Shown: piece by piece, positions 1 to 64,000 of the stretch
Numbering within the stretch: position 1 is the stretch's first letter
How the letters are laid out: each line of letters starts with the position of its first letter
NCBI GenBank assembly: GCA_018242585.1
Contig: JAFEBQ010000027.1
Span: forward strand, 62,001 to 126,000
Source: Planctomycetota bacterium
Lineage (GTDB): Bacteria; Planctomycetota; Planctomycetia; Pirellulales; PNKZ01
Reading direction: 5' to 3'
DNA length: 64,000 nt
Made by a program: the position numbers and the translations under genes
Notes under the pieces: generated by a model
Told to the model about the DNA's origin: nothing
The model's input: the letters and a program-made list of their open reading frames with translations, nothing else
The model's database searches: none

Positions 1-1
1 C

Positions 2-871
2 CAGCTCCGGGTGAAGCTCGGCGCGTCGTGCCACGACGCCGACTCCCGTTATTGGCCGATCACGGCGCTGGAACAGCCACGGGAAGTCTTCGACACCGAC
101 GCCGAGGTGGCCATCGGCTTGGGAAGCCGCGCCGAACTGGCCGGCATGTGCTATCTGATTAGCCATCTCGACGCGCACACGTTGTCGGTGGCTCGCGACT
201 ACTTGGGGGCGCTGCATCCCATGTCGCGTGGGGAGGGGGCGAAGTCGCACCACTTGCTGTTGAAGCTGCTAATCTGTCCAGTCTTGCATCGCGACCTGGA
301 CCTGGCCGCCCAGCAGCTGCGCGAATCGTTGGGTCGCCGTCAAATGCAAATCAGCGAAGAAATCCGCGGCGCGGTCGAACTGTATCAAGGCGCTCAGTCG
401 CAAGTGGTCTTCGCCGTTCAAGCCGAGCAACAAGCGGCCCGGCACGCCAGCATTGCCGACGAGCAACAAAAGATCGATCGCGCGACATTCGGCGATGTGG
501 ACCAGGCGCGGCTCAAGCACTTGGAATCGCGTGCCAAAGTCGTCGAAGCGGTGGCTGGCGCCATCAAGGCGCTGGTGCAAGTCAAGCAATCGACCGGCGT
601 GCTGGGCTGTGAGGTGTTGTTCCCCGCGGCCGAATCGGTCGAAGCCGGCCAGGGGCAGCCGAGCGCCGAAGCGCCGCTCCCGGACGTTTCGATGAACGTC
701 CAGGATTGGCCCCTGCCGCCTCCGCCAACCACCGAGCACGAAACGGCCACTTCGACGAGCGACCAAGAATCGAAATCGCAACCAGCGGCCGATGCCCAGG
801 CCGCCACTGACGACAAGCCGGCCGAGTTGATGACGCGGCGGGTCTTCTTTAGCGATCGGATGATGCGCTAG
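2..871 (+). CDS. Hypothetical protein, 5' end outside window
   Basis: The frame is open from base 2 to the stop at 869-871 (289 residues visible), and a GTG at 11 is not convincing as a start because the upstream codons also read as protein. I do not recognise the family. The middle (about residues 90-190) is rich in Gln, Glu and Ala and looks helical or coiled-coil. The last 80 residues are Pro/Ser/Thr/Ala-rich and low in complexity, which suggests a flexible tail. No signal or membrane segment is visible in the part present. It converges with the ABC ATPase gene, whose stop lies 34 bases away. Confidence 0.6.
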   Translation, partial: QLRVKLGASCHDADSRYWPITALEQPREVFDTDAEVAIGLGSRAELAGMCYLISHLDAHTLSVARDYLGALHPMSRGEGAKSHHLLLKLLICPVLHRDLDLAAQQLRESLGRRQMQISEEIRGAVELYQGAQSQVVFAVQAEQQAARHASIADEQQKIDRATFGDVDQARLKHLESRAKVVEAVAGAIKALVQVKQSTGVLGCEVLFPAAESVEAGQGQPSAEAPLPDVSMNVQDWPLPPPPTTEHETATSTSDQESKSQPAADAQAATDDKPAELMTRRVFFSDRMMR

Positions 872-905
872 GGGCTGTGCGCCCTTCGACCGCGCGGCGA
901 CGCCT

Positions 906-2060
906 CTACGAGCGTTGAAAGAGCGTGTTCCGCAATTCGTCCTGAAATGTTTTGCTCTGGTCGATCACGGCGCGGAAATCTTCCTTGCCCAGCACGTAAA
1001 ACTCCGACTCTTCCAGCGTGCGAACCGTGGCGTTGCGGGGCTCGTTCTTCAATAGCGCCGCCTCGCCAAAGAAATCGCGCGGCCCCAGGACGGCCACCTG
1101 GCGTCGCACGCCATCGCGCTCGACAATCACCTCGGCCTGGCCGGTGTGAATGACGTAGAACTTGTCGCCGGGGTCTCCCTGGCGGACGATGTCGGCGCCG
1201 GCGGGTTGTTTTTCGGTGGTGATCTTCTCGGCCACCGAGACGAGCGTGGAGGGGGTCAAGGTTTTGAACAGCGGACAATTGCGGAGGAAGTCACAGATTT
1301 GCGCCGCCGCACGCACGTGGATATCCGAGACGATATGCCCGTCAACCATATTCACAATCCGATCGGCCACGTCGATCACGCGGCTGTCGTGCGTGACCAT
1401 CAGGATGGTCGTCCCTTGTTCCATGGCAAATCGTCGCAGCAGCTCAACCACGTCGCGTCCTGACTGCTTGTCGAGAGCCGCCGTCGGTTCATCGGCCAGG
1501 ATGATCCGCGGCCGGGCCACCAGCGCGCGGGCAATGGCCACGCGCTGCCGCTGGCCCCCCGAGAGATTCTGGGGCTTGTAGTTCAGCCGGTGCGAAAGCC
1601 CCAGGGCGCCAAGCATCTCCTCGGCCAGCGCGTTCATCTCGGCGCGCGTGCCGCGGTGCAGCTCGAGTGCCATTCGCACATTCTCGACCGCGGTCAACGA
1701 GGGGAACAGGTTGTGCGCCTGGAAGATAAAGCCGATCTGCCGGCGCATGACGATCAGTTCCTCGCGCGACATGCCGTGCATTTCCTCGTCGAGCACGCGC
1801 AAGCTGCCGCGCTGCGTGCTGCGCAAGCCGCCGATCAGCGTCAGCAGCGTGGTCTTACCGCTCCCCGATGGGCCGGTCATGATCACCAACTCGCCCCGGC
1901 GAATCTCGAGGTGATTATCGAACAGCACCTGCTTGGCTAATTCGCCCTGGCCATAGAAGTGACACAGGCCGTGGACCGAAACGGCCTGTGGCTCGTCCGC
2001 GCCAATCATGGCGGAGAGCTGTGACACGGCCGAATGACTGTGGCTGTCGGTGATGCTCAT
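906..2060 (-). CDS. ABC transporter ATPase (DevA/LolD type) fused to a cyclic-nucleotide-binding domain
   Basis: 384 residues. Residues ~20-245 form a LolD/MacB/DevA-type ATPase with Walker A GPSGSGKTT, signature LSGGQRQRVAIARAL, Walker B IILADEPTAALD and H-loop VTHD. Residues ~255-384 form a CAP_ED/cNMP-binding beta-roll whose phosphate-binding cassette reads FFGEAALLKNEPRNATV, keeping the Gly-Glu and the Arg that contact cyclic nucleotide in CRP and PKA. The ATG at 2060 overlaps the stop of the upstream permease gene (ATGA), which fixes the start; the frame runs further upstream but that part lies inside the permease gene. It is the last gene of the exporter operon and should power the two permeases. 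The fused sensor is the unusual part; whether it binds cAMP, cGMP or nothing cannot be told from sequence. Confidence 0.92.
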   Translation of the reverse strand: MSITDSHSHSAVSQLSAMIGADEPQAVSVHGLCHFYGQGELAKQVLFDNHLEIRRGELVIMTGPSGSGKTTLLTLIGGLRSTQRGSLRVLDEEMHGMSREELIVMRRQIGFIFQAHNLFPSLTAVENVRMALELHRGTRAEMNALAEEMLGALGLSHRLNYKPQNLSGGQRQRVAIARALVARPRIILADEPTAALDKQSGRDVVELLRRFAMEQGTTILMVTHDSRVIDVADRIVNMVDGHIVSDIHVRAAAQICDFLRNCPLFKTLTPSTLVSVAEKITTEKQPAGADIVRQGDPGDKFYVIHTGQAEVIVERDGVRRQVAVLGPRDFFGEAALLKNEPRNATVRTLEESEFYVLGKEDFRAVIDQSKTFQDELRNTLFQRS

Positions 2061-3283
2061 TTGAACAACTCGGCGGGGTCGGCTGACATCAAGCGTCGCA
2101 GGGCAAACAGTGACGACACCACGCACATTACCGCGGTCAGCGTGAACACACCGGCGGCCTTGCCCAAGGTCATGGTCAACGGCAGCCCCGTGACCATCGA
2201 CAACACCTGATACAATAACCACGACGCGATGCCCGCGGGGACAAAAGCCATCGCCGACAGGAGAATTGCCTGGGAAATGACTACGGCCAGGAAGTACCGC
2301 GGCCGATAGCCCATGGCCATCAGCGTGGCGTACTCGGGCAGATGGTCGCTGACGTCGGCGTACAGAACCTGGTAACAGATGATCGCCCCGACAATGAAGC
2401 CCAGGATCGTGCCGAACGTGAACACGTAACCGACCGGTGTGTTGCTTTGCCAGAATTCTTGCTCGCTGGCAATATATTCGCCCTTGGTTTTCACGGCCAC
2501 GTGCTGCGGCAAGCGAGCGCGGATGTCGGCTTGCACCTGACGAGTGTTTGCCTTGTCGGTCAGTTGCACCAGTCCCAGGTCGATCTGGTCCAATGGATTG
2601 CCCAGCAGCGGAATCGCGAACCAGTCGCGGAATGTTCGGTCGCTGACGACCACGGTGGCGTCGGTGGCGAAATCAGTCCCCACGCGAAACAGCCCCACGA
2701 TGGGAACCTTATGGCCGGTGTGGGTGGCCGTCTCGCCCGCCTTGGGGCGGCCATAATCACCCTTTGACAATTCATCGAACAGGACTGCGTTTGGTTCGGC
2801 AAGCCGCGGCGCTAGTCGCGTGATGGTGTCGTCTTTGAACGCTGGCTGCGCTGGGTCAAAGGCCACGGTGCGCACCGGCAAGGCGCGCGAGCCGGGTTGG
2901 TTGGCCCGCCACGTCGAGCGCTGCGTCTCGACATACAGGGGGACCACGCGAGCGACGCCCGACACTCCTTGCGCCTGGAACAACACCGACCGATCAAAGC
3001 GTTCGTGCATCAGCAGCGTGAGCCGACTTTTCTTGACCAGGATGATGTCGGCGTTCAGCTTGTTGGGCAGGGCGACGGTGCTTTCGATCAGCGCGGAGCG
3101 GAACCCAAATTGCATGAACATCAATAGCACCGCAAAACCAACCCCGGCCAACGCCAACGCCAGTCGGCGACGATCGTAGGTCAGGTTTTTCCAGGCCAAC
3201 GGCGTGCGCACGCGCCGGCCCGAGCGCCGCGCCGTGGTGGAGGCGGGCGTTTGGGCGACATCGATCGGAAGCGCGGACGCCAT
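2057..3283 (-). CDS. FtsX/DevC-like ABC exporter permease, second copy
   Basis: 408 residues from the ATG at 3283; the frame extends to 3331 but that would overlap the upstream gene. It has the MacB/DevC architecture: a cytosolic N-terminus, one membrane helix (about residues 45-65, AGVGFAVLLMFMQFGF), a ~200-residue periplasmic domain, then three C-terminal helices of the FtsX core domain. It ends SADPAELFK, closely matching the end of the neighbouring permease (SVDPADLFN). It is clearly a paralogue of the gene at 3303-4526 (shared N-terminal TPLA.+NL block and the MQ.GF segment). It is translationally linked to the ATPase by a 4-base overlap. Likely role: one half of a heterodimeric permease working with the HlyD-type adaptor. 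Confidence 0.88.
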   Translation of the reverse strand: MASALPIDVAQTPASTTARRSGRRVRTPLAWKNLTYDRRRLALALAGVGFAVLLMFMQFGFRSALIESTVALPNKLNADIILVKKSRLTLLMHERFDRSVLFQAQGVSGVARVVPLYVETQRSTWRANQPGSRALPVRTVAFDPAQPAFKDDTITRLAPRLAEPNAVLFDELSKGDYGRPKAGETATHTGHKVPIVGLFRVGTDFATDATVVVSDRTFRDWFAIPLLGNPLDQIDLGLVQLTDKANTRQVQADIRARLPQHVAVKTKGEYIASEQEFWQSNTPVGYVFTFGTILGFIVGAIICYQVLYADVSDHLPEYATLMAMGYRPRYFLAVVISQAILLSAMAFVPAGIASWLLYQVLSMVTGLPLTMTLGKAAGVFTLTAVMCVVSSLFALRRLMSADPAELFK

Positions 3284-3302
3284 GCGATGCTTTACCAGCA
3301 AG

Positions 3303-4526
3303 TCAGTTGAACAAATCGGCCGGGTCGACACTGCGCAGCTTGCGAATTGCCAACTGCCCAGACGCCAGGCACATTCCCACGCAAATCAAAAAGACGCTCG
3401 ACGCTAGCTGCCAGGTCATTTCCATGGGCAAGTTCGCCTCGGCCGCGGCCATGCGAAACAAGAAACTCGCGGTGATCAACCCCGGCAGGAAACCGGCCAC
3501 GGCCAGAATCACCGCTTGCATGACCACCGTGCGCGCCAGATAACGCGGCGTGTATCCCATGGCCGCCAAGGTGGCGTACTCGGCGATCCGCCGGGCGATG
3601 TCGCTCGACAGCACTTGATAAACCACCCCCATGCCGACCAGCAGCGCGACCAGCACGCCCAAACCAAAGATAATCCCCACCTGGGTTTTTACCACCCAGT
3701 GATATTGCTCTTCATAGTCCAGTTGATCGTGCGTCAGCACCCAAGTGTCGGCCGGAAGCGCGGCGGTCAGTTGCTTGGCAACTTGATTGACATCGAACTT
3801 CGGATCAACGCGCAGCAGCCCCATGCTCATCCGATCCGGAGACCAGAAGCTGAGAATCTGGCGGAACGTGTTCTCGCTCATGGTGGCGCCGCCGTTGGCG
3901 CTGAAGCCGGTGCCCATCGAATACGTGCCCACGACCTCGACGGCCGTGCCACCCAGTTCGGTCTGCATGCCTGGCTGGGGATTGCCGAATTCATCGCGCG
4001 AGCGCCGATCGATCAGCACGCGCCCGGGAAGGCGCAGCGCCTCGCGTTGGCGATCGATCTCCTCGGATGTGAAGGTCTTGTCGTCAGGATCGAAGCCTAG
4101 CAACATCATGCTCCGCCGCTTGCCCAACGACCGGTCGGGGTGCAGCCACATCTGGAAACCAATATAGAATGGCCGCGCGGCGGCGACGCCTGGCACGTTG
4201 GCCGCCTGTTCCAGTCGTTGCCGCGGCAGATCGCCAGGCTTGCCCAAGTGCAGATAGTCGACCGAGACCAGCGCGATCTGGAAATCGAGTTGCTTGTATG
4301 TCAGTGTCGCGGTTGTGACCACCGAGAAGAAGAAGCCGAGTTGCATCAAGATCAGCACGACGGCAAAGGCCACGCCGATCATGGCCACGCCGGTGCGCAG
4401 CTTTTCGTGCAGCAGATTGCGCAGCGCCAGCGGCGTGCGCGGCGGGCGTCCGGCTTGGCGTTGGCCGAGAGGCTTGGCGACGTCCAACGTCAAAGAAGCC
4501 GGTTGTGAAGTGTCGGTCATCGCCAT
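3303..4526 (-). CDS. FtsX/DevC-like ABC exporter permease, first copy
   Basis: 407 residues (an ATG two codons in, at 4520, is an alternative start). Same topology as its downstream paralogue: N-terminal helix (GVAFAVVLILMQLGFFFSV), a large periplasmic domain, and three C-terminal helices with IIFGLGVLVALLVGMGVVYQ and AVILAVAGFLPGLITASFLF visible. It follows the adaptor gene by 16 bases and precedes the second permease by 19 bases, so all four genes are probably one transcript. DevBCA exporters of cyanobacteria normally have one DevC subunit; two adjacent, diverged copies suggest a heterodimer. The substrate is unknown. Confidence 0.88.
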   Translation of the reverse strand: MAMTDTSQPASLTLDVAKPLGQRQAGRPPRTPLALRNLLHEKLRTGVAMIGVAFAVVLILMQLGFFFSVVTTATLTYKQLDFQIALVSVDYLHLGKPGDLPRQRLEQAANVPGVAAARPFYIGFQMWLHPDRSLGKRRSMMLLGFDPDDKTFTSEEIDRQREALRLPGRVLIDRRSRDEFGNPQPGMQTELGGTAVEVVGTYSMGTGFSANGGATMSENTFRQILSFWSPDRMSMGLLRVDPKFDVNQVAKQLTAALPADTWVLTHDQLDYEEQYHWVVKTQVGIIFGLGVLVALLVGMGVVYQVLSSDIARRIAEYATLAAMGYTPRYLARTVVMQAVILAVAGFLPGLITASFLFRMAAAEANLPMEMTWQLASSVFLICVGMCLASGQLAIRKLRSVDPADLFN

Positions 4527-4542
4527 CGGTCGCCCCGAGCGG

Positions 4543-5778
4543 TTAGCGATGCGGGGCCGGCTCGGGCGCGCAAGGGTCGGCGGACTCCGTGGGCTTGCTT
4601 CCGGTGTCGATGGTCACCCGCACCTGTAGCCGGATCCATTTGGCCGCCACGGCCCGATCCTCGCGACAAATGTTGATTCGCACCGGCACGACGCGCGCGT
4701 CGCCGCGATCGACGGGATTGACGCTCTGTACCTGATTGCGCGCAACGATTTGCCCAACGTAGTCGACGGTCCCCTTGATCTCGCGTGACTTCTTGGTATT
4801 CGGATCGAGCCAGGCGTCGGCCGCGATCGTGACCTTCTGGCCGCGCTGGACTTGGCGAATATCGTTTTCGTAAACCTCGGCCAACACCACCATCGCGTCC
4901 AGGTTGGCCATCCAGGCGATGGCCGAAGCGCCGGTCGGCTCGCCGGCGCGCATCAGCACTTTCAGAATCACGCCATCCTCCGGCGTGAAAACCCGCGAGG
5001 CATCCAGCCGCGCCTCGGCCAGCGCCAATTGCTTTTCGAGCGTCGTGATTTGCAGCAGGGCCATTTGACGCTGTTTGTCGGCTTCGGCGGCTTTGACCTT
5101 GGCCTCGGCCACCAGATGTTCCTGGGGGAGGGTCTTGTCGGCTCGGTCGAGCGACTGCTGGGCGACCTTGACTTCGAGCGCCGCCTGCCCAGCGGCCAGA
5201 CGCATCTTCTCTCGCGATTGAGCCGAGATGATCGCGTCGTCCAGGCTGGCGACGCGCTGGTATTCGGACTGGGCCGCGTCAGCCGTCAGACGCAATTGTT
5301 CCAGACGCTTTCGCTGGGCGTCGACGTCAACGCTATGCGAATCGGACATCAACAAGCCGGCTTCCGCCTGGGTGAGTTGCGCGTTTCCCAGCGCCATGGC
5401 CGATGGCTCTTGAGCTTTCGCGGCCGCCAAAGTCGCCGCCGCCACGTCGCGCTCGGCCTCGCGCAGTTTTAAGCTGTCAAGCTCGGCGACAACTTGCTGG
5501 GCGCTGACCGTCGAGCCTTCGCGGATCGAGAGGACATGAATTCGGTCGCCCGGGGGCGCGCCAAGCTGAATCACGCCACCGGCTGGTTCGATGGTGCCGA
5601 GCGCCACGACCTGGGTTGCCGTGGAAATCAGCGGCGCGTTCTTGGGCGCTTCGGAAATCTCGGGCGCCGGTTTGACCAGATCGCGCGTCATCCACCAGGC
5701 GGTGGCCCCGCCCGATACGATGGAAAGGACGACGCTGCAGAGCAAAACGATGAGGTTGCGAGTCATAACAATCGCCAC
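4543..5778 (-). CDS. HlyD/DevB-family periplasmic adaptor
   Basis: 411 residues from a GTG at 5778, or 407 from the ATG at 5766; neither has a decisive ribosome site. One N-terminal membrane anchor (LIVLLCSVVLSIVSGGATAW), a lipoyl half-motif (APPGDRIHVLSIREGSTVSA), a long alpha-hairpin rich in Ala/Gln/Glu/Lys (about residues 95-260), the second lipoyl half (FTPEDGVILKVLMRAGEP) and a beta-barrel domain. The family links an inner-membrane ABC exporter to an outer-membrane channel. It is the first gene of the exporter operon; no TolC-like gene is present in the window, so the outer-membrane partner must be encoded elsewhere. It diverges from the UbiB-family gene. Confidence 0.88.
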   Translation of the reverse strand: MAIVMTRNLIVLLCSVVLSIVSGGATAWWMTRDLVKPAPEISEAPKNAPLISTATQVVALGTIEPAGGVIQLGAPPGDRIHVLSIREGSTVSAQQVVAELDSLKLREAERDVAAATLAAAKAQEPSAMALGNAQLTQAEAGLLMSDSHSVDVDAQRKRLEQLRLTADAAQSEYQRVASLDDAIISAQSREKMRLAAGQAALEVKVAQQSLDRADKTLPQEHLVAEAKVKAAEADKQRQMALLQITTLEKQLALAEARLDASRVFTPEDGVILKVLMRAGEPTGASAIAWMANLDAMVVLAEVYENDIRQVQRGQKVTIAADAWLDPNTKKSREIKGTVDYVGQIVARNQVQSVNPVDRGDARVVPVRINICREDRAVAAKWIRLQVRVTIDTGSKPTESADPCAPEPAPHR

Positions 5779-5881
5779 GCTTCCCTTAACACTCGACTAC
5801 AGCTAGTCTAGCTTGAGGACCATCGAGAGTCATCCAACGGCCAGCGCGTTTGGCCGCCATTTGTCCCGCCTGGGCCGGCCC

Positions 5882-7549
5882 ATGAAGATCAGCGCCATTC
5901 CGCAGATTTACCGGCATTTGGCCCGTTGGCGCGAGATTCTGGCCGTGCTTAGCAAGTACGGCCTGGCCGACTGGATCAGCCGCTGGGACTTGGAATTTGC
6001 CAAGGAATTCCTGAAAGATCGGTTGGGGGATCCGATCGCCCGACACAGCGCCGAGATGCGCATTCGGCTGGCGCTCAACGAGTTGGGGCCGACGTTCATC
6101 AAGCTGGGCCAGGTACTGAGCACGCGTCCCGACCTGGTGGGCGTCCGACTCGCCGAAGAGTTGCAACAGTTGCAGAATCAAACGATGGCTGACCCGCCGG
6201 CGATGGCGCGGGCCACGATCGAGCGAGAACTCGGCGCGCCGATCGAAGAACTGTTCTTGCGGTTTGAAGAAGCGCCGCTGGCCAGCGCCTCGATCGGCCA
6301 AGTCCACCGGGGGCAACTGCTCGACGGAGACGAGGTGGTGGTCAAAGTCCGCCACGCGCAGATCGAACACAAGATATCGGTCGATCTGGAAATTCTCAGC
6401 GGCGTGGCTGCCTGGGCCGAGGAGATCCCCGAGTTCAAACTCTATCGCCCCACGGCCACCGTGGCCGAGTTTCAGCGGACGCTGCTGCGCGAGCTCGACT
6501 TCGAGCGCGAGGCGCAAGCCATGCAACAGTTCGCCGACGAACTGGCCGACATGACCGAGGTGTGCATTCCGCGCGTCTATCCCGAGCAGACGACGTCGCG
6601 CGTGTTGACGATGCAATTCCTGGAAGGGATTCCTCTCACCGACACCGCAGGGCTGCGCCAGGCGAACGTCGATTTGTCCGAGATCGCCCGGGTGGGGGCG
6701 AACCTGTACTTGAGGATGATCTTCCTGTTGGGGTCTTATCATGCCGACCCGCACCCTGGGAACTTGATGATTCTCGAGGATCATCGGCTGGGGCTGCTCG
6801 ACTATGGCATGATCGGCCGCGTCGATGATCAGTTGCGCGAAGATCTGGAGGACATGCTGATCGCCATTGGCCAGCAAGACGCGGCGCGGCTGACGAGCAT
6901 CATCATGCGCATGGGCAGCGTGCCGGCCGGCCTGGACGAAGCGTCGCTGCAACTTGACGTGGGCGAGTTCGTGCAACAATACGCCAACATGCCGTTCGAA
7001 AAGATCGACGTCTCGGCCGCGCTACGCGAGATTCTCGAAATGATCCGTCGCTATCACATCGTGATGCCAGCTCGCGTGTCAATGCTGATCAAAGTGTTCA
7101 TCATGCTCGAAGGGACGTCCCACCTGCTGGACCCGAACTTCCGGCTGATCGACGTCATCGAGCCCTACCAGCGCAAGCTGATGTTGCGGCGGATGTCGCC
7201 GACGCGGCGGCTGAAAAAGATGCGCCGCTTTGCCGGCGATGTCGAGCGATTGTTCGAGATGTTGCCGCGCGGGCTGACCGACATGTTCACGCAACTGCGC
7301 GCGGGAAAGTTCGAAGTCCACCTCGAACATCGCAGCCTGGAGCCGAGCGTCAACCGCCTGGTTTACGGAATGTTGACCAGCGCGTTGTTCCTGGGCTCGA
7401 CGCTGTTGCTGAGCCGTAAGCTGCCGCCGGTGATCACGCTGCCCTGGTTCGAGGAATTCTCGCTGTTGGGCGCGCTGGGGTGCGCGACGAGCATCTTCCT
7501 GGGGTTGCGACTGCTGCGCGCGATCGGCAAATCGGGACGCCTGGGCTAG
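5882..7549 (+). CDS. UbiB/ABC1/ADCK-family atypical kinase
   Basis: 555 residues from the ATG at 5882; a TTG at 5813 would add 23 residues, but the MKISAIPQIYR start is more family-like. UbiB signature features are present: the KxGQ motif (FIKLGQVLSTRPD), an Ala/Ser-rich nucleotide loop (PLASASIGQVHRG), lysine in VVKVRHAQ, the catalytic loop HADPHPGN and the metal-binding DYG (in place of DFG). Two C-terminal membrane helices (about residues 500-520 and 530-550) match the family anchor. Such proteins support isoprenoid quinone biosynthesis or lipid homeostasis at the inner membrane. The gene overlaps the stop of the small convergent gene downstream by 4 bases. Confidence 0.93.
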   Translation: MKISAIPQIYRHLARWREILAVLSKYGLADWISRWDLEFAKEFLKDRLGDPIARHSAEMRIRLALNELGPTFIKLGQVLSTRPDLVGVRLAEELQQLQNQTMADPPAMARATIERELGAPIEELFLRFEEAPLASASIGQVHRGQLLDGDEVVVKVRHAQIEHKISVDLEILSGVAAWAEEIPEFKLYRPTATVAEFQRTLLRELDFEREAQAMQQFADELADMTEVCIPRVYPEQTTSRVLTMQFLEGIPLTDTAGLRQANVDLSEIARVGANLYLRMIFLLGSYHADPHPGNLMILEDHRLGLLDYGMIGRVDDQLREDLEDMLIAIGQQDAARLTSIIMRMGSVPAGLDEASLQLDVGEFVQQYANMPFEKIDVSAALREILEMIRRYHIVMPARVSMLIKVFIMLEGTSHLLDPNFRLIDVIEPYQRKLMLRRMSPTRRLKKMRRFAGDVERLFEMLPRGLTDMFTQLRAGKFEVHLEHRSLEPSVNRLVYGMLTSALFLGSTLLLSRKLPPVITLPWFEEFSLLGALGCATSIFLGLRLLRAIGKSGRLG

Positions 7550-7746
7550 GCGGCCAGGCGGCGCGGCAGCGAATCGCTGTCGGCCTTTTGAGCGGCGACC
7601 GTGGCCAGCGGCTTGAGCGCGGCCGGCGCCCAGGTGGCCAACAGCCGTTCGATCCGCGCGTTCAAATCGTCAAGCTGCGCCAACACGTCGTCTTGGCGTT
7701 GTTCCAGATCGCGCAACAGATCGTATTCGACTTCAGGCGTGGTCAT
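7546..7746 (-). CDS. Small conserved-looking coiled-coil protein
   Basis: 66 residues, ATG at 7746. Residues 5-38 are charged and heptad-like (YDLLRDLEQRQDDVLAQL), giving a short coiled coil; the tail is Ala-rich. Codon third positions are strongly G/C like the neighbouring genes, which supports coding. No signal peptide or membrane segment. It converges with the UbiB-family gene with a 4-base stop overlap. Function not recognised. Confidence 0.65.
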   Translation of the reverse strand: MTTPEVEYDLLRDLEQRQDDVLAQLDDLNARIERLLATWAPAALKPLATVAAQKADSDSLPRRLAA

Positions 7747-7841
7747 GAACGCTCGATTGCTCGCCCCAAAGGCGATGAGGTGCTAGAAAAGGTGTCGACT
7801 AGGCCGACAATGATTGCCATCGACCGTCGCACACCAGCAGG

Positions 7842-7865
7842 CTTAAACCGGTTAAAAGGTTTAAG
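7842..7865. promoter_or_regulatory. Perfect 8-bp inverted repeat upstream of the GluQ-RS gene
   Basis: CTTAAACC at 7842-7849 pairs with GGTTTAAG at 7858-7865 around an 8-base loop, and the left arm overlaps the palindrome AACCGGTT (7846-7853). The segment is A/T-richer than its surroundings. It lies between divergent genes, so it could be an operator or part of a promoter. No T-run follows on either strand, so a terminator is unlikely. Confidence 0.4.
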
Positions 7866-7899
7866 TTGCCCGGGGCGATAAGTTGGTTGGACTTTAACG

Positions 7900-7920
7900 C
7901 TCGTAAGGGGGTTTTACGAG
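7900..7920. promoter_or_regulatory. Perfect 7-bp hairpin in the GluQ-RS leader
   Basis: CTCGTAA at 7900-7906 pairs with TTACGAG at 7914-7920 around a 7-base loop (GGGGGTT). It sits 69 bases before the GluQ-RS start codon. With the hairpin at 7842-7865 it makes two ordered stem-loops in a 240-base intergenic region, possibly a leader or operator pair. No ligand-binding RNA class is recognised. Confidence 0.35.
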
Positions 7921-7988
7921 GAATTGATGGTGCTGATAGCACGTCTTGGCCCCTCAAAGTCGCGCCACATTCCGCGGAATAGCACACG

Positions 7989-8975
7989 ATGAATCAATCG
8001 ACCAGCGAGCAAGTTGCCATGCCCGTCGGGCGCATCGCGCCGGCCCCCACCGGAGCGCAGCATGTTGGCAACGCACGGACCTATTTGCTCGCCTGGCTGT
8101 CGGTGCGGTCGCGCGAGGGGCGGTTGATCCTGCGCATCGAGGATCTCGACTCGCCGCGGCTCAAATCGTGGGCCGTTGACCAGGCGCTCGAAGACGTCGC
8201 CTGGCTGGGCCTCGACTGGACCGAAGGGCCGGACATCGGCGGCCCGCACGCGCCGTACATTCAATCGCAGCGTCGTGCGCTCTACGACGATGCGCTGCGG
8301 CAATTAAAGCAAGCCGAGCGGGTTTATCCTTGCACCTGCACGCGCCGCGACGTGGCGGCCGCGGCCAGCGCCCCTCATGCCGAGCACGAAGGGCCGAACT
8401 ATCCTGGCACGTGCGCCGGCCGCTCGGTGGCCGATGCCGCGCGGCTTGGCGAGCAGCCGTTCGTGTGGCGATTCCGGGCCTCGAACGTCGAGCGCGCGTG
8501 GCACGATCGAGTCATTGGAACCAAGGCTGCAAATGTTGCGCGAGAACTGGGCGACTTTATCATCGCGCGAGGGGACGGCGCGCCGGCGTATCAATTGGCT
8601 GTGGTGGTGGACGACCATGTAATGGGGGTGAGCGAAGTATTGCGCGGCGACGATCTGGTGCCGAGTACCTGGCGACAGCTCGATCTGTACGACTTCTTCG
8701 GCTGGCAGCCCCCCGAGTTTGCCCACGTCCCGCTGGTAGTCGGTCCCGATGGCCGGCGGCTGGCCAAGCGGCATGGCGACACGCGGCTGGCGCAACTGCG
8801 CGAGGCCGGCAAGTCGCCCGAGCGTTTGATCGGTCTGCTGGCCTGGTCGGCCGGCTTGATCGACGAGCCGCGACCGTGCCAGCCCGCGGACCTTCTCGAC
8901 AACTTTGATCTGGCCCAGTTGCCGCGCACGCCTTGGGTACTAACCGCGGACCTCTGGCAAAGCCTGCTCACGTAG
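7989..8975 (+). CDS. gluQ: Glutamyl-Q tRNA(Asp) synthetase
   Basis: 328 residues, far shorter than a full GluRS (~470) because the anticodon-binding domain is missing, as is typical of GluQ-RS. The class I HIGH motif appears as HVGN after GRIAPAPTG, and the KMSKS loop as LAKRHGD. A zinc site is visible: C-T-C in YPCTCTRRD and Y-x3-C in NYPGTC, the CxC...YxxxC arrangement of the family. The enzyme charges glutamate onto queuosine at position 34 of tRNA-Asp. A distinct downstream gene partner is not visible; the next gene converges. Confidence 0.9.
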   Translation: MNQSTSEQVAMPVGRIAPAPTGAQHVGNARTYLLAWLSVRSREGRLILRIEDLDSPRLKSWAVDQALEDVAWLGLDWTEGPDIGGPHAPYIQSQRRALYDDALRQLKQAERVYPCTCTRRDVAAAASAPHAEHEGPNYPGTCAGRSVADAARLGEQPFVWRFRASNVERAWHDRVIGTKAANVARELGDFIIARGDGAPAYQLAVVVDDHVMGVSEVLRGDDLVPSTWRQLDLYDFFGWQPPEFAHVPLVVGPDGRRLAKRHGDTRLAQLREAGKSPERLIGLLAWSAGLIDEPRPCQPADLLDNFDLAQLPRTPWVLTADLWQSLLT

Positions 8976-9014
8976 AATAACCGGCGTCGCAGTCGGCATT
9001 GAGTGGGCGCGGCG

Positions 9015-10145
9015 TTAGCGCCGGCGGGTGCGAATCCAGCGCTGATCCGTTTCGCTTAGATTTCCGAGCGTGATCTTGATGGTCGAGCCGTCGACTTTGC
9101 GCAAGCGCACTTCGCCCCCCGTTGCGCCGACGAACTCCGCTGTGCCAAGTGCGATACCCACTGCGTTCGTCCAGGCTCGCAGCTCACGTTCTTTCGCCGC
9201 CGGCGGCTCTTTGGTCGGTTGGCTAGCTGCCGCTTGAGGGGGCTTCGCGCCGGCGGGCGTCTTTGCGACTGGTTTGTTGCTCGACGTGGTGGGCGAATTC
9301 GCGGTGGGAAGGTTCCACATCTTTTCGACCAGCGCGTACCCCTGAGGGTCATAAGTCTTCAACTCGGCGCGCGTGAAGGGCTGGTAATTGCAGCCCACGA
9401 AGTACATACACGAAATCTCGGCAAAGTATTCGAGCTGATTCGTGGCCGCGTACGCCGCCGGTAGCACGGCCCCTTTGTCGTTCGGAACATTGTGATACAG
9501 GTTCTGCTGCATCGCGTGCTCCCAGGCCGCGAGGATGTCGGACTGCTTCTCGGGCCAGTGTTCAAGCTGATGGGCGTGGCTCAGCTCGTGGACCAGCACC
9601 TTGACCGACCAGAAATCAGAAAGTTCCACGTAATTGGCGGCGGAATGAATCACCAGACAGCTTCGCCAGCGTGAATCGAGGTTGGGATGAAAGTCGGGCG
9701 CGTTCTTCTGGTGGTAATTGGCGCCGCTGTCCAGCCCGCCGCCGCGTGCCTTGGAACCGTATAGCAAAAAGATCGGCAGCTTGCGCAGGTCGGCGTGGCT
9801 GTCGCGCGGCAGAATCTGCAACACGTCAGCCAGCCGTTGGGTCAGCCGCTGCATCGCCCGCTGGGCCGTCGCCTGATCGCCGTCGATCAACTCTTGTTCA
9901 ACGTGAATCGTCCAACCACCTTGCTGGAATTGCTTGTACTGGCGTGGTGGCTCGCGGAAGTTGACCTTCGGTTGCGGAGTTCCGCCGGCGGGCTGGGCCT
10001 GGGCGTCAACGGGAATCGTCATGTGGAAGGCCAGGACAAGCAGCGCGGCTACGCCTCGTAATAGCTGTCGTAGCCCGGAATACTTTGGAGTCGTGCGATG
10101 CGTCACGGAATCGTTCCTTGGCTTCCGGTCCAGGGGGCGAAGCAT
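9015..10145 (-). CDS. Secreted HExxH metallopeptidase-like protein with C-terminal SHD1 domain
   Basis: 376 residues. An N-terminal hydrophobic segment (LLRGVAALLVLAFHMTIPV) followed by AQA suggests Sec export, with the true start possibly a few codons inside. A zinc-peptidase motif HELSHAHQ (about residue 190) is followed by NQLEYFAEIS, where the Glu could be the third ligand. After a Pro/Ala/Lys/Thr-rich linker (about 280-320), the last 55 residues match the SLA1 homology domain 1 pattern: LRAWTNAVG, then AEFVGATGGEVRLRKVDGS and LSETDQRWI. SHD1 is found in yeast Sla1 and in many planctomycete secreted proteins. Substrate unknown. Confidence 0.85.
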   Translation of the reverse strand: MLRPLDRKPRNDSVTHRTTPKYSGLRQLLRGVAALLVLAFHMTIPVDAQAQPAGGTPQPKVNFREPPRQYKQFQQGGWTIHVEQELIDGDQATAQRAMQRLTQRLADVLQILPRDSHADLRKLPIFLLYGSKARGGGLDSGANYHQKNAPDFHPNLDSRWRSCLVIHSAANYVELSDFWSVKVLVHELSHAHQLEHWPEKQSDILAAWEHAMQQNLYHNVPNDKGAVLPAAYAATNQLEYFAEISCMYFVGCNYQPFTRAELKTYDPQGYALVEKMWNLPTANSPTTSSNKPVAKTPAGAKPPQAAASQPTKEPPAAKERELRAWTNAVGIALGTAEFVGATGGEVRLRKVDGSTIKITLGNLSETDQRWIRTRRR

Positions 10146-10261
10146 TAATCGCAGAGAGCAATTGAACGCGCCTTAGCTTACCAGGGAAGGGCGCCTTGTG
10201 CAGGAATTCGGGCCTTTCAGTGCGTCTCGGCAGCGTCGCCTTAGTGACCTATATTTGTAGC

Positions 10262-10867
10262 ATGACGACCGCTACGCCCACGCCCAACCCGAGTCCGTTG
10301 TCCGCCGAGCAGCACCAGCAGTTGCTCGAGGCCAATCGCCAGGCACGCAAGATTTATGCCGCGGCCAAGGTGGCGTCGTTCAACGGCTGGAGCATTGGCA
10401 TCATTGCCGGCTTGTCAGTGCCGTTTGCGCTGGGAAGCTGGCCGGCGATGACGTTGCTCCTGGGGCTGGCCGTGGTGGTCTACAACGAATTCCGCGGCCG
10501 CAAGCAACTTCGACTGTTCGACGCCGCGACGGCGCGGATGCTGGGCTGGAATCAGGTCGGGCTGATGTTTTTGCTGTTCGGCTATTGCGGCTGGAGCTGG
10601 TACCTGGCCCATTACACCAAGGCCGATCTACCCGCCGAGCTGCAACAACTGCGCAGCGCGCCTGAGTTTGCCAGCACGTTCGGCTCGGTCGAAGGGCTGT
10701 ACCGGCTGATCACCACGCTGCTGTATGGGGGCGTGGCGGCTGCGACCTTGGTGTTCCAAGGATTGAACGCCCTGTATTACTTCACACGCGCGTCGATCAT
10801 CCGCGCGTACGTTGCTCAGACGCCCGCTTGGGTGCTGGAACTGCAACGTACAAACATCGCGGCATAA
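10262..10867 (+). CDS. Integral membrane protein of unknown function
   Basis: 201 residues from the ATG at 10262; the frame is open back to 10196, but that stretch reads as non-coding. The N-terminal 40 residues are soluble and Pro/Gln-rich. Four hydrophobic segments are visible: two close together at ~45-80 (IGIIAGLSVPFALGSW and MTLLLGLAVVVYNEF), one at ~100-120 (GLMFLLFGYCGWSWYLA) and one at ~155-180 (LITTLLYGGVAAATLVFQGL). Family not recognised. It stands alone between two genes on the opposite strand. Confidence 0.8.
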   Translation: MTTATPTPNPSPLSAEQHQQLLEANRQARKIYAAAKVASFNGWSIGIIAGLSVPFALGSWPAMTLLLGLAVVVYNEFRGRKQLRLFDAATARMLGWNQVGLMFLLFGYCGWSWYLAHYTKADLPAELQQLRSAPEFASTFGSVEGLYRLITTLLYGGVAAATLVFQGLNALYYFTRASIIRAYVAQTPAWVLELQRTNIAA

Positions 10868-10917
10868 AAGGCGCGGCCTGCGCCGATCCGCAACCGATGA
10901 CGCAGGTCGCTCGCGAT

Positions 10918-11553
10918 TTACTCGCCGGCGGTCTGCAACCGAGCGTGGTTGTTCAGCACAAACTCATGCTCGGGATCAAGACGGCGAGCCTGCTCCAAGT
11001 CCGCCAGCGCCCGCGTGATGTCCCCCTGCTTTTCCCAGGCGGCAGCCCGGTTGTTGTAGAGCAGCGCCGAGTTCGGCATCAGACGGATCGCGGTCGAGAA
11101 ATCGGCGATCGCCTTGTCCATGTGCCCCGCCTCGAAGTGGGCGCGGGCGCGGCCGTTGTAGGCGGCGGCTTGCGGGTGCAGTCGGATCGCGGCGTCATAG
11201 TCGTCGATCGCTGCCTCAAACTCACCCAGACTGCGGTAGACGTTGCCACGCGCGAACAACAGTTCGGCGTTTTGCGGCTGGACGCGCAGTTGGCGGTTGA
11301 AGTAGTCCAAGGCTTCGCTGGCCGGCAGCACGTGATCGCGCTTGACCCAGCCTGACTTGCCGTTGTTGACCAACAGCCATTGGCCTTCGACCGACTCGAT
11401 GCGCAACTGAGCGCCGGCTGGCACGACGTCGACGACTTCCTTTTCGATTTTGACTTCGCTGCGCCGCAGCGCGACGACCGACTGCCCACGCTCAAAGGCC
11501 AGGGCGGCCGAGCCAATGGAAAGCAGGCACAAAGCAACAATAACGCGTTTCAT
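10918..11553 (-). CDS. Exported SH3-like/TPR protein
   Basis: 211 residues starting MKRVIVALCLLSIGSAALA, a clear Sec signal peptide. Residues ~22-75 look like a bacterial SH3 domain (ending QWLLVNNGKSGWVKRDHVLP). Residues ~85-205 hold about three and a half TPR units (for example AELLFARGNVYRSLGEFEAA and ALLYNNRAAAWEKQGDITRA). This combination usually mediates protein-protein contacts in the periplasm. No partner is evident from the neighbours. Confidence 0.85.
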   Translation of the reverse strand: MKRVIVALCLLSIGSAALAFERGQSVVALRRSEVKIEKEVVDVVPAGAQLRIESVEGQWLLVNNGKSGWVKRDHVLPASEALDYFNRQLRVQPQNAELLFARGNVYRSLGEFEAAIDDYDAAIRLHPQAAAYNGRARAHFEAGHMDKAIADFSTAIRLMPNSALLYNNRAAAWEKQGDITRALADLEQARRLDPEHEFVLNNHARLQTAGE

Positions 11554-11764
11554 TAAGTCTCGTCCTGTGAATATTGGGTGACCGCGGGGCGTCGCGGCGT
11601 GGTAGTCGGAAGGTTGTGGCGATCAGTGCTTCGCTAGAACTGGGGCGCGAAGGGCGCCAAATCGAAGCGCGAACGACAATCAGGAGCGCACGTGTTGCTC
11701 TGGGAAGGAAATGCGCGGCAATCAACCGAGCAATCGTGCGCAGGCGACTTGCGAGAGAGTTGCG
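11554..11764. other. Intergenic stretch, nothing recognised
   Basis: Open frames here are short and lack the codon bias of the neighbouring genes. No strong hairpin, RNA gene or repeat was found. It probably contains the promoter of the SH3/TPR gene on its left. Confidence 0.4.
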
Positions 11765-12127
11765 TCAAATCTGCAACTGAGCGCACAGGAAGGGCGCTGA
11801 GAGGTCGGACGAAACGACGTTACCTCGGACGAGGCAATAACCTTGATGACCGAAGCGATCGGCCAGTTCCGAATCGGGCGAGACGTGGGCCAGGAGCGGC
11901 GACTTCCACGAGCCTTGTTCATCGTCGGATGTGCGGCGCTGCGAATTTTCGATGCGACTGACCGCGATCACCGCTTCGCCCGGCAGGCCCTGGCCGATGG
12001 TCTGGGTTTGCTGGGGAACGCCGGCCAAGTCGTCCGCCCGGCTCGACACATCGCGCGCGTGGCAATTAATGGCGGTGCCAAACGCAGCCAGCCAAATCAG
12101 GGCGCGAATATGTGCCAGGAGATGCAT
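11765..12127 (-). CDS. Small exported protein, unknown
   Basis: 120 residues from the ATG at 12127. The N-terminus MHLLAHIRALIWLAAFGTAI followed by NCHA resembles a Sec signal peptide. The codons are strongly G/C-ending, as in true genes here, which is why I accept it. The rest is hydrophilic with no recognised domain; three cysteines remain in the mature part or at the cleavage region. The ribosome-binding site is weak, so the start is uncertain. Confidence 0.55.
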   Translation of the reverse strand: MHLLAHIRALIWLAAFGTAINCHARDVSSRADDLAGVPQQTQTIGQGLPGEAVIAVSRIENSQRRTSDDEQGSWKSPLLAHVSPDSELADRFGHQGYCLVRGNVVSSDLSAPFLCAQLQI

Positions 12128-12367
12128 GGAAAAACAGCCGAAATACGACAATTTGTCCGACTCAATAGATATTATCGGCCGCCGCGAATTGCACAAGATT
12201 ATTTCATCTTAATTCCACGCAACATAAGCAGCGATTGATGATCTGCCGGGGAATTCCAGCCTTTTCGTAGCCAATAGGCGGCCTCGTCCAGGCACTGGCA
12301 CGGGCGGTATACTTCAATCGCAAGCTGCCGGAGGTGGTTTGCGGATGCCGATTCTTTGATGCGGCAG

Positions 12368-12441
12368 GTCCCCGTAGCTCAGTTGGATAGAGCAGCGCTT
12401 TCCTAAAGCGCAGGTCGCAAGTTCGAATCTTGCCGGGGACG
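12368..12441 (+). tRNA. tRNA-Arg (anticodon CCT)
   Basis: A full cloverleaf can be drawn: acceptor GTCCCCG/CGGGGAC, D-stem GCTC/GAGC, anticodon stem GCGCT/AGCGC with loop TTCCTAA, variable loop AGGTC, T-stem GCAAG/CTTGC with loop TTCGAAT, discriminator G at 12441. Anticodon CCT reads AGG codons. The 3' CCA is not encoded. It sits alone between a small exported-protein gene and the convergent tsaE gene. Confidence 0.97.
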
Positions 12442-12570
12442 CTTTGGGGTGGTGCGGCTACCGCCGCAACTCGATCACGTCGATGTATGCCGAACCTTAC
12501 AAGGTCGGCAGCTTTTCGGCGATCGACAAGATTCTGAAAACGCGGGCCGTGCGCTGGCGGCATGAACTGA

Positions 12571-13050
12571 TCAATGCGCGCGGAGTTCCGATGCCAGTTT
12601 GTCGAGTGTCGCTTCGTATTCGCTGCCGCGTGCCGTGAAGTCGAACTGCCGCGTGGTGGCGTCGAGTGACGCGATACGCACGGCCAGGCGTTCGCTGGGC
12701 AAGTAATCGGCCACGCGCTCGGCCCATTCGATCACGGTCCAGCCGTCGCTGGCCAGGTATTCGTCGACCGTCAGATCGAGCAAGTCTTCCGGGCGTTTCA
12801 GCCGATAGGCGTCGAAATGAAACATCGGCTGCGGGCCAGGGTACTCGTGGACCAGCACGAAGGTCGGACTGCTGACGGCGCGCTCGTCGGCGCCGGCTGC
12901 CGCGGCCAACGCCCGGACCAGGCGCGTCTTGCCAGCCCCCAGCGGGCCGTCGAGGGCCAGCATCGCGCGGCGTGGCAACGCGGCGGCCAGTGCGCTGGCC
13001 AGGCGCACGGTCGCTTGTTCGTCAGGTGCGGTGAAGGTCCAGTGTTGCAT
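12571..13050 (-). CDS. tsaE: tRNA threonylcarbamoyladenosine biosynthesis ATPase TsaE
   Basis: 159 residues from the ATG at 13050; the frame continues upstream but only as a shadow of the ThiL gene. Walker A is LDGPLGAGKT, followed by the TsaE block SSPTFVLVHEYPG, then HFDAYRL and the Walker-B-like region ending VIEWAERV. It acts in the TsaB-TsaD-TsaE complex that makes t6A at position 37 of ANN-decoding tRNAs. It starts 4 bases after the thiL stop, so the two are co-transcribed. Confidence 0.95.
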   Translation of the reverse strand: MQHWTFTAPDEQATVRLASALAAALPRRAMLALDGPLGAGKTRLVRALAAAAGADERAVSSPTFVLVHEYPGPQPMFHFDAYRLKRPEDLLDLTVDEYLASDGWTVIEWAERVADYLPSERLAVRIASLDATTRQFDFTARGSEYEATLDKLASELRAH

Positions 13051-13054
13051 GGCG

Positions 13055-13966
13055 TCAATGCTGCCAACCGGTGGTGGCCAAGGGAACAGGTTTGCCATCC
13101 GGCGTCGATTGCCACAGGCCAGGTTGTTCGACAAAACGCCCGATCGCGGTGATCGGAACAGTGAGCGACTGTTCTCGCACAATGCGGGCCGCTTCGTCCG
13201 CCGGGACGGCCAGCAGCAACTCGAAGTCTTCGCCGTCCCCCAGGGCGTGATCGAGCGCAGTTTTACCGGGCTGCTCGGCCGCCAATTGATGGGCCGCTGG
13301 CGCGCTGGGAATCGCCTGCAGGTCCAGGCAAGCGCCACAGCCGCTAGCTTTGGCCAGTCGCGACAGGTCGAGCGCCAGCCCGTCGCTGATGTCCATGCCC
13401 GCATGCAACGTGTAGCGCTCATGCAGCGCGAGCGCCTCGGCAATCCGCGGTTGGAAGTCGAAGTGGTGGCCGAGAATGCTGCCACCCAGCGCGCCGGTGA
13501 CCAGGATGACGTCCCCCGGCTTGGCCCCATCGCGCCTGAGGGGGCCGCGTGGCGTCAGCGATCCAAACGCGGTGACACTGATCACCAGTCCGCCGTCCCA
13601 GGTGTTGGTGTCGCCGCCGGCCAGCGCGACGTCGAACTCGTCGCACAAGGGAAGCATCCCCTCGTAGAGCGCTTTGGCCAGTTCGAGCGCCCCGTGGCGC
13701 GGCAAAGCCGCCGCGATGACCACCGCGGTGGGGCGAGCGGCCATGGCGGCCAGATCGCTGAGATTCACTGCCAGCGCCTTGCGGCCGACGCGGCGTGGAT
13801 CGACTTCGGCGAGGCGAAAGTCCACTCCTTCGGTCAGCATGTCGACCGTGACGACGGTGGTGGCGTCGGGTGTGGCCAATAGCGCCGCGTCGTCGCCAAT
13901 GCCCAGCGGCACGCGACGATGCGGAGGAACACGTTCAGCCAGCCAGGCGAGGAATTCAGCTTCCAT
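13055..13966 (-). CDS. thiL: Thiamine-monophosphate kinase
   Basis: 303 residues from the ATG at 13966 (MEAEFLAWLAERV). PurM-like ATP-grasp-type fold motifs of ThiL are clear: GIGDDAALL near residue 25, VDMLTEGVDF, GRKALAVNLSDLAAM, LAGGDTN, and MDISDGLALDL near residue 205. It phosphorylates thiamine monophosphate to the pyrophosphate. It is followed by tsaE at a 4-base spacing, an arrangement giving translational coupling although the pathways differ. Confidence 0.95.
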   Translation of the reverse strand: MEAEFLAWLAERVPPHRRVPLGIGDDAALLATPDATTVVTVDMLTEGVDFRLAEVDPRRVGRKALAVNLSDLAAMAARPTAVVIAAALPRHGALELAKALYEGMLPLCDEFDVALAGGDTNTWDGGLVISVTAFGSLTPRGPLRRDGAKPGDVILVTGALGGSILGHHFDFQPRIAEALALHERYTLHAGMDISDGLALDLSRLAKASGCGACLDLQAIPSAPAAHQLAAEQPGKTALDHALGDGEDFELLLAVPADEAARIVREQSLTVPITAIGRFVEQPGLWQSTPDGKPVPLATTGWQH

Positions 13967-14061
13967 ACCTGGGAGTATGGCCGAGGCGACGGAAACGATA
14001 AAGTGGAAACGATGAACGATCAATGAAAACCGCCGAAGGGCGGACTTTTATCGATTCGCGT

Positions 14062-15420
14062 TTATCGTTTATCGTTTCCCGTTTTGTGCGAGACGGTGAG
14101 GTGGCCGTAGAGCGTTTCGCTGCCGCGGAGGATGTAGAACTTCAGCGGCGAGGTCTCGGCAAAGTCCGGCCGGGTGAGAACGTAGCTCACGTTGTCGACC
14201 GCCACCGTTTCCCAGACGTGCATACCGACCAGCACGTCGCCGCGGCGGATGCCTTGGCGGCTGGCGGGGCTGTCGTTGCGGACGTCGGTGATCAGCAGAC
14301 CGCCTCGATAGTGCGTCTTGTATTGTTGGAACTGCCGGGCTGGCACTGGTTCAAGCCGCAGCCCTAGTTCATCCCACACGGGGTCTTGGGCCAGCTTGCC
14401 CGACTGGGGCAGGCCAGCCAGCACCAGCTCGAGCTGCACGGGCTTCTTATTCCGCTCGACAGTGAACGCGACCGCGTCGCCGGCCTGGTGCCCCAGGATC
14501 GCCCGCTCGACATCCAGGGGCAGGCTGACCATGCGGTTGTCGACGCTGGCGATGACATCGCCAACTTTCAAGCCGATATTGGCGGCGGGGCTGTCGGCTT
14601 CGATGCTTTGTACGGCCACTTGGCCCGCCTTGGGGCTGTGGACGTGGACGCCGTGCCAGGTCTTGTCGACGCGCCGCGTCGTTAGCAGATCGGACGCCAC
14701 GTTCAACACCTTGTCAACCGGGATGGCGAAGCCGATCCCTTGCGCGCCGGCTCGCACCGCGACGTTCAGGCCGATCATCCGTCCCTCGATGTTCAACAGC
14801 GGACCACCGCTGTTGCCGGGATTGATGGCGGCGTCGGTCTGGATCAGGTCGTCATAATGTTGCGTTTCGCTGACCTGCACGCTGCGATGCAAGGCGCTCA
14901 GGAGGCCGACGGTGACCGTGTGTTCATAGCCATAGGCGTTGCCGATGGCGATCACCGTCTCGCCGCACATCAGGTCGCTCGAGGTGCCGATGTCGAGCAC
15001 GTCGAATGGCTGGTCGGCGTCGATCTTAATCACGGCCAGGTCGGTCTTGGGATCGTGCGAGATCAGCTTCGCGACGTGCGTCTGGCGCGAGGCGGTGGTG
15101 ACCATGATCTTCTTCACCCCGTCGACGACGTGATGATTGGTGATGATGTAACCGCGTTCGTCAATGATGACGCCGGTCCCCATGCCGTTGACGCGGCGCT
15201 TGCCGTCGCCCGAGCGAGCGTCGGTCGAATCGACCAGCTTCTCGCCGTGAATGTTCACGACCGCGGTGCGCGCCGCCTCGACGGCGTTGACAATCGGAGT
15301 CCGCCGAGCTTCGGAAATCTCGGCTTGGGCCGGATGAATCGGCAGCGAACTCTGCGCCGCTAGCAGGACCGCGAAAAGAACCCAGCGGGGCCCAGGACGC
15401 AGGGGTGAACGAACAAGCAT
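14062..15420 (-). CDS. HtrA/DegP-like periplasmic serine protease with two PDZ domains
   Basis: 452 residues from the ATG at 15420. Signal peptide RWVLFAVLLAAQSSLPIHPA then AQA. Trypsin-like triad: His in ITNHHVVDG, Asp in KTDLAVIKI, Ser in NPGNSGGPL. The first PDZ domain covers about residues 260-350 (SPAANIGLKVGDVIASVDNR) and a second about 380-450 (SPASRQGIRRGDVLVGM). The enzyme family degrades or senses misfolded envelope proteins. Monocistronic by context, separated from thiL by about 95 bases. Confidence 0.93.
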   Translation of the reverse strand: MLVRSPLRPGPRWVLFAVLLAAQSSLPIHPAQAEISEARRTPIVNAVEAARTAVVNIHGEKLVDSTDARSGDGKRRVNGMGTGVIIDERGYIITNHHVVDGVKKIMVTTASRQTHVAKLISHDPKTDLAVIKIDADQPFDVLDIGTSSDLMCGETVIAIGNAYGYEHTVTVGLLSALHRSVQVSETQHYDDLIQTDAAINPGNSGGPLLNIEGRMIGLNVAVRAGAQGIGFAIPVDKVLNVASDLLTTRRVDKTWHGVHVHSPKAGQVAVQSIEADSPAANIGLKVGDVIASVDNRMVSLPLDVERAILGHQAGDAVAFTVERNKKPVQLELVLAGLPQSGKLAQDPVWDELGLRLEPVPARQFQQYKTHYRGGLLITDVRNDSPASRQGIRRGDVLVGMHVWETVAVDNVSYVLTRPDFAETSPLKFYILRGSETLYGHLTVSHKTGNDKR

Positions 15421-15737
15421 AGTCGACTCGCGGCGGCTCGAAGATGTGCGAACTAGGGCGCGAAGACGGAGCGATACGCCGCCGGTGCTACCCACGATCG
15501 ATTCGAACTACTCCACTTCATCGACCCAGCCGTAACCGCGCTTGATTGCACGCGGAGCAGGTGGAATAACATGCCCAATTTGACACCCGGTTCTGGCCAT
15601 CGGCACGCAAACGGCGCGAACCGATTCAAGTGCCTGTGATGAGCGCCGAATGATGAGTGATGAATGAAAGGAAAGGACTGCTAGCGGTGACATTTGGCTG
15701 CTACTGCTGCCATTCATCACTCAGCAATCAGCATTCA
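15421..15737. other. Intergenic region holding an inverted repeat
   Basis: 317 bases with no credible gene. It contains the inverted repeat listed separately (15654-15723) and presumably the promoter of the HtrA gene at its left end. Confidence 0.5.
15654..15723. repeat. 13-bp perfect inverted repeat (TGAGTGATGAATG)
   Basis: TGAGTGATGAATG at 15654-15666 is the exact reverse complement of 15711-15723, with a 44-base spacer. A second imperfect copy of the same word (CATTCATCAC) recurs at 15732-15741, running into the stop of the lipoprotein gene. The composition (ATG/CAT-rich) differs from flanking coding DNA and suggests a dispersed intergenic element. Confidence 0.6.
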
Positions 15738-16199
15738 TCACTTGCCGAAGGCCACCGGCGCTGGAACCAGCATCGGCTGGAGCGCTGGCGCGAACACCGG
15801 CCGCGTGGGGACCGGGTGCAGATCGTGAGTCCCGGCCGCTTCGATCAGCGGCTCGTTGACCGCTGGCGCCATTTGATGACCATAGTGCCACCAATATGAA
15901 AACCGGCTGCCATGCCCGCAGCGTTCAATGTGTGGCGGGCACGCTTCGTGGGCGGCCATGACGACGCTATCGGGCTGCGCTGCGGCACTCGTCTGCTGCT
16001 CCGGCGATGGCGTCGGCATGGTTGGCGATTCGGCAGAGGCCTGCTCGGCGTCGGCCGCCGGCACATACTCGCCGCAGCCCCGGCCGCAATGCCGGCCGTG
16101 AACATGGCCGCACTGCCGGCACATGGGTGATGCGCAGGCGCTGAGCAATGAGCTGGACAGCAGCAGTATGAGCAGCGTCACTCGATGGGTTGCTAGCAT
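15738..16199 (-). CDS. Cys/His-rich lipoprotein
   Basis: 153 residues from the ATG at 16199. MLATHRVTLLILLLSSSLLS is followed by the lipobox cysteine (LLSAC), so it should be lipid-anchored. The mature N-terminus is extremely Cys/His-rich (CRQCGHVHGRHCGRGCGEY), and a second cluster HEACPPHIERCGHG follows a Ser/Pro/Gln-rich linker. These clusters could bind metal. The C-terminus is Pro/Val-rich. No known family assigned. Confidence 0.75.
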   Translation of the reverse strand: MLATHRVTLLILLLSSSLLSACASPMCRQCGHVHGRHCGRGCGEYVPAADAEQASAESPTMPTPSPEQQTSAAAQPDSVVMAAHEACPPHIERCGHGSRFSYWWHYGHQMAPAVNEPLIEAAGTHDLHPVPTRPVFAPALQPMLVPAPVAFGK

Positions 16200-16486
16200 G
16201 AATGGTTCGAGCGCAGGTTGAAGTGACGGTGGTCTCCTAATGATTTGATCGGACGAGCGCCGGCGGCAAATTGAGCGCGATCGGCAAAGGCTACGCATAA
16301 TCGCGCAATTCGCGCCGGCGCAATGACAGCATGTCGTCGCGCCAGCAAAGCCGCCTTGATCGCAGGGCGGCGTTCGGCGTACACTCCGTCGCCGCGCTCA
16401 GATGGTCATGGACCAGCCGGACTTTCAATCGTTACCCAGCGGTTAAGTCACGGCGAGCGGCAACATCAAGCGGCAAGGAGGCCGAG

Positions 16487-16810
16487 ATGAGCTTCAATTC
16501 GTTCGTGGCCGGGGCTGTCATTGGCGGCGGCTTGGTTTACGGAGCGCTGTCCTATCACATCCTGCGAACTGACACCGGCATCGAGTTTGTACCCAAGACG
16601 ACGCCGATGTTCGCCGAGGCCTACCTCGACGTCCGCCATTTCACGGCCAATGACTGGGCGCGACACAAAGCGACGACCCAGGCGATCGTCGCCGCCAAGA
16701 AGACTCATCTGTTCACGGCGATGGGACTTTCGGCGATCCCCGGCGCCGAGCCCGTGCAGCAAGCCGGCCACACGGCCGAGGCCTGGCCCACGCCCTGGCC
16801 TGGACGTTAA
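16487..16810 (+). CDS. Membrane-anchored small protein, unknown
   Basis: 107 residues from the ATG at 16487, chosen because AAGGAGG (16475-16481) sits 5 bases upstream. Residues 5-25 (FVAGAVIGGGLVYGALSYHI) form one glycine-rich membrane helix. The remainder is soluble with charged helices and a Pro/Trp-rich end. I do not recognise a family. Ribosome site, codon bias and anchor all support it as a gene. Confidence 0.75.
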   Translation: MSFNSFVAGAVIGGGLVYGALSYHILRTDTGIEFVPKTTPMFAEAYLDVRHFTANDWARHKATTQAIVAAKKTHLFTAMGLSAIPGAEPVQQAGHTAEAWPTPWPGR

Positions 16811-17009
16811 ACCGTAGCGGCCGTAGGGTTCGTGACGGATTGGCGCGCGTCGCAATTGGTTCGCGCGCCGGCGATCGGTCGATTTTCCACGATCGGCGCT
16901 CTCATTACAGCCGCGCTAACAGTCGATGGCTACGGCAGATTGAAGCGACCGTTGAGCAGCACTCGATAACTACAGACGAGCGCTGTTCGTATTGGGCCGG
17001 AGAGCGACC

Positions 17010-17300
17010 GTGGAACTGAATCGCAACCACTACTTCATCATTGGCATCGTGCTGCTGCTGCTCGGCTTGCAGTGGCGACTGGTCGATACCTTTGTCTTGA
17101 ACGAGAAGGCATCCCAATTTGTCGCCGCCCAGACCGCCGGCGCTGGCTCGGTCAAGGTCTCGCAATTCGGCACCACGGGCGCGAACGGGTTGCGGATGAT
17201 TACGCTGCCGACGTGGCTGGGTTATGCGCTGATGTCGGTCGGCGCGGTCCTCATTCTGCACAGCCTGGCGCTGAACGCACCGGGCGGCGCCCATAAGTAG
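17010..17300 (+). CDS. Small two-helix membrane protein
   Basis: 96 residues from the GTG at 17010, with GGAGAG at 16999-17004 as ribosome site; a TTG at 16992 is also open. Two hydrophobic helices (YFIIGIVLLLLGLQWRLVDT at ~10-28 and WLGYALMSVGAVLILHSLAL at ~68-88) flank a ~35-residue extracytoplasmic loop. Family not recognised. Confidence 0.75.
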   Translation: MELNRNHYFIIGIVLLLLGLQWRLVDTFVLNEKASQFVAAQTAGAGSVKVSQFGTTGANGLRMITLPTWLGYALMSVGAVLILHSLALNAPGGAHK

Positions 17301-17318
17301 CGGCGCGATTCGCGCGCA

Positions 17319-18734
17319 TCAGGCCAGCACTTCGTTGATCGGCTGGCCGCCGTGGGTGACGTGGATCGGTCGATCGCTCAGATCGTGTACGATCAGGTGC
17401 GGATCGATCCCCAGTATCTGGTAGATCGTGGCCACGATATCGCCCGGTGAAACAGGTTTGGTCGTTGGGTACGACGCCGTTCGATCAGTCGAGCCGTGGA
17501 CATAGCCGCGCTTCGTCCCGCCGCCCGCCAGTAAGCAGAAGCCACACTGCGGCCAATGGTCGCGCCCGGCGAAGCGATTCACGCGCGGCGCGCGTCCCAT
17601 GTCGCCCATGGCCACCACCAGCGTCGTGTCGAGCAGTCCGCGTGCCTCGAGATCGTCGAGCAATGCCGACAGGATCTGGTCCAAATTCGGCAAGTTGAAG
17701 TCGCGTAGCATGCCGAAGTTGTTCTGGTGCGAGTCCCAGTGCCCGGCGCCTTTGCTCTCGGTGGTCACGGTCACGAAGGTGACGCCGGCCTCGACCAGAC
17801 GTCGCGCTAGCAAGGCGCACGAGCCGTACAGGCTGTCGCCATAGGTGGCCCGCGTGGCGGCCGACTCTTGCCCCAGGTCGAACGCCCGCCGCGTGCGATC
17901 GGTGGTCAGCAGAGTGAACGCCCGGCGTTGATGTTCGCTCATCAGGTCGATGGTTGGCGACTTTTGCGCGGCATCGAACTGCTGCTCGACCGTGTCCAGC
18001 AACGACTGCCGCTGGGCCAGGCGGTCGATCGTCACGCCTGGTTGCGGGTCGAACAGCGGCAAGGACGGTTCGCCTTGCGGCGGAACCGGATCGTAAAAAT
18101 CCTTGGGCTCGCGGGCGAGCTTCGGCTCGCAAAAGGTCATCAACGGGTCGTAGCTGCCTCCCAGGTAGCCGCCATAAGGCCCCGCGCGGCGCAGCGCTTG
18201 GCTATAGCCCGGATGAGCCGGCATACAGACATAAGTTGGCACATCCTTGCGACCCAGCCCCGCGTATTGGCAGATCGAGCCCATGCTCGGGTGATCGGTC
18301 GGCTTGGCAAAGTAGTTTTCGCGATCAGCCCCCAAGGTGAAGCCGGTCATCAGCGCGTACGGGTTGTGGCTGTTGTAGCCGTGCGACACGGTGCGGATCA
18401 GCGTGGCGCGGTCCATGCGCTGGGCCAGGCGCGGCAAATGCTCGCAGACTTGCAACCCTGGCACCGAGCTGGCGATCGGCTTGAACTCGCCGCGCACTTC
18501 GACCGGCGCGTCGGGCTTCAGGTCGAACATGTCGATGTGGCTGGGCCCGCCGAACAGATTGAACAGGATCACCGAGTTGGCCCGGGGCTTGCCGCGCAGG
18601 GGGCTGGCCTCGCGCGCCGCTAGCAATTGGGGGAGCGTCAGCCCCGAGAACAGCGACAGGGCGCCGGCTTGCAGAATGTCGCGACGCGAGACCCCGTCAC
18701 AGGTTGTGGAGCGTTGACCAAGAATGCGCAACAT
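17319..18734 (-). CDS. DUF1501 family exported protein (Tat substrate)
   Basis: 471 residues from the ATG at 18734, chosen for AGGAG 8 bases upstream. The twin-arginine signal is VSRRDILQAGALSLFSG. DUF1501 landmarks: LFNLFGGPSHIDMFDLKP, LIRTVSHGYNSHNPYALMTG, ALLARRLVEAGVTFVTVT, VVAMGDMGRAPRVNRFAGRDHW and the C-terminal TIYQILGIDP block. The fold belongs to the alkaline-phosphatase/sulfatase superfamily, and the family is greatly expanded in planctomycetes, usually beside DUF1549/DUF1553 cytochromes. Here it stands alone, unlike the copy at 54567. Enzymatic activity is not established for the family. Confidence 0.93.
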   Translation of the reverse strand: MLRILGQRSTTCDGVSRRDILQAGALSLFSGLTLPQLLAAREASPLRGKPRANSVILFNLFGGPSHIDMFDLKPDAPVEVRGEFKPIASSVPGLQVCEHLPRLAQRMDRATLIRTVSHGYNSHNPYALMTGFTLGADRENYFAKPTDHPSMGSICQYAGLGRKDVPTYVCMPAHPGYSQALRRAGPYGGYLGGSYDPLMTFCEPKLAREPKDFYDPVPPQGEPSLPLFDPQPGVTIDRLAQRQSLLDTVEQQFDAAQKSPTIDLMSEHQRRAFTLLTTDRTRRAFDLGQESAATRATYGDSLYGSCALLARRLVEAGVTFVTVTTESKGAGHWDSHQNNFGMLRDFNLPNLDQILSALLDDLEARGLLDTTLVVAMGDMGRAPRVNRFAGRDHWPQCGFCLLAGGGTKRGYVHGSTDRTASYPTTKPVSPGDIVATIYQILGIDPHLIVHDLSDRPIHVTHGGQPINEVLA

Positions 18735-19089
18735 CGATCCGCTCCTGGGGTGCGACACTGTTTAGCGAGCGATTCGGTAGGGTAGGCACTGGCGGAAAGG
18801 GCGGCCGGCGTCTGGGTTGCCGGCCCGGCGGGGGTTCAACGCATGTTAGCGTATCCGATGGACGGCGATTGATGCAATGTAAACCGCGCGCTGGACTCCT
18901 CGCACAACGTGTCCCGCGTGTCACGCACGTCTCCCCCTCTGTAATGGTAGGACTGAGGGTGTTCGCCGCGATTGCCTGCTCAATCGTGCCTCGACATCCC
19001 CCAGGTAGGGGCTAACGCGAATATGTTGTTTTTCAAATAATCATCCTAAATTGCTCGCGTCAGTTGAGGGGCTGACTAAAATCACGACT
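18735..19089. other. Divergent intergenic region
   Basis: 355 bases without a convincing gene. The right end is A/T-richer (around 19020-19050) and contains GTCAG/CTGAC arms at about 19060-19077, then TAAAATC, just before the mini-gene at 19090. This is probably a promoter region for both sides; no box was clear enough to list separately. Confidence 0.4.
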
Positions 19090-19221
19090 ATGCAGCACCG
19101 CAAACACGCCAACGACCCTGTCCAGGGCGAGCATCACGCCAGCGCTCGCCTTCTGATTGGGGTTGTGTTGGCCTTGATTGCCACTGCCCTGCTGGGGGTA
19201 GTTCACGCCATGCAGTTCTAG
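19090..19221 (+). CDS. 43-residue single-helix membrane mini-protein
   Basis: Reads MQHRKHANDPVQGEHHASAR, then a hydrophobic helix LLIGVVLALIATALLGVVHA and MQF, stop at 19219-19221. The soluble head is His-rich (five His in the first 20 residues). Codons are G/C-ending in the helix. It is followed 55 bases later by the zinc-ribbon mini-gene. The Shine-Dalgarno is weak, so confidence is moderate. Confidence 0.5.
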   Translation: MQHRKHANDPVQGEHHASARLLIGVVLALIATALLGVVHAMQF

Positions 19222-19276
19222 GGGGCCTGTTGCGCGAGGAGTTGCCGACTTCTAAAGGGGCATAAGGATCTCCCGC

Positions 19277-19444
19277 ATGATGTGGGGACGCATTCGCGAA
19301 GACATCTGTTGCCCGACGTGCAGCTACAGCGAAGTGCGCCGCTCGCGGCCGCGCTGGTTCGAGTTGCCGCTGATGATACTTTTCTTGCAGCCGTTCCGCT
19401 GTGTGTGCTGCCAGCGCCGGTTCTGGGCTCGCGTGGTTACTTAA
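19277..19444 (+). CDS. 55-residue zinc-ribbon-like mini-protein
   Basis: Starts MMWGRIREDICCPTCSYSEV and ends with CVCCQRRFWARVVT, so two CxxC knuckles (CPTC and CVCC) are about 30 residues apart, typical of a small zinc ribbon. A short hydrophobic segment (LPLMILFLQPF) lies between them. AAGGA at 19264-19268 is a plausible ribosome site. No family name assigned; function unknown. Confidence 0.6.
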   Translation: MMWGRIREDICCPTCSYSEVRRSRPRWFELPLMILFLQPFRCVCCQRRFWARVVT

Positions 19445-19504
19445 CGTGGCGTCGTCAGAAACCCTGTCGGTCGCAAGCATTTTGCCCTTCACGCGGCGTT
19501 CGGG

Positions 19505-20668
19505 CTATTCGGCCGAACCTTTTGGCAAGCGGATCGACGTCGGCCCGACCCATTCGTCCCAGATGTCGGTGAAGCTGTCGTAGTGGATCATGTGCAGGCC
19601 GTACCAAGTCCGCGTTACCTTGGCCGGATACCAGCGTCCGTCGCTGTCCCACTTCACCTCGACCGCCGTGCCGACCGGGTATTCACGCGGCTGGTAGGGG
19701 CGAATCCGATTCGGCGTGACCCATTCGTCGGTGGAACTGTCATAGCCTTGGTAGTGAATATGGGACTGGCCGCCCGCGACGTCGGTGACCACCGACTTGT
19801 ACCATTTGCCTTTCCACTCGACCTCGACGCGTTGGCCAACACCGGCCTTGATCGTGCTTTTCACGGGGGCCATGTGCGCTTCGCGCGGGAATTGCTCGGC
19901 GGCCATGAACATCGACTTTTGCCCTTCGACAAAGGCCATTTCCAACTCGGTGTAACGGGCGATCTCATTCAGGCCGATCATCCGGTCGCCGTCCAGGTCG
20001 ACCAGAGCGCTGCCGCGCAGTCCCTTGAGCAGCGAATCGGTGAACGTCCAATTGCCCGTCGAGAGATTGTGCGAGTAGACCGACGTGATGGCGGCGAACA
20101 TCACGTCCCCCTGGGGACGCCGCAAGATTTCGTCATACAAGGCACCCGAGTGACAACAGTCGGCCAGCATCAACACACGGTTGCCGCTGAAGTGGTCGTC
20201 GACCATCTTGAAGATGCTGGCCACGCTCCAGGCGCTGTTGTTCTTGTTGCCGGCGTCATAGTTGGCGAACCAGGTGCTGCCGGTTTTAACCTCGCGAAAG
20301 CCGTGCCCCGCGTAGTAGAAAACCAGCAGATCGCCTTCGTCGGTCTCATCGAGCAGTTCGGCGAAGCGTTTTTGAATCTGCGCCTTTTTGGCCTGGCTGT
20401 CCTTGAGAAAGACGATTTGCTCGTCGGGCACGCCGCAACCGCGGAAGTGCTCGACCAACTGCGCGTCGCGGCGGTTCTTCATCGCGGCCGGGAAGCCGGG
20501 CCAAATGTCCGGGTGTTGCCATTCGAGCACGCCGACGGCAAAGACCCAGGTATGTGCTGGATCCCAATCGAGCGCTGCCCGGGCTTCGACCGCCAGGCCG
20601 CTCCACAGCCCCGCGGTCAAGAGCGCCGACGAGAGCCACACTGGAAATGAACGATTACGGACGGGCAT
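19505..20668 (-). CDS. Secreted caspase-family peptidase with two C-terminal Tudor/chromo-like barrels
   Basis: 387 residues from the ATG at 20668, which has GAGGA 8 bases upstream. Sec signal VWLSSALLTAGLWSGLA then VEARA. A C14 caspase/metacaspase domain follows: the His of YYAGHG is residue 122 and the Cys of ADCCHSG is residue 172, the expected catalytic dyad. Residues ~280-330 and ~335-385 are two homologous modules, each with VG..VEV.W.G.WY and HYxxxxxxxDEWV, the pattern of Tudor-knot/Agenet-like barrels. The barrels might tether or sense a ligand; in eukaryotes related folds bind methylated lysine or RNA. Substrate unknown. Confidence 0.88.
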   Translation of the reverse strand: MPVRNRSFPVWLSSALLTAGLWSGLAVEARAALDWDPAHTWVFAVGVLEWQHPDIWPGFPAAMKNRRDAQLVEHFRGCGVPDEQIVFLKDSQAKKAQIQKRFAELLDETDEGDLLVFYYAGHGFREVKTGSTWFANYDAGNKNNSAWSVASIFKMVDDHFSGNRVLMLADCCHSGALYDEILRRPQGDVMFAAITSVYSHNLSTGNWTFTDSLLKGLRGSALVDLDGDRMIGLNEIARYTELEMAFVEGQKSMFMAAEQFPREAHMAPVKSTIKAGVGQRVEVEWKGKWYKSVVTDVAGGQSHIHYQGYDSSTDEWVTPNRIRPYQPREYPVGTAVEVKWDSDGRWYPAKVTRTWYGLHMIHYDSFTDIWDEWVGPTSIRLPKGSAE

Positions 20669-20760
20669 AGCCATTTCCTCGACCGAAGGGGAATGTCGCA
20701 AGCAGATACCCTCAATTCTACTTTTCGATTCCGCCCCAGCAAAACGCCCGCGCTACGAAT

Positions 20761-23103
20761 TCATTTACCGCCACGAATCTCGACCGTGGTGTGCAGGCCA
20801 CTCGAGGCCCAGACCCGGTGCAAATACAAATCGGTCGCGCCGGCCGGCACTTCGCCGGGATGCCAGACGCGGGCCCCGCGCAATTGTTCCAGGTGCATTT
20901 CGATCGTGGCGTCGTCGACCGCTGGCGTGTCGCTCGTTTGCGTTTCGCGCGGCCTGGGCTTATCGACGGTGGCTTGACGCCCCACTTCAGCGAGCAACTT
21001 ATAACCGCCTGGCAGGGCGTCGGTGCTGGTGTTCATATTCGAGGCGATTAGGCCGCCCGCCGCCGGGGGCCGCGCGAGGTTCTGCCAGATGGTCTCGCTC
21101 CCCACGGCCGGCCCGGAAAGCCAGAACTGGTTGGCCAGTGCCAAGGCGCTGGCCTGTGTGCCATTGCCGCGAGTTTCGATGCGGCAAATCTCGGGCGTCA
21201 GGGCCAGAAACATCGTCGTCGCGGCCGTGAATCGCCCGTTCAAGCTGTCGAGCAACACCGTGGGGGCATCCTTGGATGTCGCGTAGGAAAATCGTGTGGC
21301 GTCGATGGACAGATTTCCATCGCCGTTCATTCGCACGGCAGTCGACGCGTCGCCAGTACGCTCGTGATACACGCCGCGCACCGTCAGCCGGCCTCCTTGT
21401 TCGATGGAGTATTGGCTTTGGGCCGTGGTCGACGCGCCGCAGAAAATGCTGATTTGATTCTTGGCGGCAGTGCCCCGTGGACCTCCCGCCACATTGACCC
21501 AATCGCCCGCGCCCCCCGAGCCCTGCAACGCCCGCAGCAAGATGTCGGTCTGTTCAACCCTCACGATCTTCACGGCGGCGGTTGGCTCGGCTTGGGGCCG
21601 ATCGGGGCCCGAAGCCAGCAACTGATCGGCCAAGATGCGGCCTCCTGGCTGGTCGGCGTTCTCGACGACAATCGCCCGGGCGCGACCGGCTTGCAGATTG
21701 ACGTTGCGCAGCGAGGCGCGGCTGGGGCCCTGGAAGCGGATCAATGTGCCGTTGGGCGGCCCGTTCCAAACCAGCCGAGTGGCCGTTGGTCCGTCGCCAT
21801 CGCCAACAATTTGCACGTCGCAACCGGCCGGAATGATGAGCGTCTCGGTGAAGTGAAAAGCGCCCATCGGCAAATGGACCACCGGGCGCTGGCCGGCCAA
21901 TTGAGCCGCCTTGTTGATCCGATCTTGCACCACGGCGCCGACCGCGCCGGCGCGAATGTCGAATACCTGTCGTTCGCGCCGCGGCGGAGTCTTGGGCAAC
22001 TCGGGAATCTCTCGCGAGATTTCGCTGGCCGCGATTTGCCGGTCGGCAACGCGATGGAAGCGGCCCTGTTCTTTGACGGCATTCTCGCCCGAGTAGCGAT
22101 TGCCCACCAGCACCTGGTCGCCGACGGGAGTCAGTTCAATTCCTCGCGTATCGCCGGAAAGCTCCAGGGTGTTGTCCGCCACGAGGTAAGGCCCCGTGTT
22201 GTTGAGCTTGATGACAGTCGGCCCCGTCGGTTCGAGCGCACGGTTACCCGTGATGCTAGTCGGCGCGCCCCAGACAAAACCGGCGCTGAAATCCACAAAG
22301 CATTTCGAGCCAATGCTGACGTTATTGACGATGGAAAACACCATCAGGTTTTGCAGGCTCAGGTCGCTGGTCTTCGAGCGTTCAAAGCGGCATTGCCAGG
22401 CGTGCCAATTGCCTTGATAGTTGTGAATGGCCCGGCCGCAATCGACGAAGTGACAATACCAGATCCAGATATCCATCGAGTTGAAGTTCTGCGTCACCAC
22501 TCCTTCGCCGCAGTTGATGAACCGACAGCGAAGCACTTCGTGCTCGGCTTGCCCCTGCTTGTCGGGTTCGCCGAGCAGAATGCCATTGCCGACGTCGCGA
22601 ATCAACAGGTCGCTCGTCTCGTTGTGGGTCGAAAACTTTGGTCCCACGCGAATCGCGGCGCCGGCGCGATTGCGACCATCAAAGCCCAATCGCGACAGGG
22701 TTGAGTACCAGGCTTCCCACTGCAGCATGTCGCCATGTTCGACGCCGTCCCAGACCAAGGTAGTGTTGTCGGGCGATTCGCCCACCAGTGTCACGCCGGT
22801 CAGATCGTGGTGCTCGGCTCGCGCGGCTTTCAGCGTCTTGGTCAGTCGATACGTCCCACGTGGCACGTACAAGACGGTCGACCAGCGGTGCTTGGCCAAT
22901 TCATCGATCGCGCGTTGGAAGGCCGCGGTGTCGTCCGCCTGGCCATCGCCGACCGCGCCAAAGTCACGCTGCACGTCGCGCCAGTTGTCAAAGGGGCCAA
23001 GGAACTCTTCCTCGGCAAAGGCAAACGCGCGCGGCACGAGGATGGCCAGGCAAGCTAGCGTCACGAGGACGCTATGGGCGATCGAGAACTGCACGCGCTG
23101 CAT
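20761..23103 (-). CDS. Exported right-handed beta-helix protein, pectate-lyase superfamily
   Basis: 780 residues with signal peptide VLVTLACLAILVPRAFA. The N-terminal block RDFGAVGDGQADDTAAFQRA is the classical start of the Pectate_lyase_3/GH28/GH55-like fold, followed by LYVPRGTYRLTKTL. A second helix module begins near residue 385 (GAVGAVVQDRINKAAQL, then VVHLPMGAFHFTETLIIP). Many short Asn/Gly-rich turns in between fit a parallel beta-helix. Probable polysaccharide binding or cleavage outside the cytoplasm; catalytic residues could not be assigned. It is the only gene in its transcript by spacing. Confidence 0.85.
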   Translation of the reverse strand: MQRVQFSIAHSVLVTLACLAILVPRAFAFAEEEFLGPFDNWRDVQRDFGAVGDGQADDTAAFQRAIDELAKHRWSTVLYVPRGTYRLTKTLKAARAEHHDLTGVTLVGESPDNTTLVWDGVEHGDMLQWEAWYSTLSRLGFDGRNRAGAAIRVGPKFSTHNETSDLLIRDVGNGILLGEPDKQGQAEHEVLRCRFINCGEGVVTQNFNSMDIWIWYCHFVDCGRAIHNYQGNWHAWQCRFERSKTSDLSLQNLMVFSIVNNVSIGSKCFVDFSAGFVWGAPTSITGNRALEPTGPTVIKLNNTGPYLVADNTLELSGDTRGIELTPVGDQVLVGNRYSGENAVKEQGRFHRVADRQIAASEISREIPELPKTPPRRERQVFDIRAGAVGAVVQDRINKAAQLAGQRPVVHLPMGAFHFTETLIIPAGCDVQIVGDGDGPTATRLVWNGPPNGTLIRFQGPSRASLRNVNLQAGRARAIVVENADQPGGRILADQLLASGPDRPQAEPTAAVKIVRVEQTDILLRALQGSGGAGDWVNVAGGPRGTAAKNQISIFCGASTTAQSQYSIEQGGRLTVRGVYHERTGDASTAVRMNGDGNLSIDATRFSYATSKDAPTVLLDSLNGRFTAATTMFLALTPEICRIETRGNGTQASALALANQFWLSGPAVGSETIWQNLARPPAAGGLIASNMNTSTDALPGGYKLLAEVGRQATVDKPRPRETQTSDTPAVDDATIEMHLEQLRGARVWHPGEVPAGATDLYLHRVWASSGLHTTVEIRGGK

Positions 23104-23330
23104 TGCGGCCGCTTCCGGAATGTCGAATCATGGAACGAGCAAAGCACGGAGAAGCGGAGATAAGCACGGAGGGGAACTTTGAATGACCAATGTCCAAGCA
23201 CCAATGACCAATAGTGCGAGGGCGAGCGTTCCTTATTCTTTTGGTCATTGAGGTTTGGACATTGGGGCTTAGGCTCCCCACCCTGACTGTAGCTCCGTGT
23301 CTCCGTGGCAAATCCTGATACCACCATCGT
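23104..23330. repeat. Nested inverted repeats: CACGGAG arms around a CCAATGACCAA hairpin
   Basis: The inner arms 23187-23211 and 23241-23265 are complementary over 22 of 25 bases with a 29-base spacer. Outer segments repeat the word CACGGAG on the left (about 23141-23175) and its complement CTCCGTG on the right (23291-23308). The whole fills the gene-free gap between the beta-helix gene and the small secreted-protein gene. Related inner arms occur at 54465-54541 and related outer arms at 57568-57769. Confidence 0.75.
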
Positions 23331-23367
23331 ACAAAAAGAAAGGGCCGAGTCTTGCGACTCGGCCCTT
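23331..23367 (-). terminator. Rho-independent terminator of the 99-residue protein gene
   Basis: AAGGGCCGAGTC at 23340-23351 and GACTCGGCCCTT at 23356-23367 form a perfect 12-bp stem with a TTGC loop. Read on the minus strand the stem is followed by TTCTTTTTGT (23331-23340). It lies 32 bases after the stop of the gene at 23400-23699. Confidence 0.85.
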
Positions 23368-23399
23368 CCCAGTGATTCATCCCGTCCAACGGTACGTGA

Positions 23400-23699
23400 C
23401 TACTTCTTCCCAGTTGCGTTCTTATTGTTGCCCGCGGTCTGCGTCTTCTTCCACTCGAGATACCGCTTGTAGGTCTCGGGGTTGCCGCGTCGCAGCATCT
23501 GCTCGTATTCGGCAATTTCTTTCTGTCGCTGCTGCTGGAACTGCTGTGGCGTCATGTTGTTCGGATACATCAACGATTTCGGCACCGGGCCATTGGGCGT
23601 CATCACAAAGTTGCTCTGACGGCCGCGACCTTGAGCCGAGGCGGGTAGGGCAATGGCCAGCGCCATAAAGCAGATGCACGGGAGCCAATACTTACGCAT
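23400..23699 (-). CDS. Small secreted protein, unknown
   Basis: 99 residues. Signal peptide MRKYWLPCICFMALAIALPA then SAQ. The mature part is Gln/Asn/Lys-rich with a helical segment (NMTPQQFQQQRQKEIAEYEQ) and a Lys/Asn-rich tail. It is followed by a strong terminator, which supports its being expressed. No family recognised. Confidence 0.75.
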   Translation of the reverse strand: MRKYWLPCICFMALAIALPASAQGRGRQSNFVMTPNGPVPKSLMYPNNMTPQQFQQQRQKEIAEYEQMLRRGNPETYKRYLEWKKTQTAGNNKNATGKK

Positions 23700-23904
23700 G
23701 GGTGGGCCTCGTTAGCAGAGGGGTTTCCGTTCCGGCGGGGACAGGCGGATTGCGACTTCCTTTTTAACGTGTCACCCACTGGCGATGCATCGGTATTTCA
23801 ATCAACCTGGATAAGTTTTAACATTTTTGGGCGGTCAAAATATTAGCCGATCAACAGCCCAGGCCGATGTTTACGGCCGCAGCCGCTGGGATCGCGGCGA
23901 ACCG

Positions 23905-24582
23905 TTACTTCTCAACCGCTTTCACCCAAATCTCCCCATGAACCTTCAGCTCGTCTTGCACGCCGATTGCCCCCAGCAATTTGGTGTAAGGCGTGATGCC
24001 GTAATCGCTTTGCTTCAGGTTAAACGTGCCGCGTAGCCGCATCTGGTCCTTGACCTGCTCGCCGATCACGGTCAACGTCACTCGCTGGGTCTTACCGTGC
24101 AGGGTCAGATCCCCGTCCAAGGTGTACATCGGCGGGTCGCTGGCCCGGCGGTTTGGGCTTTCCGAGGCCGATCGCAGCCGGAAATTCGCCACCCGGTATT
24201 TGGCCACGTCCAACACTTCGTCGCCATGCATGGTGTCGGTGACCTTCTTCTGGTCGTCGGGGGGCATGTCCTTGGGAATGGCCAGATAGGTCCGTGCCAA
24301 GTTGGTGTCGGCCTGAAAACTGGTCAGATCAAAGACCAGTTCGCCGGCTTGCTGCGGTGCGCCCAGCGAGATCAGCCCCGCCTGCAAGCGCCCTTCAATG
24401 CCGTGCTCGTGCCCGAATTTGCGGGCCGGAACCTTGATAAACACGCGGCTCCGCTCGACGTCGACGGTGCCAGGCAGCACATGATCAACGGCCGACGGCG
24501 CCTGGGCCGGCGTGCGGGCCACACCCCAGGCCAGCAAGGCCAACGTAGCGCCAGTCGCGGCTATCAAGAGTCGGTTGCGCAT
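23905..24582 (-). CDS. YceI-family periplasmic lipocalin-like protein
   Basis: 225 residues from the ATG at 24582 (GGGAG 8-9 bases upstream). Signal peptide LLIAATGATLALLAWGVA. YceI features: the start of the beta-barrel VDVERSRVFIKVPARKFGHE, LVFDLTSFQADTN, the YTLDGDLTLHGKTQRVTL block and a C-terminal FNLKQSDYGITPY. The family binds isoprenoid-type lipids such as polyprenyl quinones. It lies upstream of no obvious partner; the neighbouring di-haem oxidoreductase on the same strand is its nearest candidate. Confidence 0.9.
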   Translation of the reverse strand: MRNRLLIAATGATLALLAWGVARTPAQAPSAVDHVLPGTVDVERSRVFIKVPARKFGHEHGIEGRLQAGLISLGAPQQAGELVFDLTSFQADTNLARTYLAIPKDMPPDDQKKVTDTMHGDEVLDVAKYRVANFRLRSASESPNRRASDPPMYTLDGDLTLHGKTQRVTLTVIGEQVKDQMRLRGTFNLKQSDYGITPYTKLLGAIGVQDELKVHGEIWVKAVEK

Positions 24583-24749
24583 CGCGCAGATCTCCCTATC
24601 TGTCTCGCGTCGTCTCGATCGAGCCATCGAGCGGCCCGAAGCGTAGTCCTCTTGGCGTCACCCTAGCAAATTCAGGCAAAATCGAGAAGCACAGTCGATT
24701 GAATAGCGAGGTCAGTCGTGCTGGCAGCTTCATCAATGCGACCTCCTAT

Positions 24750-26165
24750 TCACTGCCCTGGCGATTCGGGCAGCGGTGCGCGGAGCGTGCTTAGGAACAG
24801 CAAAATCCGCTCTCGTTCCAGCGACGTCATCGATTGATACCGCGCCGCCGAGTTGTGCGCCTCGCCGCCGTGCAGTTCGATCGCTTCGTCGATCGTGTCG
24901 GCGCGGCCGTCGTGCAGGTATGGCCCCGAGTCGGCCACGCCCCACAACGGCGGCGTGCGCCATTCCTGGTACGTATTGGTCGCCACGTCGGCGAACACGT
25001 CGTACGACGTGCCATCGTAAGGTCCGCCGTCGACGAACGAGCCGACGAACGCCTTGCCCGGCGTGGCCGGCACGGGATCGGCCAGTCCGGGGCCCATGTC
25101 GTGCAACAGCAGATCGCTGTACAGCCCTTTGACGTTGCCGACGTTCTCCTGGTGACAAGCCACACAGCCGATCGTCTGGAACAGCGCCTTGCCGTTGTTG
25201 ACCAGCACGTTCATCTGGGGATCGGTCACCTGCACCTCGCGCGGGCGCGGCAGACTGGCTACCAGCGCGGTGATGGCGTCGCATTGGGCCGCGGTCAGGT
25301 CGCGACCCGGCGGCAGTTCGGGCTGTTGCGGGTTCACGGCCTGGTGATGCCCCGGCGCGTCGAGTCCCAGGTCGGCGGCGCACGAGGCACGCACCATATC
25401 GCTCAAGGAAAGCGACTGGCCGCGCCAGCCGAACTTGGCCAACTGCATTTTGATTCGCGGCACGCGCCCGGCCACGCCCGGATACTGGCGCGGCTGGGCC
25501 CGGGCGATGGCCTCGACCGTGTCGGTGCTGATCGAATCGATGAGCCCCGCGCCGAACAGCGCCGGCGGGTTCCGCTCGCTGAGGCGAAACGCGATGCCAT
25601 CGCGCCCGGGCAGATTCTTCACCGGCCCGCGCCGACCTTCGCGGTCGTGCGCCGCGCGGCGAGCCACAATGCGACTCGCGCCGGTTAAGTTGATGGGCAC
25701 GCCCCAGAACTGGTCGCACCAGGCCTCGTAGTCGTCGTTGACGCTTTGGCGGTGAAAGACAATCGTCGCCCGCACCGCCAGGTCGCGGCGAAAGCCGGGA
25801 TGGATGGCGTCGATCCGGTCGCGAAAGGCGTCTTGATACCCGGAGCGCTTCTCGCGCGTCGGGTCAGGGGGGCGCACCACGGTCAGCAGCCGGACGTTGT
25901 TTTCCTCCTTGCCGCTGCCGCCGACGCCCCCTTCGCGATGGCACGCGGCGCACGACGAGGCATTGCGCATCGGGCCCAGTCCATCGCCGTCGGGGCAGTG
26001 GGGGTCGTTCACCTGCCAGTTTCGAGTGAACAACTCGCGGCCGAGCTTGATTTGCTCGGCCTTGCCGGGGATCTGGGCTTGCGACTCGCGCGCTTCGACC
26101 ATCGCCACCAAGACGGCGAGCGCACCGATCAGCCAGTTCAGGGTGTTGCGCTTTGACCAGCGCAT
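24750..26165 (-). CDS. DUF1111 di-haem oxidoreductase (cytochrome c peroxidase-like)
   Basis: 471 residues with signal peptide LNWLIGALAVLVAMVEA. Two c-type haem sites: CAACH (about residue 72) and CVACH (about residue 336). The C-terminal block EWRTPPLWGVADSGPYLHDG with GRADTIDEAI and HGGEA is the hallmark of the DUF1111/'thiol oxidoreductase' family related to MauG and CCP. Exported electron-transfer or peroxidase role. It follows the 188-residue gene (26186-26752) by 20 bases, so the two are probably co-transcribed. Confidence 0.9.
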   Translation of the reverse strand: MRWSKRNTLNWLIGALAVLVAMVEARESQAQIPGKAEQIKLGRELFTRNWQVNDPHCPDGDGLGPMRNASSCAACHREGGVGGSGKEENNVRLLTVVRPPDPTREKRSGYQDAFRDRIDAIHPGFRRDLAVRATIVFHRQSVNDDYEAWCDQFWGVPINLTGASRIVARRAAHDREGRRGPVKNLPGRDGIAFRLSERNPPALFGAGLIDSISTDTVEAIARAQPRQYPGVAGRVPRIKMQLAKFGWRGQSLSLSDMVRASCAADLGLDAPGHHQAVNPQQPELPPGRDLTAAQCDAITALVASLPRPREVQVTDPQMNVLVNNGKALFQTIGCVACHQENVGNVKGLYSDLLLHDMGPGLADPVPATPGKAFVGSFVDGGPYDGTSYDVFADVATNTYQEWRTPPLWGVADSGPYLHDGRADTIDEAIELHGGEAHNSAARYQSMTSLERERILLFLSTLRAPLPESPGQ

Positions 26166-26185
26166 GGCAAGCGAGCTCCTCGGCG

Positions 26186-26752
26186 CTACTTCGCTTCATT
26201 CTTGGTTGCTGGCTGCGCGGCCGGCGCGTCGTCGGTGTACTTGAACCCACGGTCAAACGCGGCGAACACGGTATCGTCGTTCGCATCGGGCCAGTAGCGC
26301 GACACGTGGACGTCGCAGAACCGTCCCTTGTAGAAGAAGTAATAGTTCACGTGCCGATTCTGGATCGTTTTGGTTCCCTGCGGCACCTTGCACTCGTAGC
26401 TGACTTTGACGTAGCGATCGTTTTGGGCAACCTTGACCGAATCGAGGTCGATAATCGGGTTCTGCTTGGCCAAGGGCCAATAGCGCTGGTAGCAAGCTTC
26501 GTGTGTCAGGATCTTGCCGCTGGGCGGCTCGACAAAGATCGACAGATTCAGGCCGTCCGCGGTGGCCGAGCGAAAGATGAATGCCGGCCCTTTCGACTCG
26601 CCCATGAATTGCGCCAGCGGCGGCACGTCCATCTCGATCCGCCAGCCCTGACTCGGCACGTTGACGGTAAAGGGCTCGGCCCAAGCGGAGCGCGGTGCGA
26701 CAACGACAGTCGTGATGATCGCGATGACTGCCATCCTCCAATGACGTTGCAT
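26186..26752 (-). CDS. Exported protein of unknown function
   Basis: 188 residues from the ATG at 26752. Signal peptide WRMAVIAIITTVVVAPRSA then WAE. The mature part is a beta-rich domain (FTVNVPSQGWRIEMDVPPLA, DRYVKVSYECKVPQGTKTI) with two conserved-looking cysteines, ending in an Ala/Lys tail. I do not recognise the family. It is first in a probable two-gene operon with the di-haem oxidoreductase. Confidence 0.75.
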   Translation of the reverse strand: MQRHWRMAVIAIITTVVVAPRSAWAEPFTVNVPSQGWRIEMDVPPLAQFMGESKGPAFIFRSATADGLNLSIFVEPPSGKILTHEACYQRYWPLAKQNPIIDLDSVKVAQNDRYVKVSYECKVPQGTKTIQNRHVNYYFFYKGRFCDVHVSRYWPDANDDTVFAAFDRGFKYTDDAPAAQPATKNEAK

Positions 26753-26844
26753 GTTTCTAGCTCGAATCGAGATACGAGAAGTGCGAGACACTGCGGAATC
26801 GCCGTGGGAAAAAGCACCGAACGGGCCTGATGTTGATTCTAGCT

Positions 26845-26913
26845 TTGGCGGTCGCGAGACGCCAACTTTGTGGAGCCGGCGACGTCAAAGGCCCCCGGTC
26901 ATTGACCGGGGGC
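26845..26913. promoter_or_regulatory. Two inverted repeats in the HupE upstream region
   Basis: TTGGCG (26845-26850) pairs with CGCCAA (26860-26865). Further on, GCCCCCGGTCA at 26891-26901 pairs exactly with TGACCGGGGGC at 26903-26913, an 11-bp palindrome with a one-base centre. Neither is followed by a T-run on the plus strand. They may be operators or leader structures for the metal-related gene at 27066. Confidence 0.4.
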
Positions 26914-26997
26914 TAATGCTCGAAGTCGCGTCGATGCTGATTGAAACTGCAGGGCGAAAGCCGGAAGTCGGGCTATGCCGCCACTCGGTCTCGCCGA

Positions 26998-27003
26998 TAT
27001 AAT
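26998..27003 (+). promoter_or_regulatory. Possible -10 box (TATAAT) for the HupE gene
   Basis: A perfect TATAAT lies 63 bases before the start codon in otherwise GC-rich DNA. No good -35 hexamer is found 16-18 bases upstream, so it may need an activator. A 6-bp hairpin (CCGACC 27013-27018 / GGTCGG 27027-27032) would fall at the start of the transcript. Confidence 0.35.
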
Positions 27004-27065
27004 CCACGACGACCGACCGGAGAGCTGGTCGGAGCATCGTTGGTTCGTCGGAAAGGATACTGGTC

Positions 27066-27659
27066 ATGAAGTCCGCGGTTCGCTGGTCGTTGCCGTTGGC
27101 CATCGTCGGCATGTTGCTGTTCGCCCCCCGGGTGTTTGCCCACCCAGGTCACGACGGCGATGGTTTCGCCTCGGGCTTCTTGCATCCGTTGCTGGGCTAC
27201 GATCACTTGTTGGCGATGGTGGCGGTCGGGCTGCTGGCCGTTCGCTGGGGTGGCTGCGCGGTCTGGATAGCACCGGTGACGTTCATCAGTTGCCTGGCCC
27301 TAGGGGGCGCGCTGGCCGCGTGGCATGTGCCGTTGCCCGGGCTGGAATACGGCATCGTCCTGTCGGTGCTGGTGCTGGGGCTGATGATCGCGGGAACGAA
27401 CCTGGTGCCACTTGGATTTGGCGCGGTGCTCGTCGGCGCGTTCGCTATTTTTCATGGCTACGCGCACATCGCCGAGATTGCTCCGGGCGAATCACTGGTT
27501 CGCTACACAGCGGGCTTTCTGCTGGCGAGCGTGCTGCTGCACGCCGGCGGCGTGCTGGCGGGCCTGACACTGGCGCGATGGGCCGACGTGCGCGCATTAC
27601 GCCTGACGGGGGGCGCTATTGCTGCGGCCGGCGTTTGGCTGTTGGCCAGTGTTCTTTAG
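27066..27659 (+). CDS. hupE: HupE/UreJ-family membrane protein (probable nickel/cobalt transporter)
   Basis: 197 residues; AAAGGA at 27052-27057 is the ribosome site. The protein starts with a signal-like helix (LPLAIVGMLLFAPRVFA) and the family motif HPGHDGDGFASGFLHPLLGY followed by DHLLAMVAVG, with the His/Asp residues that coordinate metal. Six hydrophobic helices follow. HupE of cyanobacteria transports nickel; some relatives transport cobalt. No hydrogenase or urease genes are in the window, so the metal and the user enzyme are open. Confidence 0.92.
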   Translation: MKSAVRWSLPLAIVGMLLFAPRVFAHPGHDGDGFASGFLHPLLGYDHLLAMVAVGLLAVRWGGCAVWIAPVTFISCLALGGALAAWHVPLPGLEYGIVLSVLVLGLMIAGTNLVPLGFGAVLVGAFAIFHGYAHIAEIAPGESLVRYTAGFLLASVLLHAGGVLAGLTLARWADVRALRLTGGAIAAAGVWLLASVL

Positions 27660-28053
27660 CGGCCCACGATCGATAACCGGTGTGTTACGGTTCGATGAGC
27701 GCCGTCGCGCCACCAGATGCCAGCAATATCGCTTTTACCGCGGCAATTCGCGAAAACTTCGCGATGAGCGCACCGGCCCTTCGGCCCGAACCATCCGCGT
27801 TGTGCCACGTAATGCTTGATTATCGCGGGGGCTTGGCCAATAATCTCGGCAATTCGTTCCCCGTGGGGGCGAACGCCGCTAAGTGTTCCCGCCTGTATGC
27901 CTCGCTGTGACATTCCCCGCGATTGCATCCTCGGCAATTTGGTCCTCACCGGAAGTTGCGGGCGGGAAGCCGAGAAACGATTTCTCCGGCGGCTGGTCAA
28001 GAGCGCGTCGGAATCAGGTGTTTCGTTTCGCATTTTGCACGAAAGGAATAGCT
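27660..28053. other. Intergenic stretch, nothing recognised
   Basis: 394 bases between hupE and the thioredoxin-like gene. Open frames run through it but lack a ribosome site and codon bias. No strong hairpin or repeat seen; it must hold the promoter of the gene at 28054. Confidence 0.4.
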
Positions 28054-28626
28054 ATGAAGAAGTGGACGACGGCAATGGCTGCTTTGTCGGTGATGTGCGC
28101 CGTGGCGGTAGCCGTGGCGGCCGAAGTGAAGAGCGGACTCGAAGTCGGCGCCAAGGTCGGCGCGTTCAACGTCGTGAAGAGCGGCGGCGCTCCGGATGAC
28201 GGCGTGGCGGTGGGCAAGGAATTGTGCTACCGCTGCAAGTACGGCAACCGCCCGCAAGTGATGATCTTCACGCGCCAGACCAATGGCGCGGTGGCCGAGT
28301 TGACCAAGGCCCTGGAAAGCGCGGTCGTCAAGCAATCGGACAAGCAGTTGAGCGCGTTCGTCAACCTGCTGGGCGCCGACAAGGCCGCCCTCGATTCGCA
28401 GGCCAAGAAGTTCGCCACCGACACCGGCGTCTCGCACGTCCCGGTCGTGGTGCCAGTCGAAAATGAAAACGGCCCGGACAACTACGGCTTGAATCCCAAG
28501 GCCGAAGTGACCGTGTTGTTGGTCAGCAAGGGGCAAGTCAAGGCGAACCACGCCTTTGCCGCCGGCGACTTCAACAGCTCGGCCGTGCAGACCGTGTTGA
28601 GCGAGATTTCGTCGATCGTCGAGTAG
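28054..28626 (+). CDS. Exported thioredoxin-fold protein with CYRC motif
   Basis: 190 residues from the ATG at 28054 (GAAAGGA 6 bases upstream). Signal peptide MAALSVMCAVAVAVAA then E. The mature part has ELCYRCKYGNRPQVMIFTR, a CxxC in the position of a thioredoxin active site but with an unusual Tyr-Arg pair, then a cis-Pro-like VSHVPVVVPVE near residue 130. Likely a periplasmic redox or redox-derived protein. A strong terminator follows. Confidence 0.75.
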   Translation: MKKWTTAMAALSVMCAVAVAVAAEVKSGLEVGAKVGAFNVVKSGGAPDDGVAVGKELCYRCKYGNRPQVMIFTRQTNGAVAELTKALESAVVKQSDKQLSAFVNLLGADKAALDSQAKKFATDTGVSHVPVVVPVENENGPDNYGLNPKAEVTVLLVSKGQVKANHAFAAGDFNSSAVQTVLSEISSIVE

Positions 28627-28661
28627 GCGATCGTCGGTTCGCGATTCCGCGAATGAATGAG

Positions 28662-28706
28662 CGCCGCGGCGGGTTCCACGTGAACTCGCCGCGGCGTTTT
28701 TTATTT
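28662..28706 (+). terminator. Rho-independent terminator of the CYRC thioredoxin-fold gene
   Basis: CGCCGCGGCGGGTTC at 28662-28676 pairs with GAACTCGCCGCGGCG at 28682-28696 (15 bp with one G-U), loop CACGT, followed by TTTTTTATTT (28697-28706). It sits 36 bases past the stop. The convergent gene at 28717 has its stop just beyond, but there is no T-run on its side. Confidence 0.92.
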
Positions 28707-28716
28707 GGCGAAGTTT

Positions 28717-29244
28717 TTATTTGACTGCGAGCAACGGGGCGATGAACGCTTCGATATCGCGGTACTTCGGCTCCCCCTCAAATGTCTTCAGCAGCTTGCC
28801 GTCCCGGTCATAGACGAAGATCGCCGGCACCGTCGAAATCTTTAGCTTGCGGTACAGGTCTTCGTCGGCCTCGCTCGACATCACGTTGTCGAACGTCGCG
28901 CCTTGCCGAGTCAGAAACTCTAGGGGCTCGCGCATCTCGTCGGTCACCTTGCCCAAGCCGGCGTAATTGGCGCACAGCGAAATGCACGCCAGTCGCTCGG
29001 CGCCGTATTTCCTGTGCAGCGCGACCAGGCCGGGAAACTCTCGGACGCACGGCTCGCAAAACGTGCTCCAAGCGTCGACCACCACGATCTTGCCGCGCTT
29101 CGACGCCACCAGTTCCTGATAGCCCTGGAAATCGCGTGGCTCGAGCGTGACTTTCCCCTCGGTCGCCGTGGCACCTGGCGTGTCTGCGCAGCCCAGTAGA
29201 ACGCACGCGGCGAGCGACAACGAAATCATGAACAGGCGTGACAT
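28717..29244 (-). CDS. TlpA/ResA-like thioredoxin lipoprotein
   Basis: 175 residues; GGAGGG 5 bases before the ATG at 29244. Lipoprotein signal MISLSLAACVLLGC. Thioredoxin active site CEPC in AWSTFCEPCVREFP and cis-Pro in STVPAIFVYD. Such periplasmic thioredoxins reduce apocytochrome c or other exported cysteines. It follows the YVTN-cytochrome c gene by 22 bases, which fits a role in haem attachment or in keeping that cytochrome's cysteines reduced. Confidence 0.9.
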   Translation of the reverse strand: MSRLFMISLSLAACVLLGCADTPGATATEGKVTLEPRDFQGYQELVASKRGKIVVVDAWSTFCEPCVREFPGLVALHRKYGAERLACISLCANYAGLGKVTDEMREPLEFLTRQGATFDNVMSSEADEDLYRKLKISTVPAIFVYDRDGKLLKTFEGEPKYRDIEAFIAPLLAVK

Positions 29245-29266
29245 GAACCCTCCAGGGCTAGCGATG

Positions 29267-31108
29267 CTAAAGTGTCTTTAAGAACTCGATCAGGTCGCGC
29301 TGCTCGTCGGCGGTCAGTTCGCCTTGGCCGGTGACCTGGGCCGGATTATGCGGGCCGGACAACACTTCTTCCAGTGTCCGACAGCGCCCGTCGTGCAACA
29401 GCCGCACCCGTTCGTACACTCCGACTAGCGACGGCGTGTTGAAGCCCGAGTAGGCGTCGTCTTTGCTGCCGAGCCCGACATCGTGGACTTGGCCATCGGT
29501 GTACAGCTCGCCCGAGTGGCACTTGGCACAGGCTCCCTTCACACCGAAAAAAATCGCTTTGCCGCGTGCGATAGCTTCCGGGGCGGTTGCTGCCTGGTAA
29601 GGGTTCGGCTTGGGAGACAGAGCTTCCATGTAGGCCAATAGCGCCTTCACATCGCGCGCGCTCGGCTCGGGTCCGAGCATCGTGTCGGTAATCGACTTGT
29701 GCATGGCCGCGCCCAGATCGGTTTGCCAACCGTGCCAGGTCCACGGCGCGGTTCGCGTGACATTCTGCAGCGGCAGCACCGTTTTGTAGGTCCGCTGGCT
29801 GCCGTCGTTGCGAGTGTCCATTGGCACCGCGTTGAGGCCACCCTCGTAATGGCAACTGGCGCAACTGTACCATTGATCCAAGCTACGCCGCGCGTCGAAG
29901 AAGATCGCCTCCCCTTGGCGCGCTAGCGATGGCTCCGCCGGGCCGCCCAATGCGATCTCGCGCACGACCGCGCGTTCGGCCAAATCGACGACTTGGACCG
30001 AGTTCGATAGATAGTTCGCCACGTAGATGTGCCGGTTGTCGCGGGCCGCGCGGAGGTTCATCGGTCGGCCGCCCAACGGCACGCGAAAGAACTTTTCGTG
30101 GTCGCGCCACACCGTCGGGTCGGCCAAGTCTCCCGGCCCGCCGAAGGCCATGAACTTTTGATCGGCCATCCGGTAGGCCAGCAACTCGTGCGTGCCGCTC
30201 GACGTGCAAACCATCCACTGCTCGTCGGGCGTCAGCGCCAAGCCATGCGGATCGGACATGGCCATACCCGGCACGTCGAGCGAAATGGCCTCGCGGCGCG
30301 ACTCCTCATCGAGCCGCACGCGAGCGATTCGCGTGGCCAGCACCCAGCCTTGGCGGATGTTCTGGGGCGTGATGGAAAACTGTCGGTAGATCATCCACGG
30401 GAAGTAAACGTCCCGGTCGTTGCGCGCGACGTGAAGTTGCCCGATGTTGATGCCGCCGACTTGCTGGTCAATCACCCGCTGGCCGGTCGCCACGTCGATG
30501 ATCGTAATGCCCAGATCGCCACTGGCGCTGACGGCCAGTCGCGTGCCGGCGTGCGAGAGCGCGAGCTGCCGCGGCCAACGTCCGACGTCGATTTGCCGCG
30601 CGACTTGTCGCGACACGAGGTCAATAATGGCCACCTTGGCGGCCGCTTCCATTGCTACGTACGCTTGCCGGCCATCGGGGCTGACCGCCACGCCGTAGGG
30701 GTGATAGCCGACTTGGATCTGGCCGGCGTGTTGCAGGCGGCGCTCGATGATATCAAATATCTCGACCGTGCCGGCATAGGCGCACGAGACCAGAACCCGT
30801 GCTTTGCCGGGCGCCAGGCACAGCGCTCGGGGGTACTCGTCGCAGGGGGCTTCATCGATCACCTTGCCCGACGCCACGTCAATCAGCGACAACGTCGACG
30901 AAGTTTGATTCGCCGTAATCAAGAATCGTTCGTCGGCGGTCAGCACCAGATCGACCGGCGAACGATCAACGTGCGCACCGGCTGCCCCTTGACGCTCGGC
31001 CGGTGTCGCGGCGCACGCCGGCACGGCGCCCAATGCGATCAGCGCACTGGCCAATAATAGGCCAAGGCATCGCGGCAACAGTTTGAACCTGGCATTGAAT
31101 CGCGGCAT
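29267..31108 (-). CDS. YVTN beta-propeller protein with C-terminal di-haem cytochrome c domain
   Basis: 613 residues from the ATG at 31108 (an ATG at 31180 is also open). Signal peptide LGLLLASALIALGAVPACAA. Residues ~45-370 carry YVTN-type blades (for example GYHPYGVAVSPDGRQAYVAM and RHIYVANYLSNSVQVVDL). Residues ~375-610 form a CCP/MauG-like domain with haem sites CASCH and CAKCH, and TPSLVGVYERVRLLHDGR near the end. Probably a periplasmic electron-transfer or peroxidase-like protein. It belongs to a same-strand run: thioredoxin, methyltransferase, this gene, TlpA lipoprotein. Confidence 0.9.
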   Translation of the reverse strand: MPRFNARFKLLPRCLGLLLASALIALGAVPACAATPAERQGAAGAHVDRSPVDLVLTADERFLITANQTSSTLSLIDVASGKVIDEAPCDEYPRALCLAPGKARVLVSCAYAGTVEIFDIIERRLQHAGQIQVGYHPYGVAVSPDGRQAYVAMEAAAKVAIIDLVSRQVARQIDVGRWPRQLALSHAGTRLAVSASGDLGITIIDVATGQRVIDQQVGGINIGQLHVARNDRDVYFPWMIYRQFSITPQNIRQGWVLATRIARVRLDEESRREAISLDVPGMAMSDPHGLALTPDEQWMVCTSSGTHELLAYRMADQKFMAFGGPGDLADPTVWRDHEKFFRVPLGGRPMNLRAARDNRHIYVANYLSNSVQVVDLAERAVVREIALGGPAEPSLARQGEAIFFDARRSLDQWYSCASCHYEGGLNAVPMDTRNDGSQRTYKTVLPLQNVTRTAPWTWHGWQTDLGAAMHKSITDTMLGPEPSARDVKALLAYMEALSPKPNPYQAATAPEAIARGKAIFFGVKGACAKCHSGELYTDGQVHDVGLGSKDDAYSGFNTPSLVGVYERVRLLHDGRCRTLEEVLSGPHNPAQVTGQGELTADEQRDLIEFLKTL

Positions 31109-31206
31109 GTATTCAAACCAGCGGGCGGGAGCGAACAAGAGGGCGGGGCGTACAAGGCGGGCTCGTCTATGGTACTCCATCGGCCCGGCTTCGCCCAGCA
31201 ATTGCG

Positions 31207-32070
31207 CTAGCTGCGCCGGCGCAGCCACAGACTTTGCGCGTTACCAAACGTCTGGTGCGGAAATGCCTCATTGAACCCCGGCAGCGTTTGCTGCAGAAAA
31301 TAGCCCGGCCAGAGCACCTCCCAGCGATCGCTATGCATCAAGATGGCGTGGACCAGGTACTGCTCGTTCCAGCCATACCGCTCGTCGATCACCCAGTGCC
31401 GCGGGTATTCGTAAGGGATAAAGATGTCATGAACATGCACGATCACACCTGCCGCCAGCGCCGGCAGGATTTCGCCGAACAGATAGCCCACGTCACCGTG
31501 CGTCGTGAGCGCGTGGCTCGAATCAATGAACAGGAAATCGTTCGCGGCCAGGGACGTGAACAGCTCGTTCGCCCCCAGGTCTTCGACCCGCGACCGGTGA
31601 CACTCGTCGGCCAAGGCGTTGATCTCGGCTCGTGGCTCGGGATCGATCGAGATCAATCGGCAATCGAGCTTGAAGTCGATGATCGCCTGACGGAAAAGCC
31701 GGGTGCTGTTGCCGCTGCCGACTTCCACGATGCGTCGCGGCGCGAACTTGCCGACCAGTGTATAAAGGACTTCGGCGTCGGGGGACGTGTAATACGAGTT
31801 GTCGAACGAATAGCCCACGCCGTTCGCGCCGGCCGAGCGAAAGGTGCCGAACCGCGCCCGGTGCGCGGCAATCTCGTCCAGCGACGGGGTCAGCTCGAAA
31901 TGCTGATACGCAGGGGGCAGCGGCAACACCGGTCGGGCAAATTGCCCCTGCCGCTCGATGGCCAGCAGCCGGTCGCGCTCGCGTTCGGCGGCGCGCGTGG
32001 TGCCCAGCTGCAAATGCCCCAGCCCCAGTCCGGCGTTCAACCACTGCTTTAGTTTGCTCGTCCAGGGCAT
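31207..32070 (-). CDS. Class I SAM-dependent methyltransferase-like protein (Methyltransf_24 type)
   Basis: 287 residues from the ATG at 32070 (GTG at 32076 also possible). SAM-binding motif I is RRIVEVGSGNSTRLF, followed by an acidic motif II region CRLISIDPEP and FLFIDSSHALTTHGDVGYLF, typical of the Methyltransf_24 group associated with glycan or cell-surface modification. The C-terminal aromatic-rich part (RWEVLWPGYFLQQTLPGF) is also family-like. Same-strand neighbours are 61 and 98 bases away, so co-transcription is possible but loose. Confidence 0.85.
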   Translation of the reverse strand: MPWTSKLKQWLNAGLGLGHLQLGTTRAAERERDRLLAIERQGQFARPVLPLPPAYQHFELTPSLDEIAAHRARFGTFRSAGANGVGYSFDNSYYTSPDAEVLYTLVGKFAPRRIVEVGSGNSTRLFRQAIIDFKLDCRLISIDPEPRAEINALADECHRSRVEDLGANELFTSLAANDFLFIDSSHALTTHGDVGYLFGEILPALAAGVIVHVHDIFIPYEYPRHWVIDERYGWNEQYLVHAILMHSDRWEVLWPGYFLQQTLPGFNEAFPHQTFGNAQSLWLRRRS

Positions 32071-32131
32071 TGCCACCCGTTTCTGTTTCAGGAATAACCG
32101 CGCGTGCTGCCCGACCCGAGTATAACCTCGC

Positions 32132-32458
32132 TCAGCTTGTCGTCAGCTTGGCAAAGCCCGCTTTGATCTCGTTCGTGCTCGGCCGGGTCAACTGCTCGAG
32201 CGGCTGGCCATCGCGTAGCAAGACCAGCGTCGGCCAGACTTTCACCAGGAACGAACGCCCCAACGGCTTGCCGCGACCATCTTCGACTTTGATGTGCTGG
32301 ACGTCAGGGTGCGCGTCGAGCAAGGCCTTCAGGTGGGGCTGGATTGCCTGGCAATAGGGACACCACTCGGCGCCGAATTCGAGCAGCACCGGGCCGGTCA
32401 TCTGGTCCAGCGCCTCGCGCGCGGGCTCTTCCTGGGGGTGCGAAGCGTAAGGGCTCAT
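32132..32458 (-). CDS. Thioredoxin
   Basis: 108 residues with no signal peptide, so cytosolic. Active site EWCPYCQAI replaces the usual WCGPC by WCPYC, and the cis-Pro lies in KVWPTLVLLRDG. Length is normal for thioredoxin. The CPYC dipeptide is the glutaredoxin-type pair, so its redox potential may differ from housekeeping thioredoxin. Confidence 0.88.
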   Translation of the reverse strand: MSPYASHPQEEPAREALDQMTGPVLLEFGAEWCPYCQAIQPHLKALLDAHPDVQHIKVEDGRGKPLGRSFLVKVWPTLVLLRDGQPLEQLTRPSTNEIKAGFAKLTTS

Positions 32459-32682
32459 GGCCGGCGTTCTCGCTCGGGTGACGTGGCGACAATTGCTAAG
32501 TTTATTCGCCCGGCGCGCCCCGGGCTATGCTGTCGCAGCACTGCGCGCAACCAAGTGACTCGACTTATGACACACCAAACAGCCTGCAAACCTGTCTGGG
32601 ATTGTCCGATTCCCGTGTATCCGTAGACTTGCCACAGCCAGTGGACACTCGCTTCCGTGCCGATCCCCGGGAACCAGGATAC

Positions 32683-34548
32683 GTGTCGAACCCCCAGCCC
32701 CAACCTAGCCAGGCGGCCCTGATCCGGCGCATGCTCGCGCTGGCCTGGCAGTGGCGCTTTGGCTGCGCCTGGGTCGTCTTGCAGCAGGCCGCCCTGGTGG
32801 CCCTGGGCGTCGGCATCCTTGGTCTGACCGGTTTGGCCATCGACTACATTCGCTGGGTGGTCGAGCCCGCGAGCGCCCAGCCGCGCTGGCCCCCCGGAGT
32901 TTCGCCGCCGTCCGATTGGCCACCCCTGGCCGTGGTCGGCGCGATTGCCGGCGCGGTTTTGGTCCTGGCGCTATTGCAGGGTTGGGTCCGCTATCGGGCC
33001 GCCGTCAGCGTCGCGCACCTGACTCAGCAGATCGTCATCGACCTGCGCACGCGGGTGTATGACAAGCTGCAGCGACTGAGCTTCCGCTTCTTCGACGCGC
33101 ACCAGAGCGGCTCGATCATCAACCGCATCACCGCCGACGTCCAGGCGGTGCGGATGTTCATCGACAACGTGCTGATCCAGGCGCTGGTCACGGTGCTGAC
33201 GCTGGCCGTTTATCTGGGGTACATGTTCGCCGTGCATGTGCCGTTGACGCTGGCGTGTCTGGCCACGACGCCGGCGATTTGGTGGGCGACGGTCTGGTTC
33301 GCGCGGTCGACGCGGCCGATGTATCAAAAGAATCGCGAGCTGGCCGACCAATTGACCCTAGCCCTGTCAGAAAATGTGCAAGGCATCCAGGTCGTCAAGG
33401 CGTTCCATCGCGAAGCCGAGCAAATCGACAAGTTCGCCGACATCAATCGACAAATCCTCGACGGCAAGTACGCCGTCTTTCACCGGCTGAGCATCTTTCA
33501 GCCCGGCACGGGGTTGCTGACGCAACTCAATTTGGTGGTGCTGTTGGCCTATGGCGGCTGGCTGGTGCGGCAGGGGGCGTTGTTGTTGGGGGAAGGGCTG
33601 TTCGTCTTTGCCAATTTGTTGCAACAGTTCGCCACCCAGATCGGCCAACTGGCCAACATCGGCAATACCATTCAAGCGAGCATCACCGGCGCTCAGCGCG
33701 TGTTCGAGATTCTCGACGCGCCGATCGAGGTGCAAAACGCTCCGCAACCGGTTCGCGTCGAGCGCGCCCGGGGCGAGGTGCGCTTTGAAAACGTCAGCTT
33801 CGGCTACGACCGCGCCCACCCGGTGTTGCACGCCATCGATTTCGAGGCCAAGCCTGGCGAGTGCATCGCCATCGTCGGTCCCACCGGGGCGGGCAAGTCG
33901 ACGCTGATGAGCCTGTTGCCGCGGTTCTATGACCCGCTGGCTGGGCGGGTGCTGATCGACGGGCGCGACGCGCGCGAACTCGATGTGGACGACCTGCGCC
34001 GCAACATCGGCCTGGTCTTTCAGGAAAGCTTTCTATTCAGTCACACCGTGGCGGCGAATATCTCCTTTGGCTGTCCGCACGCCACGCCCGAGCAAATCGA
34101 GCGTGCCGCGCGACTAGCCGCGGCTCACGATTTCATCATGCGCCTGCCCGACGGCTATCAGACCGTCATCGGCGAGTATGGTTGCAACCTATCGGGCGGC
34201 GAGCGCCAGCGATTGGCGATTGCCCGGGCGTTGCTGTTGGACCCGGCGATCTTGATCCTCGACGATGCCACAACGGCGGTCGATCCCGAAACCGAGCGGG
34301 CCATGCTCGACGCGCTCGAATCGGCCATGGCCGGCCGCACCACCTTCGTCATTGCCCATCGGCTCAGCACCCTGCGCCGCGCGAGTCGTGTGATCGTCCT
34401 ACAGGCGGGCCGCATTGTTCAGCAAGGAACTCACGCTTCGCTGCTGACCGAGCCGGGCTATTACCATCAGGCGGCCATGCACCAAGCGGCGGCCGAGCTG
34501 GCCAATCTGAGCATCGTGGTCGATGAGGCCGAGGAGGATGCCGCATGA
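32683..34548 (+). CDS. ABC exporter half-transporter, subunit 1 (degenerate Walker B glutamate)
   Basis: 621 residues from the GTG at 32683; the frame is open to 32527, so a longer N-terminus is possible. Six membrane helices (about residues 20-320) precede an NBD with Walker A GPTGAGKST, signature LSGGERQRLAIARAL and Walker B ILILDDATTAVD, where Asp replaces the catalytic Glu. Type IV ABC exporter of the MsbA/BmrA class. Its stop overlaps the start of the partner gene (ATGA), so the two subunits are made together. Substrate unknown; a lipid or drug is typical. Confidence 0.92.
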   Translation: MSNPQPQPSQAALIRRMLALAWQWRFGCAWVVLQQAALVALGVGILGLTGLAIDYIRWVVEPASAQPRWPPGVSPPSDWPPLAVVGAIAGAVLVLALLQGWVRYRAAVSVAHLTQQIVIDLRTRVYDKLQRLSFRFFDAHQSGSIINRITADVQAVRMFIDNVLIQALVTVLTLAVYLGYMFAVHVPLTLACLATTPAIWWATVWFARSTRPMYQKNRELADQLTLALSENVQGIQVVKAFHREAEQIDKFADINRQILDGKYAVFHRLSIFQPGTGLLTQLNLVVLLAYGGWLVRQGALLLGEGLFVFANLLQQFATQIGQLANIGNTIQASITGAQRVFEILDAPIEVQNAPQPVRVERARGEVRFENVSFGYDRAHPVLHAIDFEAKPGECIAIVGPTGAGKSTLMSLLPRFYDPLAGRVLIDGRDARELDVDDLRRNIGLVFQESFLFSHTVAANISFGCPHATPEQIERAARLAAAHDFIMRLPDGYQTVIGEYGCNLSGGERQRLAIARALLLDPAILILDDATTAVDPETERAMLDALESAMAGRTTFVIAHRLSTLRRASRVIVLQAGRIVQQGTHASLLTEPGYYHQAAMHQAAAELANLSIVVDEAEEDAA

Positions 34549-36368
34549 GCACCGCCCCGCGCCGCACACCGACGCTGCTCACGGCCTGGTCGCATCGTGA
34601 AGATGGCGAGGAGAAGCAACGCCCGCTGGACTGGCGGTTGATCCTCCGCTTGTATCGCTACACGCAGCCCCACTCGCGCAAGCGGAGCGCGCTATTGGTC
34701 AGCGCCGCGCTCCGCTCGATTCAAATGCCGTCGCTCACCTGGGTGACCGCGGCCGTGATCAAAGGCCCGATCGCCGACGGCGATCTGCTGGCCACCTGGA
34801 TCGGAGCGGGATTGTTCCTGAGCCTGGCCCTGATCACACAATTCACCATGTATTTCCGACAAAAGCTGGCGCTCGAGCTGGGCGAAGCCGTGGTCCACGA
34901 CCTGCGCAACGATATCTTCCGCCAGTTGCAACGCATGCCGATGCGCTATTTCCACACCACCAAGCTGGGGCGCATTATCAGCCGCATGCTCAGCGACGTC
35001 GAAGACGTCCGCGTCGGCGTGCAGGAAGTGCTGTTCGTCACGCTGGTGGCCGCGGGGCAAATGCTCGTGGCCGCGTTGTTCATGCTCTGGTACGACTGGA
35101 AGCTGTTCTTGCTGGTGCTGGGGCTCGCGCCGGCGTTGTGGGCAATCAACCGGCACTTTCATCGCCGGCTTAGTGACGCCTTCCGCGCGATTCGCGACTC
35201 GTTCAGCCGTGTGACGGCCACGCTGGCCGAAAGCGTGAACGGCGTGCGCGTGACCCAGGCGTTCGTGCGTCAGGACACCAACGGTGCGATGTTTGGCGAG
35301 CTGGTGGCCGACCATTCCAGCTACAACTACGCGGCGCTCAAGACCCAGGGGAAGTTCCTCTCGCTGTTGGACCTGAACAACCAGGTCTTCGTCGCGCTGC
35401 TGTTGGCCGTCGGCGGGTTTCAAGTGCTGCGGGCCGAGCCCACGGCCACGGTCGGAGACTTGGTCGGGTTCTTCCTGATGGCGGGCATGTTCTTTGGCCC
35501 GTTGAATCACATTGGCAATCAATACAACCAGGCGCTGACCGCCATGGCCGGGGCCGAGCGCGTGTTCAAGCTGCTCGACATGCAGCCCGAGTGGGTCGAT
35601 CCACCCACGGCAAAGACTTTGCCGACGCTGCACGGCCGCGTCGAGTTTCGCGAGCTGTCGTTTGGCTATGAGCCGGGCCGGCCCGTGCTGCACGAGATTA
35701 ACTTCGTGGCCGAGCCGGGCCAGACCATCGCCCTGGTCGGTCACACCGGCAGCGGCAAGTCGTCGATCATCAACCTGGTGGCCAAGTTCTACCTGCCGAC
35801 CGTGGGACAGGTGCTGGTCGATGGCCACGAAATCCGCGAGCTGTCGACCGATTGGCTGCACACTCAATTGGGCATTGTGCAGCAGCAGAACTTTCTGTTC
35901 ACCGGTTCGATCTACGACAACATTCGATTCGGCTGTCCCCAGGCCAACGACCAACAGGTCCGCGACGTGCTGCACCGGCTTGACTGTCTAGACATGTTCG
36001 ACGCCTTGCCCGCGGGACTGGACACGCAAGTCGGCGAGCGCGGCGCCAGTCTCTCGCTCGGCCAGCGGCAATTGGTTTGCTTTGCCCGGGCCATGCTGGC
36101 CGATCCACGAGTGCTGATCCTGGACGAGGCGACCAGCAACGTCGACGCCCTGACCGAGCGCCGCGTGCAGCGCGCGCTGAATGTTTTATTAGCGGGACGA
36201 ACCAGCTTTGTCGTGGCCCACCGGCTGAGCACGATTCGTCACGCCAACCTGGTGCTGGTGCTAGACGCGGGGCGGATCGTCGAACGCGGGACGCACGACG
36301 AACTCATCGCGCAAGGGGGAACCTATGCGCTGTTGTATCGTCGCTTTGCCGAAGCCAGCACCGCGTGA
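34545..36368 (+). CDS. ABC exporter half-transporter, subunit 2 (deviant signature motif)
   Basis: 607 residues. Membrane domain at about residues 50-330, then an NBD with Walker A GHTGSGKSS, a deviant signature LSLGQRQLVCFARAM (canonical LSGGQ) and an intact Walker B VLILDEATSNVD. H-loop VVAHRLSTIRH. In a heterodimer with the preceding subunit, its changed signature and the partner's Asp both belong to the same ATP site, as in TM287/288 and BmrCD. Confidence 0.92.
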   Translation: MSTAPRRTPTLLTAWSHREDGEEKQRPLDWRLILRLYRYTQPHSRKRSALLVSAALRSIQMPSLTWVTAAVIKGPIADGDLLATWIGAGLFLSLALITQFTMYFRQKLALELGEAVVHDLRNDIFRQLQRMPMRYFHTTKLGRIISRMLSDVEDVRVGVQEVLFVTLVAAGQMLVAALFMLWYDWKLFLLVLGLAPALWAINRHFHRRLSDAFRAIRDSFSRVTATLAESVNGVRVTQAFVRQDTNGAMFGELVADHSSYNYAALKTQGKFLSLLDLNNQVFVALLLAVGGFQVLRAEPTATVGDLVGFFLMAGMFFGPLNHIGNQYNQALTAMAGAERVFKLLDMQPEWVDPPTAKTLPTLHGRVEFRELSFGYEPGRPVLHEINFVAEPGQTIALVGHTGSGKSSIINLVAKFYLPTVGQVLVDGHEIRELSTDWLHTQLGIVQQQNFLFTGSIYDNIRFGCPQANDQQVRDVLHRLDCLDMFDALPAGLDTQVGERGASLSLGQRQLVCFARAMLADPRVLILDEATSNVDALTERRVQRALNVLLAGRTSFVVAHRLSTIRHANLVLVLDAGRIVERGTHDELIAQGGTYALLYRRFAEASTA

Positions 36369-36481
36369 AGTGCTGTCACTTCTAGCAAAATGCAACTTGG
36401 CCGATCCGGGCCATTCACCTAAAATGGATTTCGGTAGCGGCAAGGTTGGCCGCATTTGCTCGGCAAGGAGGATGAGCCACG

Positions 36482-37432
36482 ATGAAGTGTTTCGTATTCG
36501 GTTCGCGTTCGGGGGCCGGCGCTGTGCGAGTCAACGCCCGTCAGGTCGGGTTCGCGGTGTTGGCCGGGGTGACGATTCTTTTCGCGTATTCCACGACGGT
36601 TTTGGCCCAGGAAAGCCTGCTGGGCATGCCGACCAGCGCCGCCACGCAGAGCGGCCTGCTGGTGATTGTCGGCGGTGGCAACCTGCCCGAGGAAGCCGAC
36701 AACGCCTTCTACCAGCACGCCGGCGGGGCCCATTCGCGGCTGGTGCTGATACCGAGCGCCTATCCGTTCTCAAGTCGTGAGGGAATGGAAAGCTATTACA
36801 GCGCCTGGTCCGGCGCCGACTGCGAAACATTCGATTTTCTCGACGCTAGCACTCGCGAAGAGGCCGACAGCGACGAGTTTGTGAAGCCGCTGTTAAAGGC
36901 GACCGGCGTGTGGATCGGCGGCGGCGTGCAAGGGCGCTTGTCCGATCTGTATACCGGCACCAAGGTCGAAGCAGCCCTGAAAGGGGTCCTCGAGCGCGGC
37001 GGCGTCGTCGGCGGCACCTCGGCCGGCGCGGCCATTCTTTCGCAAACGATGATCCGCCAGGGTTCGCAAGAGGTGGTCGTCGGCCGCGGGTTCTCGATGT
37101 TGAAGAACGCCGTCATCGATCAACACTTCAGCCAGCGCCGCCGCCAGGGGCGACTGAATAAGGTCATCTCGGACCACTCGCCGCTGATCGGCCTGGGCAT
37201 CGACGAATCGACCGCCCTGCTGGTCCAAGGGGACGAGGTCCGCGTGGTCGGCGAAGGGGAAGTGACCGTCTGTGTCAGCAACAAAAAGAAACAGGTCGAG
37301 TGGACCCGCAAACTCGAAAGCGGCGCCAAGGCGCGGTTCAAGCCCGTGAAGCAGCAAGCCGAACCATCACCGGTGGACGTCGAACTAATCGTCGCCAAGG
37401 CGGGGGAAGAAGGCGGCGGGGCGAGGGACTAG
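36482..37432 (+). CDS. Cyanophycinase / peptidase S51 family, exported
   Basis: 316 residues; AAGGAGG at 36465-36471 lies 10 bases upstream of the ATG. N-terminal hydrophobic segment VGFAVLAGVTILFAYSTTVL then AQE suggests export. The S51 nucleophile motif is VGGTSAGAAIL; other blocks are LLVIVGGGNLPEEADNAF, VWIGGGVQGRL and DQHFSQRRRQGRL. Cyanophycinase hydrolyses the Arg-Asp storage polymer; exported relatives probably release dipeptides for food. No cyanophycin synthetase gene is in the window. Confidence 0.92.
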   Translation: MKCFVFGSRSGAGAVRVNARQVGFAVLAGVTILFAYSTTVLAQESLLGMPTSAATQSGLLVIVGGGNLPEEADNAFYQHAGGAHSRLVLIPSAYPFSSREGMESYYSAWSGADCETFDFLDASTREEADSDEFVKPLLKATGVWIGGGVQGRLSDLYTGTKVEAALKGVLERGGVVGGTSAGAAILSQTMIRQGSQEVVVGRGFSMLKNAVIDQHFSQRRRQGRLNKVISDHSPLIGLGIDESTALLVQGDEVRVVGEGEVTVCVSNKKKQVEWTRKLESGAKARFKPVKQQAEPSPVDVELIVAKAGEEGGGARD

Positions 37433-37522
37433 GGAAAGAGTCACGGCACACAATGTCGCGCCAAGCAATGTTCATCACAATCCCAGGGGTTCCACCCCAT
37501 GTGCTTTTTTATTGCGCCGTGT

Positions 37523-38053
37523 TCACGTATCGAGCATCAAAAAGTACAGCGTTCGTTCCGCTTCGTCGTATATGGCAATCGCGTAATTGAAACTATGCCG
37601 CGCGTGCCAAGGTTTTCCTTTATCGAGGCCGCCGACGCGTGTTTGATAGTCCCGAAAGAAATAATAGCCGCGCTTCAGACCACGTGGGAACGAGAAGCCT
37701 TCCGATCCCTCCAGTAGGAAAGCGCGGTCGCGCGGAACAAAATCTGCCGGCAACGGCAGTTTATGCCAGACGGGTTCAACTGCCGCAAGGTCGCGCTCGA
37801 TGTTTGCCAACAGCGCGACATGCTCGGCCTCGGATAACTGCAGCATCGCATCAAGGCGACCATCGCTGATGCCGCCCGGCAACGCCACTTCTGGATTGTA
37901 GTGATCGTCCTTACCGCGGACGACCTTGGCCGATTTCAACGCCGGCGTCGCCAGCACGTTTGCAATGACGGTTTCAATCGTAGGGCGAGCGGAGCAGCCG
38001 GCGAGGCCGAGCAACGTCGCTACCAAGGCACAGCATGTTACGAACAATCTCAT
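37523..38053 (-). CDS. Lipoprotein of unknown function
   Basis: 176 residues with signal MRLFVTCCALVATLLGLAGC ending at the lipobox cysteine. The mature part is soluble and includes RGYYFFRDYQTRVGG and FNYAIAIYDEAERTLYFLML, a pattern seen in small planctomycete and proteobacterial lipoproteins without known role. It follows the amidohydrolase/beta-lactamase gene by 18 bases and is probably in the same operon. Confidence 0.8.
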   Translation of the reverse strand: MRLFVTCCALVATLLGLAGCSARPTIETVIANVLATPALKSAKVVRGKDDHYNPEVALPGGISDGRLDAMLQLSEAEHVALLANIERDLAAVEPVWHKLPLPADFVPRDRAFLLEGSEGFSFPRGLKRGYYFFRDYQTRVGGLDKGKPWHARHSFNYAIAIYDEAERTLYFLMLDT

Positions 38054-38071
38054 TTCGAATTTCGCCTCGCC

Positions 38072-40975
38072 TTACTTGTCGAGTTGCTCCGCAGCTTCGA
38101 CCGCGGCGGCTTGGAACGCTTCGCGCATGGGCGAGCCGTCGCTGTTCATCTTGGCACGTTGCAGCAGCATGACAAAGATCATCTGCCGCTGCGGATCAAC
38201 CCAACCCTGGGTGCCGAACGCGCCGCCGTGGCCGTAGGTGCCCGGCGAAAGCATCCGCGCCACTCCTTGCGGCTCGCGGACCACGCACCAGCCCAGGCCC
38301 CAGCCACAACCCGGCACGAAGCCGGCTTTCAGGTCGCCGGTTTGAATCGACGTCATCTCGGCAATCCCAAACCGCGAGACAATCGGCGAGCCGTCAAGCG
38401 CGCCGCCGTTGAGGATCGCCTGGTAAAACCGTCCCATGTCCGTCGCCGTCGAGAACAAGCCCCCCGACGGGTTCGCCGTCCGGCCGGGTGAAAGATCGGT
38501 GAGCCAATGCGTCGTCGGCTGCAACTTGCCGCTGGTTTCGTCGCGCTCGTATAGCTTGGCGATTCGCGACTGCTGGTCCTTGGTCGGGAAGAACGTCGTG
38601 TCGGTCATGCCCAGCGGCTTGAAGATCTTGTCGGCCAGATAGTTCTCGTACGGCTGCCCCGAGACCACCTCGACGATTCGTCCACAGATCGTCAGGCCCG
38701 GGCCATACTTCCACGCGTTGCCGGGTTCAAAGGCCAACGTCCGCCCGGCCATTTTACTGGCCGTCTCGGCCAAGGTCCCCAGGTTTTGCTGGTCCCCTGA
38801 CAGGCCCGACGTGTGCGTCAGCAAATCGCGAATCGTGATCTCGCGCTGCGGCGGGCCGGCGGCCAGCTTGACGTCCTTGAACTCGGGAATGTATTTCGAG
38901 GCCGCGTCGTCGATCGCCAGCTTCCCTTCTTCGCTCAGCATCATGATCGCCGTCGCGGTGATCGGCTTGGTCATCGACGCCACGGCAAACAGGGCGTCGG
39001 TCTTCATCGGCGCGCGTGTTTCCAGGTCGCTTACGCCCACGGGGGAAAGATGGACCACCTTGCCGCGCTGGGCCACCAACATGACCGCCCCGGCGATCTG
39101 CCCCTCGTCGACGAACTTTTGCATCCGCTCGGGCACGCGCGCCCAAGCGACTTTCGGATCGGCTTTGGGCCCGGCGGCCGCCGCGTCGTTCGACTTCTCG
39201 TCGGCGTCATAGACGACCAGCCCGCCAACCACCGTCAACAGCGCCCGCAGCGCGGGAATCTTGGCTTCGTCACAGACAAAGTAATCGTCGGTCAACACCG
39301 CCAGATCGCCAAGCTTGCCGACTTCGAGCGTCCCTTTCTTCTCGTCGTCAAAATGGAGCCAGGCCGCGTCCTGGGTCATCATCCTTAGTGCGTCGGTGCG
39401 CGAGACGCGCTGGTCGGCGCCGATCACCTTGCCACCCTCGGTGCGGCGCGACACGGCCGCGTACATCGTCAAAAACGGGTTGTAAGGATTCAGCGAGCTA
39501 TCAGGATCGAACCCTTGCATGTGGTCCGAGTTCAAGGCCACGTGGACGCCCGCCTTGCGCCAGCGATTCACGCCGATGAAGGTTTCGATTCGCGATTGGC
39601 CCAAAGCGTCGGCCAGCGCGTCGCCGTCTTTATAGAACCAGGCGGTTTGCGTATCGACACAGACGCCGAGTTTCGCTGCCCGCGCAGCACCATCAAGCGT
39701 GGGAAAGTACGCGTGAATCAGCGTGAACCGCCGCTCGCTAATCGGCGCATCGGCTGCGGCCGCCTCGACGGCGTCGAGCGCGATGTCCACGCCCGCGTCC
39801 CCCGTGACGTGCGTACTCATTTGCCAGCCCAACATGTTGCCAGCGCGGATCGTGGCCCGCACGCGTTCGGCATCGACCTGCAACAACCCGCGATACGACG
39901 GATCGCTCAAGCCGTACAGCCCGAACGCCTGGGCGCCGTACGGCTCGCGCAAATAGGCGGTGCCGTACAACACACCACCGTCGATGCTGAACTTCAGCGG
40001 CCCGACCTTGACCCAGTCGTCACCCTCGCGGGGCTTGATCGGCAGGGCGGCAATTGTCTTCTTGGCCGTTTCGACCGAATCGTGGGCGGGTACGCGAATG
40101 GTCACCGTCGTTCGGGCAGTCAGACGCTTCTGCTCACGCAACCTCTGATAAGTGCGCATGCCGTCCACGCTTGAGCCTCGATCCGTGATGCTGGTGATCC
40201 CGGTTCGGTTGTAGGCGTGGATCAGCCGTTCGAGGCTGCCGAGCGTCTGCTCAACCGTGGGCTTTTTGCTCGGCATGAACTTGGCTGTCAGTGCGCCGGC
40301 GTCTTCGAGCACGCCGGTCAGCTGGCCCGCGGCGTCAAGGACGATGCGCCCTCCCTTGGGGGCTTCGGTCTGGGGGGTGATACCTGCCGCGCGGAGGGCC
40401 GCGCTGTTCAAGATTTGCACCTGGCGATTGGCGTATTGCCAGATGAACACCACCGGGCGGTCGGGGGCCGCGGCGTCCAGGTCGGCGCGGTTCGGCATTC
40501 GTCGCTCGGCAATCCGCGTGACATCGACGCGTGGCAAGCGAATCCACACATCGGCCGCGGTCTTGGATACTTGCTCGCGAACCCACTGTTGAATCTCGGC
40601 GATCGAGTTGAGCTGCACGAAGGCCTGCGTCACTTCGCCCTGCGCGGCCCCGAGCGGATGCAGGTGTGTTTCGTTGATGCCTGGGATGACCGTGCGACCA
40701 CCCGCGCGATAGACGCGTGTCGACGGGCCGATGAAACCCTGAGCGCCGGCGCTGGTGCCCACGTAGACCAGCCGTTCGTTGCGCACGGCCAGGGCTTCGA
40801 CAACGGTGTCTTGGGCATCGAGCGTGTGAACGCGGCCATCGAGCAAGACAAAGTCCGCTGGCTCGGTCGCGGCCCGGACGGAATGCGCGCCCAGGAGCGC
40901 GCTCGAGAGCGCCAGCATGGCCGCCAGAAAGAGATGTGATGAACGAGCAAGTAAGCGGCGCGCGGTGAACATCAT
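38072..40975 (-). CDS. Exported fusion: YtcJ-like amidohydrolase + class C beta-lactamase/serine hydrolase
   Basis: 967 residues from the ATG at 40975 (AGGAAG upstream); the frame extends to 41191 but without coding character. Signal peptide LFLAAMLALSSALLGAHS then VRA. Residues ~35-600 are an amidohydrolase_3/YtcJ domain (metal motif THLHPLG, later ITDRGSSVDGM and HALNSDHM-type loop VALNSDHMQGF). Residues ~615-960 are a beta-lactamase/transpeptidase-like domain with Ser667 and Lys670 in the SxxK motif ASMTKP and a C-terminal HGGAFG. One reading frame covers both with no gap. An in-frame fusion of these two hydrolases suggests consecutive or joint hydrolysis of one substrate. Confidence 0.9.
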   Translation of the reverse strand: MMFTARRLLARSSHLFLAAMLALSSALLGAHSVRAATEPADFVLLDGRVHTLDAQDTVVEALAVRNERLVYVGTSAGAQGFIGPSTRVYRAGGRTVIPGINETHLHPLGAAQGEVTQAFVQLNSIAEIQQWVREQVSKTAADVWIRLPRVDVTRIAERRMPNRADLDAAAPDRPVVFIWQYANRQVQILNSAALRAAGITPQTEAPKGGRIVLDAAGQLTGVLEDAGALTAKFMPSKKPTVEQTLGSLERLIHAYNRTGITSITDRGSSVDGMRTYQRLREQKRLTARTTVTIRVPAHDSVETAKKTIAALPIKPREGDDWVKVGPLKFSIDGGVLYGTAYLREPYGAQAFGLYGLSDPSYRGLLQVDAERVRATIRAGNMLGWQMSTHVTGDAGVDIALDAVEAAAADAPISERRFTLIHAYFPTLDGAARAAKLGVCVDTQTAWFYKDGDALADALGQSRIETFIGVNRWRKAGVHVALNSDHMQGFDPDSSLNPYNPFLTMYAAVSRRTEGGKVIGADQRVSRTDALRMMTQDAAWLHFDDEKKGTLEVGKLGDLAVLTDDYFVCDEAKIPALRALLTVVGGLVVYDADEKSNDAAAAGPKADPKVAWARVPERMQKFVDEGQIAGAVMLVAQRGKVVHLSPVGVSDLETRAPMKTDALFAVASMTKPITATAIMMLSEEGKLAIDDAASKYIPEFKDVKLAAGPPQREITIRDLLTHTSGLSGDQQNLGTLAETASKMAGRTLAFEPGNAWKYGPGLTICGRIVEVVSGQPYENYLADKIFKPLGMTDTTFFPTKDQQSRIAKLYERDETSGKLQPTTHWLTDLSPGRTANPSGGLFSTATDMGRFYQAILNGGALDGSPIVSRFGIAEMTSIQTGDLKAGFVPGCGWGLGWCVVREPQGVARMLSPGTYGHGGAFGTQGWVDPQRQMIFVMLLQRAKMNSDGSPMREAFQAAAVEAAEQLDK

Positions 40976-41106
40976 CGGCTTCCTGGTGGTGAGGTCGAGC
41001 GGGAGAGACGACCGGATTATCGTACGCCGTATTTCCATCGGCAACCATTGATGCGTCGAGATTCGGGGCGTATGCTCCGGCAATCCCGCCTTGCTCTGCC
41101 GTCGCG

Positions 41107-41197
41107 TGAAACATGCCCCAGAGTGACATGTTTCATCAGTGCCAGGGCGCTCGATGCCTCTTGTTGCTGCGCAACCCCGGTTGACGAGCAACCGGGG
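41107..41197. repeat. Two hairpins between the DMFase-like and fusion-hydrolase genes
   Basis: TGAAACATG at 41107-41115 pairs perfectly with CATGTTTCA at 41127-41135. CCCCGGTTG at 41175-41183 pairs with CAACCGGGG at 41189-41197. Both lie in the 264-base gap between two minus-strand genes. Neither has a T-run, so they look more like dispersed intergenic palindromes or weak attenuators than terminators. Confidence 0.55.
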
Positions 41198-41239
41198 CTA
41201 CCCCACTTTCCAAATCACCGCAGCGCAGCGATCTGACAG

Positions 41240-43630
41240 TCACCCGGGCTCGACGCCGAAGTGATGCAGCACGTTCTTCATCAGCCCTGCCCAACGGCGA
41301 TCGACGGCCAGCGTCCAACCGGCCGCGATGCTGGGAGCGGCGAACACCTGGCCACCGCCGGGGCGTTGCCAGTGGATCACCTCGCACGCGATCTGCGCGC
41401 CGTCGCGCTTGGGGGGCGGCACGATCCGGTGGTAATAGTCGCGCGCCGTCAGCTTCATCGGCGCGGTGACAATCCCCTCGGCCAGTAAGGTAATTCCCGG
41501 CGGGTCGACCAGATCGGTCGGCGCGCCGGTCGGCGGTTCTTGCAGGCTCATCGACATCAGCGTCGATACCCGAATGTCCGCTTCGTGGCCGATCGGCTGC
41601 CGCAGCGGATCGTTTGGATCGGCGCCGAACTGCTCCCCCGTCTTCAGGCCAAGCTCATGCGGCGTGTGAAACAGAAAGTGATCGGGGGCCACAACGCGAA
41701 ACGGTCCCGCGCCGGGCACGCCCAGCAGATTGTTCGTCGCGAATTCCACGCCCAACGTCCGCCATCCGGGCTGGTTGTCGTCGCGCGGCACGCCGCCACG
41801 GCGCTGGTCGTGTTCGTGCCAGCACTCGCCGCGCGAAGCGGGGCCAAGCTGCGCGCCCCAAGCGTCGCTCTTGCGACATTCGATCACCGAGCCGGCCTCG
41901 TCGTAGCTGACACGCCAGTACATGGTATTGCCCGACAGACAAACGACGTGGCCGCCCCGATCCAAGAACGCTCGTACCGCGGCCATCGCCTCGCTGGTCC
42001 AATACTCGCTGTGCCCCACGATGAACAGCACACGGTAATCGGCCAACAACTCGGGCTGGCGATGCAAATCGATGTCGGCGTAAGCGTCGTACCGATAGCC
42101 TTCGCGTTCGAGCCAAACTTGGGTGTGCCGATCGGCGCGGGCCAAGTGGCTGTAGCCAACCTCAGGTTTCAGGTACCGCAGGTGCGGATCGCTGACCGGC
42201 CAGGGAACGTGCCAGCCCATTTGATACGCCGGCTGACCGCCGCGGTGGTGGCGATAGAATGAGTAGGCCGCGCGAACGTCATTGGGCGGACTGGCGTGCC
42301 CGCCGGTGTTGACGGTCATCGACCCCACGGGCCAAGCCGGGCAGAACGGCCCGGCCGAATACGCCTTCCACGTGTTGGTTGCGAACAGAAACGCGATCGG
42401 GGCTTTCTTGGCCCGCGCCGCCGGCTTGACCACGACGGACGCCTGGCGCAGGAACGTCTTGCCGTCGCTAGTGAATCGGGCTCGCACCGCATAGAGGCCG
42501 CTTTTGGCGCTGGCTGGCACCTCGACCTGGTGTGTTGCTTGCCAAGCGCAATCGTACAAGTCATCGCACGCCAGGCGCAAGCCGTGACCGCGCCGCGGAT
42601 CGAGCGCCGGCTCGTAGCGATCGTACCGCGCCACTGCCGGCAAGAACGCCGGCCCGCCGATCATCCAAGTGGCGTGGTTGACGATCTGGCCATCGCGGCC
42701 GTGTGGGCCGCTGTCGTGAACGGCGCACCCGCGATCTTCGTCCAAGGGCCAACAGGCCAGCAGTCCCGGTTCGCTGTAAACAGTGCGAGCGCGCAAAACA
42801 TAGTGATCGTGAATCTCATCGGCGTTCAACTCGCGGCCGTAGATCGCCGGTTGCGCGATGTCGGCGTCGAGAAACTGGCCGGCGCGCCCGTCGATGCCCA
42901 AGGCCCCAATGCGCAGCGGCACGTTGGCAACCTTGGTGGGCGATGAAATGGTCCAATTGCCGACCAGTCGCCCATCGAGCCAGATCGCTTTGCGCCCGCC
43001 GGCAAACGTCGCCACGACGTGATGCCACGCGGCCGGTGGAAAGTGGTAGTCGACCTTCTTGCCCGGCCGGCTCAGCTTGGCCTGGGTACGATGTGGCGAC
43101 TCGGCCCACGTCTCGGTTTCGCCCGTGAAGAACGTCAGCGTGGCGTCGGGCTCGACGATCAACGCCCAGCCCTGGTTGTCGTTCAATTGCGAAATGATTG
43201 CCTGCGACTCGTCGGCATTCCACAGTCGCACCCACAGTTCGATCGTGATCGAGCCGTGGGCTTCGGCCGGCAAGCCCTTGGCGACGTGGATGTACGAGCC
43301 GGGATGAATCGGTTGCGCCAGCGGCTGATCGACGTGCCAGGTCTTGATGACCGCATCGCTGTCGGGGCCATCGACGTCGGGGCCGAGCCTGACGAATTGC
43401 AACTCGAACGGCTCGGTAGCACTCGTGTAAATCTGTAACGGCTCACCCGCCGCGACACTGATTCGATCGGTGTATAGGTGTACGCCTTCGAGCGGAACTG
43501 CGCGATGTGGCGGCAAGGGCGATGCCACGTGCGTCGGACTGGCCGCCGTCGCCGACGAGCCGAGCAGCGCGCCGCCGGCCAGCAGGCTCGATGTCTGTTG
43601 CACAAAGCTGCGACGCGTCGATTTGCTCAT
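41240..43630 (-). CDS. Exported LamG + N,N-dimethylformamidase-like C-terminal domain protein
   Basis: 796 residues. Tat-type start KSTRRSFVQQTSSLLAGGAL. Residues ~120-290 are a LamG/concanavalin-like domain (WVRLWNADESQAIISQLNDN, HHVVATFAGGRKAIWLDGRL). Residues ~400-790 resemble the large subunit of N,N-dimethylformamidase: IAFLFATNTWKAYS, VLFIVGHSEYWTSEAMAAVR and GGHVVCLSGNTMYWRV. Catalytic activity is not proven for exported relatives. It follows the msrC gene by 30 bases on the same strand. Confidence 0.85.
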   Translation of the reverse strand: MSKSTRRSFVQQTSSLLAGGALLGSSATAASPTHVASPLPPHRAVPLEGVHLYTDRISVAAGEPLQIYTSATEPFELQFVRLGPDVDGPDSDAVIKTWHVDQPLAQPIHPGSYIHVAKGLPAEAHGSITIELWVRLWNADESQAIISQLNDNQGWALIVEPDATLTFFTGETETWAESPHRTQAKLSRPGKKVDYHFPPAAWHHVVATFAGGRKAIWLDGRLVGNWTISSPTKVANVPLRIGALGIDGRAGQFLDADIAQPAIYGRELNADEIHDHYVLRARTVYSEPGLLACWPLDEDRGCAVHDSGPHGRDGQIVNHATWMIGGPAFLPAVARYDRYEPALDPRRGHGLRLACDDLYDCAWQATHQVEVPASAKSGLYAVRARFTSDGKTFLRQASVVVKPAARAKKAPIAFLFATNTWKAYSAGPFCPAWPVGSMTVNTGGHASPPNDVRAAYSFYRHHRGGQPAYQMGWHVPWPVSDPHLRYLKPEVGYSHLARADRHTQVWLEREGYRYDAYADIDLHRQPELLADYRVLFIVGHSEYWTSEAMAAVRAFLDRGGHVVCLSGNTMYWRVSYDEAGSVIECRKSDAWGAQLGPASRGECWHEHDQRRGGVPRDDNQPGWRTLGVEFATNNLLGVPGAGPFRVVAPDHFLFHTPHELGLKTGEQFGADPNDPLRQPIGHEADIRVSTLMSMSLQEPPTGAPTDLVDPPGITLLAEGIVTAPMKLTARDYYHRIVPPPKRDGAQIACEVIHWQRPGGGQVFAAPSIAAGWTLAVDRRWAGLMKNVLHHFGVEPG

Positions 43631-43660
43631 GGCTTGGGCTGGCGGGGAGTGAGCGGAAGG

Positions 43661-44149
43661 TTAAGGAATCTCGGCGGGCCAATCGGTCGCGGCGGTCAAG
43701 ACGGCACCGAATTGCTCGAGCCCGCGGGCGTCGGCCTCGTCGAATCGTGCCAGCTTGGGGCTATCCAAATCGAGCACGCCGAGCAATCGCCCATCCGCGG
43801 TAACCAACGGCACGACGATCTCGGATTGCGAGGCCTCATCACAGGCGATGTGTCCGGGGAACTGATGCACGTCGGGCACGACGATCGTCTCACGCCGCGA
43901 GGCCGACGCGCCACAGACCCCGCGGCTCAGCTCGATATGCACGCATGCCGGCTTCCCTTGAAACGGCCCGACCGTCAAGCGCCCGGCGCGGAGCAGATAG
44001 AACCCGGCCCAATTCAAGTCGGGCAGTCGCAACCCGAGCAGGGCCGCGGCATTGGCCAGGTTGGCCAGCCAGTCTCGCTCGTCGGCCACGAGCCCCCGCA
44101 ACTCGCTGACGAGTTGCTCGTATTGTTCGGCCTTAGTCGCACCCTTCAT
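43661..44149 (-). CDS. msrC: GAF-domain free-methionine-(R)-sulfoxide reductase
   Basis: 162 residues from the ATG at 44149; the open frame upstream is a shadow. A single GAF domain with the three family cysteines in order: KPACVHI, RGVCGAS and HIACDEA. DLNWAGFYLL and SEIVVPLV are further conserved blocks. The enzyme reduces free methionine-R-sulfoxide with thioredoxin. It starts 11 bases after the PhyH-type oxygenase gene, so the pair is probably co-transcribed. Confidence 0.93.
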   Translation of the reverse strand: MKGATKAEQYEQLVSELRGLVADERDWLANLANAAALLGLRLPDLNWAGFYLLRAGRLTVGPFQGKPACVHIELSRGVCGASASRRETIVVPDVHQFPGHIACDEASQSEIVVPLVTADGRLLGVLDLDSPKLARFDEADARGLEQFGAVLTAATDWPAEIP

Positions 44150-44160
44150 CGTGCCACGCA

Positions 44161-44997
44161 CTACTCGGCGCTCGGCCGCGGCTGGTTTGCCCAATGGCCC
44201 GAGGGATCGCTGCCGGCCACCCACACTCCCTTGGCGTTCCAGCTTAGCCCGGCCCGCACGTCGGCGGCGCAATATCGGAGCGTCAGCCCGCAGCGGCGGC
44301 GGTCCGAATCGTTCGCCTCCGAGCCATGCAGCAGCAGATCGCTGTGCAAGGAAATCTGTCCGGCTTTCAGTTCGTCCTGGACAAAGCGGCCGTACTGTTC
44401 GGCGTTGTCGATCGTCTGGTTCAGCACGTTGTGTTCGTGGCTGTCGCTGGGGCGATAAGTCAAATGACCGTAGTGGTGCGAGCCCGCCAGAAAGTTCATG
44501 CAGCCGTTCTCGGCATCGGCGTCATCGATCGCCAGCCAGACGGTGACGGCCTTGCTCGGGGTGAGCGGCCAGTAGCTGGCGTCCTGATGCCAGGCCACCG
44601 CCTTGCCGTCGCGCGGCAGCTTGCAAAAGAAGTGCGAGCCCCAGGCGACGACATTCTCGCCGAGCAGATCCTTCACGTAGGCCACGATCTTCGCGTTGGT
44701 CAACAGATCGTAGACCGGACCATATTTCAGATGGGCGCTCGAAATCGAATAGCTGTTCGCGCCGGTCGCCAACACGCGGGCCAGCAAGTCGTCGAAGTAA
44801 GCCCGCACGCGCTCGGCTTCGGCCTGGTCGAAAATGGCGAAGCCCTTTAGGCAGCCGTCCCGGTTGAAGTCTTCGAGCTGTGACTGGCTAAGCACTTTGG
44901 GCGCGGGATTGGTGCTGGGATGAAAGCGCAGGTCGCGCTCCATCTGGTCGAGTTCCGCCTGATCGGGCGTCGACTTGAAGTTCATGGCCTGGGACAT
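44161..44997 (-). CDS. Phytanoyl-CoA dioxygenase (PhyH) family protein
   Basis: 278 residues from the ATG at 44997 (GGAG 9 bases upstream). Fe(II)/2-oxoglutarate facial triad visible: His and Asp in AWHQDASYWPL, distal His in LLLHGSEAND; the 2OG-binding Arg is likely in RRRCGLTLRY. Cytosolic. The family hydroxylates diverse small molecules; in planctomycetes there are many paralogues with unknown substrates. First gene of a series running to 37523. Confidence 0.9.
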   Translation of the reverse strand: MSQAMNFKSTPDQAELDQMERDLRFHPSTNPAPKVLSQSQLEDFNRDGCLKGFAIFDQAEAERVRAYFDDLLARVLATGANSYSISSAHLKYGPVYDLLTNAKIVAYVKDLLGENVVAWGSHFFCKLPRDGKAVAWHQDASYWPLTPSKAVTVWLAIDDADAENGCMNFLAGSHHYGHLTYRPSDSHEHNVLNQTIDNAEQYGRFVQDELKAGQISLHSDLLLHGSEANDSDRRRCGLTLRYCAADVRAGLSWNAKGVWVAGSDPSGHWANQPRPSAE

Positions 44998-45155
44998 GGA
45001 CGATTCGCTCCGCCGAGTGGGTTGGTGTTCGATGCTGTGCGAGAGCTGCGAGGTTGGCGCGTTTGCGTCGCGCGCTGGCAGCATCTAAATTTACCCGCTC
45101 AGGCTTCAAGACGCAAAACAATGCCTGCCCCGACGAATACCGCGGAGAGTGTTTG

Positions 45156-46439
45156 ATGATGCGCACCGTGCTGCACCGTTTCGTTTTGTTGGCGACGTTG
45201 TTGATGGCCGCGGCCAAGGCTACGGCCGCCGAGCCGATCAAGCGTTCGCCGAACTTGCCGGCGACTACGCCGTGGAACCTGGAAGCTCTCAGCGAGCCGC
45301 CGAAGGTCGAGTGGGGCGAGCCAAGTGGCGGGGCGCGCGAGCTGTATTACGCCGGCGAACCTTATCAGGGGAAGCCGACGCGCGTGTTCGCATATTACGC
45401 CGTACCCAAGAGTGATCGGGAAGGCGAGAAGTTCCCGGCCGTGGTTCTGTTGCATGGCGGCGGAGGAACGGCCTTCCGCGAGTGGACCGAATTGTGGGCC
45501 AAGCGCGGCTACGCGGCCATCGCCATGGATCTCGCCGGCGCGCGGCCGATCGAAGGGAAGAACGCGCACCGTCCCGAGAATCGCGAGCGGCTACCCGACG
45601 GCGGCCCGAACCAAGGGGATGACGAAAAGTTCGGCAGCGTCGACAAGGAGCCGACCGAGCAATGGTCGTATCATGCCGTGGCGGCCGCGCTCCGCGCCCA
45701 TTCGCTGGTGCGCAGCTTTCCCGAGGTCGATGCCGAGCGAACGGCGGTCACCGGAATCAGTTGGGGGGGCTACCTGACCTGTATCGTGGCCGGCGTTGAC
45801 AGCCGGTTCAAAGCCGCCGTGCCGGTCTACGGCTGTGGCTTTTTGGATGAGAACAGCGCCTGGCTGGCGCGGTTTGATCGCATGACCAGCGAGCAGCGCG
45901 GGCGCTGGGTCTCGCTGTGGGATCCGAGCAAGTATCTGCCGGCGATGTCGATGCCGATCTTTTTCGTCAACGGCACGAACGACTTTGCGTACCCGCTGGA
46001 TAGCTACATGAAAAGCTATAATGCGGTGCCGGGGGGCAGCGACGGGGTTCAAACCAAGCAGATTCGCGTGACGGTGAACATGCCGCACGGTCACCAGCCA
46101 GGTTGGGCGCCACCGGAGATCGGGTTGTTCGTCGATCAGCATTTGCGCGGCGGGAAGCCTTTGCCGATGATCGAGCGACCGAAGCTAGTCGACGGCGGCG
46201 TCTCGGCCAGCTTGAGCGCCGCAGGAGCTCTCTCAGGGCGCTCTGCCGAACTGCATTACACGGTCGACGACGGGCCGATCAACAAGCGCACGTGGAAGAC
46301 CGTGCCGGCCAAGAAGTCCTGCAACACGTTGTCATGCGAAGAATTGCCCGCCGAAATAACCGCTTGGTTCTTTACCATCAAGGACGCTCGCGAAGCAATC
46401 GTCAGCAGCCCAGTGGTGATTACGCCGAAAAAAGGCTGA
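45156..46439 (+). CDS. Exported alpha/beta-hydrolase (acetyl-xylan-esterase/dienelactone-hydrolase-like)
   Basis: 427 residues from the ATG at 45156. Signal peptide FVLLATLLMAAAKATAA. Oxyanion region VVLLHGGGGTAFREW, nucleophile elbow GISWGGYLT (Ser at about residue 206), acid region FFVNGTNDFAYPLDSY, and His in NMPHGHQPGW. The ~90-residue C-terminal part is beta-rich and probably an Ig-like or carbohydrate-contact domain. Likely a carbohydrate esterase. It diverges from the PhyH gene. Confidence 0.88.
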   Translation: MMRTVLHRFVLLATLLMAAAKATAAEPIKRSPNLPATTPWNLEALSEPPKVEWGEPSGGARELYYAGEPYQGKPTRVFAYYAVPKSDREGEKFPAVVLLHGGGGTAFREWTELWAKRGYAAIAMDLAGARPIEGKNAHRPENRERLPDGGPNQGDDEKFGSVDKEPTEQWSYHAVAAALRAHSLVRSFPEVDAERTAVTGISWGGYLTCIVAGVDSRFKAAVPVYGCGFLDENSAWLARFDRMTSEQRGRWVSLWDPSKYLPAMSMPIFFVNGTNDFAYPLDSYMKSYNAVPGGSDGVQTKQIRVTVNMPHGHQPGWAPPEIGLFVDQHLRGGKPLPMIERPKLVDGGVSASLSAAGALSGRSAELHYTVDDGPINKRTWKTVPAKKSCNTLSCEELPAEITAWFFTIKDAREAIVSSPVVITPKKG

Positions 46440-46600
46440 TAATTTGACGCACCGCAGATCATCGCGCCTTCCCGCCCCGTTGCAGGCCGTTTTCCATTAA
46501 CTAAGATGGAATCTGCCGGCTGGGTAAACTCTTCTGATCGCGCCGGCTCTTCCGGCGGCTCGCTCAAGCGGCTGCCCAGGTTCCACTGAGGGCCGAGCCG

Positions 46601-48292
46601 ATGCGTCGCCGTGCAATCGTTCGCAGCTACCGCGCCATGGTCGAATCGCTCGACGGTCGCTGCTTGATGAGCGCGACCGATGAGTTGCTCCTCCTTGGCG
46701 CGGCCACGACGGACACCACGACCAGCGACACGGTCGACGTCGCTGCCGACGACGGCCCGCAGGCGACGCCCAATCTGGAAATCCTCGCCGACGCCGCGAC
46801 TGACACCACGTCGAACGCCTCGTCGGCCTTGCCGCCTGGCTACTCGCCGGCCCAGATCATCAGCGCCTACGGCTTTGGCAACATCACCTTCGCGGGTGGC
46901 ATCAAGGGGACCGGCGCCGGGCAGACAATCGCCATCGTTGACGCCTACAGCAATCCGAACATCGTCGCGGACCTGGCGGCGTTCGACAAGATGTACAACC
47001 TTGCCGCACCGCCGAAGTTCAGCGTGGTGAATCAGAACGGCGGCTCGTTGCTTCCCGTGGGCAATCGTAGCTGGGCCATCGAAATCGCGCTCGACGTCGA
47101 ATGGGCCCACGCCATTGCACCGGCGGCGAACATCTTGCTGGTCGAAGCCAGCTCGGCCAGCCTGACCAATCTGATGGCGGCGGTGAACTATGCCCGCAGC
47201 GCAGCGGGCGTGAGCGTCGTCTCGATGAGCTGGGGGGCCAGCGAGTTCTCGACCGAGAAATCGTACGACAGCTATTTCGTCACGCCGGCCGGTCACAATC
47301 CGGTGACGTTCGTCGTCTCGTCGGGCGACAGCGGTGCGCCGGCCCAATACCCCTCGTCGTCGCCGAACGTGTTGTCGGTCGGTGGCACGACCTTGTCGGC
47401 GAATACGGCCGGGACTTACATTGGTGAGACATCCTGGGCCGGCAGCGGCGGCGGCCCGAGTCGCTATGAAACCAGGCCAAGCTATCAAAACGGCGAGAGC
47501 CAGAGCGGCTTTTACCGCGGTACGCCCGACGTGTCGTACGACGCCAACCCGTTGACCGGCGTGGCGATGTACGACACCTACGGCGGCGCCGGCTGGTTCC
47601 GTGTCGGCGGCACCAGCGCCGGCGCGCCCCAGTGGGCGGCGCTGGTGGCGATTGCCGATCAGGGACGCGTGCTGGCGGGAAAAGCCACCTTGGGCAACGC
47701 CCAGACCGCAATCTACAGCTTGTCGAGCGCTGATTTCCACGACGTCACCACCGGCTACAACGGCTACTTCGCCGGGTCGGGCTACGATCTGGTCACGGGG
47801 CGCGGCTCGCCCATTGCCAATGCCGTGGTGCGCGACCTGGTCGCGTTTGGCGGCAGCACCAGTTTCACCCAGGGATCCGTGCCGACTAATTCACTGCTCA
47901 GCTTGTTGAGCCTGCTGCTCGGCAGCCTGAGGGGCATCCTCAAGTTCGACGAGCCGAGCAGCATCAACGCGATGGTCGAGTTGGTGTCGGCCGGCGACGC
48001 CGCGAACGGGGCAATCGATCTGCCGGACGACAGCTTCGCCGGCGTCGGTGCCTCGGTCGGTGGTTTCGATGCCACGCCTCATTTCTTGACGACCAGCGAC
48101 GACGCATCGAACACTCGCGCGTCGTTCACGCCGGCGATTGCGGCGGCCTTGCTAGCGTCGCGCGGCGAGTTTGTGAGCGCTGGCCTGGCGAGCGTCAATG
48201 AAACCTTCGCGGACGTTGACGCCATGTTCGCCCAACTGGGCCGCGCCAACGGCGGCCGGTTCGCCGGGCTGCGAGCGACGTCGCTTCTTTAG
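46601..48292 (+). CDS. Sedolisin-type serine peptidase (S53) with planctomycete N-terminal motif
   Basis: 563 residues, GAGGG 9 bases before the ATG. No ordinary Sec signal; the N-terminus carries VESLDGRCLMSA, resembling the 'LEPRxLLSA' motif of giant planctomycete surface proteins. Sedolisin triad: Glu and Asp four apart in WAIEIALDVEW, Ser in VGGTSAGAPQW, oxyanion Asp in SSGDSGA; the calcium-site YDLVTGRGSP closes the domain near residue 405. The C-terminal ~150 residues are Ala/Ser-rich and unassigned. No N-terminal pro-domain of the usual size is present. Confidence 0.9.
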   Translation: MRRRAIVRSYRAMVESLDGRCLMSATDELLLLGAATTDTTTSDTVDVAADDGPQATPNLEILADAATDTTSNASSALPPGYSPAQIISAYGFGNITFAGGIKGTGAGQTIAIVDAYSNPNIVADLAAFDKMYNLAAPPKFSVVNQNGGSLLPVGNRSWAIEIALDVEWAHAIAPAANILLVEASSASLTNLMAAVNYARSAAGVSVVSMSWGASEFSTEKSYDSYFVTPAGHNPVTFVVSSGDSGAPAQYPSSSPNVLSVGGTTLSANTAGTYIGETSWAGSGGGPSRYETRPSYQNGESQSGFYRGTPDVSYDANPLTGVAMYDTYGGAGWFRVGGTSAGAPQWAALVAIADQGRVLAGKATLGNAQTAIYSLSSADFHDVTTGYNGYFAGSGYDLVTGRGSPIANAVVRDLVAFGGSTSFTQGSVPTNSLLSLLSLLLGSLRGILKFDEPSSINAMVELVSAGDAANGAIDLPDDSFAGVGASVGGFDATPHFLTTSDDASNTRASFTPAIAAALLASRGEFVSAGLASVNETFADVDAMFAQLGRANGGRFAGLRATSLL

Positions 48293-48306
48293 CCCTCCCA
48301 GTATAT

Positions 48307-48407
48307 GGGTGGCACGCCCGTCCTTCGGGCGTGGGGAAGCATGTATCAGCCTCGGTATTTGATGGGTGTTTCCCCACGCCCTGCGCTGCGCTTGGGACGT
48401 GCCACCC
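48307..48407. repeat. Nested inverted repeat with GGGTGGCACG ends
   Basis: Outer arms GGGTGGCACG (48307-48316) and CGTGCCACCC (48398-48407) pair perfectly; inner arms GGGCGTGGGGAA (48328-48339) and TTCCCCACGCCC (48370-48381) pair perfectly. It occupies nearly all of the gap between two convergent genes. The form is that of a small dispersed intergenic element; it could also act as a bidirectional terminator although no T-run follows. Confidence 0.75.
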
Positions 48408-48432
48408 TCGCTATAAAGTTTTGATCGCCGCT

Positions 48433-49848
48433 CTAATCGCGCTTGATCCGTAGGCGGCGGAACTGAATGTCGTGGCCGTGGTTCTGCAGGGACAGATACC
48501 CTTCGCGCGAGCGACTGGCCAGTATCGCTTCGGTCTCGAGATTCACGTCCTGGACGATGTGACGATCGATCCGCGCGCGCAACCGCGGCCAGGCGAACTC
48601 GATCTCCAGCGCGTGCCACCTGCCGGCGGGCTGGGCGATTTTCTCGCGTGGCGCAAGCTTGTTGTAGAAGGAGCCGTTTCCTTGTTCCGATGGCGTGCTG
48701 GCCTGGTCGTCGAACAATTGCAATTCCAGCCCCACGTTCGACGGCAGCGTGTTCGGATTCAAGGTCGTGTACGGCACCGGGGCCAACAGCCCGACGCCGC
48801 TGTTGCCCCCCGCGGAAAGTTGGTACTCGCAGCGCAACGTGAAGTTGCCGAGCTTCTCCTGATAGCGCAAGAATCCGCAATTGCCCGTCGAGCCGTCGCA
48901 AGTGAGAACTCCGTCGGCCAAGCGCCAGGTTTTGGTATTGGGGTGGTCGCGCTTGTAAAAGTCGTGCTGGTCCTCGACCCAACCGGCCAGATCGTCGCTG
49001 GGCAGTAGTGGCACGAAGCCAGTTTCGTCCTGACCGGTGGCCGCCATGACGTACGCCACGGACGGCGTCGGGTCGTCGAGGCCGTGCGGATGGTGCTTGC
49101 CGCCGGGCTTCAAATGCAGCTTGGCCGGCCCACCAAGTTTTTCGTAACGAGCAAAGCCAAGTTGACCGTTCTCGGGAAAGGGGACGACCTCGTCGGCGTC
49201 GCCGTACAGGAAGTAAATCGGGACCCGGGCCGCGGCCAGGGGAGCGAGGTTGTCGATCGGATTCAGCTGGTAGGCCAACGCCTCGGCCTCGTCGCGGAAG
49301 TGATAATCGCCGAGCAGCTTTTCCCAGTCGCGCTTGCTGCCAGGGCCGGCCCCTTTGCCGCCGGGCCAGCTTTTGAAGTCGAGCACGGCGTTGTCCAATA
49401 GGATGCAGCCGACCGAGTAAGGATGCGCGCTGGCCCAGTTGCAGACATACAGCCCGCCGCGGCTGAGCCCTTCGAGTACTGGATCGGCGGCCAGGCCGTG
49501 CCGTGTGGTCAGCACCTCGTAGAAGGCGTCCCAGTGCTTCATGGCGTCGGGGCAGCCGAACGTGTTCCCCACGGTGATGAACGCCAGGTGATAGCCCCGC
49601 GCGAGCAGGGCCAGATCGACCTGCGGCGCGTGATCAAAGAACTCGGCCCGCCAAATCCAGGGGTTGCCCCCGGCCGGCTGCTTGGGGGCGACGACCCAGG
49701 CTTTGCAGCCCCCGACGGTCATATCGTACCGCTGGTAGCCGTGGTAATCGGTCGCCTTGCCGGAAAATGGTTCGGCGGCCGAGAGGGTGCTTGCGCTGAG
49801 CAAAAGTAGCGCGAGCGTGCAGATGTGAAACTGCAGCGGGTTCATCAT
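48433..49848 (-). CDS. Exported fusion: alpha/beta-hydrolase + 3-keto-disaccharide hydrolase (DUF1080) domain
   Basis: 471 residues. Signal peptide CTLALLLLSASTLSAA. Residues ~25-280 form an alpha/beta-hydrolase (nucleophile elbow EGLSRGGLYV, acid loop YFLYGDADEVVPF, His in PGGKHHPHG). Residues ~285-470 match DUF1080/3-keto-disaccharide hydrolase: WRLADGVLTCDGSTGNCGFL, NFTLRCEYQLSAGGNSGVGL, and a C-terminal GYLSLQNHGHDIQFRRLRIK. The two domains usually sit in separate planctomycete proteins; their fusion suggests work on one acylated or keto-sugar substrate. Confidence 0.9.
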   Translation of the reverse strand: MMNPLQFHICTLALLLLSASTLSAAEPFSGKATDYHGYQRYDMTVGGCKAWVVAPKQPAGGNPWIWRAEFFDHAPQVDLALLARGYHLAFITVGNTFGCPDAMKHWDAFYEVLTTRHGLAADPVLEGLSRGGLYVCNWASAHPYSVGCILLDNAVLDFKSWPGGKGAGPGSKRDWEKLLGDYHFRDEAEALAYQLNPIDNLAPLAAARVPIYFLYGDADEVVPFPENGQLGFARYEKLGGPAKLHLKPGGKHHPHGLDDPTPSVAYVMAATGQDETGFVPLLPSDDLAGWVEDQHDFYKRDHPNTKTWRLADGVLTCDGSTGNCGFLRYQEKLGNFTLRCEYQLSAGGNSGVGLLAPVPYTTLNPNTLPSNVGLELQLFDDQASTPSEQGNGSFYNKLAPREKIAQPAGRWHALEIEFAWPRLRARIDRHIVQDVNLETEAILASRSREGYLSLQNHGHDIQFRRLRIKRD

Positions 49849-49996
49849 TCGATTTAGTCGTTAGAGGACGAGAGTGTGTGGGGCAGGGGGCCGGGCGAAA
49901 CTGTTCGTCGTGGCACCATTCTGATCGTACAATGACCGCCTGTCACGAGGGAACTCGGGTCGCTCGCCGAACATTTCATCAGGATCGGGGGTTGCC
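49849..49996. other. Divergent promoter region
   Basis: 148 bases between the fusion hydrolase and the orphan Tat start. An A/T-richer patch (about 49900-49935) is present but no promoter box is clear. Confidence 0.35.
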
Positions 49997-50140
49997 ATGA
50001 CGCTGAACCGTCGTCGTTTCTTGCAGACGTCCGCGCTACTACCCGGCGCAGCCTTGGCCGGGCGGGGAAGATTGTTGTTTAGCAACAGGCGACGGAGTGA
50101 GAAGATACTATCTCATCCAGCCGCGCTTGCGGCAACGCCG
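49997..50140 (+). pseudogene. Orphan Tat-signal start of a lost gene
   Basis: The ATG at 49997 has GGGGG a few bases upstream and reads MTLNRRRFLQTSALLPGAAL then AGRGRL, a textbook twin-arginine signal with the RRxFLQ motif. After about 30 residues the reading runs into the paired palindromes at 50141 and continues only as a nonsense frame to 50377. No exported domain follows, so this is the 5' end of a gene whose body was lost. The original family cannot be told; DUF1501 and oxidoreductase genes start this way in the phylum. Confidence 0.7.
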
Positions 50141-50310
50141 CAACACCTCGCCCTTTCAGGGAGAGGTCGCGAGCGCAGCGATGCTGGTGAGGGTAAAGAC
50201 GTCGCAAGCCAAGCGATACCGCGATCGGTGAACTGTCGTACTGCAAATCTGGCCTGGCAAGGAACGCGTTTACCCTCCCCCAGCCCCTCCCTGAAAGGGA
50301 GGGGTGTTTA
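50141..50310. repeat. Paired inward-facing GC-rich palindromes, copy A
   Basis: Left unit 50141-50202 begins AACACCTCGCCC and ends GGTGAGGGTAAAGACG; right unit about 50265-50310 runs CGTTTACCCTCCCCCAGCC to AGGGAGGGGTGTTTA in the reverse orientation. Each contains its own palindrome (AGGGAG/CTCCCT). Copies B (56034-56213) and C (62771-62890) have the same plan, and all three sit at gene borders. Confidence 0.85.
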
Positions 50311-50369
50311 TCGCGCGCGGGGCGTAGCTTGGGAGTGTGGTCGCGCGAGAGACGAGAGGCGAGATTTGC

Positions 50370-50715
50370 TTAGCTGAACTCGCCGCGCAAATAGTCCTGC
50401 GTGTGCTTTTCACGCGGGTCTTCGAACAGTTCTTCCGTCGCCCGGTGTTCGACCAGGTAGCCGGTTCGGCCACCCTTGGTCGTGTCGACGTACATGAAGG
50501 CCGTGTGGTCGGCCACGCGCTTGGCTTGTTGCAGGTTGTGGTTCACGATGGCGATCGTGAACCGTTCCTTCAACTCCTTCATCAGTTCTTCGATGCGGCG
50601 AGTGGCAATCGGGTCGAGCGCCGAGCAAGGCTCGTCCATCAGCAGCACCTCGGGCTCGGTGGCGATGGCCCTGGCAATGCACAACCGTTGCTGCTGGCCA
50701 CCCGACAGGGAAACC
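50370..50715 (-). pseudogene. pstB: C-terminal half of phosphate ABC transporter ATPase PstB
   Basis: From [20 protein letters not shown] through [13 protein letters not shown] to [20 protein letters not shown] the frame matches the end of PstB almost without change, including the signature, Walker B, H-loop-region VNHNLQQA and the family-specific DHTAFMYV. The N-terminal ~145 residues with Walker A are missing; upstream of about 50715 the sequence turns A/T-richer and shows no PstB similarity. With no Walker A it cannot be functional. The frame has no stops, so the truncation looks recent. Confidence 0.9.
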
Positions 50716-50903
50716 CGCCAGTCGCCAAGCTGTAAATACAAGTAGTTAAGCGTAACCAAGCCAGTCGCCCGAGAATACTTGCGATTTTCGATGATTGCCA
50801 CTAACATCGCTGGAAAGGCCCGCCTGCGGGCCGCTTGTCAGCTCGCCTGTCCCGCCCGCCTCACTTGTAAAGCCAGCTTACCTCCGAGTAGGTCTCTCAG
50901 CGC
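50716..50903. other. Junction region upstream of the truncated pstB
   Basis: Starts with an A/T-rich stretch (about 50730-50800) unlike the local composition, then a perfect hairpin GGCCCGC (50817-50823)/GCGGGCC (50826-50832). It marks the breakpoint of pstB and carries the promoter of the regulator at 50904. Confidence 0.45.
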
Positions 50904-52070
50904 ATGGCCACCATCTCGAATCGCAAACCGAAGCACGTTGAAACCCGCGAGTACGTCGAGCGCTTGATCGCGTCGGGCCAGTATCGCGACGGCGACCGTT
51001 TGCCCAGCGAAGCGCAACTGGTCGAGCGGTTCCAGGCGTCGCGACCCACGGTGGCTCGCGCACTACGTGATTTGCAGATGCTCGGACTGATCGAGCGTCG
51101 CGCCGGCTCGGGCACGTTTGTCAGCGCGCAGAAGGCGCGTCGCCCGGCAACCGCGGTCGATCGTCAACTGTTCGGCCTGTTAATCCCCGAATTAGGGCAA
51201 ACGGAAATCTTTGAGCCCATCTGCGGCCAGATCGCGCGCGAGGCGCAAGATCAAGGCCACGCCCTGGTATGGGGCGACTTCGGCGGCGCCACCGGCGCAG
51301 GCCACGCGCGGACGTTATCAAATGGCGAGCGGCCCAACGAAGAACGGATCGCGCGGGCCGAGCGCGCCTGTCGCACGTTCATCCAGCAACACGTCGCCGG
51401 TGTCTTCTTCGCCCCGGTCGAGCACACCGTCGTGGGACAAGGTGTCAACGCCAGTATCCTGCGCGACCTCGACGCGGCCCAGATTCCGGTCGTCCTCTTG
51501 GATCGCGACGTGGTCGCTTTCCCCGAGCGCAGCCAATACGATCTGATTGCCATCGACAACGTCCACGGCGGCTTCATGCTGACGCGTCACCTGACTGCGC
51601 AAGGGCGCCAGCGGATTTGCTTTATGCTGCGGCCCCACTCGGCGCCGACCGCCGAGCGCCGCGTCGCAGGCTACCGCGAAGCGCTGGCGCAATCGGGATT
51701 GAGCGTCAGTCCGGCCGACGTCTGCTACGGCGATCCGTTGGACCTGCCGTTTGTGCGCAATGTGCTCGAGCGACGCAAGCCCGACGCGATTGTCTGCGCC
51801 AACGACATTACGGCGGCAGCGCTGATGCAATCGCTGTTCCAATTGGGCCGCCGCGTCCCACAAGACATTGCCGTCGTCGGCTTTGACGACGTGAAATACG
51901 CCCGACTGTTGGCCGTGCCGTTGACGACGGTGCGCCAGCCTTGCGCCGACTTGGGGCGCGTGGCGGTGCGGGCGATGTGCGAACGAATTGCCGATCGGAC
52001 CTTGCCGCCGCGAGCCATTGTGCTCGAGCCCGAGTTGATTGTCCGCCAGTCGTGCGGCGCGAAGCGTTAG
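50904..52070 (+). CDS. GntR-HTH/LacI-type ligand-binding transcriptional regulator (AraR-like)
   Basis: 388 residues. Residues ~10-75 are a GntR winged helix (GDRLPSEAQLVERFQASRPT, ALRDLQMLGLIERRAGSGTF). Residues ~88-385 are a LacI/periplasmic-binding-type effector domain (LFGLLIPELGQTEIFEPI, VLLDRDVV, AIDNVHGGFMLTRHL, CANDITAAALMQ, VVGFDDVKYA). This is the domain plan of AraR of Bacillus, so a sugar is the probable ligand. It is followed 50 bases later by the DUF1549/DUF1553 cytochrome on the same strand. Confidence 0.9.
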   Translation: MATISNRKPKHVETREYVERLIASGQYRDGDRLPSEAQLVERFQASRPTVARALRDLQMLGLIERRAGSGTFVSAQKARRPATAVDRQLFGLLIPELGQTEIFEPICGQIAREAQDQGHALVWGDFGGATGAGHARTLSNGERPNEERIARAERACRTFIQQHVAGVFFAPVEHTVVGQGVNASILRDLDAAQIPVVLLDRDVVAFPERSQYDLIAIDNVHGGFMLTRHLTAQGRQRICFMLRPHSAPTAERRVAGYREALAQSGLSVSPADVCYGDPLDLPFVRNVLERRKPDAIVCANDITAAALMQSLFQLGRRVPQDIAVVGFDDVKYARLLAVPLTTVRQPCADLGRVAVRAMCERIADRTLPPRAIVLEPELIVRQSCGAKR

Positions 52071-52120
52071 TCGCTCGCGTTGCATTGTCCTTGCCTGCCC
52101 GAACTCCTGCCTTACCTGCC

Positions 52121-54457
52121 ATGCGACATTCACGACTTGCCTACGGATTGGTGATCGTTGCCGCCTTGCTCGGTGCGCACGCGGCGCAGGCCATTGAGAT
52201 TCCGGCCGAGCAGGCCGAGTTCTTCGAGAAGAAGATTCGCCCGCTCTTGGTCGAGAAGTGCTACGAGTGCCACAGCGAGCAATCGAAAGCGCTCAAAGGA
52301 AACCTGCGGCTCGATACCCGGGCCCACGCGCTGAAGGGGGGCGACTCGGGCGAAGCAATCGTGCCGGGCAATCCCAACAACAGCAGTCTGATCCAAGCCG
52401 TCCGTTGGCAGACGTTTGAAATGCCCCCGTCGGGCAAGCTTACCGGCGACGAAGTCGCGGCGCTGGTGAAATGGGTCGAACTCGGCGCGCCCTGGCCGGG
52501 GGATGGTGAGCCGGCTGCGACGATCACCGAAAAGAGTTACGACTGGCCGACGCTGCGCGCGGGCCATTGGGCGTGGCGGCCCGTCGTGCGTCCCGAGTTA
52601 CCTGCCGTCAAGCAAACCGGCTGGACGCGGAACGGCATCGACTTCTTCGTTCTGGGGCAGTTGGAAGCCGCCGGGTTGCAGCCCTCGCCGCCGGCCACGC
52701 CCCGGGTGCTGGTGCGGCGGATTTACTTCGACCTGATCGGCTTGCCACCCACGCCCGACGAAGTGGCGGCCTTCGAGAGTGCGTGCCAGAAAGGTCGCAC
52801 CAAGGCGATTGCTGATCTGGTCGATCGGCTGCTGGCCATGCCGCAATATGGTGAACGCTGGGGACGATTCTGGCTCGATGTGGCGCGCTACAACGACGGC
52901 TATGGCGGCTTTTTGGACAATCAACCTTCGCCCCAGGCCTGGCGCTACCGCGATTGGGTCGTCAACGCGTTGAACAATGACATGCCGTACGACGAGTTCG
53001 TGCGATTGCAACTGGCCGGCGATCAGATCGACGCCGAGAAGCACGCCGTGGCGACGGGCTTCTTGGCTCTGGGCCCGACGTACATCTCGGACGGTGGCGA
53101 CCCCGACGCGATTGCCCAGGCCAAGTCCGAAACCCTGGACGATCGGGTCGACACGGTCTGCCGCGCGCTGATGGCCGCCACGGTCGCTTGTTCGCGCTGC
53201 CACGATCACCGCTTCGATCCCTACCCGCAGCTCGATTACTACTCGCTGGCTGGCGTGTTCAACAATACGAAGAGCTTCGACTACCCGCTCGCACCCCCCG
53301 AGGTTGTCAAGGCGTTCGACGCGGCCCAGGCCGAGATCGATCGTGTCGACGGCAAGGCCAAGAAGATCAAGGCGGTGGCCCGGGCCGAGGGGCGCAAGCT
53401 GACCGAACAGGAAAACAAGGAAGTTAAGGAACTCGAAGCCAAGGTCAAAGATCTGCAAAAGCAGCGGCCCGAGAAGTACCCGTTCGCCCACACGGTGCGC
53501 GACAGCGGCAGCGACGACATGAACCTGGCCGTGCGCGGCAATCTGCGCCGACCGGGGCCGCTCGCGCCGCGGCGTTTCTTACGCATTATCGCCGGCGATG
53601 ACCCGGCCAAGTTCACGCACGGTAGTGGCCGGCTTGATCTGGCCGAGGCGGTTGTCGCCCCGGCGAACCCGCTGACCTCGCGGGTGATCGTGAATCGGGT
53701 GTGGCACCATCATTTTGGCTTCGGCCTGGTTCGCACGCTGAGCAACTTTGGCATGTTGGGCGAGCAGCCGACGCATCCCGAGTTGCTCGATTGGCTGGCC
53801 AGCAGGTTCACGAGCCGGGTCCAGGGTGACTTTGCCTGGTCGCTTAAGCAGTTGCATCGCGCGATCCTGCTGTCGGCGACCTATCAAATGGACAGCGCGC
53901 CGAATGAAAAGGCCCAATCGATCGACGGTGACAACCGGCTGTTGTGGCGGATGAACCCACGGCGGATGGACGTCGAGGCCTGGCGCGACGGGCTGCTGGC
54001 GGTGTCGGGCGAGTTGAAACTGGAACAGGGGGGCGCCTCGATCCGCAGCATTGCCGAAAGCCCGCGACGGACGATTTACGCCGCCGTGTCGCGCAACGGC
54101 GACGCCTTTGACTCCGACAGCTTTCTGCGGACGTTCGACTTTCCGGTTCCCAAGGCCACCAGCGAAGGGCGCACGTCGAGCATCGTGCCGCAACAGTCCT
54201 TGTTCATGATGAACAGCAAGTTCATGATTGCTCGGGCCAAGGCCTTGGCCGCGCGGCTGAACAAAGAACGTGCGGACGACCCGGCGCGCATCGAGTACGC
54301 TTATCAGTTGTTGTACGGCCGACCGGTGACCGACGAAGAGTTACAACTGGGGCGCGATTTTTTGGCCAGTGCCGTCACGAATGAAAAGCAGTTGAACCCC
54401 TGGGAGCAATACGCCCAGGTGCTGTTGAGCGCTAGCGAGTTTATGTACCAGAACTGA
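52121..54457 (+). CDS. Planctomycete cytochrome c protein (PSCyt1-DUF1549-DUF1553)
   Basis: 778 residues from the ATG at 52121. Signal peptide LAYGLVIVAALLGAHAAQA. One haem c site CYECHS in the PSCyt1 domain (residues ~25-120), then DUF1549/PSCyt2 (~165-370; RIYFDLIGLPPTPDEV, WGRFWLDVARYND, CSRCHDHRFDPYP), a charged Lys/Glu helix, and DUF1553/PSD1 (~500-775; NPLTSRVIVNRVWHHHFGFG, DVEAWRDGLLAVSG). CSRCH is a second haem-type motif. Always paired with DUF1501 in this phylum, as here. Molecular function is unknown. Confidence 0.95.
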   Translation: MRHSRLAYGLVIVAALLGAHAAQAIEIPAEQAEFFEKKIRPLLVEKCYECHSEQSKALKGNLRLDTRAHALKGGDSGEAIVPGNPNNSSLIQAVRWQTFEMPPSGKLTGDEVAALVKWVELGAPWPGDGEPAATITEKSYDWPTLRAGHWAWRPVVRPELPAVKQTGWTRNGIDFFVLGQLEAAGLQPSPPATPRVLVRRIYFDLIGLPPTPDEVAAFESACQKGRTKAIADLVDRLLAMPQYGERWGRFWLDVARYNDGYGGFLDNQPSPQAWRYRDWVVNALNNDMPYDEFVRLQLAGDQIDAEKHAVATGFLALGPTYISDGGDPDAIAQAKSETLDDRVDTVCRALMAATVACSRCHDHRFDPYPQLDYYSLAGVFNNTKSFDYPLAPPEVVKAFDAAQAEIDRVDGKAKKIKAVARAEGRKLTEQENKEVKELEAKVKDLQKQRPEKYPFAHTVRDSGSDDMNLAVRGNLRRPGPLAPRRFLRIIAGDDPAKFTHGSGRLDLAEAVVAPANPLTSRVIVNRVWHHHFGFGLVRTLSNFGMLGEQPTHPELLDWLASRFTSRVQGDFAWSLKQLHRAILLSATYQMDSAPNEKAQSIDGDNRLLWRMNPRRMDVEAWRDGLLAVSGELKLEQGGASIRSIAESPRRTIYAAVSRNGDAFDSDSFLRTFDFPVPKATSEGRTSSIVPQQSLFMMNSKFMIARAKALAARLNKERADDPARIEYAYQLLYGRPVTDEELQLGRDFLASAVTNEKQLNPWEQYAQVLLSASEFMYQN

Positions 54458-54464
54458 GGAAGCC

Positions 54465-54541
54465 TCAATGACCAAGCTCCAATGACCAATGAGGACGCAC
54501 GCGCGTCATCGCTAGTTTGGTCATTGGTACTTGGACCTTGG
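54465..54541. repeat. CCAATGACCAA hairpin, second copy
   Basis: Arms 54465-54489 and 54517-54541 are complementary in 20 of 25 positions with a 27-base spacer. The right arm differs from the left arm of the element at 23187-23211 at only 2 of 25 bases (after reversal). It fills the gap between the cytochrome stop and the DUF1501 ribosome site. Confidence 0.75.
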
Positions 54542-54566
54542 TGCTTTCCTCCGCAGGAGGTGTCCC

Positions 54567-55988
<1,422 letters not shown>

Positions 55989-56033
55989 GTTGGCATCGCC
56001 GCCTACGCGAAAACGTCCCGCGCCGTAACGCGT

Positions 56034-56213
56034 AAACACCCCTCCCTTCCAGGGAGGGGCAGGGGGGAGGGTAGACGTGCTCAGCTACGCGAGCAGCTTC
56101 CATACTCGGGGTGCCCTCCACGAACATGCGTCCATCAGCCCGAAGATCGACGCATTCTAGGCCTACGACGTCTTTACCCTCCCTCAGTCCCTCCCTGGAA
56201 GGGAGGGATGTTT
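56034..56213. repeat. Paired inward-facing GC-rich palindromes, copy B
   Basis: Left unit 56034-56077 (AAACACCCCTCCCTTCCAGG to GGGTAGACG) and right unit 56169-56213 (CGTCTTTACCCTCCCTCAG to GGGAGGGATGTTT) are inverted copies agreeing in roughly nine of ten bases. This pair lacks the extra GAGCG..CAGCG segment seen in the left units of copies A and C. It fills the gap between the convergent DUF1501 and MFS genes. Confidence 0.85.
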
Positions 56214-56254
56214 GTCGCTTGTCCGTTTGGAGTCGTTCGTTACCGCGGCATTCG

Positions 56255-57508
56255 TCACCGCGTCTGTTGTTGATCGACTCGAATGAGCAGCACCAACAGG
56301 ATCGATACCAGGGCCGCCGACGCGAAGATGCCGAAGATCAAATTGAGCGGCACGTCGCGAGTTCGCAACACGCCGAAGCCCCAATCGGCAAAGCCGCCGC
56401 CGATCATGCTCACCAGGTTCATCACGCCATAGCCCGTGGCGCGTAACTGCGGCCGCGTGATCTGCGACAGGATCGGCATGTTGTTGCAATCGAAGCAGCC
56501 CCAACCGATGCCGAACACGACGAGAAAGCCAATCGCCACCGGCAGCGTCGACGAATTGCCCACGCCGAACAGCGACGGGATCAACAGCGTCATCCCCAGC
56601 GCGCTGACGTAAATCCTTCCCCGCGGCGTGCGGCGCATCAGCGCGTCGGCCAGCCACCCGCCGCCAAACACTGCCCCCAGCGACGCGATGTTCACATACA
56701 GCGTGGCCGACACGCCGGCCTGGCCTTGGCCGATGTCGAACTTGCCCTTCAGGATCGACGGCATCCAGTCCTTGACGATCCACCCAGCCAAGGCAGGCAG
56801 TGTGAAGCACGCCACCAGCAACAAAAACGAGCGGTTCGATAACAACTCGCCGAGCGCCGTCAGCAACGGCGGTCGAGTTGCCTTCTCCTCGACTTGATCG
56901 GGAGCGGACGGAGCATCGCGCAGCAGGAACAACAACGGCACGGCGTAGATCACGCCCGCCAGTCCGGTGTAGTCGAACGCGCCGCGCCAGCCCCAGTCGG
57001 GCGCATCCGCCACGTGGCCGCCAAAGCCGCCGAGAATAATCCCAGCATAGATCGCCGTCTGGTGCAGGCCGACGGCTCGCGAGCGCGTGGCCCCCCAGTG
57101 ATATTCAGCAATCAAGGCCAGCGCGGCCGGAATGTAACACGCCTCGCTGATCCCCATCAGTGTCCGCGTCCACAACAGCCCGTCGTAGGTTTCGACCTGA
57201 CCCGTGGCCCAGGTGATGGCGGACCAGATGAACAGGCTGGCGCAAATGATGTATCGGCGGCTGAAGCGATCGGCCAGGTAGCCCCCCAGCGGGCTGCAGA
57301 AGGCGTAGACCCATTTGAACTGGCCCAGCATGTAGCCCCAGTGGTCGTCGCTGCCGATCGAGGGAATTTCCTCCATCACCGAGAACTTCATCGTGGCGAT
57401 CATCTGCCGATCCAGGTAGTTCAGCAGTGCGACCGGCCACAGCAGGGCCACGACGAACCAGGCGGTTCGCAGGGCGCTCGGGGGTGATTGAGAAATAGTG
57501 GTGCTCAT
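56255..57508 (-). CDS. MFS transporter, ACS (hexuronate/organic anion) type
   Basis: 417 residues from the ATG at 57508 (a TTG at 57515 is also open). Twelve hydrophobic segments; the loop 2-3 motif GGYLADRFSRRYII and the start NYLDRQMIATMKFSVMEEI match the anion:cation symporter group (ExuT/UhpT-like). A central charged loop lies near residue 205. It probably imports a sugar acid, which fits the GntR regulator and aldolase encoded beside it on the other strand. Confidence 0.9.
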   Translation of the reverse strand: MSTTISQSPPSALRTAWFVVALLWPVALLNYLDRQMIATMKFSVMEEIPSIGSDDHWGYMLGQFKWVYAFCSPLGGYLADRFSRRYIICASLFIWSAITWATGQVETYDGLLWTRTLMGISEACYIPAALALIAEYHWGATRSRAVGLHQTAIYAGIILGGFGGHVADAPDWGWRGAFDYTGLAGVIYAVPLLFLLRDAPSAPDQVEEKATRPPLLTALGELLSNRSFLLLVACFTLPALAGWIVKDWMPSILKGKFDIGQGQAGVSATLYVNIASLGAVFGGGWLADALMRRTPRGRIYVSALGMTLLIPSLFGVGNSSTLPVAIGFLVVFGIGWGCFDCNNMPILSQITRPQLRATGYGVMNLVSMIGGGFADWGFGVLRTRDVPLNLIFGIFASAALVSILLVLLIRVDQQQTR

Positions 57509-57567
57509 ACAACTCAATTAAGACCAACCGCGACGGCACAACGACACGACGGGGACCGAAGATATTA

Positions 57568-57769
57568 CCACGGAGACACAGAGGACGCAGAGAAAGACAC
57601 GGAGAGGGTTGCGATGGGTTAACCGCTGGCCAAAGACGCTCGCCAATCGCACCCGCTTAATGTGACTTCACGATTGCATTTCCTTCGTCCTTCGTCATTT
57701 CCTTGTCTCGTCTTTCTCTATTCCTTCTCCTCCTCCGTGTCTTCCTCCGTGCTCTCTGTGTCTCCGTGG
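57568..57769. repeat. 37-bp inverted repeat of the CACGGAG family
   Basis: Left arm 57568-57604 and right arm 57733-57769 are complementary in 32 of 37 positions, the first 16 without mismatch (CCACGGAGACACAGAG). The spacer is 128 bases. The same word in the same orientation occurs around the element at 23104-23330. Confidence 0.8.
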
Positions 57770-57814
57770 TGGAATTGGCCGCGATTCTAGCTGCTTGCAG
57801 GCTGCTGTGTCATT

Positions 57815-57825
57815 GGTATACTACC
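57815..57825. promoter_or_regulatory. Candidate operator GGTA-TAC-TACC
   Basis: A short palindrome directly upstream of the GntR start codon (ATG 57829). FadR-type regulators bind TGGT-Nx-ACCA-like sites, and this site reads TTGGTATACTACC, so self-repression is plausible. The spacing is wider than the classic FadR box, so this is tentative. Confidence 0.3.
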
Positions 57826-57828
57826 GGA

Positions 57829-58737
57829 ATGTCACTAAAAAAACGATCACTGCCGTTCCCCACTGCGGCCGCCGATAACGGCGGGCCGCCCGCTGACCTG
57901 GCGCTGCGTGAAAGGGCCTATCAAGCCCTGCTCAACAAGCTGGCCGCCGGGGAATTGCCCCCGCATAGCATCGTCTCGGAACAGTCGCTGGCCGCCGAGT
58001 TGGGCATGAGCCGCACGCCGGTTCGCGAGGCGATTCGCCGACTGGTCCACGAAGGGCTGATGGAGCAGTTGCCCCGCTACGGCACCCGGGTCCGCGAGGT
58101 CTCGCGCCGCGACCTGGTCGAGCTGTACGAGCTGCGTGAAGCGCTCGAACCCTATGCCGCCGCCAAGGTGGCCGGCAACCTGGCCCCGGAAGAGTTGGCC
58201 CGGCTCGAAGGGTTGGTCAACGAAGTCCGTCGCGTGGCCGACGAGTTGAAACACTCGGGCGGCAATGCCCTGTCGGGACCGCTCTTGAATCGCTTCTTGT
58301 CAGCGGACCTAGGATTTCACCTGCTGTTGCTGCAAGCGGCCGACAATGCCCGCCTGCTCGACATTGTTTCTCAGACGCGCTTGCTCGCGCGTATTTTCGC
58401 GGCTCGCCGGCAAGCGCACGATACGATCGTGCTCGACGAGACCCATCGCTATCACCGCGTGGTTCTCGACGCCATCAAGCGCGGCCATGGCGAACAAGCC
58501 GCCGCGGCCATGCGCGATCACATCGGCGCCAGCAAGCGCCGCGCGCTCGACCATTTCGATTCGCGCGCCGCGGTGCTTGCCACGGGCACGCCGCGCGGCA
58601 TGTCGCCCGACCTGGTGGCGGAGTTTCAACGCATCGAAGCCGAGCGCGGCACCGCCCCCAAGAAGCCAGCCACTCCACGCCGCGCACATAAATCGACCAA
58701 CAAGCCGGCCGGCAAAGCCAAGTCGCGCAGCCGTTAA
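57829..58737 (+). CDS. GntR-family regulator with FCD ligand domain
   Basis: 302 residues from the ATG at 57829; the open frame before it crosses the inverted repeat. Winged helix at ~25-95 (RERAYQALLNKLAAGELPPH, AAELGMSRTPVREAIRRL), then an all-helical FCD domain (~100-245) with YELREALEPYAAAKVAG, LGFHLLLLQAADN and the His of DETHRYHRVVLDAI that bind metal. The last 35 residues are unusually Lys/Arg/Pro/Ala-rich, like a histone-H1-type DNA tail. It precedes the aldolase gene by 12 bases and is likely its regulator. Confidence 0.92.
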   Translation: MSLKKRSLPFPTAAADNGGPPADLALRERAYQALLNKLAAGELPPHSIVSEQSLAAELGMSRTPVREAIRRLVHEGLMEQLPRYGTRVREVSRRDLVELYELREALEPYAAAKVAGNLAPEELARLEGLVNEVRRVADELKHSGGNALSGPLLNRFLSADLGFHLLLLQAADNARLLDIVSQTRLLARIFAARRQAHDTIVLDETHRYHRVVLDAIKRGHGEQAAAAMRDHIGASKRRALDHFDSRAAVLATGTPRGMSPDLVAEFQRIEAERGTAPKKPATPRRAHKSTNKPAGKAKSRSR

Positions 58738-58749
58738 TCGGAGCCCACC

Positions 58750-59691
58750 ATGCGAGCAAAACTGCAAGGAATCATTCCGCCAATCATCACTCCACTCGCC
58801 GAGCCCGATCGGCTCGACCGCGCCGCCCTGGCGCGATTGATCGAGCGGCTGGTCACGGCCGGCGTGTCGGGCATTTTCCCACTGGGAACCACCGGCGAAG
58901 GGCCGACGCTGTCGGGCCGATTGCAGCGCGAAGTGATCGACGCCACTTGCGAGTTGGTCGACGGCCGCGTGCCGGTGCTGGTCGGCGTGACTCATTCCGC
59001 GATGGGAGAGTCGCATGCCCTGGCCGAGCATGCCTTGGCCGCTGGCGCCGACGCGATTGTGGCCGCGCCGTTGTTGTACTTTGCTCCGCGGCCGGCGGAC
59101 GTGACGGCTTACTTCGAGCAACTGGCCGAGGCCTCGCCCTTGCCGCTAGTGTTGTATGACATGCCGGCCTGTGTCCGCGCGGACATCACCTACGAATCGG
59201 CCGAAGCGCTGACCCACATCGAAAACATTATCGGCATCAAGGATAGCTCAGGCGACTTTGCTCGCTTCCGCCGGCTGCTGAGTTTGCGAGCGCTGCGTCC
59301 CGACTGGACGTTCTTGATTGGCCCCGAGTTGTTGACCGCCGAGGCGATCGTGGCCGGCGGCGACGGCGGCGTGGCCGGAGGGGCGAACTTGGAGCCCGAG
59401 CTGTTCGTGCAGTTGGCCAAGGCCGCCCAGGCTCGCGACGTGGCACGCGTCGATCAGCTTTTGGCGGCGGCGCGGCAGATTGGCGAGCTGTATAAACTGA
59501 GCGACGACGCGCTAGGCGTCACGCGCGGCCTCAAGGCAGCGTTGGCTTTGCGGTGCGAATGCAACGATCTGTTGGCGGTTCCGTATGCCACGCCGGTTGA
59601 CGAGGCGTTTCGCGCTCGGGTCGGCGCGATCTTGCGACGCATCACTTCCCCGATTGCAGTATCGAACGATCAGGTGGGGCAATCATGCTAA
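58750..59691 (+). CDS. DapA/NanA-family class I aldolase/lyase
   Basis: 313 residues. Schiff-base lysine in IGIKDSSGDF, tyrosine in LVLYDMPACV, and the GTTGE loop of the N-acetylneuraminate lyase/dihydrodipicolinate synthase superfamily. As it lies with a GntR-FCD regulator, an MFS carrier and a sialidase-like gene and not with lysine genes, a sugar-acid aldolase is more likely than DapA. The exact substrate cannot be read from sequence. Its stop overlaps the next ATG by 7 bases (ATGCTAA). Confidence 0.9.
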   Translation: MRAKLQGIIPPIITPLAEPDRLDRAALARLIERLVTAGVSGIFPLGTTGEGPTLSGRLQREVIDATCELVDGRVPVLVGVTHSAMGESHALAEHALAAGADAIVAAPLLYFAPRPADVTAYFEQLAEASPLPLVLYDMPACVRADITYESAEALTHIENIIGIKDSSGDFARFRRLLSLRALRPDWTFLIGPELLTAEAIVAGGDGGVAGGANLEPELFVQLAKAAQARDVARVDQLLAAARQIGELYKLSDDALGVTRGLKAALALRCECNDLLAVPYATPVDEAFRARVGAILRRITSPIAVSNDQVGQSC

Positions 59692-61667
59692 ACCGCGTTG
59701 CGATGACACTATTCGCGGCTGCGGTCATGTTCGGGCTGGCGCAGCGCACCGACGCCCAGACGCTCGAACGTCTGCCGTACAACAATCCCGGCCTGGTCGT
59801 CGACCTGGGGGTAGGGCTGTGGGCCTGGCCCGTGCCGTGCGATGCCGACAGTGACGGCGATTTCGACCTGATCGTGTCCTGTCCCGACAAGCCGTCGAAC
59901 GGCGTCTGGCTGTTCGAGAATCGCTCGGGCGACACCGCCCAGAACGCCATGCCGGTGTTCGCGCCGGGCCGGCGCTTGAGCGCCACGGTCACGTATATTA
60001 TGCCCAGCTACGTCGATGGGCGGATGCAGGTCTTGTCGCCGGGGTTCGTGTATCCCGACTTCGTCAAGCGTGGCATCGAGAATCGCGTGGCGTTGCCGCT
60101 CGATGTCAAGTTTCACAAGCCGATCGGTTCGCAACCGAAGGGGCCCAAGATTCGCCACAACCAATGGCGGCTGGCCGATTACGACGGCGACGGCATCGTC
60201 GACTTGATCGTGGGCATCGAAGATTGGAGCGCGTATGGCTGGGACGACGCTTGGGACGCGACGGGGCGCTGGACCAACGGCCCGTTGCACGGCTTTGTCT
60301 ATTGGGTGAAGAACACCGGCACGCTGGCCGCGCCCAAGTACGCCGAGCCGGTCTTGATCGAAGCCGAGGGCAAACCGGTCGATACGTTCGGCTGTCCGTC
60401 GCCGAATCTGGCCGACTGGGACGGTGACGGCGATCTGGACTTGCTGTGCGGTGAGTTTCTGGATGGCTTCACCTATTTCGAGAACGTCGGCACGCGCACC
60501 GCTCCGAAGTATGCGGCCGGTCGCAAGTTGCGCGACCAACGGGGCGATCGCCTGGCGATGGATCTCGAGATGATCGTCCCCGTGGCGTTCGATTGGGATC
60601 GGGACGGAGATTTGGATTTGATCGTCGGCGACGAGGACGGCCGCGTGGCGTTTGTCGAAAATGTCAATACGCTGGCCGAGGATCGCACGCCGACGTTTGC
60701 ATCGCCACGATATTTTCAGCAGCAAGCCGACACGCTCAAGTGCGGCGCGTTGGCCACGCCGGTCGGTTGCGACTGGGACGGCGACGGCGACATCGACATC
60801 GTCTCGGGCAATACCTCCGGCTACATCGAATGGTTCGAGAACCTGAGCGGCCCGAAGGTCGCGTCTCCGCGCTGGGCAGCGCCACACCGATTGGAGGTTG
60901 AAGGTCGACCGTTCCGCGTCATGGCCGGTCCAAACGGCAGCATCCAAGGCCCGGCTGAAGCCAAGTGGGGCTACACCACGTTGAGCGTGGCCGATTGGGA
61001 CCACGACGGCCGGCTGGACATTGTTTACAACTCGATCCTAGGGCGCGTCGAATGGCTACGAAATGTCGGTTCGCGCACGACGCCCAAGCTAGCGCCGTCG
61101 CAGCCGCTCGATGTCGGGTGGCCCAGCGCCACACCCAAGCCGGCTTGGACCTGGTGGCAGCCGCGCGGCAAGGAACTTGTCACGCAATGGCGGACCACGC
61201 CCGTGGTTCACGACTTTACCGGCGACGGTTTGAACGATCTGGCCATGTTGGACCAGGAAGGCTATCTGGCGCTGTTCGAGCGGGTTCGCGAGGGGCAAGG
61301 GCTGATCTTGCTCGCGCCGCGGCGGGCGTTCTGTGACGAGAAAAACGAGCCGCTGCGCCTGAACGCCAAGACCGCCGGCGGCAGCGGACGCCGCAAGCTG
61401 TGTGTTGCCGACTGGAACGGAGACGGCCAGTTCGATTTCTTGTTGAACTCGGCCAATGCCGATCTGCTGGCGCAAGTCGGCCGGCGTGATGGCACGTGGC
61501 AGTTCGCACGGCAGGGCTCGCTGGCCAAGCAGAACATCGAAGGGCACGACGTCAGCCCCACGGTCGTCGACTTTGACGGGGACGGCGTGCCTGACTTCCT
61601 CGGCGGCGCGGAAGACGGCCGGTTCTACTTTCTGCGCAACCCGCGCTCGGCCGCCGCCGGACCATAG
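59685..61667 (+). CDS. Exported FG-GAP/VCBS repeat protein
   Basis: 660 residues with signal peptide MTLFAAAVMFGLAQRTDAQ. At least seven calcium-loop units of the form D-x-D-x-D-G-x-x-D-L/I are visible (DADSDGDFDLIV, DYDGDGIVDLIVG, DWDGDGDLDLLCG, DWDRDGDLDLIVG, DWDGDGDIDIVSG, DWDHDGRLDIVYN, DFDGDGVPDFLGG), so a seven-bladed integrin-like propeller is probable. A surface or periplasmic binding role, possibly for a polysaccharide. Translationally coupled to the aldolase gene. Confidence 0.9.
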   Translation: MLNRVAMTLFAAAVMFGLAQRTDAQTLERLPYNNPGLVVDLGVGLWAWPVPCDADSDGDFDLIVSCPDKPSNGVWLFENRSGDTAQNAMPVFAPGRRLSATVTYIMPSYVDGRMQVLSPGFVYPDFVKRGIENRVALPLDVKFHKPIGSQPKGPKIRHNQWRLADYDGDGIVDLIVGIEDWSAYGWDDAWDATGRWTNGPLHGFVYWVKNTGTLAAPKYAEPVLIEAEGKPVDTFGCPSPNLADWDGDGDLDLLCGEFLDGFTYFENVGTRTAPKYAAGRKLRDQRGDRLAMDLEMIVPVAFDWDRDGDLDLIVGDEDGRVAFVENVNTLAEDRTPTFASPRYFQQQADTLKCGALATPVGCDWDGDGDIDIVSGNTSGYIEWFENLSGPKVASPRWAAPHRLEVEGRPFRVMAGPNGSIQGPAEAKWGYTTLSVADWDHDGRLDIVYNSILGRVEWLRNVGSRTTPKLAPSQPLDVGWPSATPKPAWTWWQPRGKELVTQWRTTPVVHDFTGDGLNDLAMLDQEGYLALFERVREGQGLILLAPRRAFCDEKNEPLRLNAKTAGGSGRRKLCVADWNGDGQFDFLLNSANADLLAQVGRRDGTWQFARQGSLAKQNIEGHDVSPTVVDFDGDGVPDFLGGAEDGRFYFLRNPRSAAAGP

Positions 61668-61701
61668 TCGCCAATCACATCATCGCAGCGAGGAGCAACG
61701 C

Positions 61702-62754
61702 ATGCAGACGCTCGTGTGGCTGATCGTCGGGACCGTAGTCTTGGGCCAGGCCGCCGCGGTAGGCGCCGAGAACCCGGCGGTCGTGACCTCGGAGTTCATT
61801 TACGAGACCGCGCCGTTTCCCAGTTGCCACGCGTCGACCATTGTTGAAACGCGCAACGGCCAGTTGGTGACGGCTTGGTTCGGCGGCACCGCCGAAGGGA
61901 AGCCCGACGTCGGCATTTGGTTTTCGCGCCTCATCGACGGCAAATGGACCGCGCCGGTCGAAGTTGCCAACGGTATTCAATCGGACGGCTCGCGCTATCC
62001 GTGCTGGAATCCGGTCTTGTTTCAGCCCAAGACTGGCCCGCTGTTCTTGTTCTACAAGGTTGGCGCCGGCCCGAGTCCTTGGTGGGGCGAGGTGCGCACC
62101 AGCGCCGACGGCGCGACGTGGAGCGCGGCCGAGCGACTACCTCAGGGAATCTATGGACCGATCAAGAACAAGCCGGTGCAATTGGCCAGCGGCGATCTCC
62201 TGTCCCCGACCAGCACCGAGCATGACGGCTGGCGCGTACACTTTGAGCGCAGCACCGACGGAGGCAAAACCTGGTCGGCCACCGCGGCAGTGAACGATGG
62301 TCGCCAGATCGGGGCGATTCAGCCCAGCATCTTGTTGCTTGGTGGGGAACAATTGGCGGCCCTGGGACGCACAAAACAAGGCAAGGTCTTCCGCATCGAG
62401 TCCAACGACGCCGGGCGGACCTGGGGCGAAATGACGTTGACGGCGCTGCCGAATCCGAACTCGGGGACCGATGCGCTGACGCTGGTCGATGGCCGGCACT
62501 TGTTGGTTTACAATCACACGGCCAAGGGGCGCTCGCCGCTGAACGTGGCCGTGTCGAGCGATACCAAGCACTGGCAAGCGGCATTGGTCCTGGAAAACAC
62601 GCCGGGCGAGTATAGTTACCCGGCGGTGATTCAAACCCGCGACGGGCGCGTGCATCTTACCTATACCTGGAAGCGGCAACGAGTGAAGCACGTGGTGGTC
62701 GACCCGGCGAAGCTGACATTGCGCGAGATGCGCGACGGCGCTTGGCCGGAGTAA
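61702..62754 (+). CDS. Exported sialidase-like (BNR/Asp-box) protein
   Basis: 350 residues from the ATG at 61702 (GAGGAG at 61690-61695). Signal peptide VWLIVGTVVLGQAAAVGA. Asp-box repeats S-x-D-x-G-x-T-W are seen three times (SADGATWSAAE, STDGGKTWSAT, SNDAGRTWGEM), giving a six-bladed propeller; catalytic Arg/Tyr candidates lie in the FIYETAPFPSCHASTIVETR start and YPAVIQTRDGRVHL. Planctomycete homologues are often annotated exo-alpha-sialidase. It follows the FG-GAP gene by 34 bases and probably acts on the same glycan. Confidence 0.85.
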   Translation: MQTLVWLIVGTVVLGQAAAVGAENPAVVTSEFIYETAPFPSCHASTIVETRNGQLVTAWFGGTAEGKPDVGIWFSRLIDGKWTAPVEVANGIQSDGSRYPCWNPVLFQPKTGPLFLFYKVGAGPSPWWGEVRTSADGATWSAAERLPQGIYGPIKNKPVQLASGDLLSPTSTEHDGWRVHFERSTDGGKTWSATAAVNDGRQIGAIQPSILLLGGEQLAALGRTKQGKVFRIESNDAGRTWGEMTLTALPNPNSGTDALTLVDGRHLLVYNHTAKGRSPLNVAVSSDTKHWQAALVLENTPGEYSYPAVIQTRDGRVHLTYTWKRQRVKHVVVDPAKLTLREMRDGAWPE

Positions 62755-62770
62755 GCTGCATTTGGCGATC

Positions 62771-62890
62771 AACACCTCTCCCTCCCAGGGAGAGGTCGCG
62801 GAGCGTAGCGCAGCGGGTGAGGGTAGACGCGTTACCGACCATGAACGTCTCTACCCTCCCCCAGCCCCTCCCTGCAAGGGAGGGGTGTTC
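62771..62890. repeat. Paired inward-facing GC-rich palindromes, copy C
   Basis: Left unit 62771-62830 (AACACCTCTCCCTCCCAGG to GGTGAGGGTAGACGC) and right unit 62846-62890 (CGTCTCTACCCTCCCCCAG to GGGAGGGGTGTTC) face each other. The left unit has the extra GAGCGTAGCGCAGCG segment as in copy A. It lies between the sialidase and ribulokinase genes. Confidence 0.85.
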
Positions 62891-62932
62891 ACGCATCACC
62901 GCTTCATTCACCCCATGTTGAAGAGTCGCGGA

Positions 62933-64000
62933 ATGTCTGATTCCCTCGCCCTGGGGCTCGACTTTGGCACCGAGGCGGTGCGCGCCTTGCTGGTCGATCT
63001 GCACGGCCGCGAGCGGGCCAGCGTCAGCGCGTCGTACCAGCATGGCCAATTGATCGAGACCTTGCCCGGCGGCACGCGCCGGCTGCCGCCACATTATGCG
63101 TTGCAACATCCCAGCGACTGGCTCCGCTCGGCCGCTCGCGCCGTGCGCGGGGCGATCAAGTCGGCCCAGGCTAGGCCTGAGGCAGTGATCGGCCTGGGAG
63201 TCGATTTCACCAGTTGCACGATGTTGCCGGCCAAAGGCGACGGCACGCCGCTCTGCTTGCTGGAAGAGTTCGTCGACGAGCCGCTGGCCTGGCCCAAGCT
63301 ATGGAAGCATCACGGGGCCGAAGCCCAGACTGACCGCATCAATGAAGTCGCCCGGCGGCGCGATGAAGCGTTCCTGGCGCGCTACGGCGGCGTGATCGGT
63401 TTGGAGTGGTTCTTTCCGAAAATGCTCGAGACGTTGGAGCATGCGCCGCGAGCCTATGCGGCCACCGACGTCTGGCTCGAAGCCGGGGACTGGCTTGTCT
63501 GGCAATTGGTCGGCGGGCCGGCGGCCGAGTTGCCGCGCTCGACGTGCCAGGCCGGCTACAAAGGAATGTGGAGCGCGACCGACGGCTATCCCAGCGAGGC
63601 GTTCCTGCGGGCGGTGAATCCTAAGTTCGCCCGCGTCGTGGCCGATAAAAAGCCCGGCCGATTGCTGGCGCCGGGGACCACGGCAGGTGGCTTGACGCGC
63701 GCGGCGGCCAAGACGCTGGGCCTTCGCGAGGGAACGCCCGTCAGCGCTGCGATCATCGACGCCCACGCTGGCGTGCCGGGCGCCGGCGCGGCCGAGCCGG
63801 GCACGCTGGTGATGGTGCTGGGGACCAGCTCGTGTCACATGCTCAACAGCGAAGTCGAGCGCTTCGTGCCCGGCGTGGCGGGCATCGTGCGCGATGGCAT
63901 CTTGCCCGGGCTGGTGGGATACGAAACAGGTCAAGCGGCCGTGGGTGACGCCTTTGACTGGCTGCGACGGTTGACGGGTCAGCGCGATTTCGATGCCATG
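62933..64000 (+). CDS. araB: L-ribulokinase, 3' end outside window
   Basis: At least 356 codons to the window end, from the ATG at 62933 with AAGAG upstream (an ATG at 62915 is also in frame). FGGY-kinase start LGLDFGTEAVRALLVD, then VIGLGVDFTSCTMLPA, LWKHHGAEAQTDRIN, EWFFPKMLETL and the second ATP domain SAAIIDAHAGVPGAG with LGTSSCHM and GYETGQAAVGDAFDWL: these are AraB-specific. It phosphorylates L-ribulose in arabinose catabolism. Other ara genes are not in view, but an AraR-like regulator lies 11 kb upstream. Confidence 0.93.
   Translation, partial: MSDSLALGLDFGTEAVRALLVDLHGRERASVSASYQHGQLIETLPGGTRRLPPHYALQHPSDWLRSAARAVRGAIKSAQARPEAVIGLGVDFTSCTMLPAKGDGTPLCLLEEFVDEPLAWPKLWKHHGAEAQTDRINEVARRRDEAFLARYGGVIGLEWFFPKMLETLEHAPRAYAATDVWLEAGDWLVWQLVGGPAAELPRSTCQAGYKGMWSATDGYPSEAFLRAVNPKFARVVADKKPGRLLAPGTTAGGLTRAAAKTLGLREGTPVSAAIIDAHAGVPGAGAAEPGTLVMVLGTSSCHMLNSEVERFVPGVAGIVRDGILPGLVGYETGQAAVGDAFDWLRRLTGQRDFDAM

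Follow-up and report, generated by a model that had tools for sequence, protein, structure and literature searches.

Among the YtcJ-like enzymes of the Amidohydro_3 family, the characterised members include the N-substituted formamide deformylase NfdA and metallo-bile-salt hydrolases. Class C beta-lactamases carry the YxN and KTG motifs. A further reference point is EstG, which, going by its name, we take to be a Caulobacter enzyme. The motifs of the family VIII carboxylesterases are given as SMTK, LxxxPGxxWxYS, IPE, PLGM, and DxxGxxxExxSG in PMC8399190, and PMC11389396 describes a cyclic hexamer of glucose as the substrate of EstG. Removal of the extra C-terminal domain from a metallo-bile-salt hydrolase, which is an amidohydrolase in the same broad group as the YtcJ-like enzymes, lowered activity about fourfold (PMC13081902). 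Here we describe a gene that joins an Amidohydro_3 domain and a beta-lactamase-fold domain in one reading frame (Table 1), in a window of 64,000 nucleotides (the whole stretch of DNA analysed) from a Planctomycetota bacterium. Judged by titles and abstracts, no paper on such a fusion was found in the literature searched.

Layout of the fused gene

The minus strand of the interval reads as 967 codons and a stop without a break, and the plus-strand reading of the same interval holds 8 stops. The sequence AGGA lies just upstream of a double ATG at the start of the gene. In the predicted structure, residues 2-11 and 13-33 form helices, at low confidence. An earlier note, made from the DNA letters, had described this interval as an in-frame fusion within a single exported polypeptide, with both active sites apparently intact. 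Its range proved correct, the strand, which it had left unnamed, is minus, and the single open frame with two Pfam domains bears out the fusion. The N-terminus resembles a signal peptide by eye, and export is predicted, in agreement with that description. Predicted catalytic residues were found in each half, and the numbering Ser667/Lys670 stands because SMTK begins at residue 667, THLHP beginning at 103. The junction had been placed near 39150, a position that adjoins the seam in Table 1.

Table 1. Features of the fused gene and its two flanking genes, in window coordinates
Feature	Residues	Position	Strand	Basis or remark
Fused gene: signal peptide, Amidohydro_3, linker, beta-lactamase-fold esterase	967 aa	38072..40975	-	
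Apparent signal peptide	1-36	40868..40975	-	by eye
Amidohydro_3 domain	91-589	39209..40705	-	Pfam
THLHP	103-107	40655..40669	-	predicted metal ligands, with K328, H389, H421, and D484
Linker and seam	about 590-611	about 39143..39208	-	
Beta-lactamase-fold domain	617-951	38123..39127	-	Pfam and fold match
SMTK	667-670	38966..38977	-	predicted nucleophile Ser667, with Lys670
Tyr757	757	38705..38707	-	third predicted catalytic residue
HGG	916-918	38222..38230	-	where the KTG of beta-lactamases would be expected
Downstream gene, lipoprotein-like	176 aa	37523..38053	-	LAGC, by eye
Upstream gene, LamG and N,N-dimethylformamidase-like domain	796 aa	41240..43630	-	

The amidohydrolase half

The first half matches Amidohydro_3 (PF07969) over profile positions 5-472 of 472 with an E-value of 7.8e-80 (Pfam), far beyond chance; the score of 270.1 bits against a gathering score of 29.7 places this whole-domain match within the family. 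The HxH, K, H, H, D metal-ligand set of Amidohydro_3 is present: H104, H106, K328, H389, H421, and D484, the predicted ligands, each occur in 29 of 29 distinct amidohydrolase homologues, and most of these positions align with 3icj. No characterised enzyme is among the closest solved chains (3icj, E 1.5e-14). The nearest amidohydrolases (59.5, 57.8, and 53.2% identity) are all stand-alone proteins. This half was poorly modelled, with just 2 of the 21 homologous rows covering it.

The esterase half

The second half matches the Beta-lactamase domain (PF00144) over profile positions 4-321 of 329 with an E-value of 2.7e-74 (Pfam), again far beyond chance. For each of its predicted catalytic residues, S667, K670, and Y757, conservation is nearly complete, at 120 of 121 distinct beta-lactamase-fold homologues. 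S667 and K670 supply the Ser nucleophile and the Lys of the family VIII motif SMTK, and LAFEPGNAWKYG, which includes Tyr757, fits the catalytic-Tyr motif LxxxPGxxWxYS with G in place of the final S. IPE and PLGM were also found, and TICGRIVEVVSG shows T for the first D of DxxGxxxExxSG. The YxN and KTG motifs of class C beta-lactamases are missing, with Y757-G-P and HGG in their places; at the first position of HGG, 81 of the 121 homologues have W and 36 have H. The NCBIfam profile bla_class_C scored 67.5 bits, far below its cut-off of 415.

The model of this half was confident (pLDDT of 90 or more in 26 of the 36 ten-residue blocks from residue 611). The fold search was run with residues 605-967 alone, because the amidohydrolase half was too poorly modelled. 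Two best matches were tied, 7pp3 (Z 47.4, rmsd 2.0, 358 residues aligned) and EstG 7u1c (Z 47.1, rmsd 2.0, 357 residues aligned), and 4ivi, titled a family VIII carboxylesterase, also showed the same fold (Z 45.1, rmsd 2.1, 350 residues aligned). By sequence and model fold together, the best solved relatives were EstG, the ester-hydrolase EH7, and a family VIII carboxylesterase. As judged from sequence and model, the second domain is closest to the family VIII carboxylesterases and EstG, and not to class C beta-lactamases. By analogy, the likeness to EstG hints that the domain may be an extracytoplasmic esterase, but it is no pointer to the substrate.

Nature of the seam

Among 30 distinct amidohydrolase ORFs, 26 end no more than 8 residues past the end of the alignment (query residue 585-596); of the other four, three have different C-terminal extensions and one runs off the end of its contig. 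A same-family amidohydrolase in genome G006 terminates as EKSN-stop, at the place where the fusion reads EKSND. The nearest stand-alone esterases begin with a signal-like N-terminus of their own, and a stretch of 40 residues or more precedes the aligned start in 113 of 122 distinct esterase ORFs, as measured on stop-to-stop frames in which untranslated leader is counted. In the fusion, about 15-20 residues separate the two homologies. The sole hydrophobic stretch by the seam is FVDEGQIAGAVMLVA (mean 1.3, 15-residue hydropathy), which lies inside the esterase domain, and the hydropathy of the other two frames across the seam never rises above 0. No frame over residues 580-645 contains the missing esterase signal peptide, and a one-base frameshift or lost stop was rejected as the origin of the long frame. 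The reason is that the seam is too short to hold a signal peptide for the esterase: if a stop had been lost by sequencing error, the signal-coding DNA would still be there, whereas a genomic deletion would have removed it, and this argues against such an error. The earlier note had stated that homologues encoded separately, with a stop at the junction, would reveal a frameshift or assembly error joining two genes. Separate homologues stopping there do exist (the 26 ORFs above), but a simple frameshift or lost stop does not explain the fusion.

An assembly chimera, in which the seam links two distant pieces of DNA, from one genome or from two organisms, would agree with the occurrence of the fusion in a single assembly of 56 contigs and with the closest homologues being separate genes. 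The join, however, is in frame, on one strand, and inside the 15-20 residues between natural domain ends, with the second signal peptide gone, and random joining would rarely produce such a seam. Composition and codon usage are also even across it: GC3 is 0.79 in the first half, 0.73 in the linker, and 0.84 in the second half, and the two halves differ in codon usage (distance 0.081) about as much as neighbouring genes do (0.07-0.10). We consider a chimera very unlikely.

Distribution

A search for the same fusion elsewhere, which the earlier note had proposed, found it in its own place alone: among all the genomes and loci searched it was met in its own genome only, and no second copy was seen. 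At strict E-values and with few candidates scored per genome, close matches to the amidohydrolase half were present in 19 of 392, 4 of 296, 2 of 59, and 2 of 240 genomes, and to the esterase half in 13 of 392; the sets overlap by shared genomes, and the counts include the fusion's own genome where it was sampled. No other member of the genus was among the matches listed. Of 131 relatives, 80 were compared, nearly all of the esterase type, and none was fused. Both halves in one ORF occurred at none of 12 loci with long open frames around other homologues; the Pfam scan covered 5 of these 12 loci and 5 further ones. Further long esterase-matching frames were found in G676, G677, and G678 among other genomes, on contigs with no amidohydrolase match listed. 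Of 1696 plasmid records that matched, none covered 80% of the query within a single place. For the amidohydrolase half, three stretches of viral contigs matched a pattern, and none was a relative.

Adjacent but separate genes for the two families, which had also been suggested as worth looking for, were found at locus L086 and at none of the other 38 of the 39 non-own amidohydrolase loci (a count with duplicates, at loci mostly flanked by about 1.5 kb). At L086 the adjoining genes are distant homologues of low identity, and among all 166 loci (duplicates included) this is the one place besides the fusion's own locus where the families occur together. At locus L109 of genome G053, an esterase homologue is split over two plus-strand frames (2999-4364 and 3688-4221), which may reflect a frameshift in the gene or a mistake in assembly. 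The gene is most likely a lineage-specific fusion of two unrelated hydrolases.

Other fusions were seen in both families. In sampled relatives the beta-lactamase-fold domain (PF00144) is joined to NamZ (L150 and L153), to 3keto-disac_hyd, a 3-keto-disaccharide hydrolase (L115), to PIG-L and FGE-sulfatase (L152), and to an AXE1-like domain (L158). The combination of a NamZ exo-muramidase with the beta-lactamase fold at L150 and L153 could suit peptidoglycan breakdown. Extensions of Amidohydro_3 comprise Kelch repeats at L126, in the other long frame (1005 residues) among the amidohydrolase matches, 288 residues without a Pfam match at L148, and 111 residues at L156. Both hydrolases of the present gene are of ordinary type, and their fusion is one more combination against this background; since related beta-lactamase-fold domains are fused to several hydrolases, the domain is promiscuous and Amidohydro_3 a further partner of it.

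Neighbouring genes

The lipoprotein-like gene begins 18 bp past the stop of the fusion and is possibly co-transcribed with it because of this short gap. It has no Pfam match and was found in none of the 195 other genomes of the order (1 of 196, its own). On the other side, the gene with the LamG and dimethylformamidase-like domains ends 264 bp ahead of the ATG of the fusion, and the solved chain closest to its product is N-acetyl-(R)-beta-phenylalanine acylase (E 1.3e-23). The iron ligands of dimethylformamidase are Y399, Y440, and E521 (PMC7686228), and a hand count on the alignment with 6lvb places Tyr, Tyr, and Glu at these positions in the product. A conserved neighbourhood of this gene was rejected as a candidate: all nine homologue loci, covered to at most 1.5 kb per side and in one case cut by the contig, were without an amidohydrolase or esterase match. 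Its homologue was likewise absent from the non-own amidohydrolase and esterase loci examined. Farther out, a cyanophycinase-type peptidase S51 is encoded on the plus strand at 36482-37432 (TIGR02069, 152 bits against a cut-off of 126.6), and at 43661-45084 on the minus strand a GAF-domain ORF (203 residues) overlaps a PhyH-family ORF (307 residues) of the same strand, whose listed starts may be too early.

Proposed origin and function

We think it probable that the gene is a real fusion of two exported hydrolases, joined by a deletion, in which each half is independently active and the benefit is co-export. Two genes on the same strand would have come to adjoin in an ancestor, and a deletion would then have taken out everything from the first stop through the spacer to the second signal sequence. 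The fused protein would be exported, its halves folding and acting independently. Going by family chemistry, the first half would be a binuclear-metal, carboxylated-lysine amidohydrolase that cuts an amide or related C-N bond, and the second would work as a family VIII-type esterase with Ser667, Lys670, and Tyr757 through an acyl-serine intermediate. The advantage would lie in equal amounts and joint export rather than in new chemistry. Our best guess is that the substrates are small N-acyl or O-acyl compounds that the cell scavenges outside its cytoplasm.

The earlier note had instead suggested sequential attack on one substrate, for example a peptidoglycan or siderophore-like compound. A bifunctional enzyme whose two sites act in sequence on one molecule, removing for instance an N-acyl and an O-acyl group, would make sense of the catalytic residues of both halves on one polypeptide, the neighbouring distant homologues at L086, and the amide-hydrolase homologue encoded upstream. 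Against this, the families occur together in just 1 of the 39 non-own amidohydrolase loci, the neighbouring genes are not conserved, and related esterase domains have several different fusion partners, which points to a loose association. We met no positive evidence for sequential attack and regard it as unlikely; nothing found points to peptidoglycan or a siderophore-like compound, and the solved structures nearest to the second domain are those of esterases. We give little credence to a two-site extracytoplasmic deacylase that would take N-acyl and O-acyl groups off one compound in an acylated-amine-degrading cassette with the upstream gene, whose product would be a third, iron-type amide hydrolase. 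That one half is mainly a structural or substrate-binding module, the other half alone mattering as an enzyme, would recall the roughly fourfold effect of the extra domain in the metallo-bile-salt hydrolase (PMC13081902), but the predicted catalytic residues are conserved in both halves, and this reading seems extremely improbable.

Given a real fusion of independently active hydrolases, Amidohydro_3 joins the several hydrolases that sampled relatives carry as partners of a beta-lactamase-fold domain. The label "beta-lactamase" on such a domain is by itself no sign of antibiotic resistance. Were both halves shown to act on one substrate, the gene could aid function assignment in two very large, mostly uncharacterised families.

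Comparison with known systems

The first half resembles the YtcJ-like Amidohydro_3 enzymes in its Pfam domain and its HxH, K, H, H, D set, and it differs from the known members in that its C-terminal partner is an esterase-type domain. Like the secreted metallo-bile-salt hydrolases, as described in PMC13081902, the fusion is apparently exported. The extensions of Amidohydro_3 at L126 and L148 differ from the present one in that the partner there is no recognised hydrolase, and other beta-lactamase-domain fusions of relatives differ in that the partner here is Amidohydro_3. The second half shares SMTK, IPE, PLGM, and the WxY context with the family VIII carboxylesterases and EstG and departs from the family VIII motifs in Y-G for Y-S and T for the D of DxxG (motifs from PMC8399190); unlike those enzymes, it is joined to an amidohydrolase.
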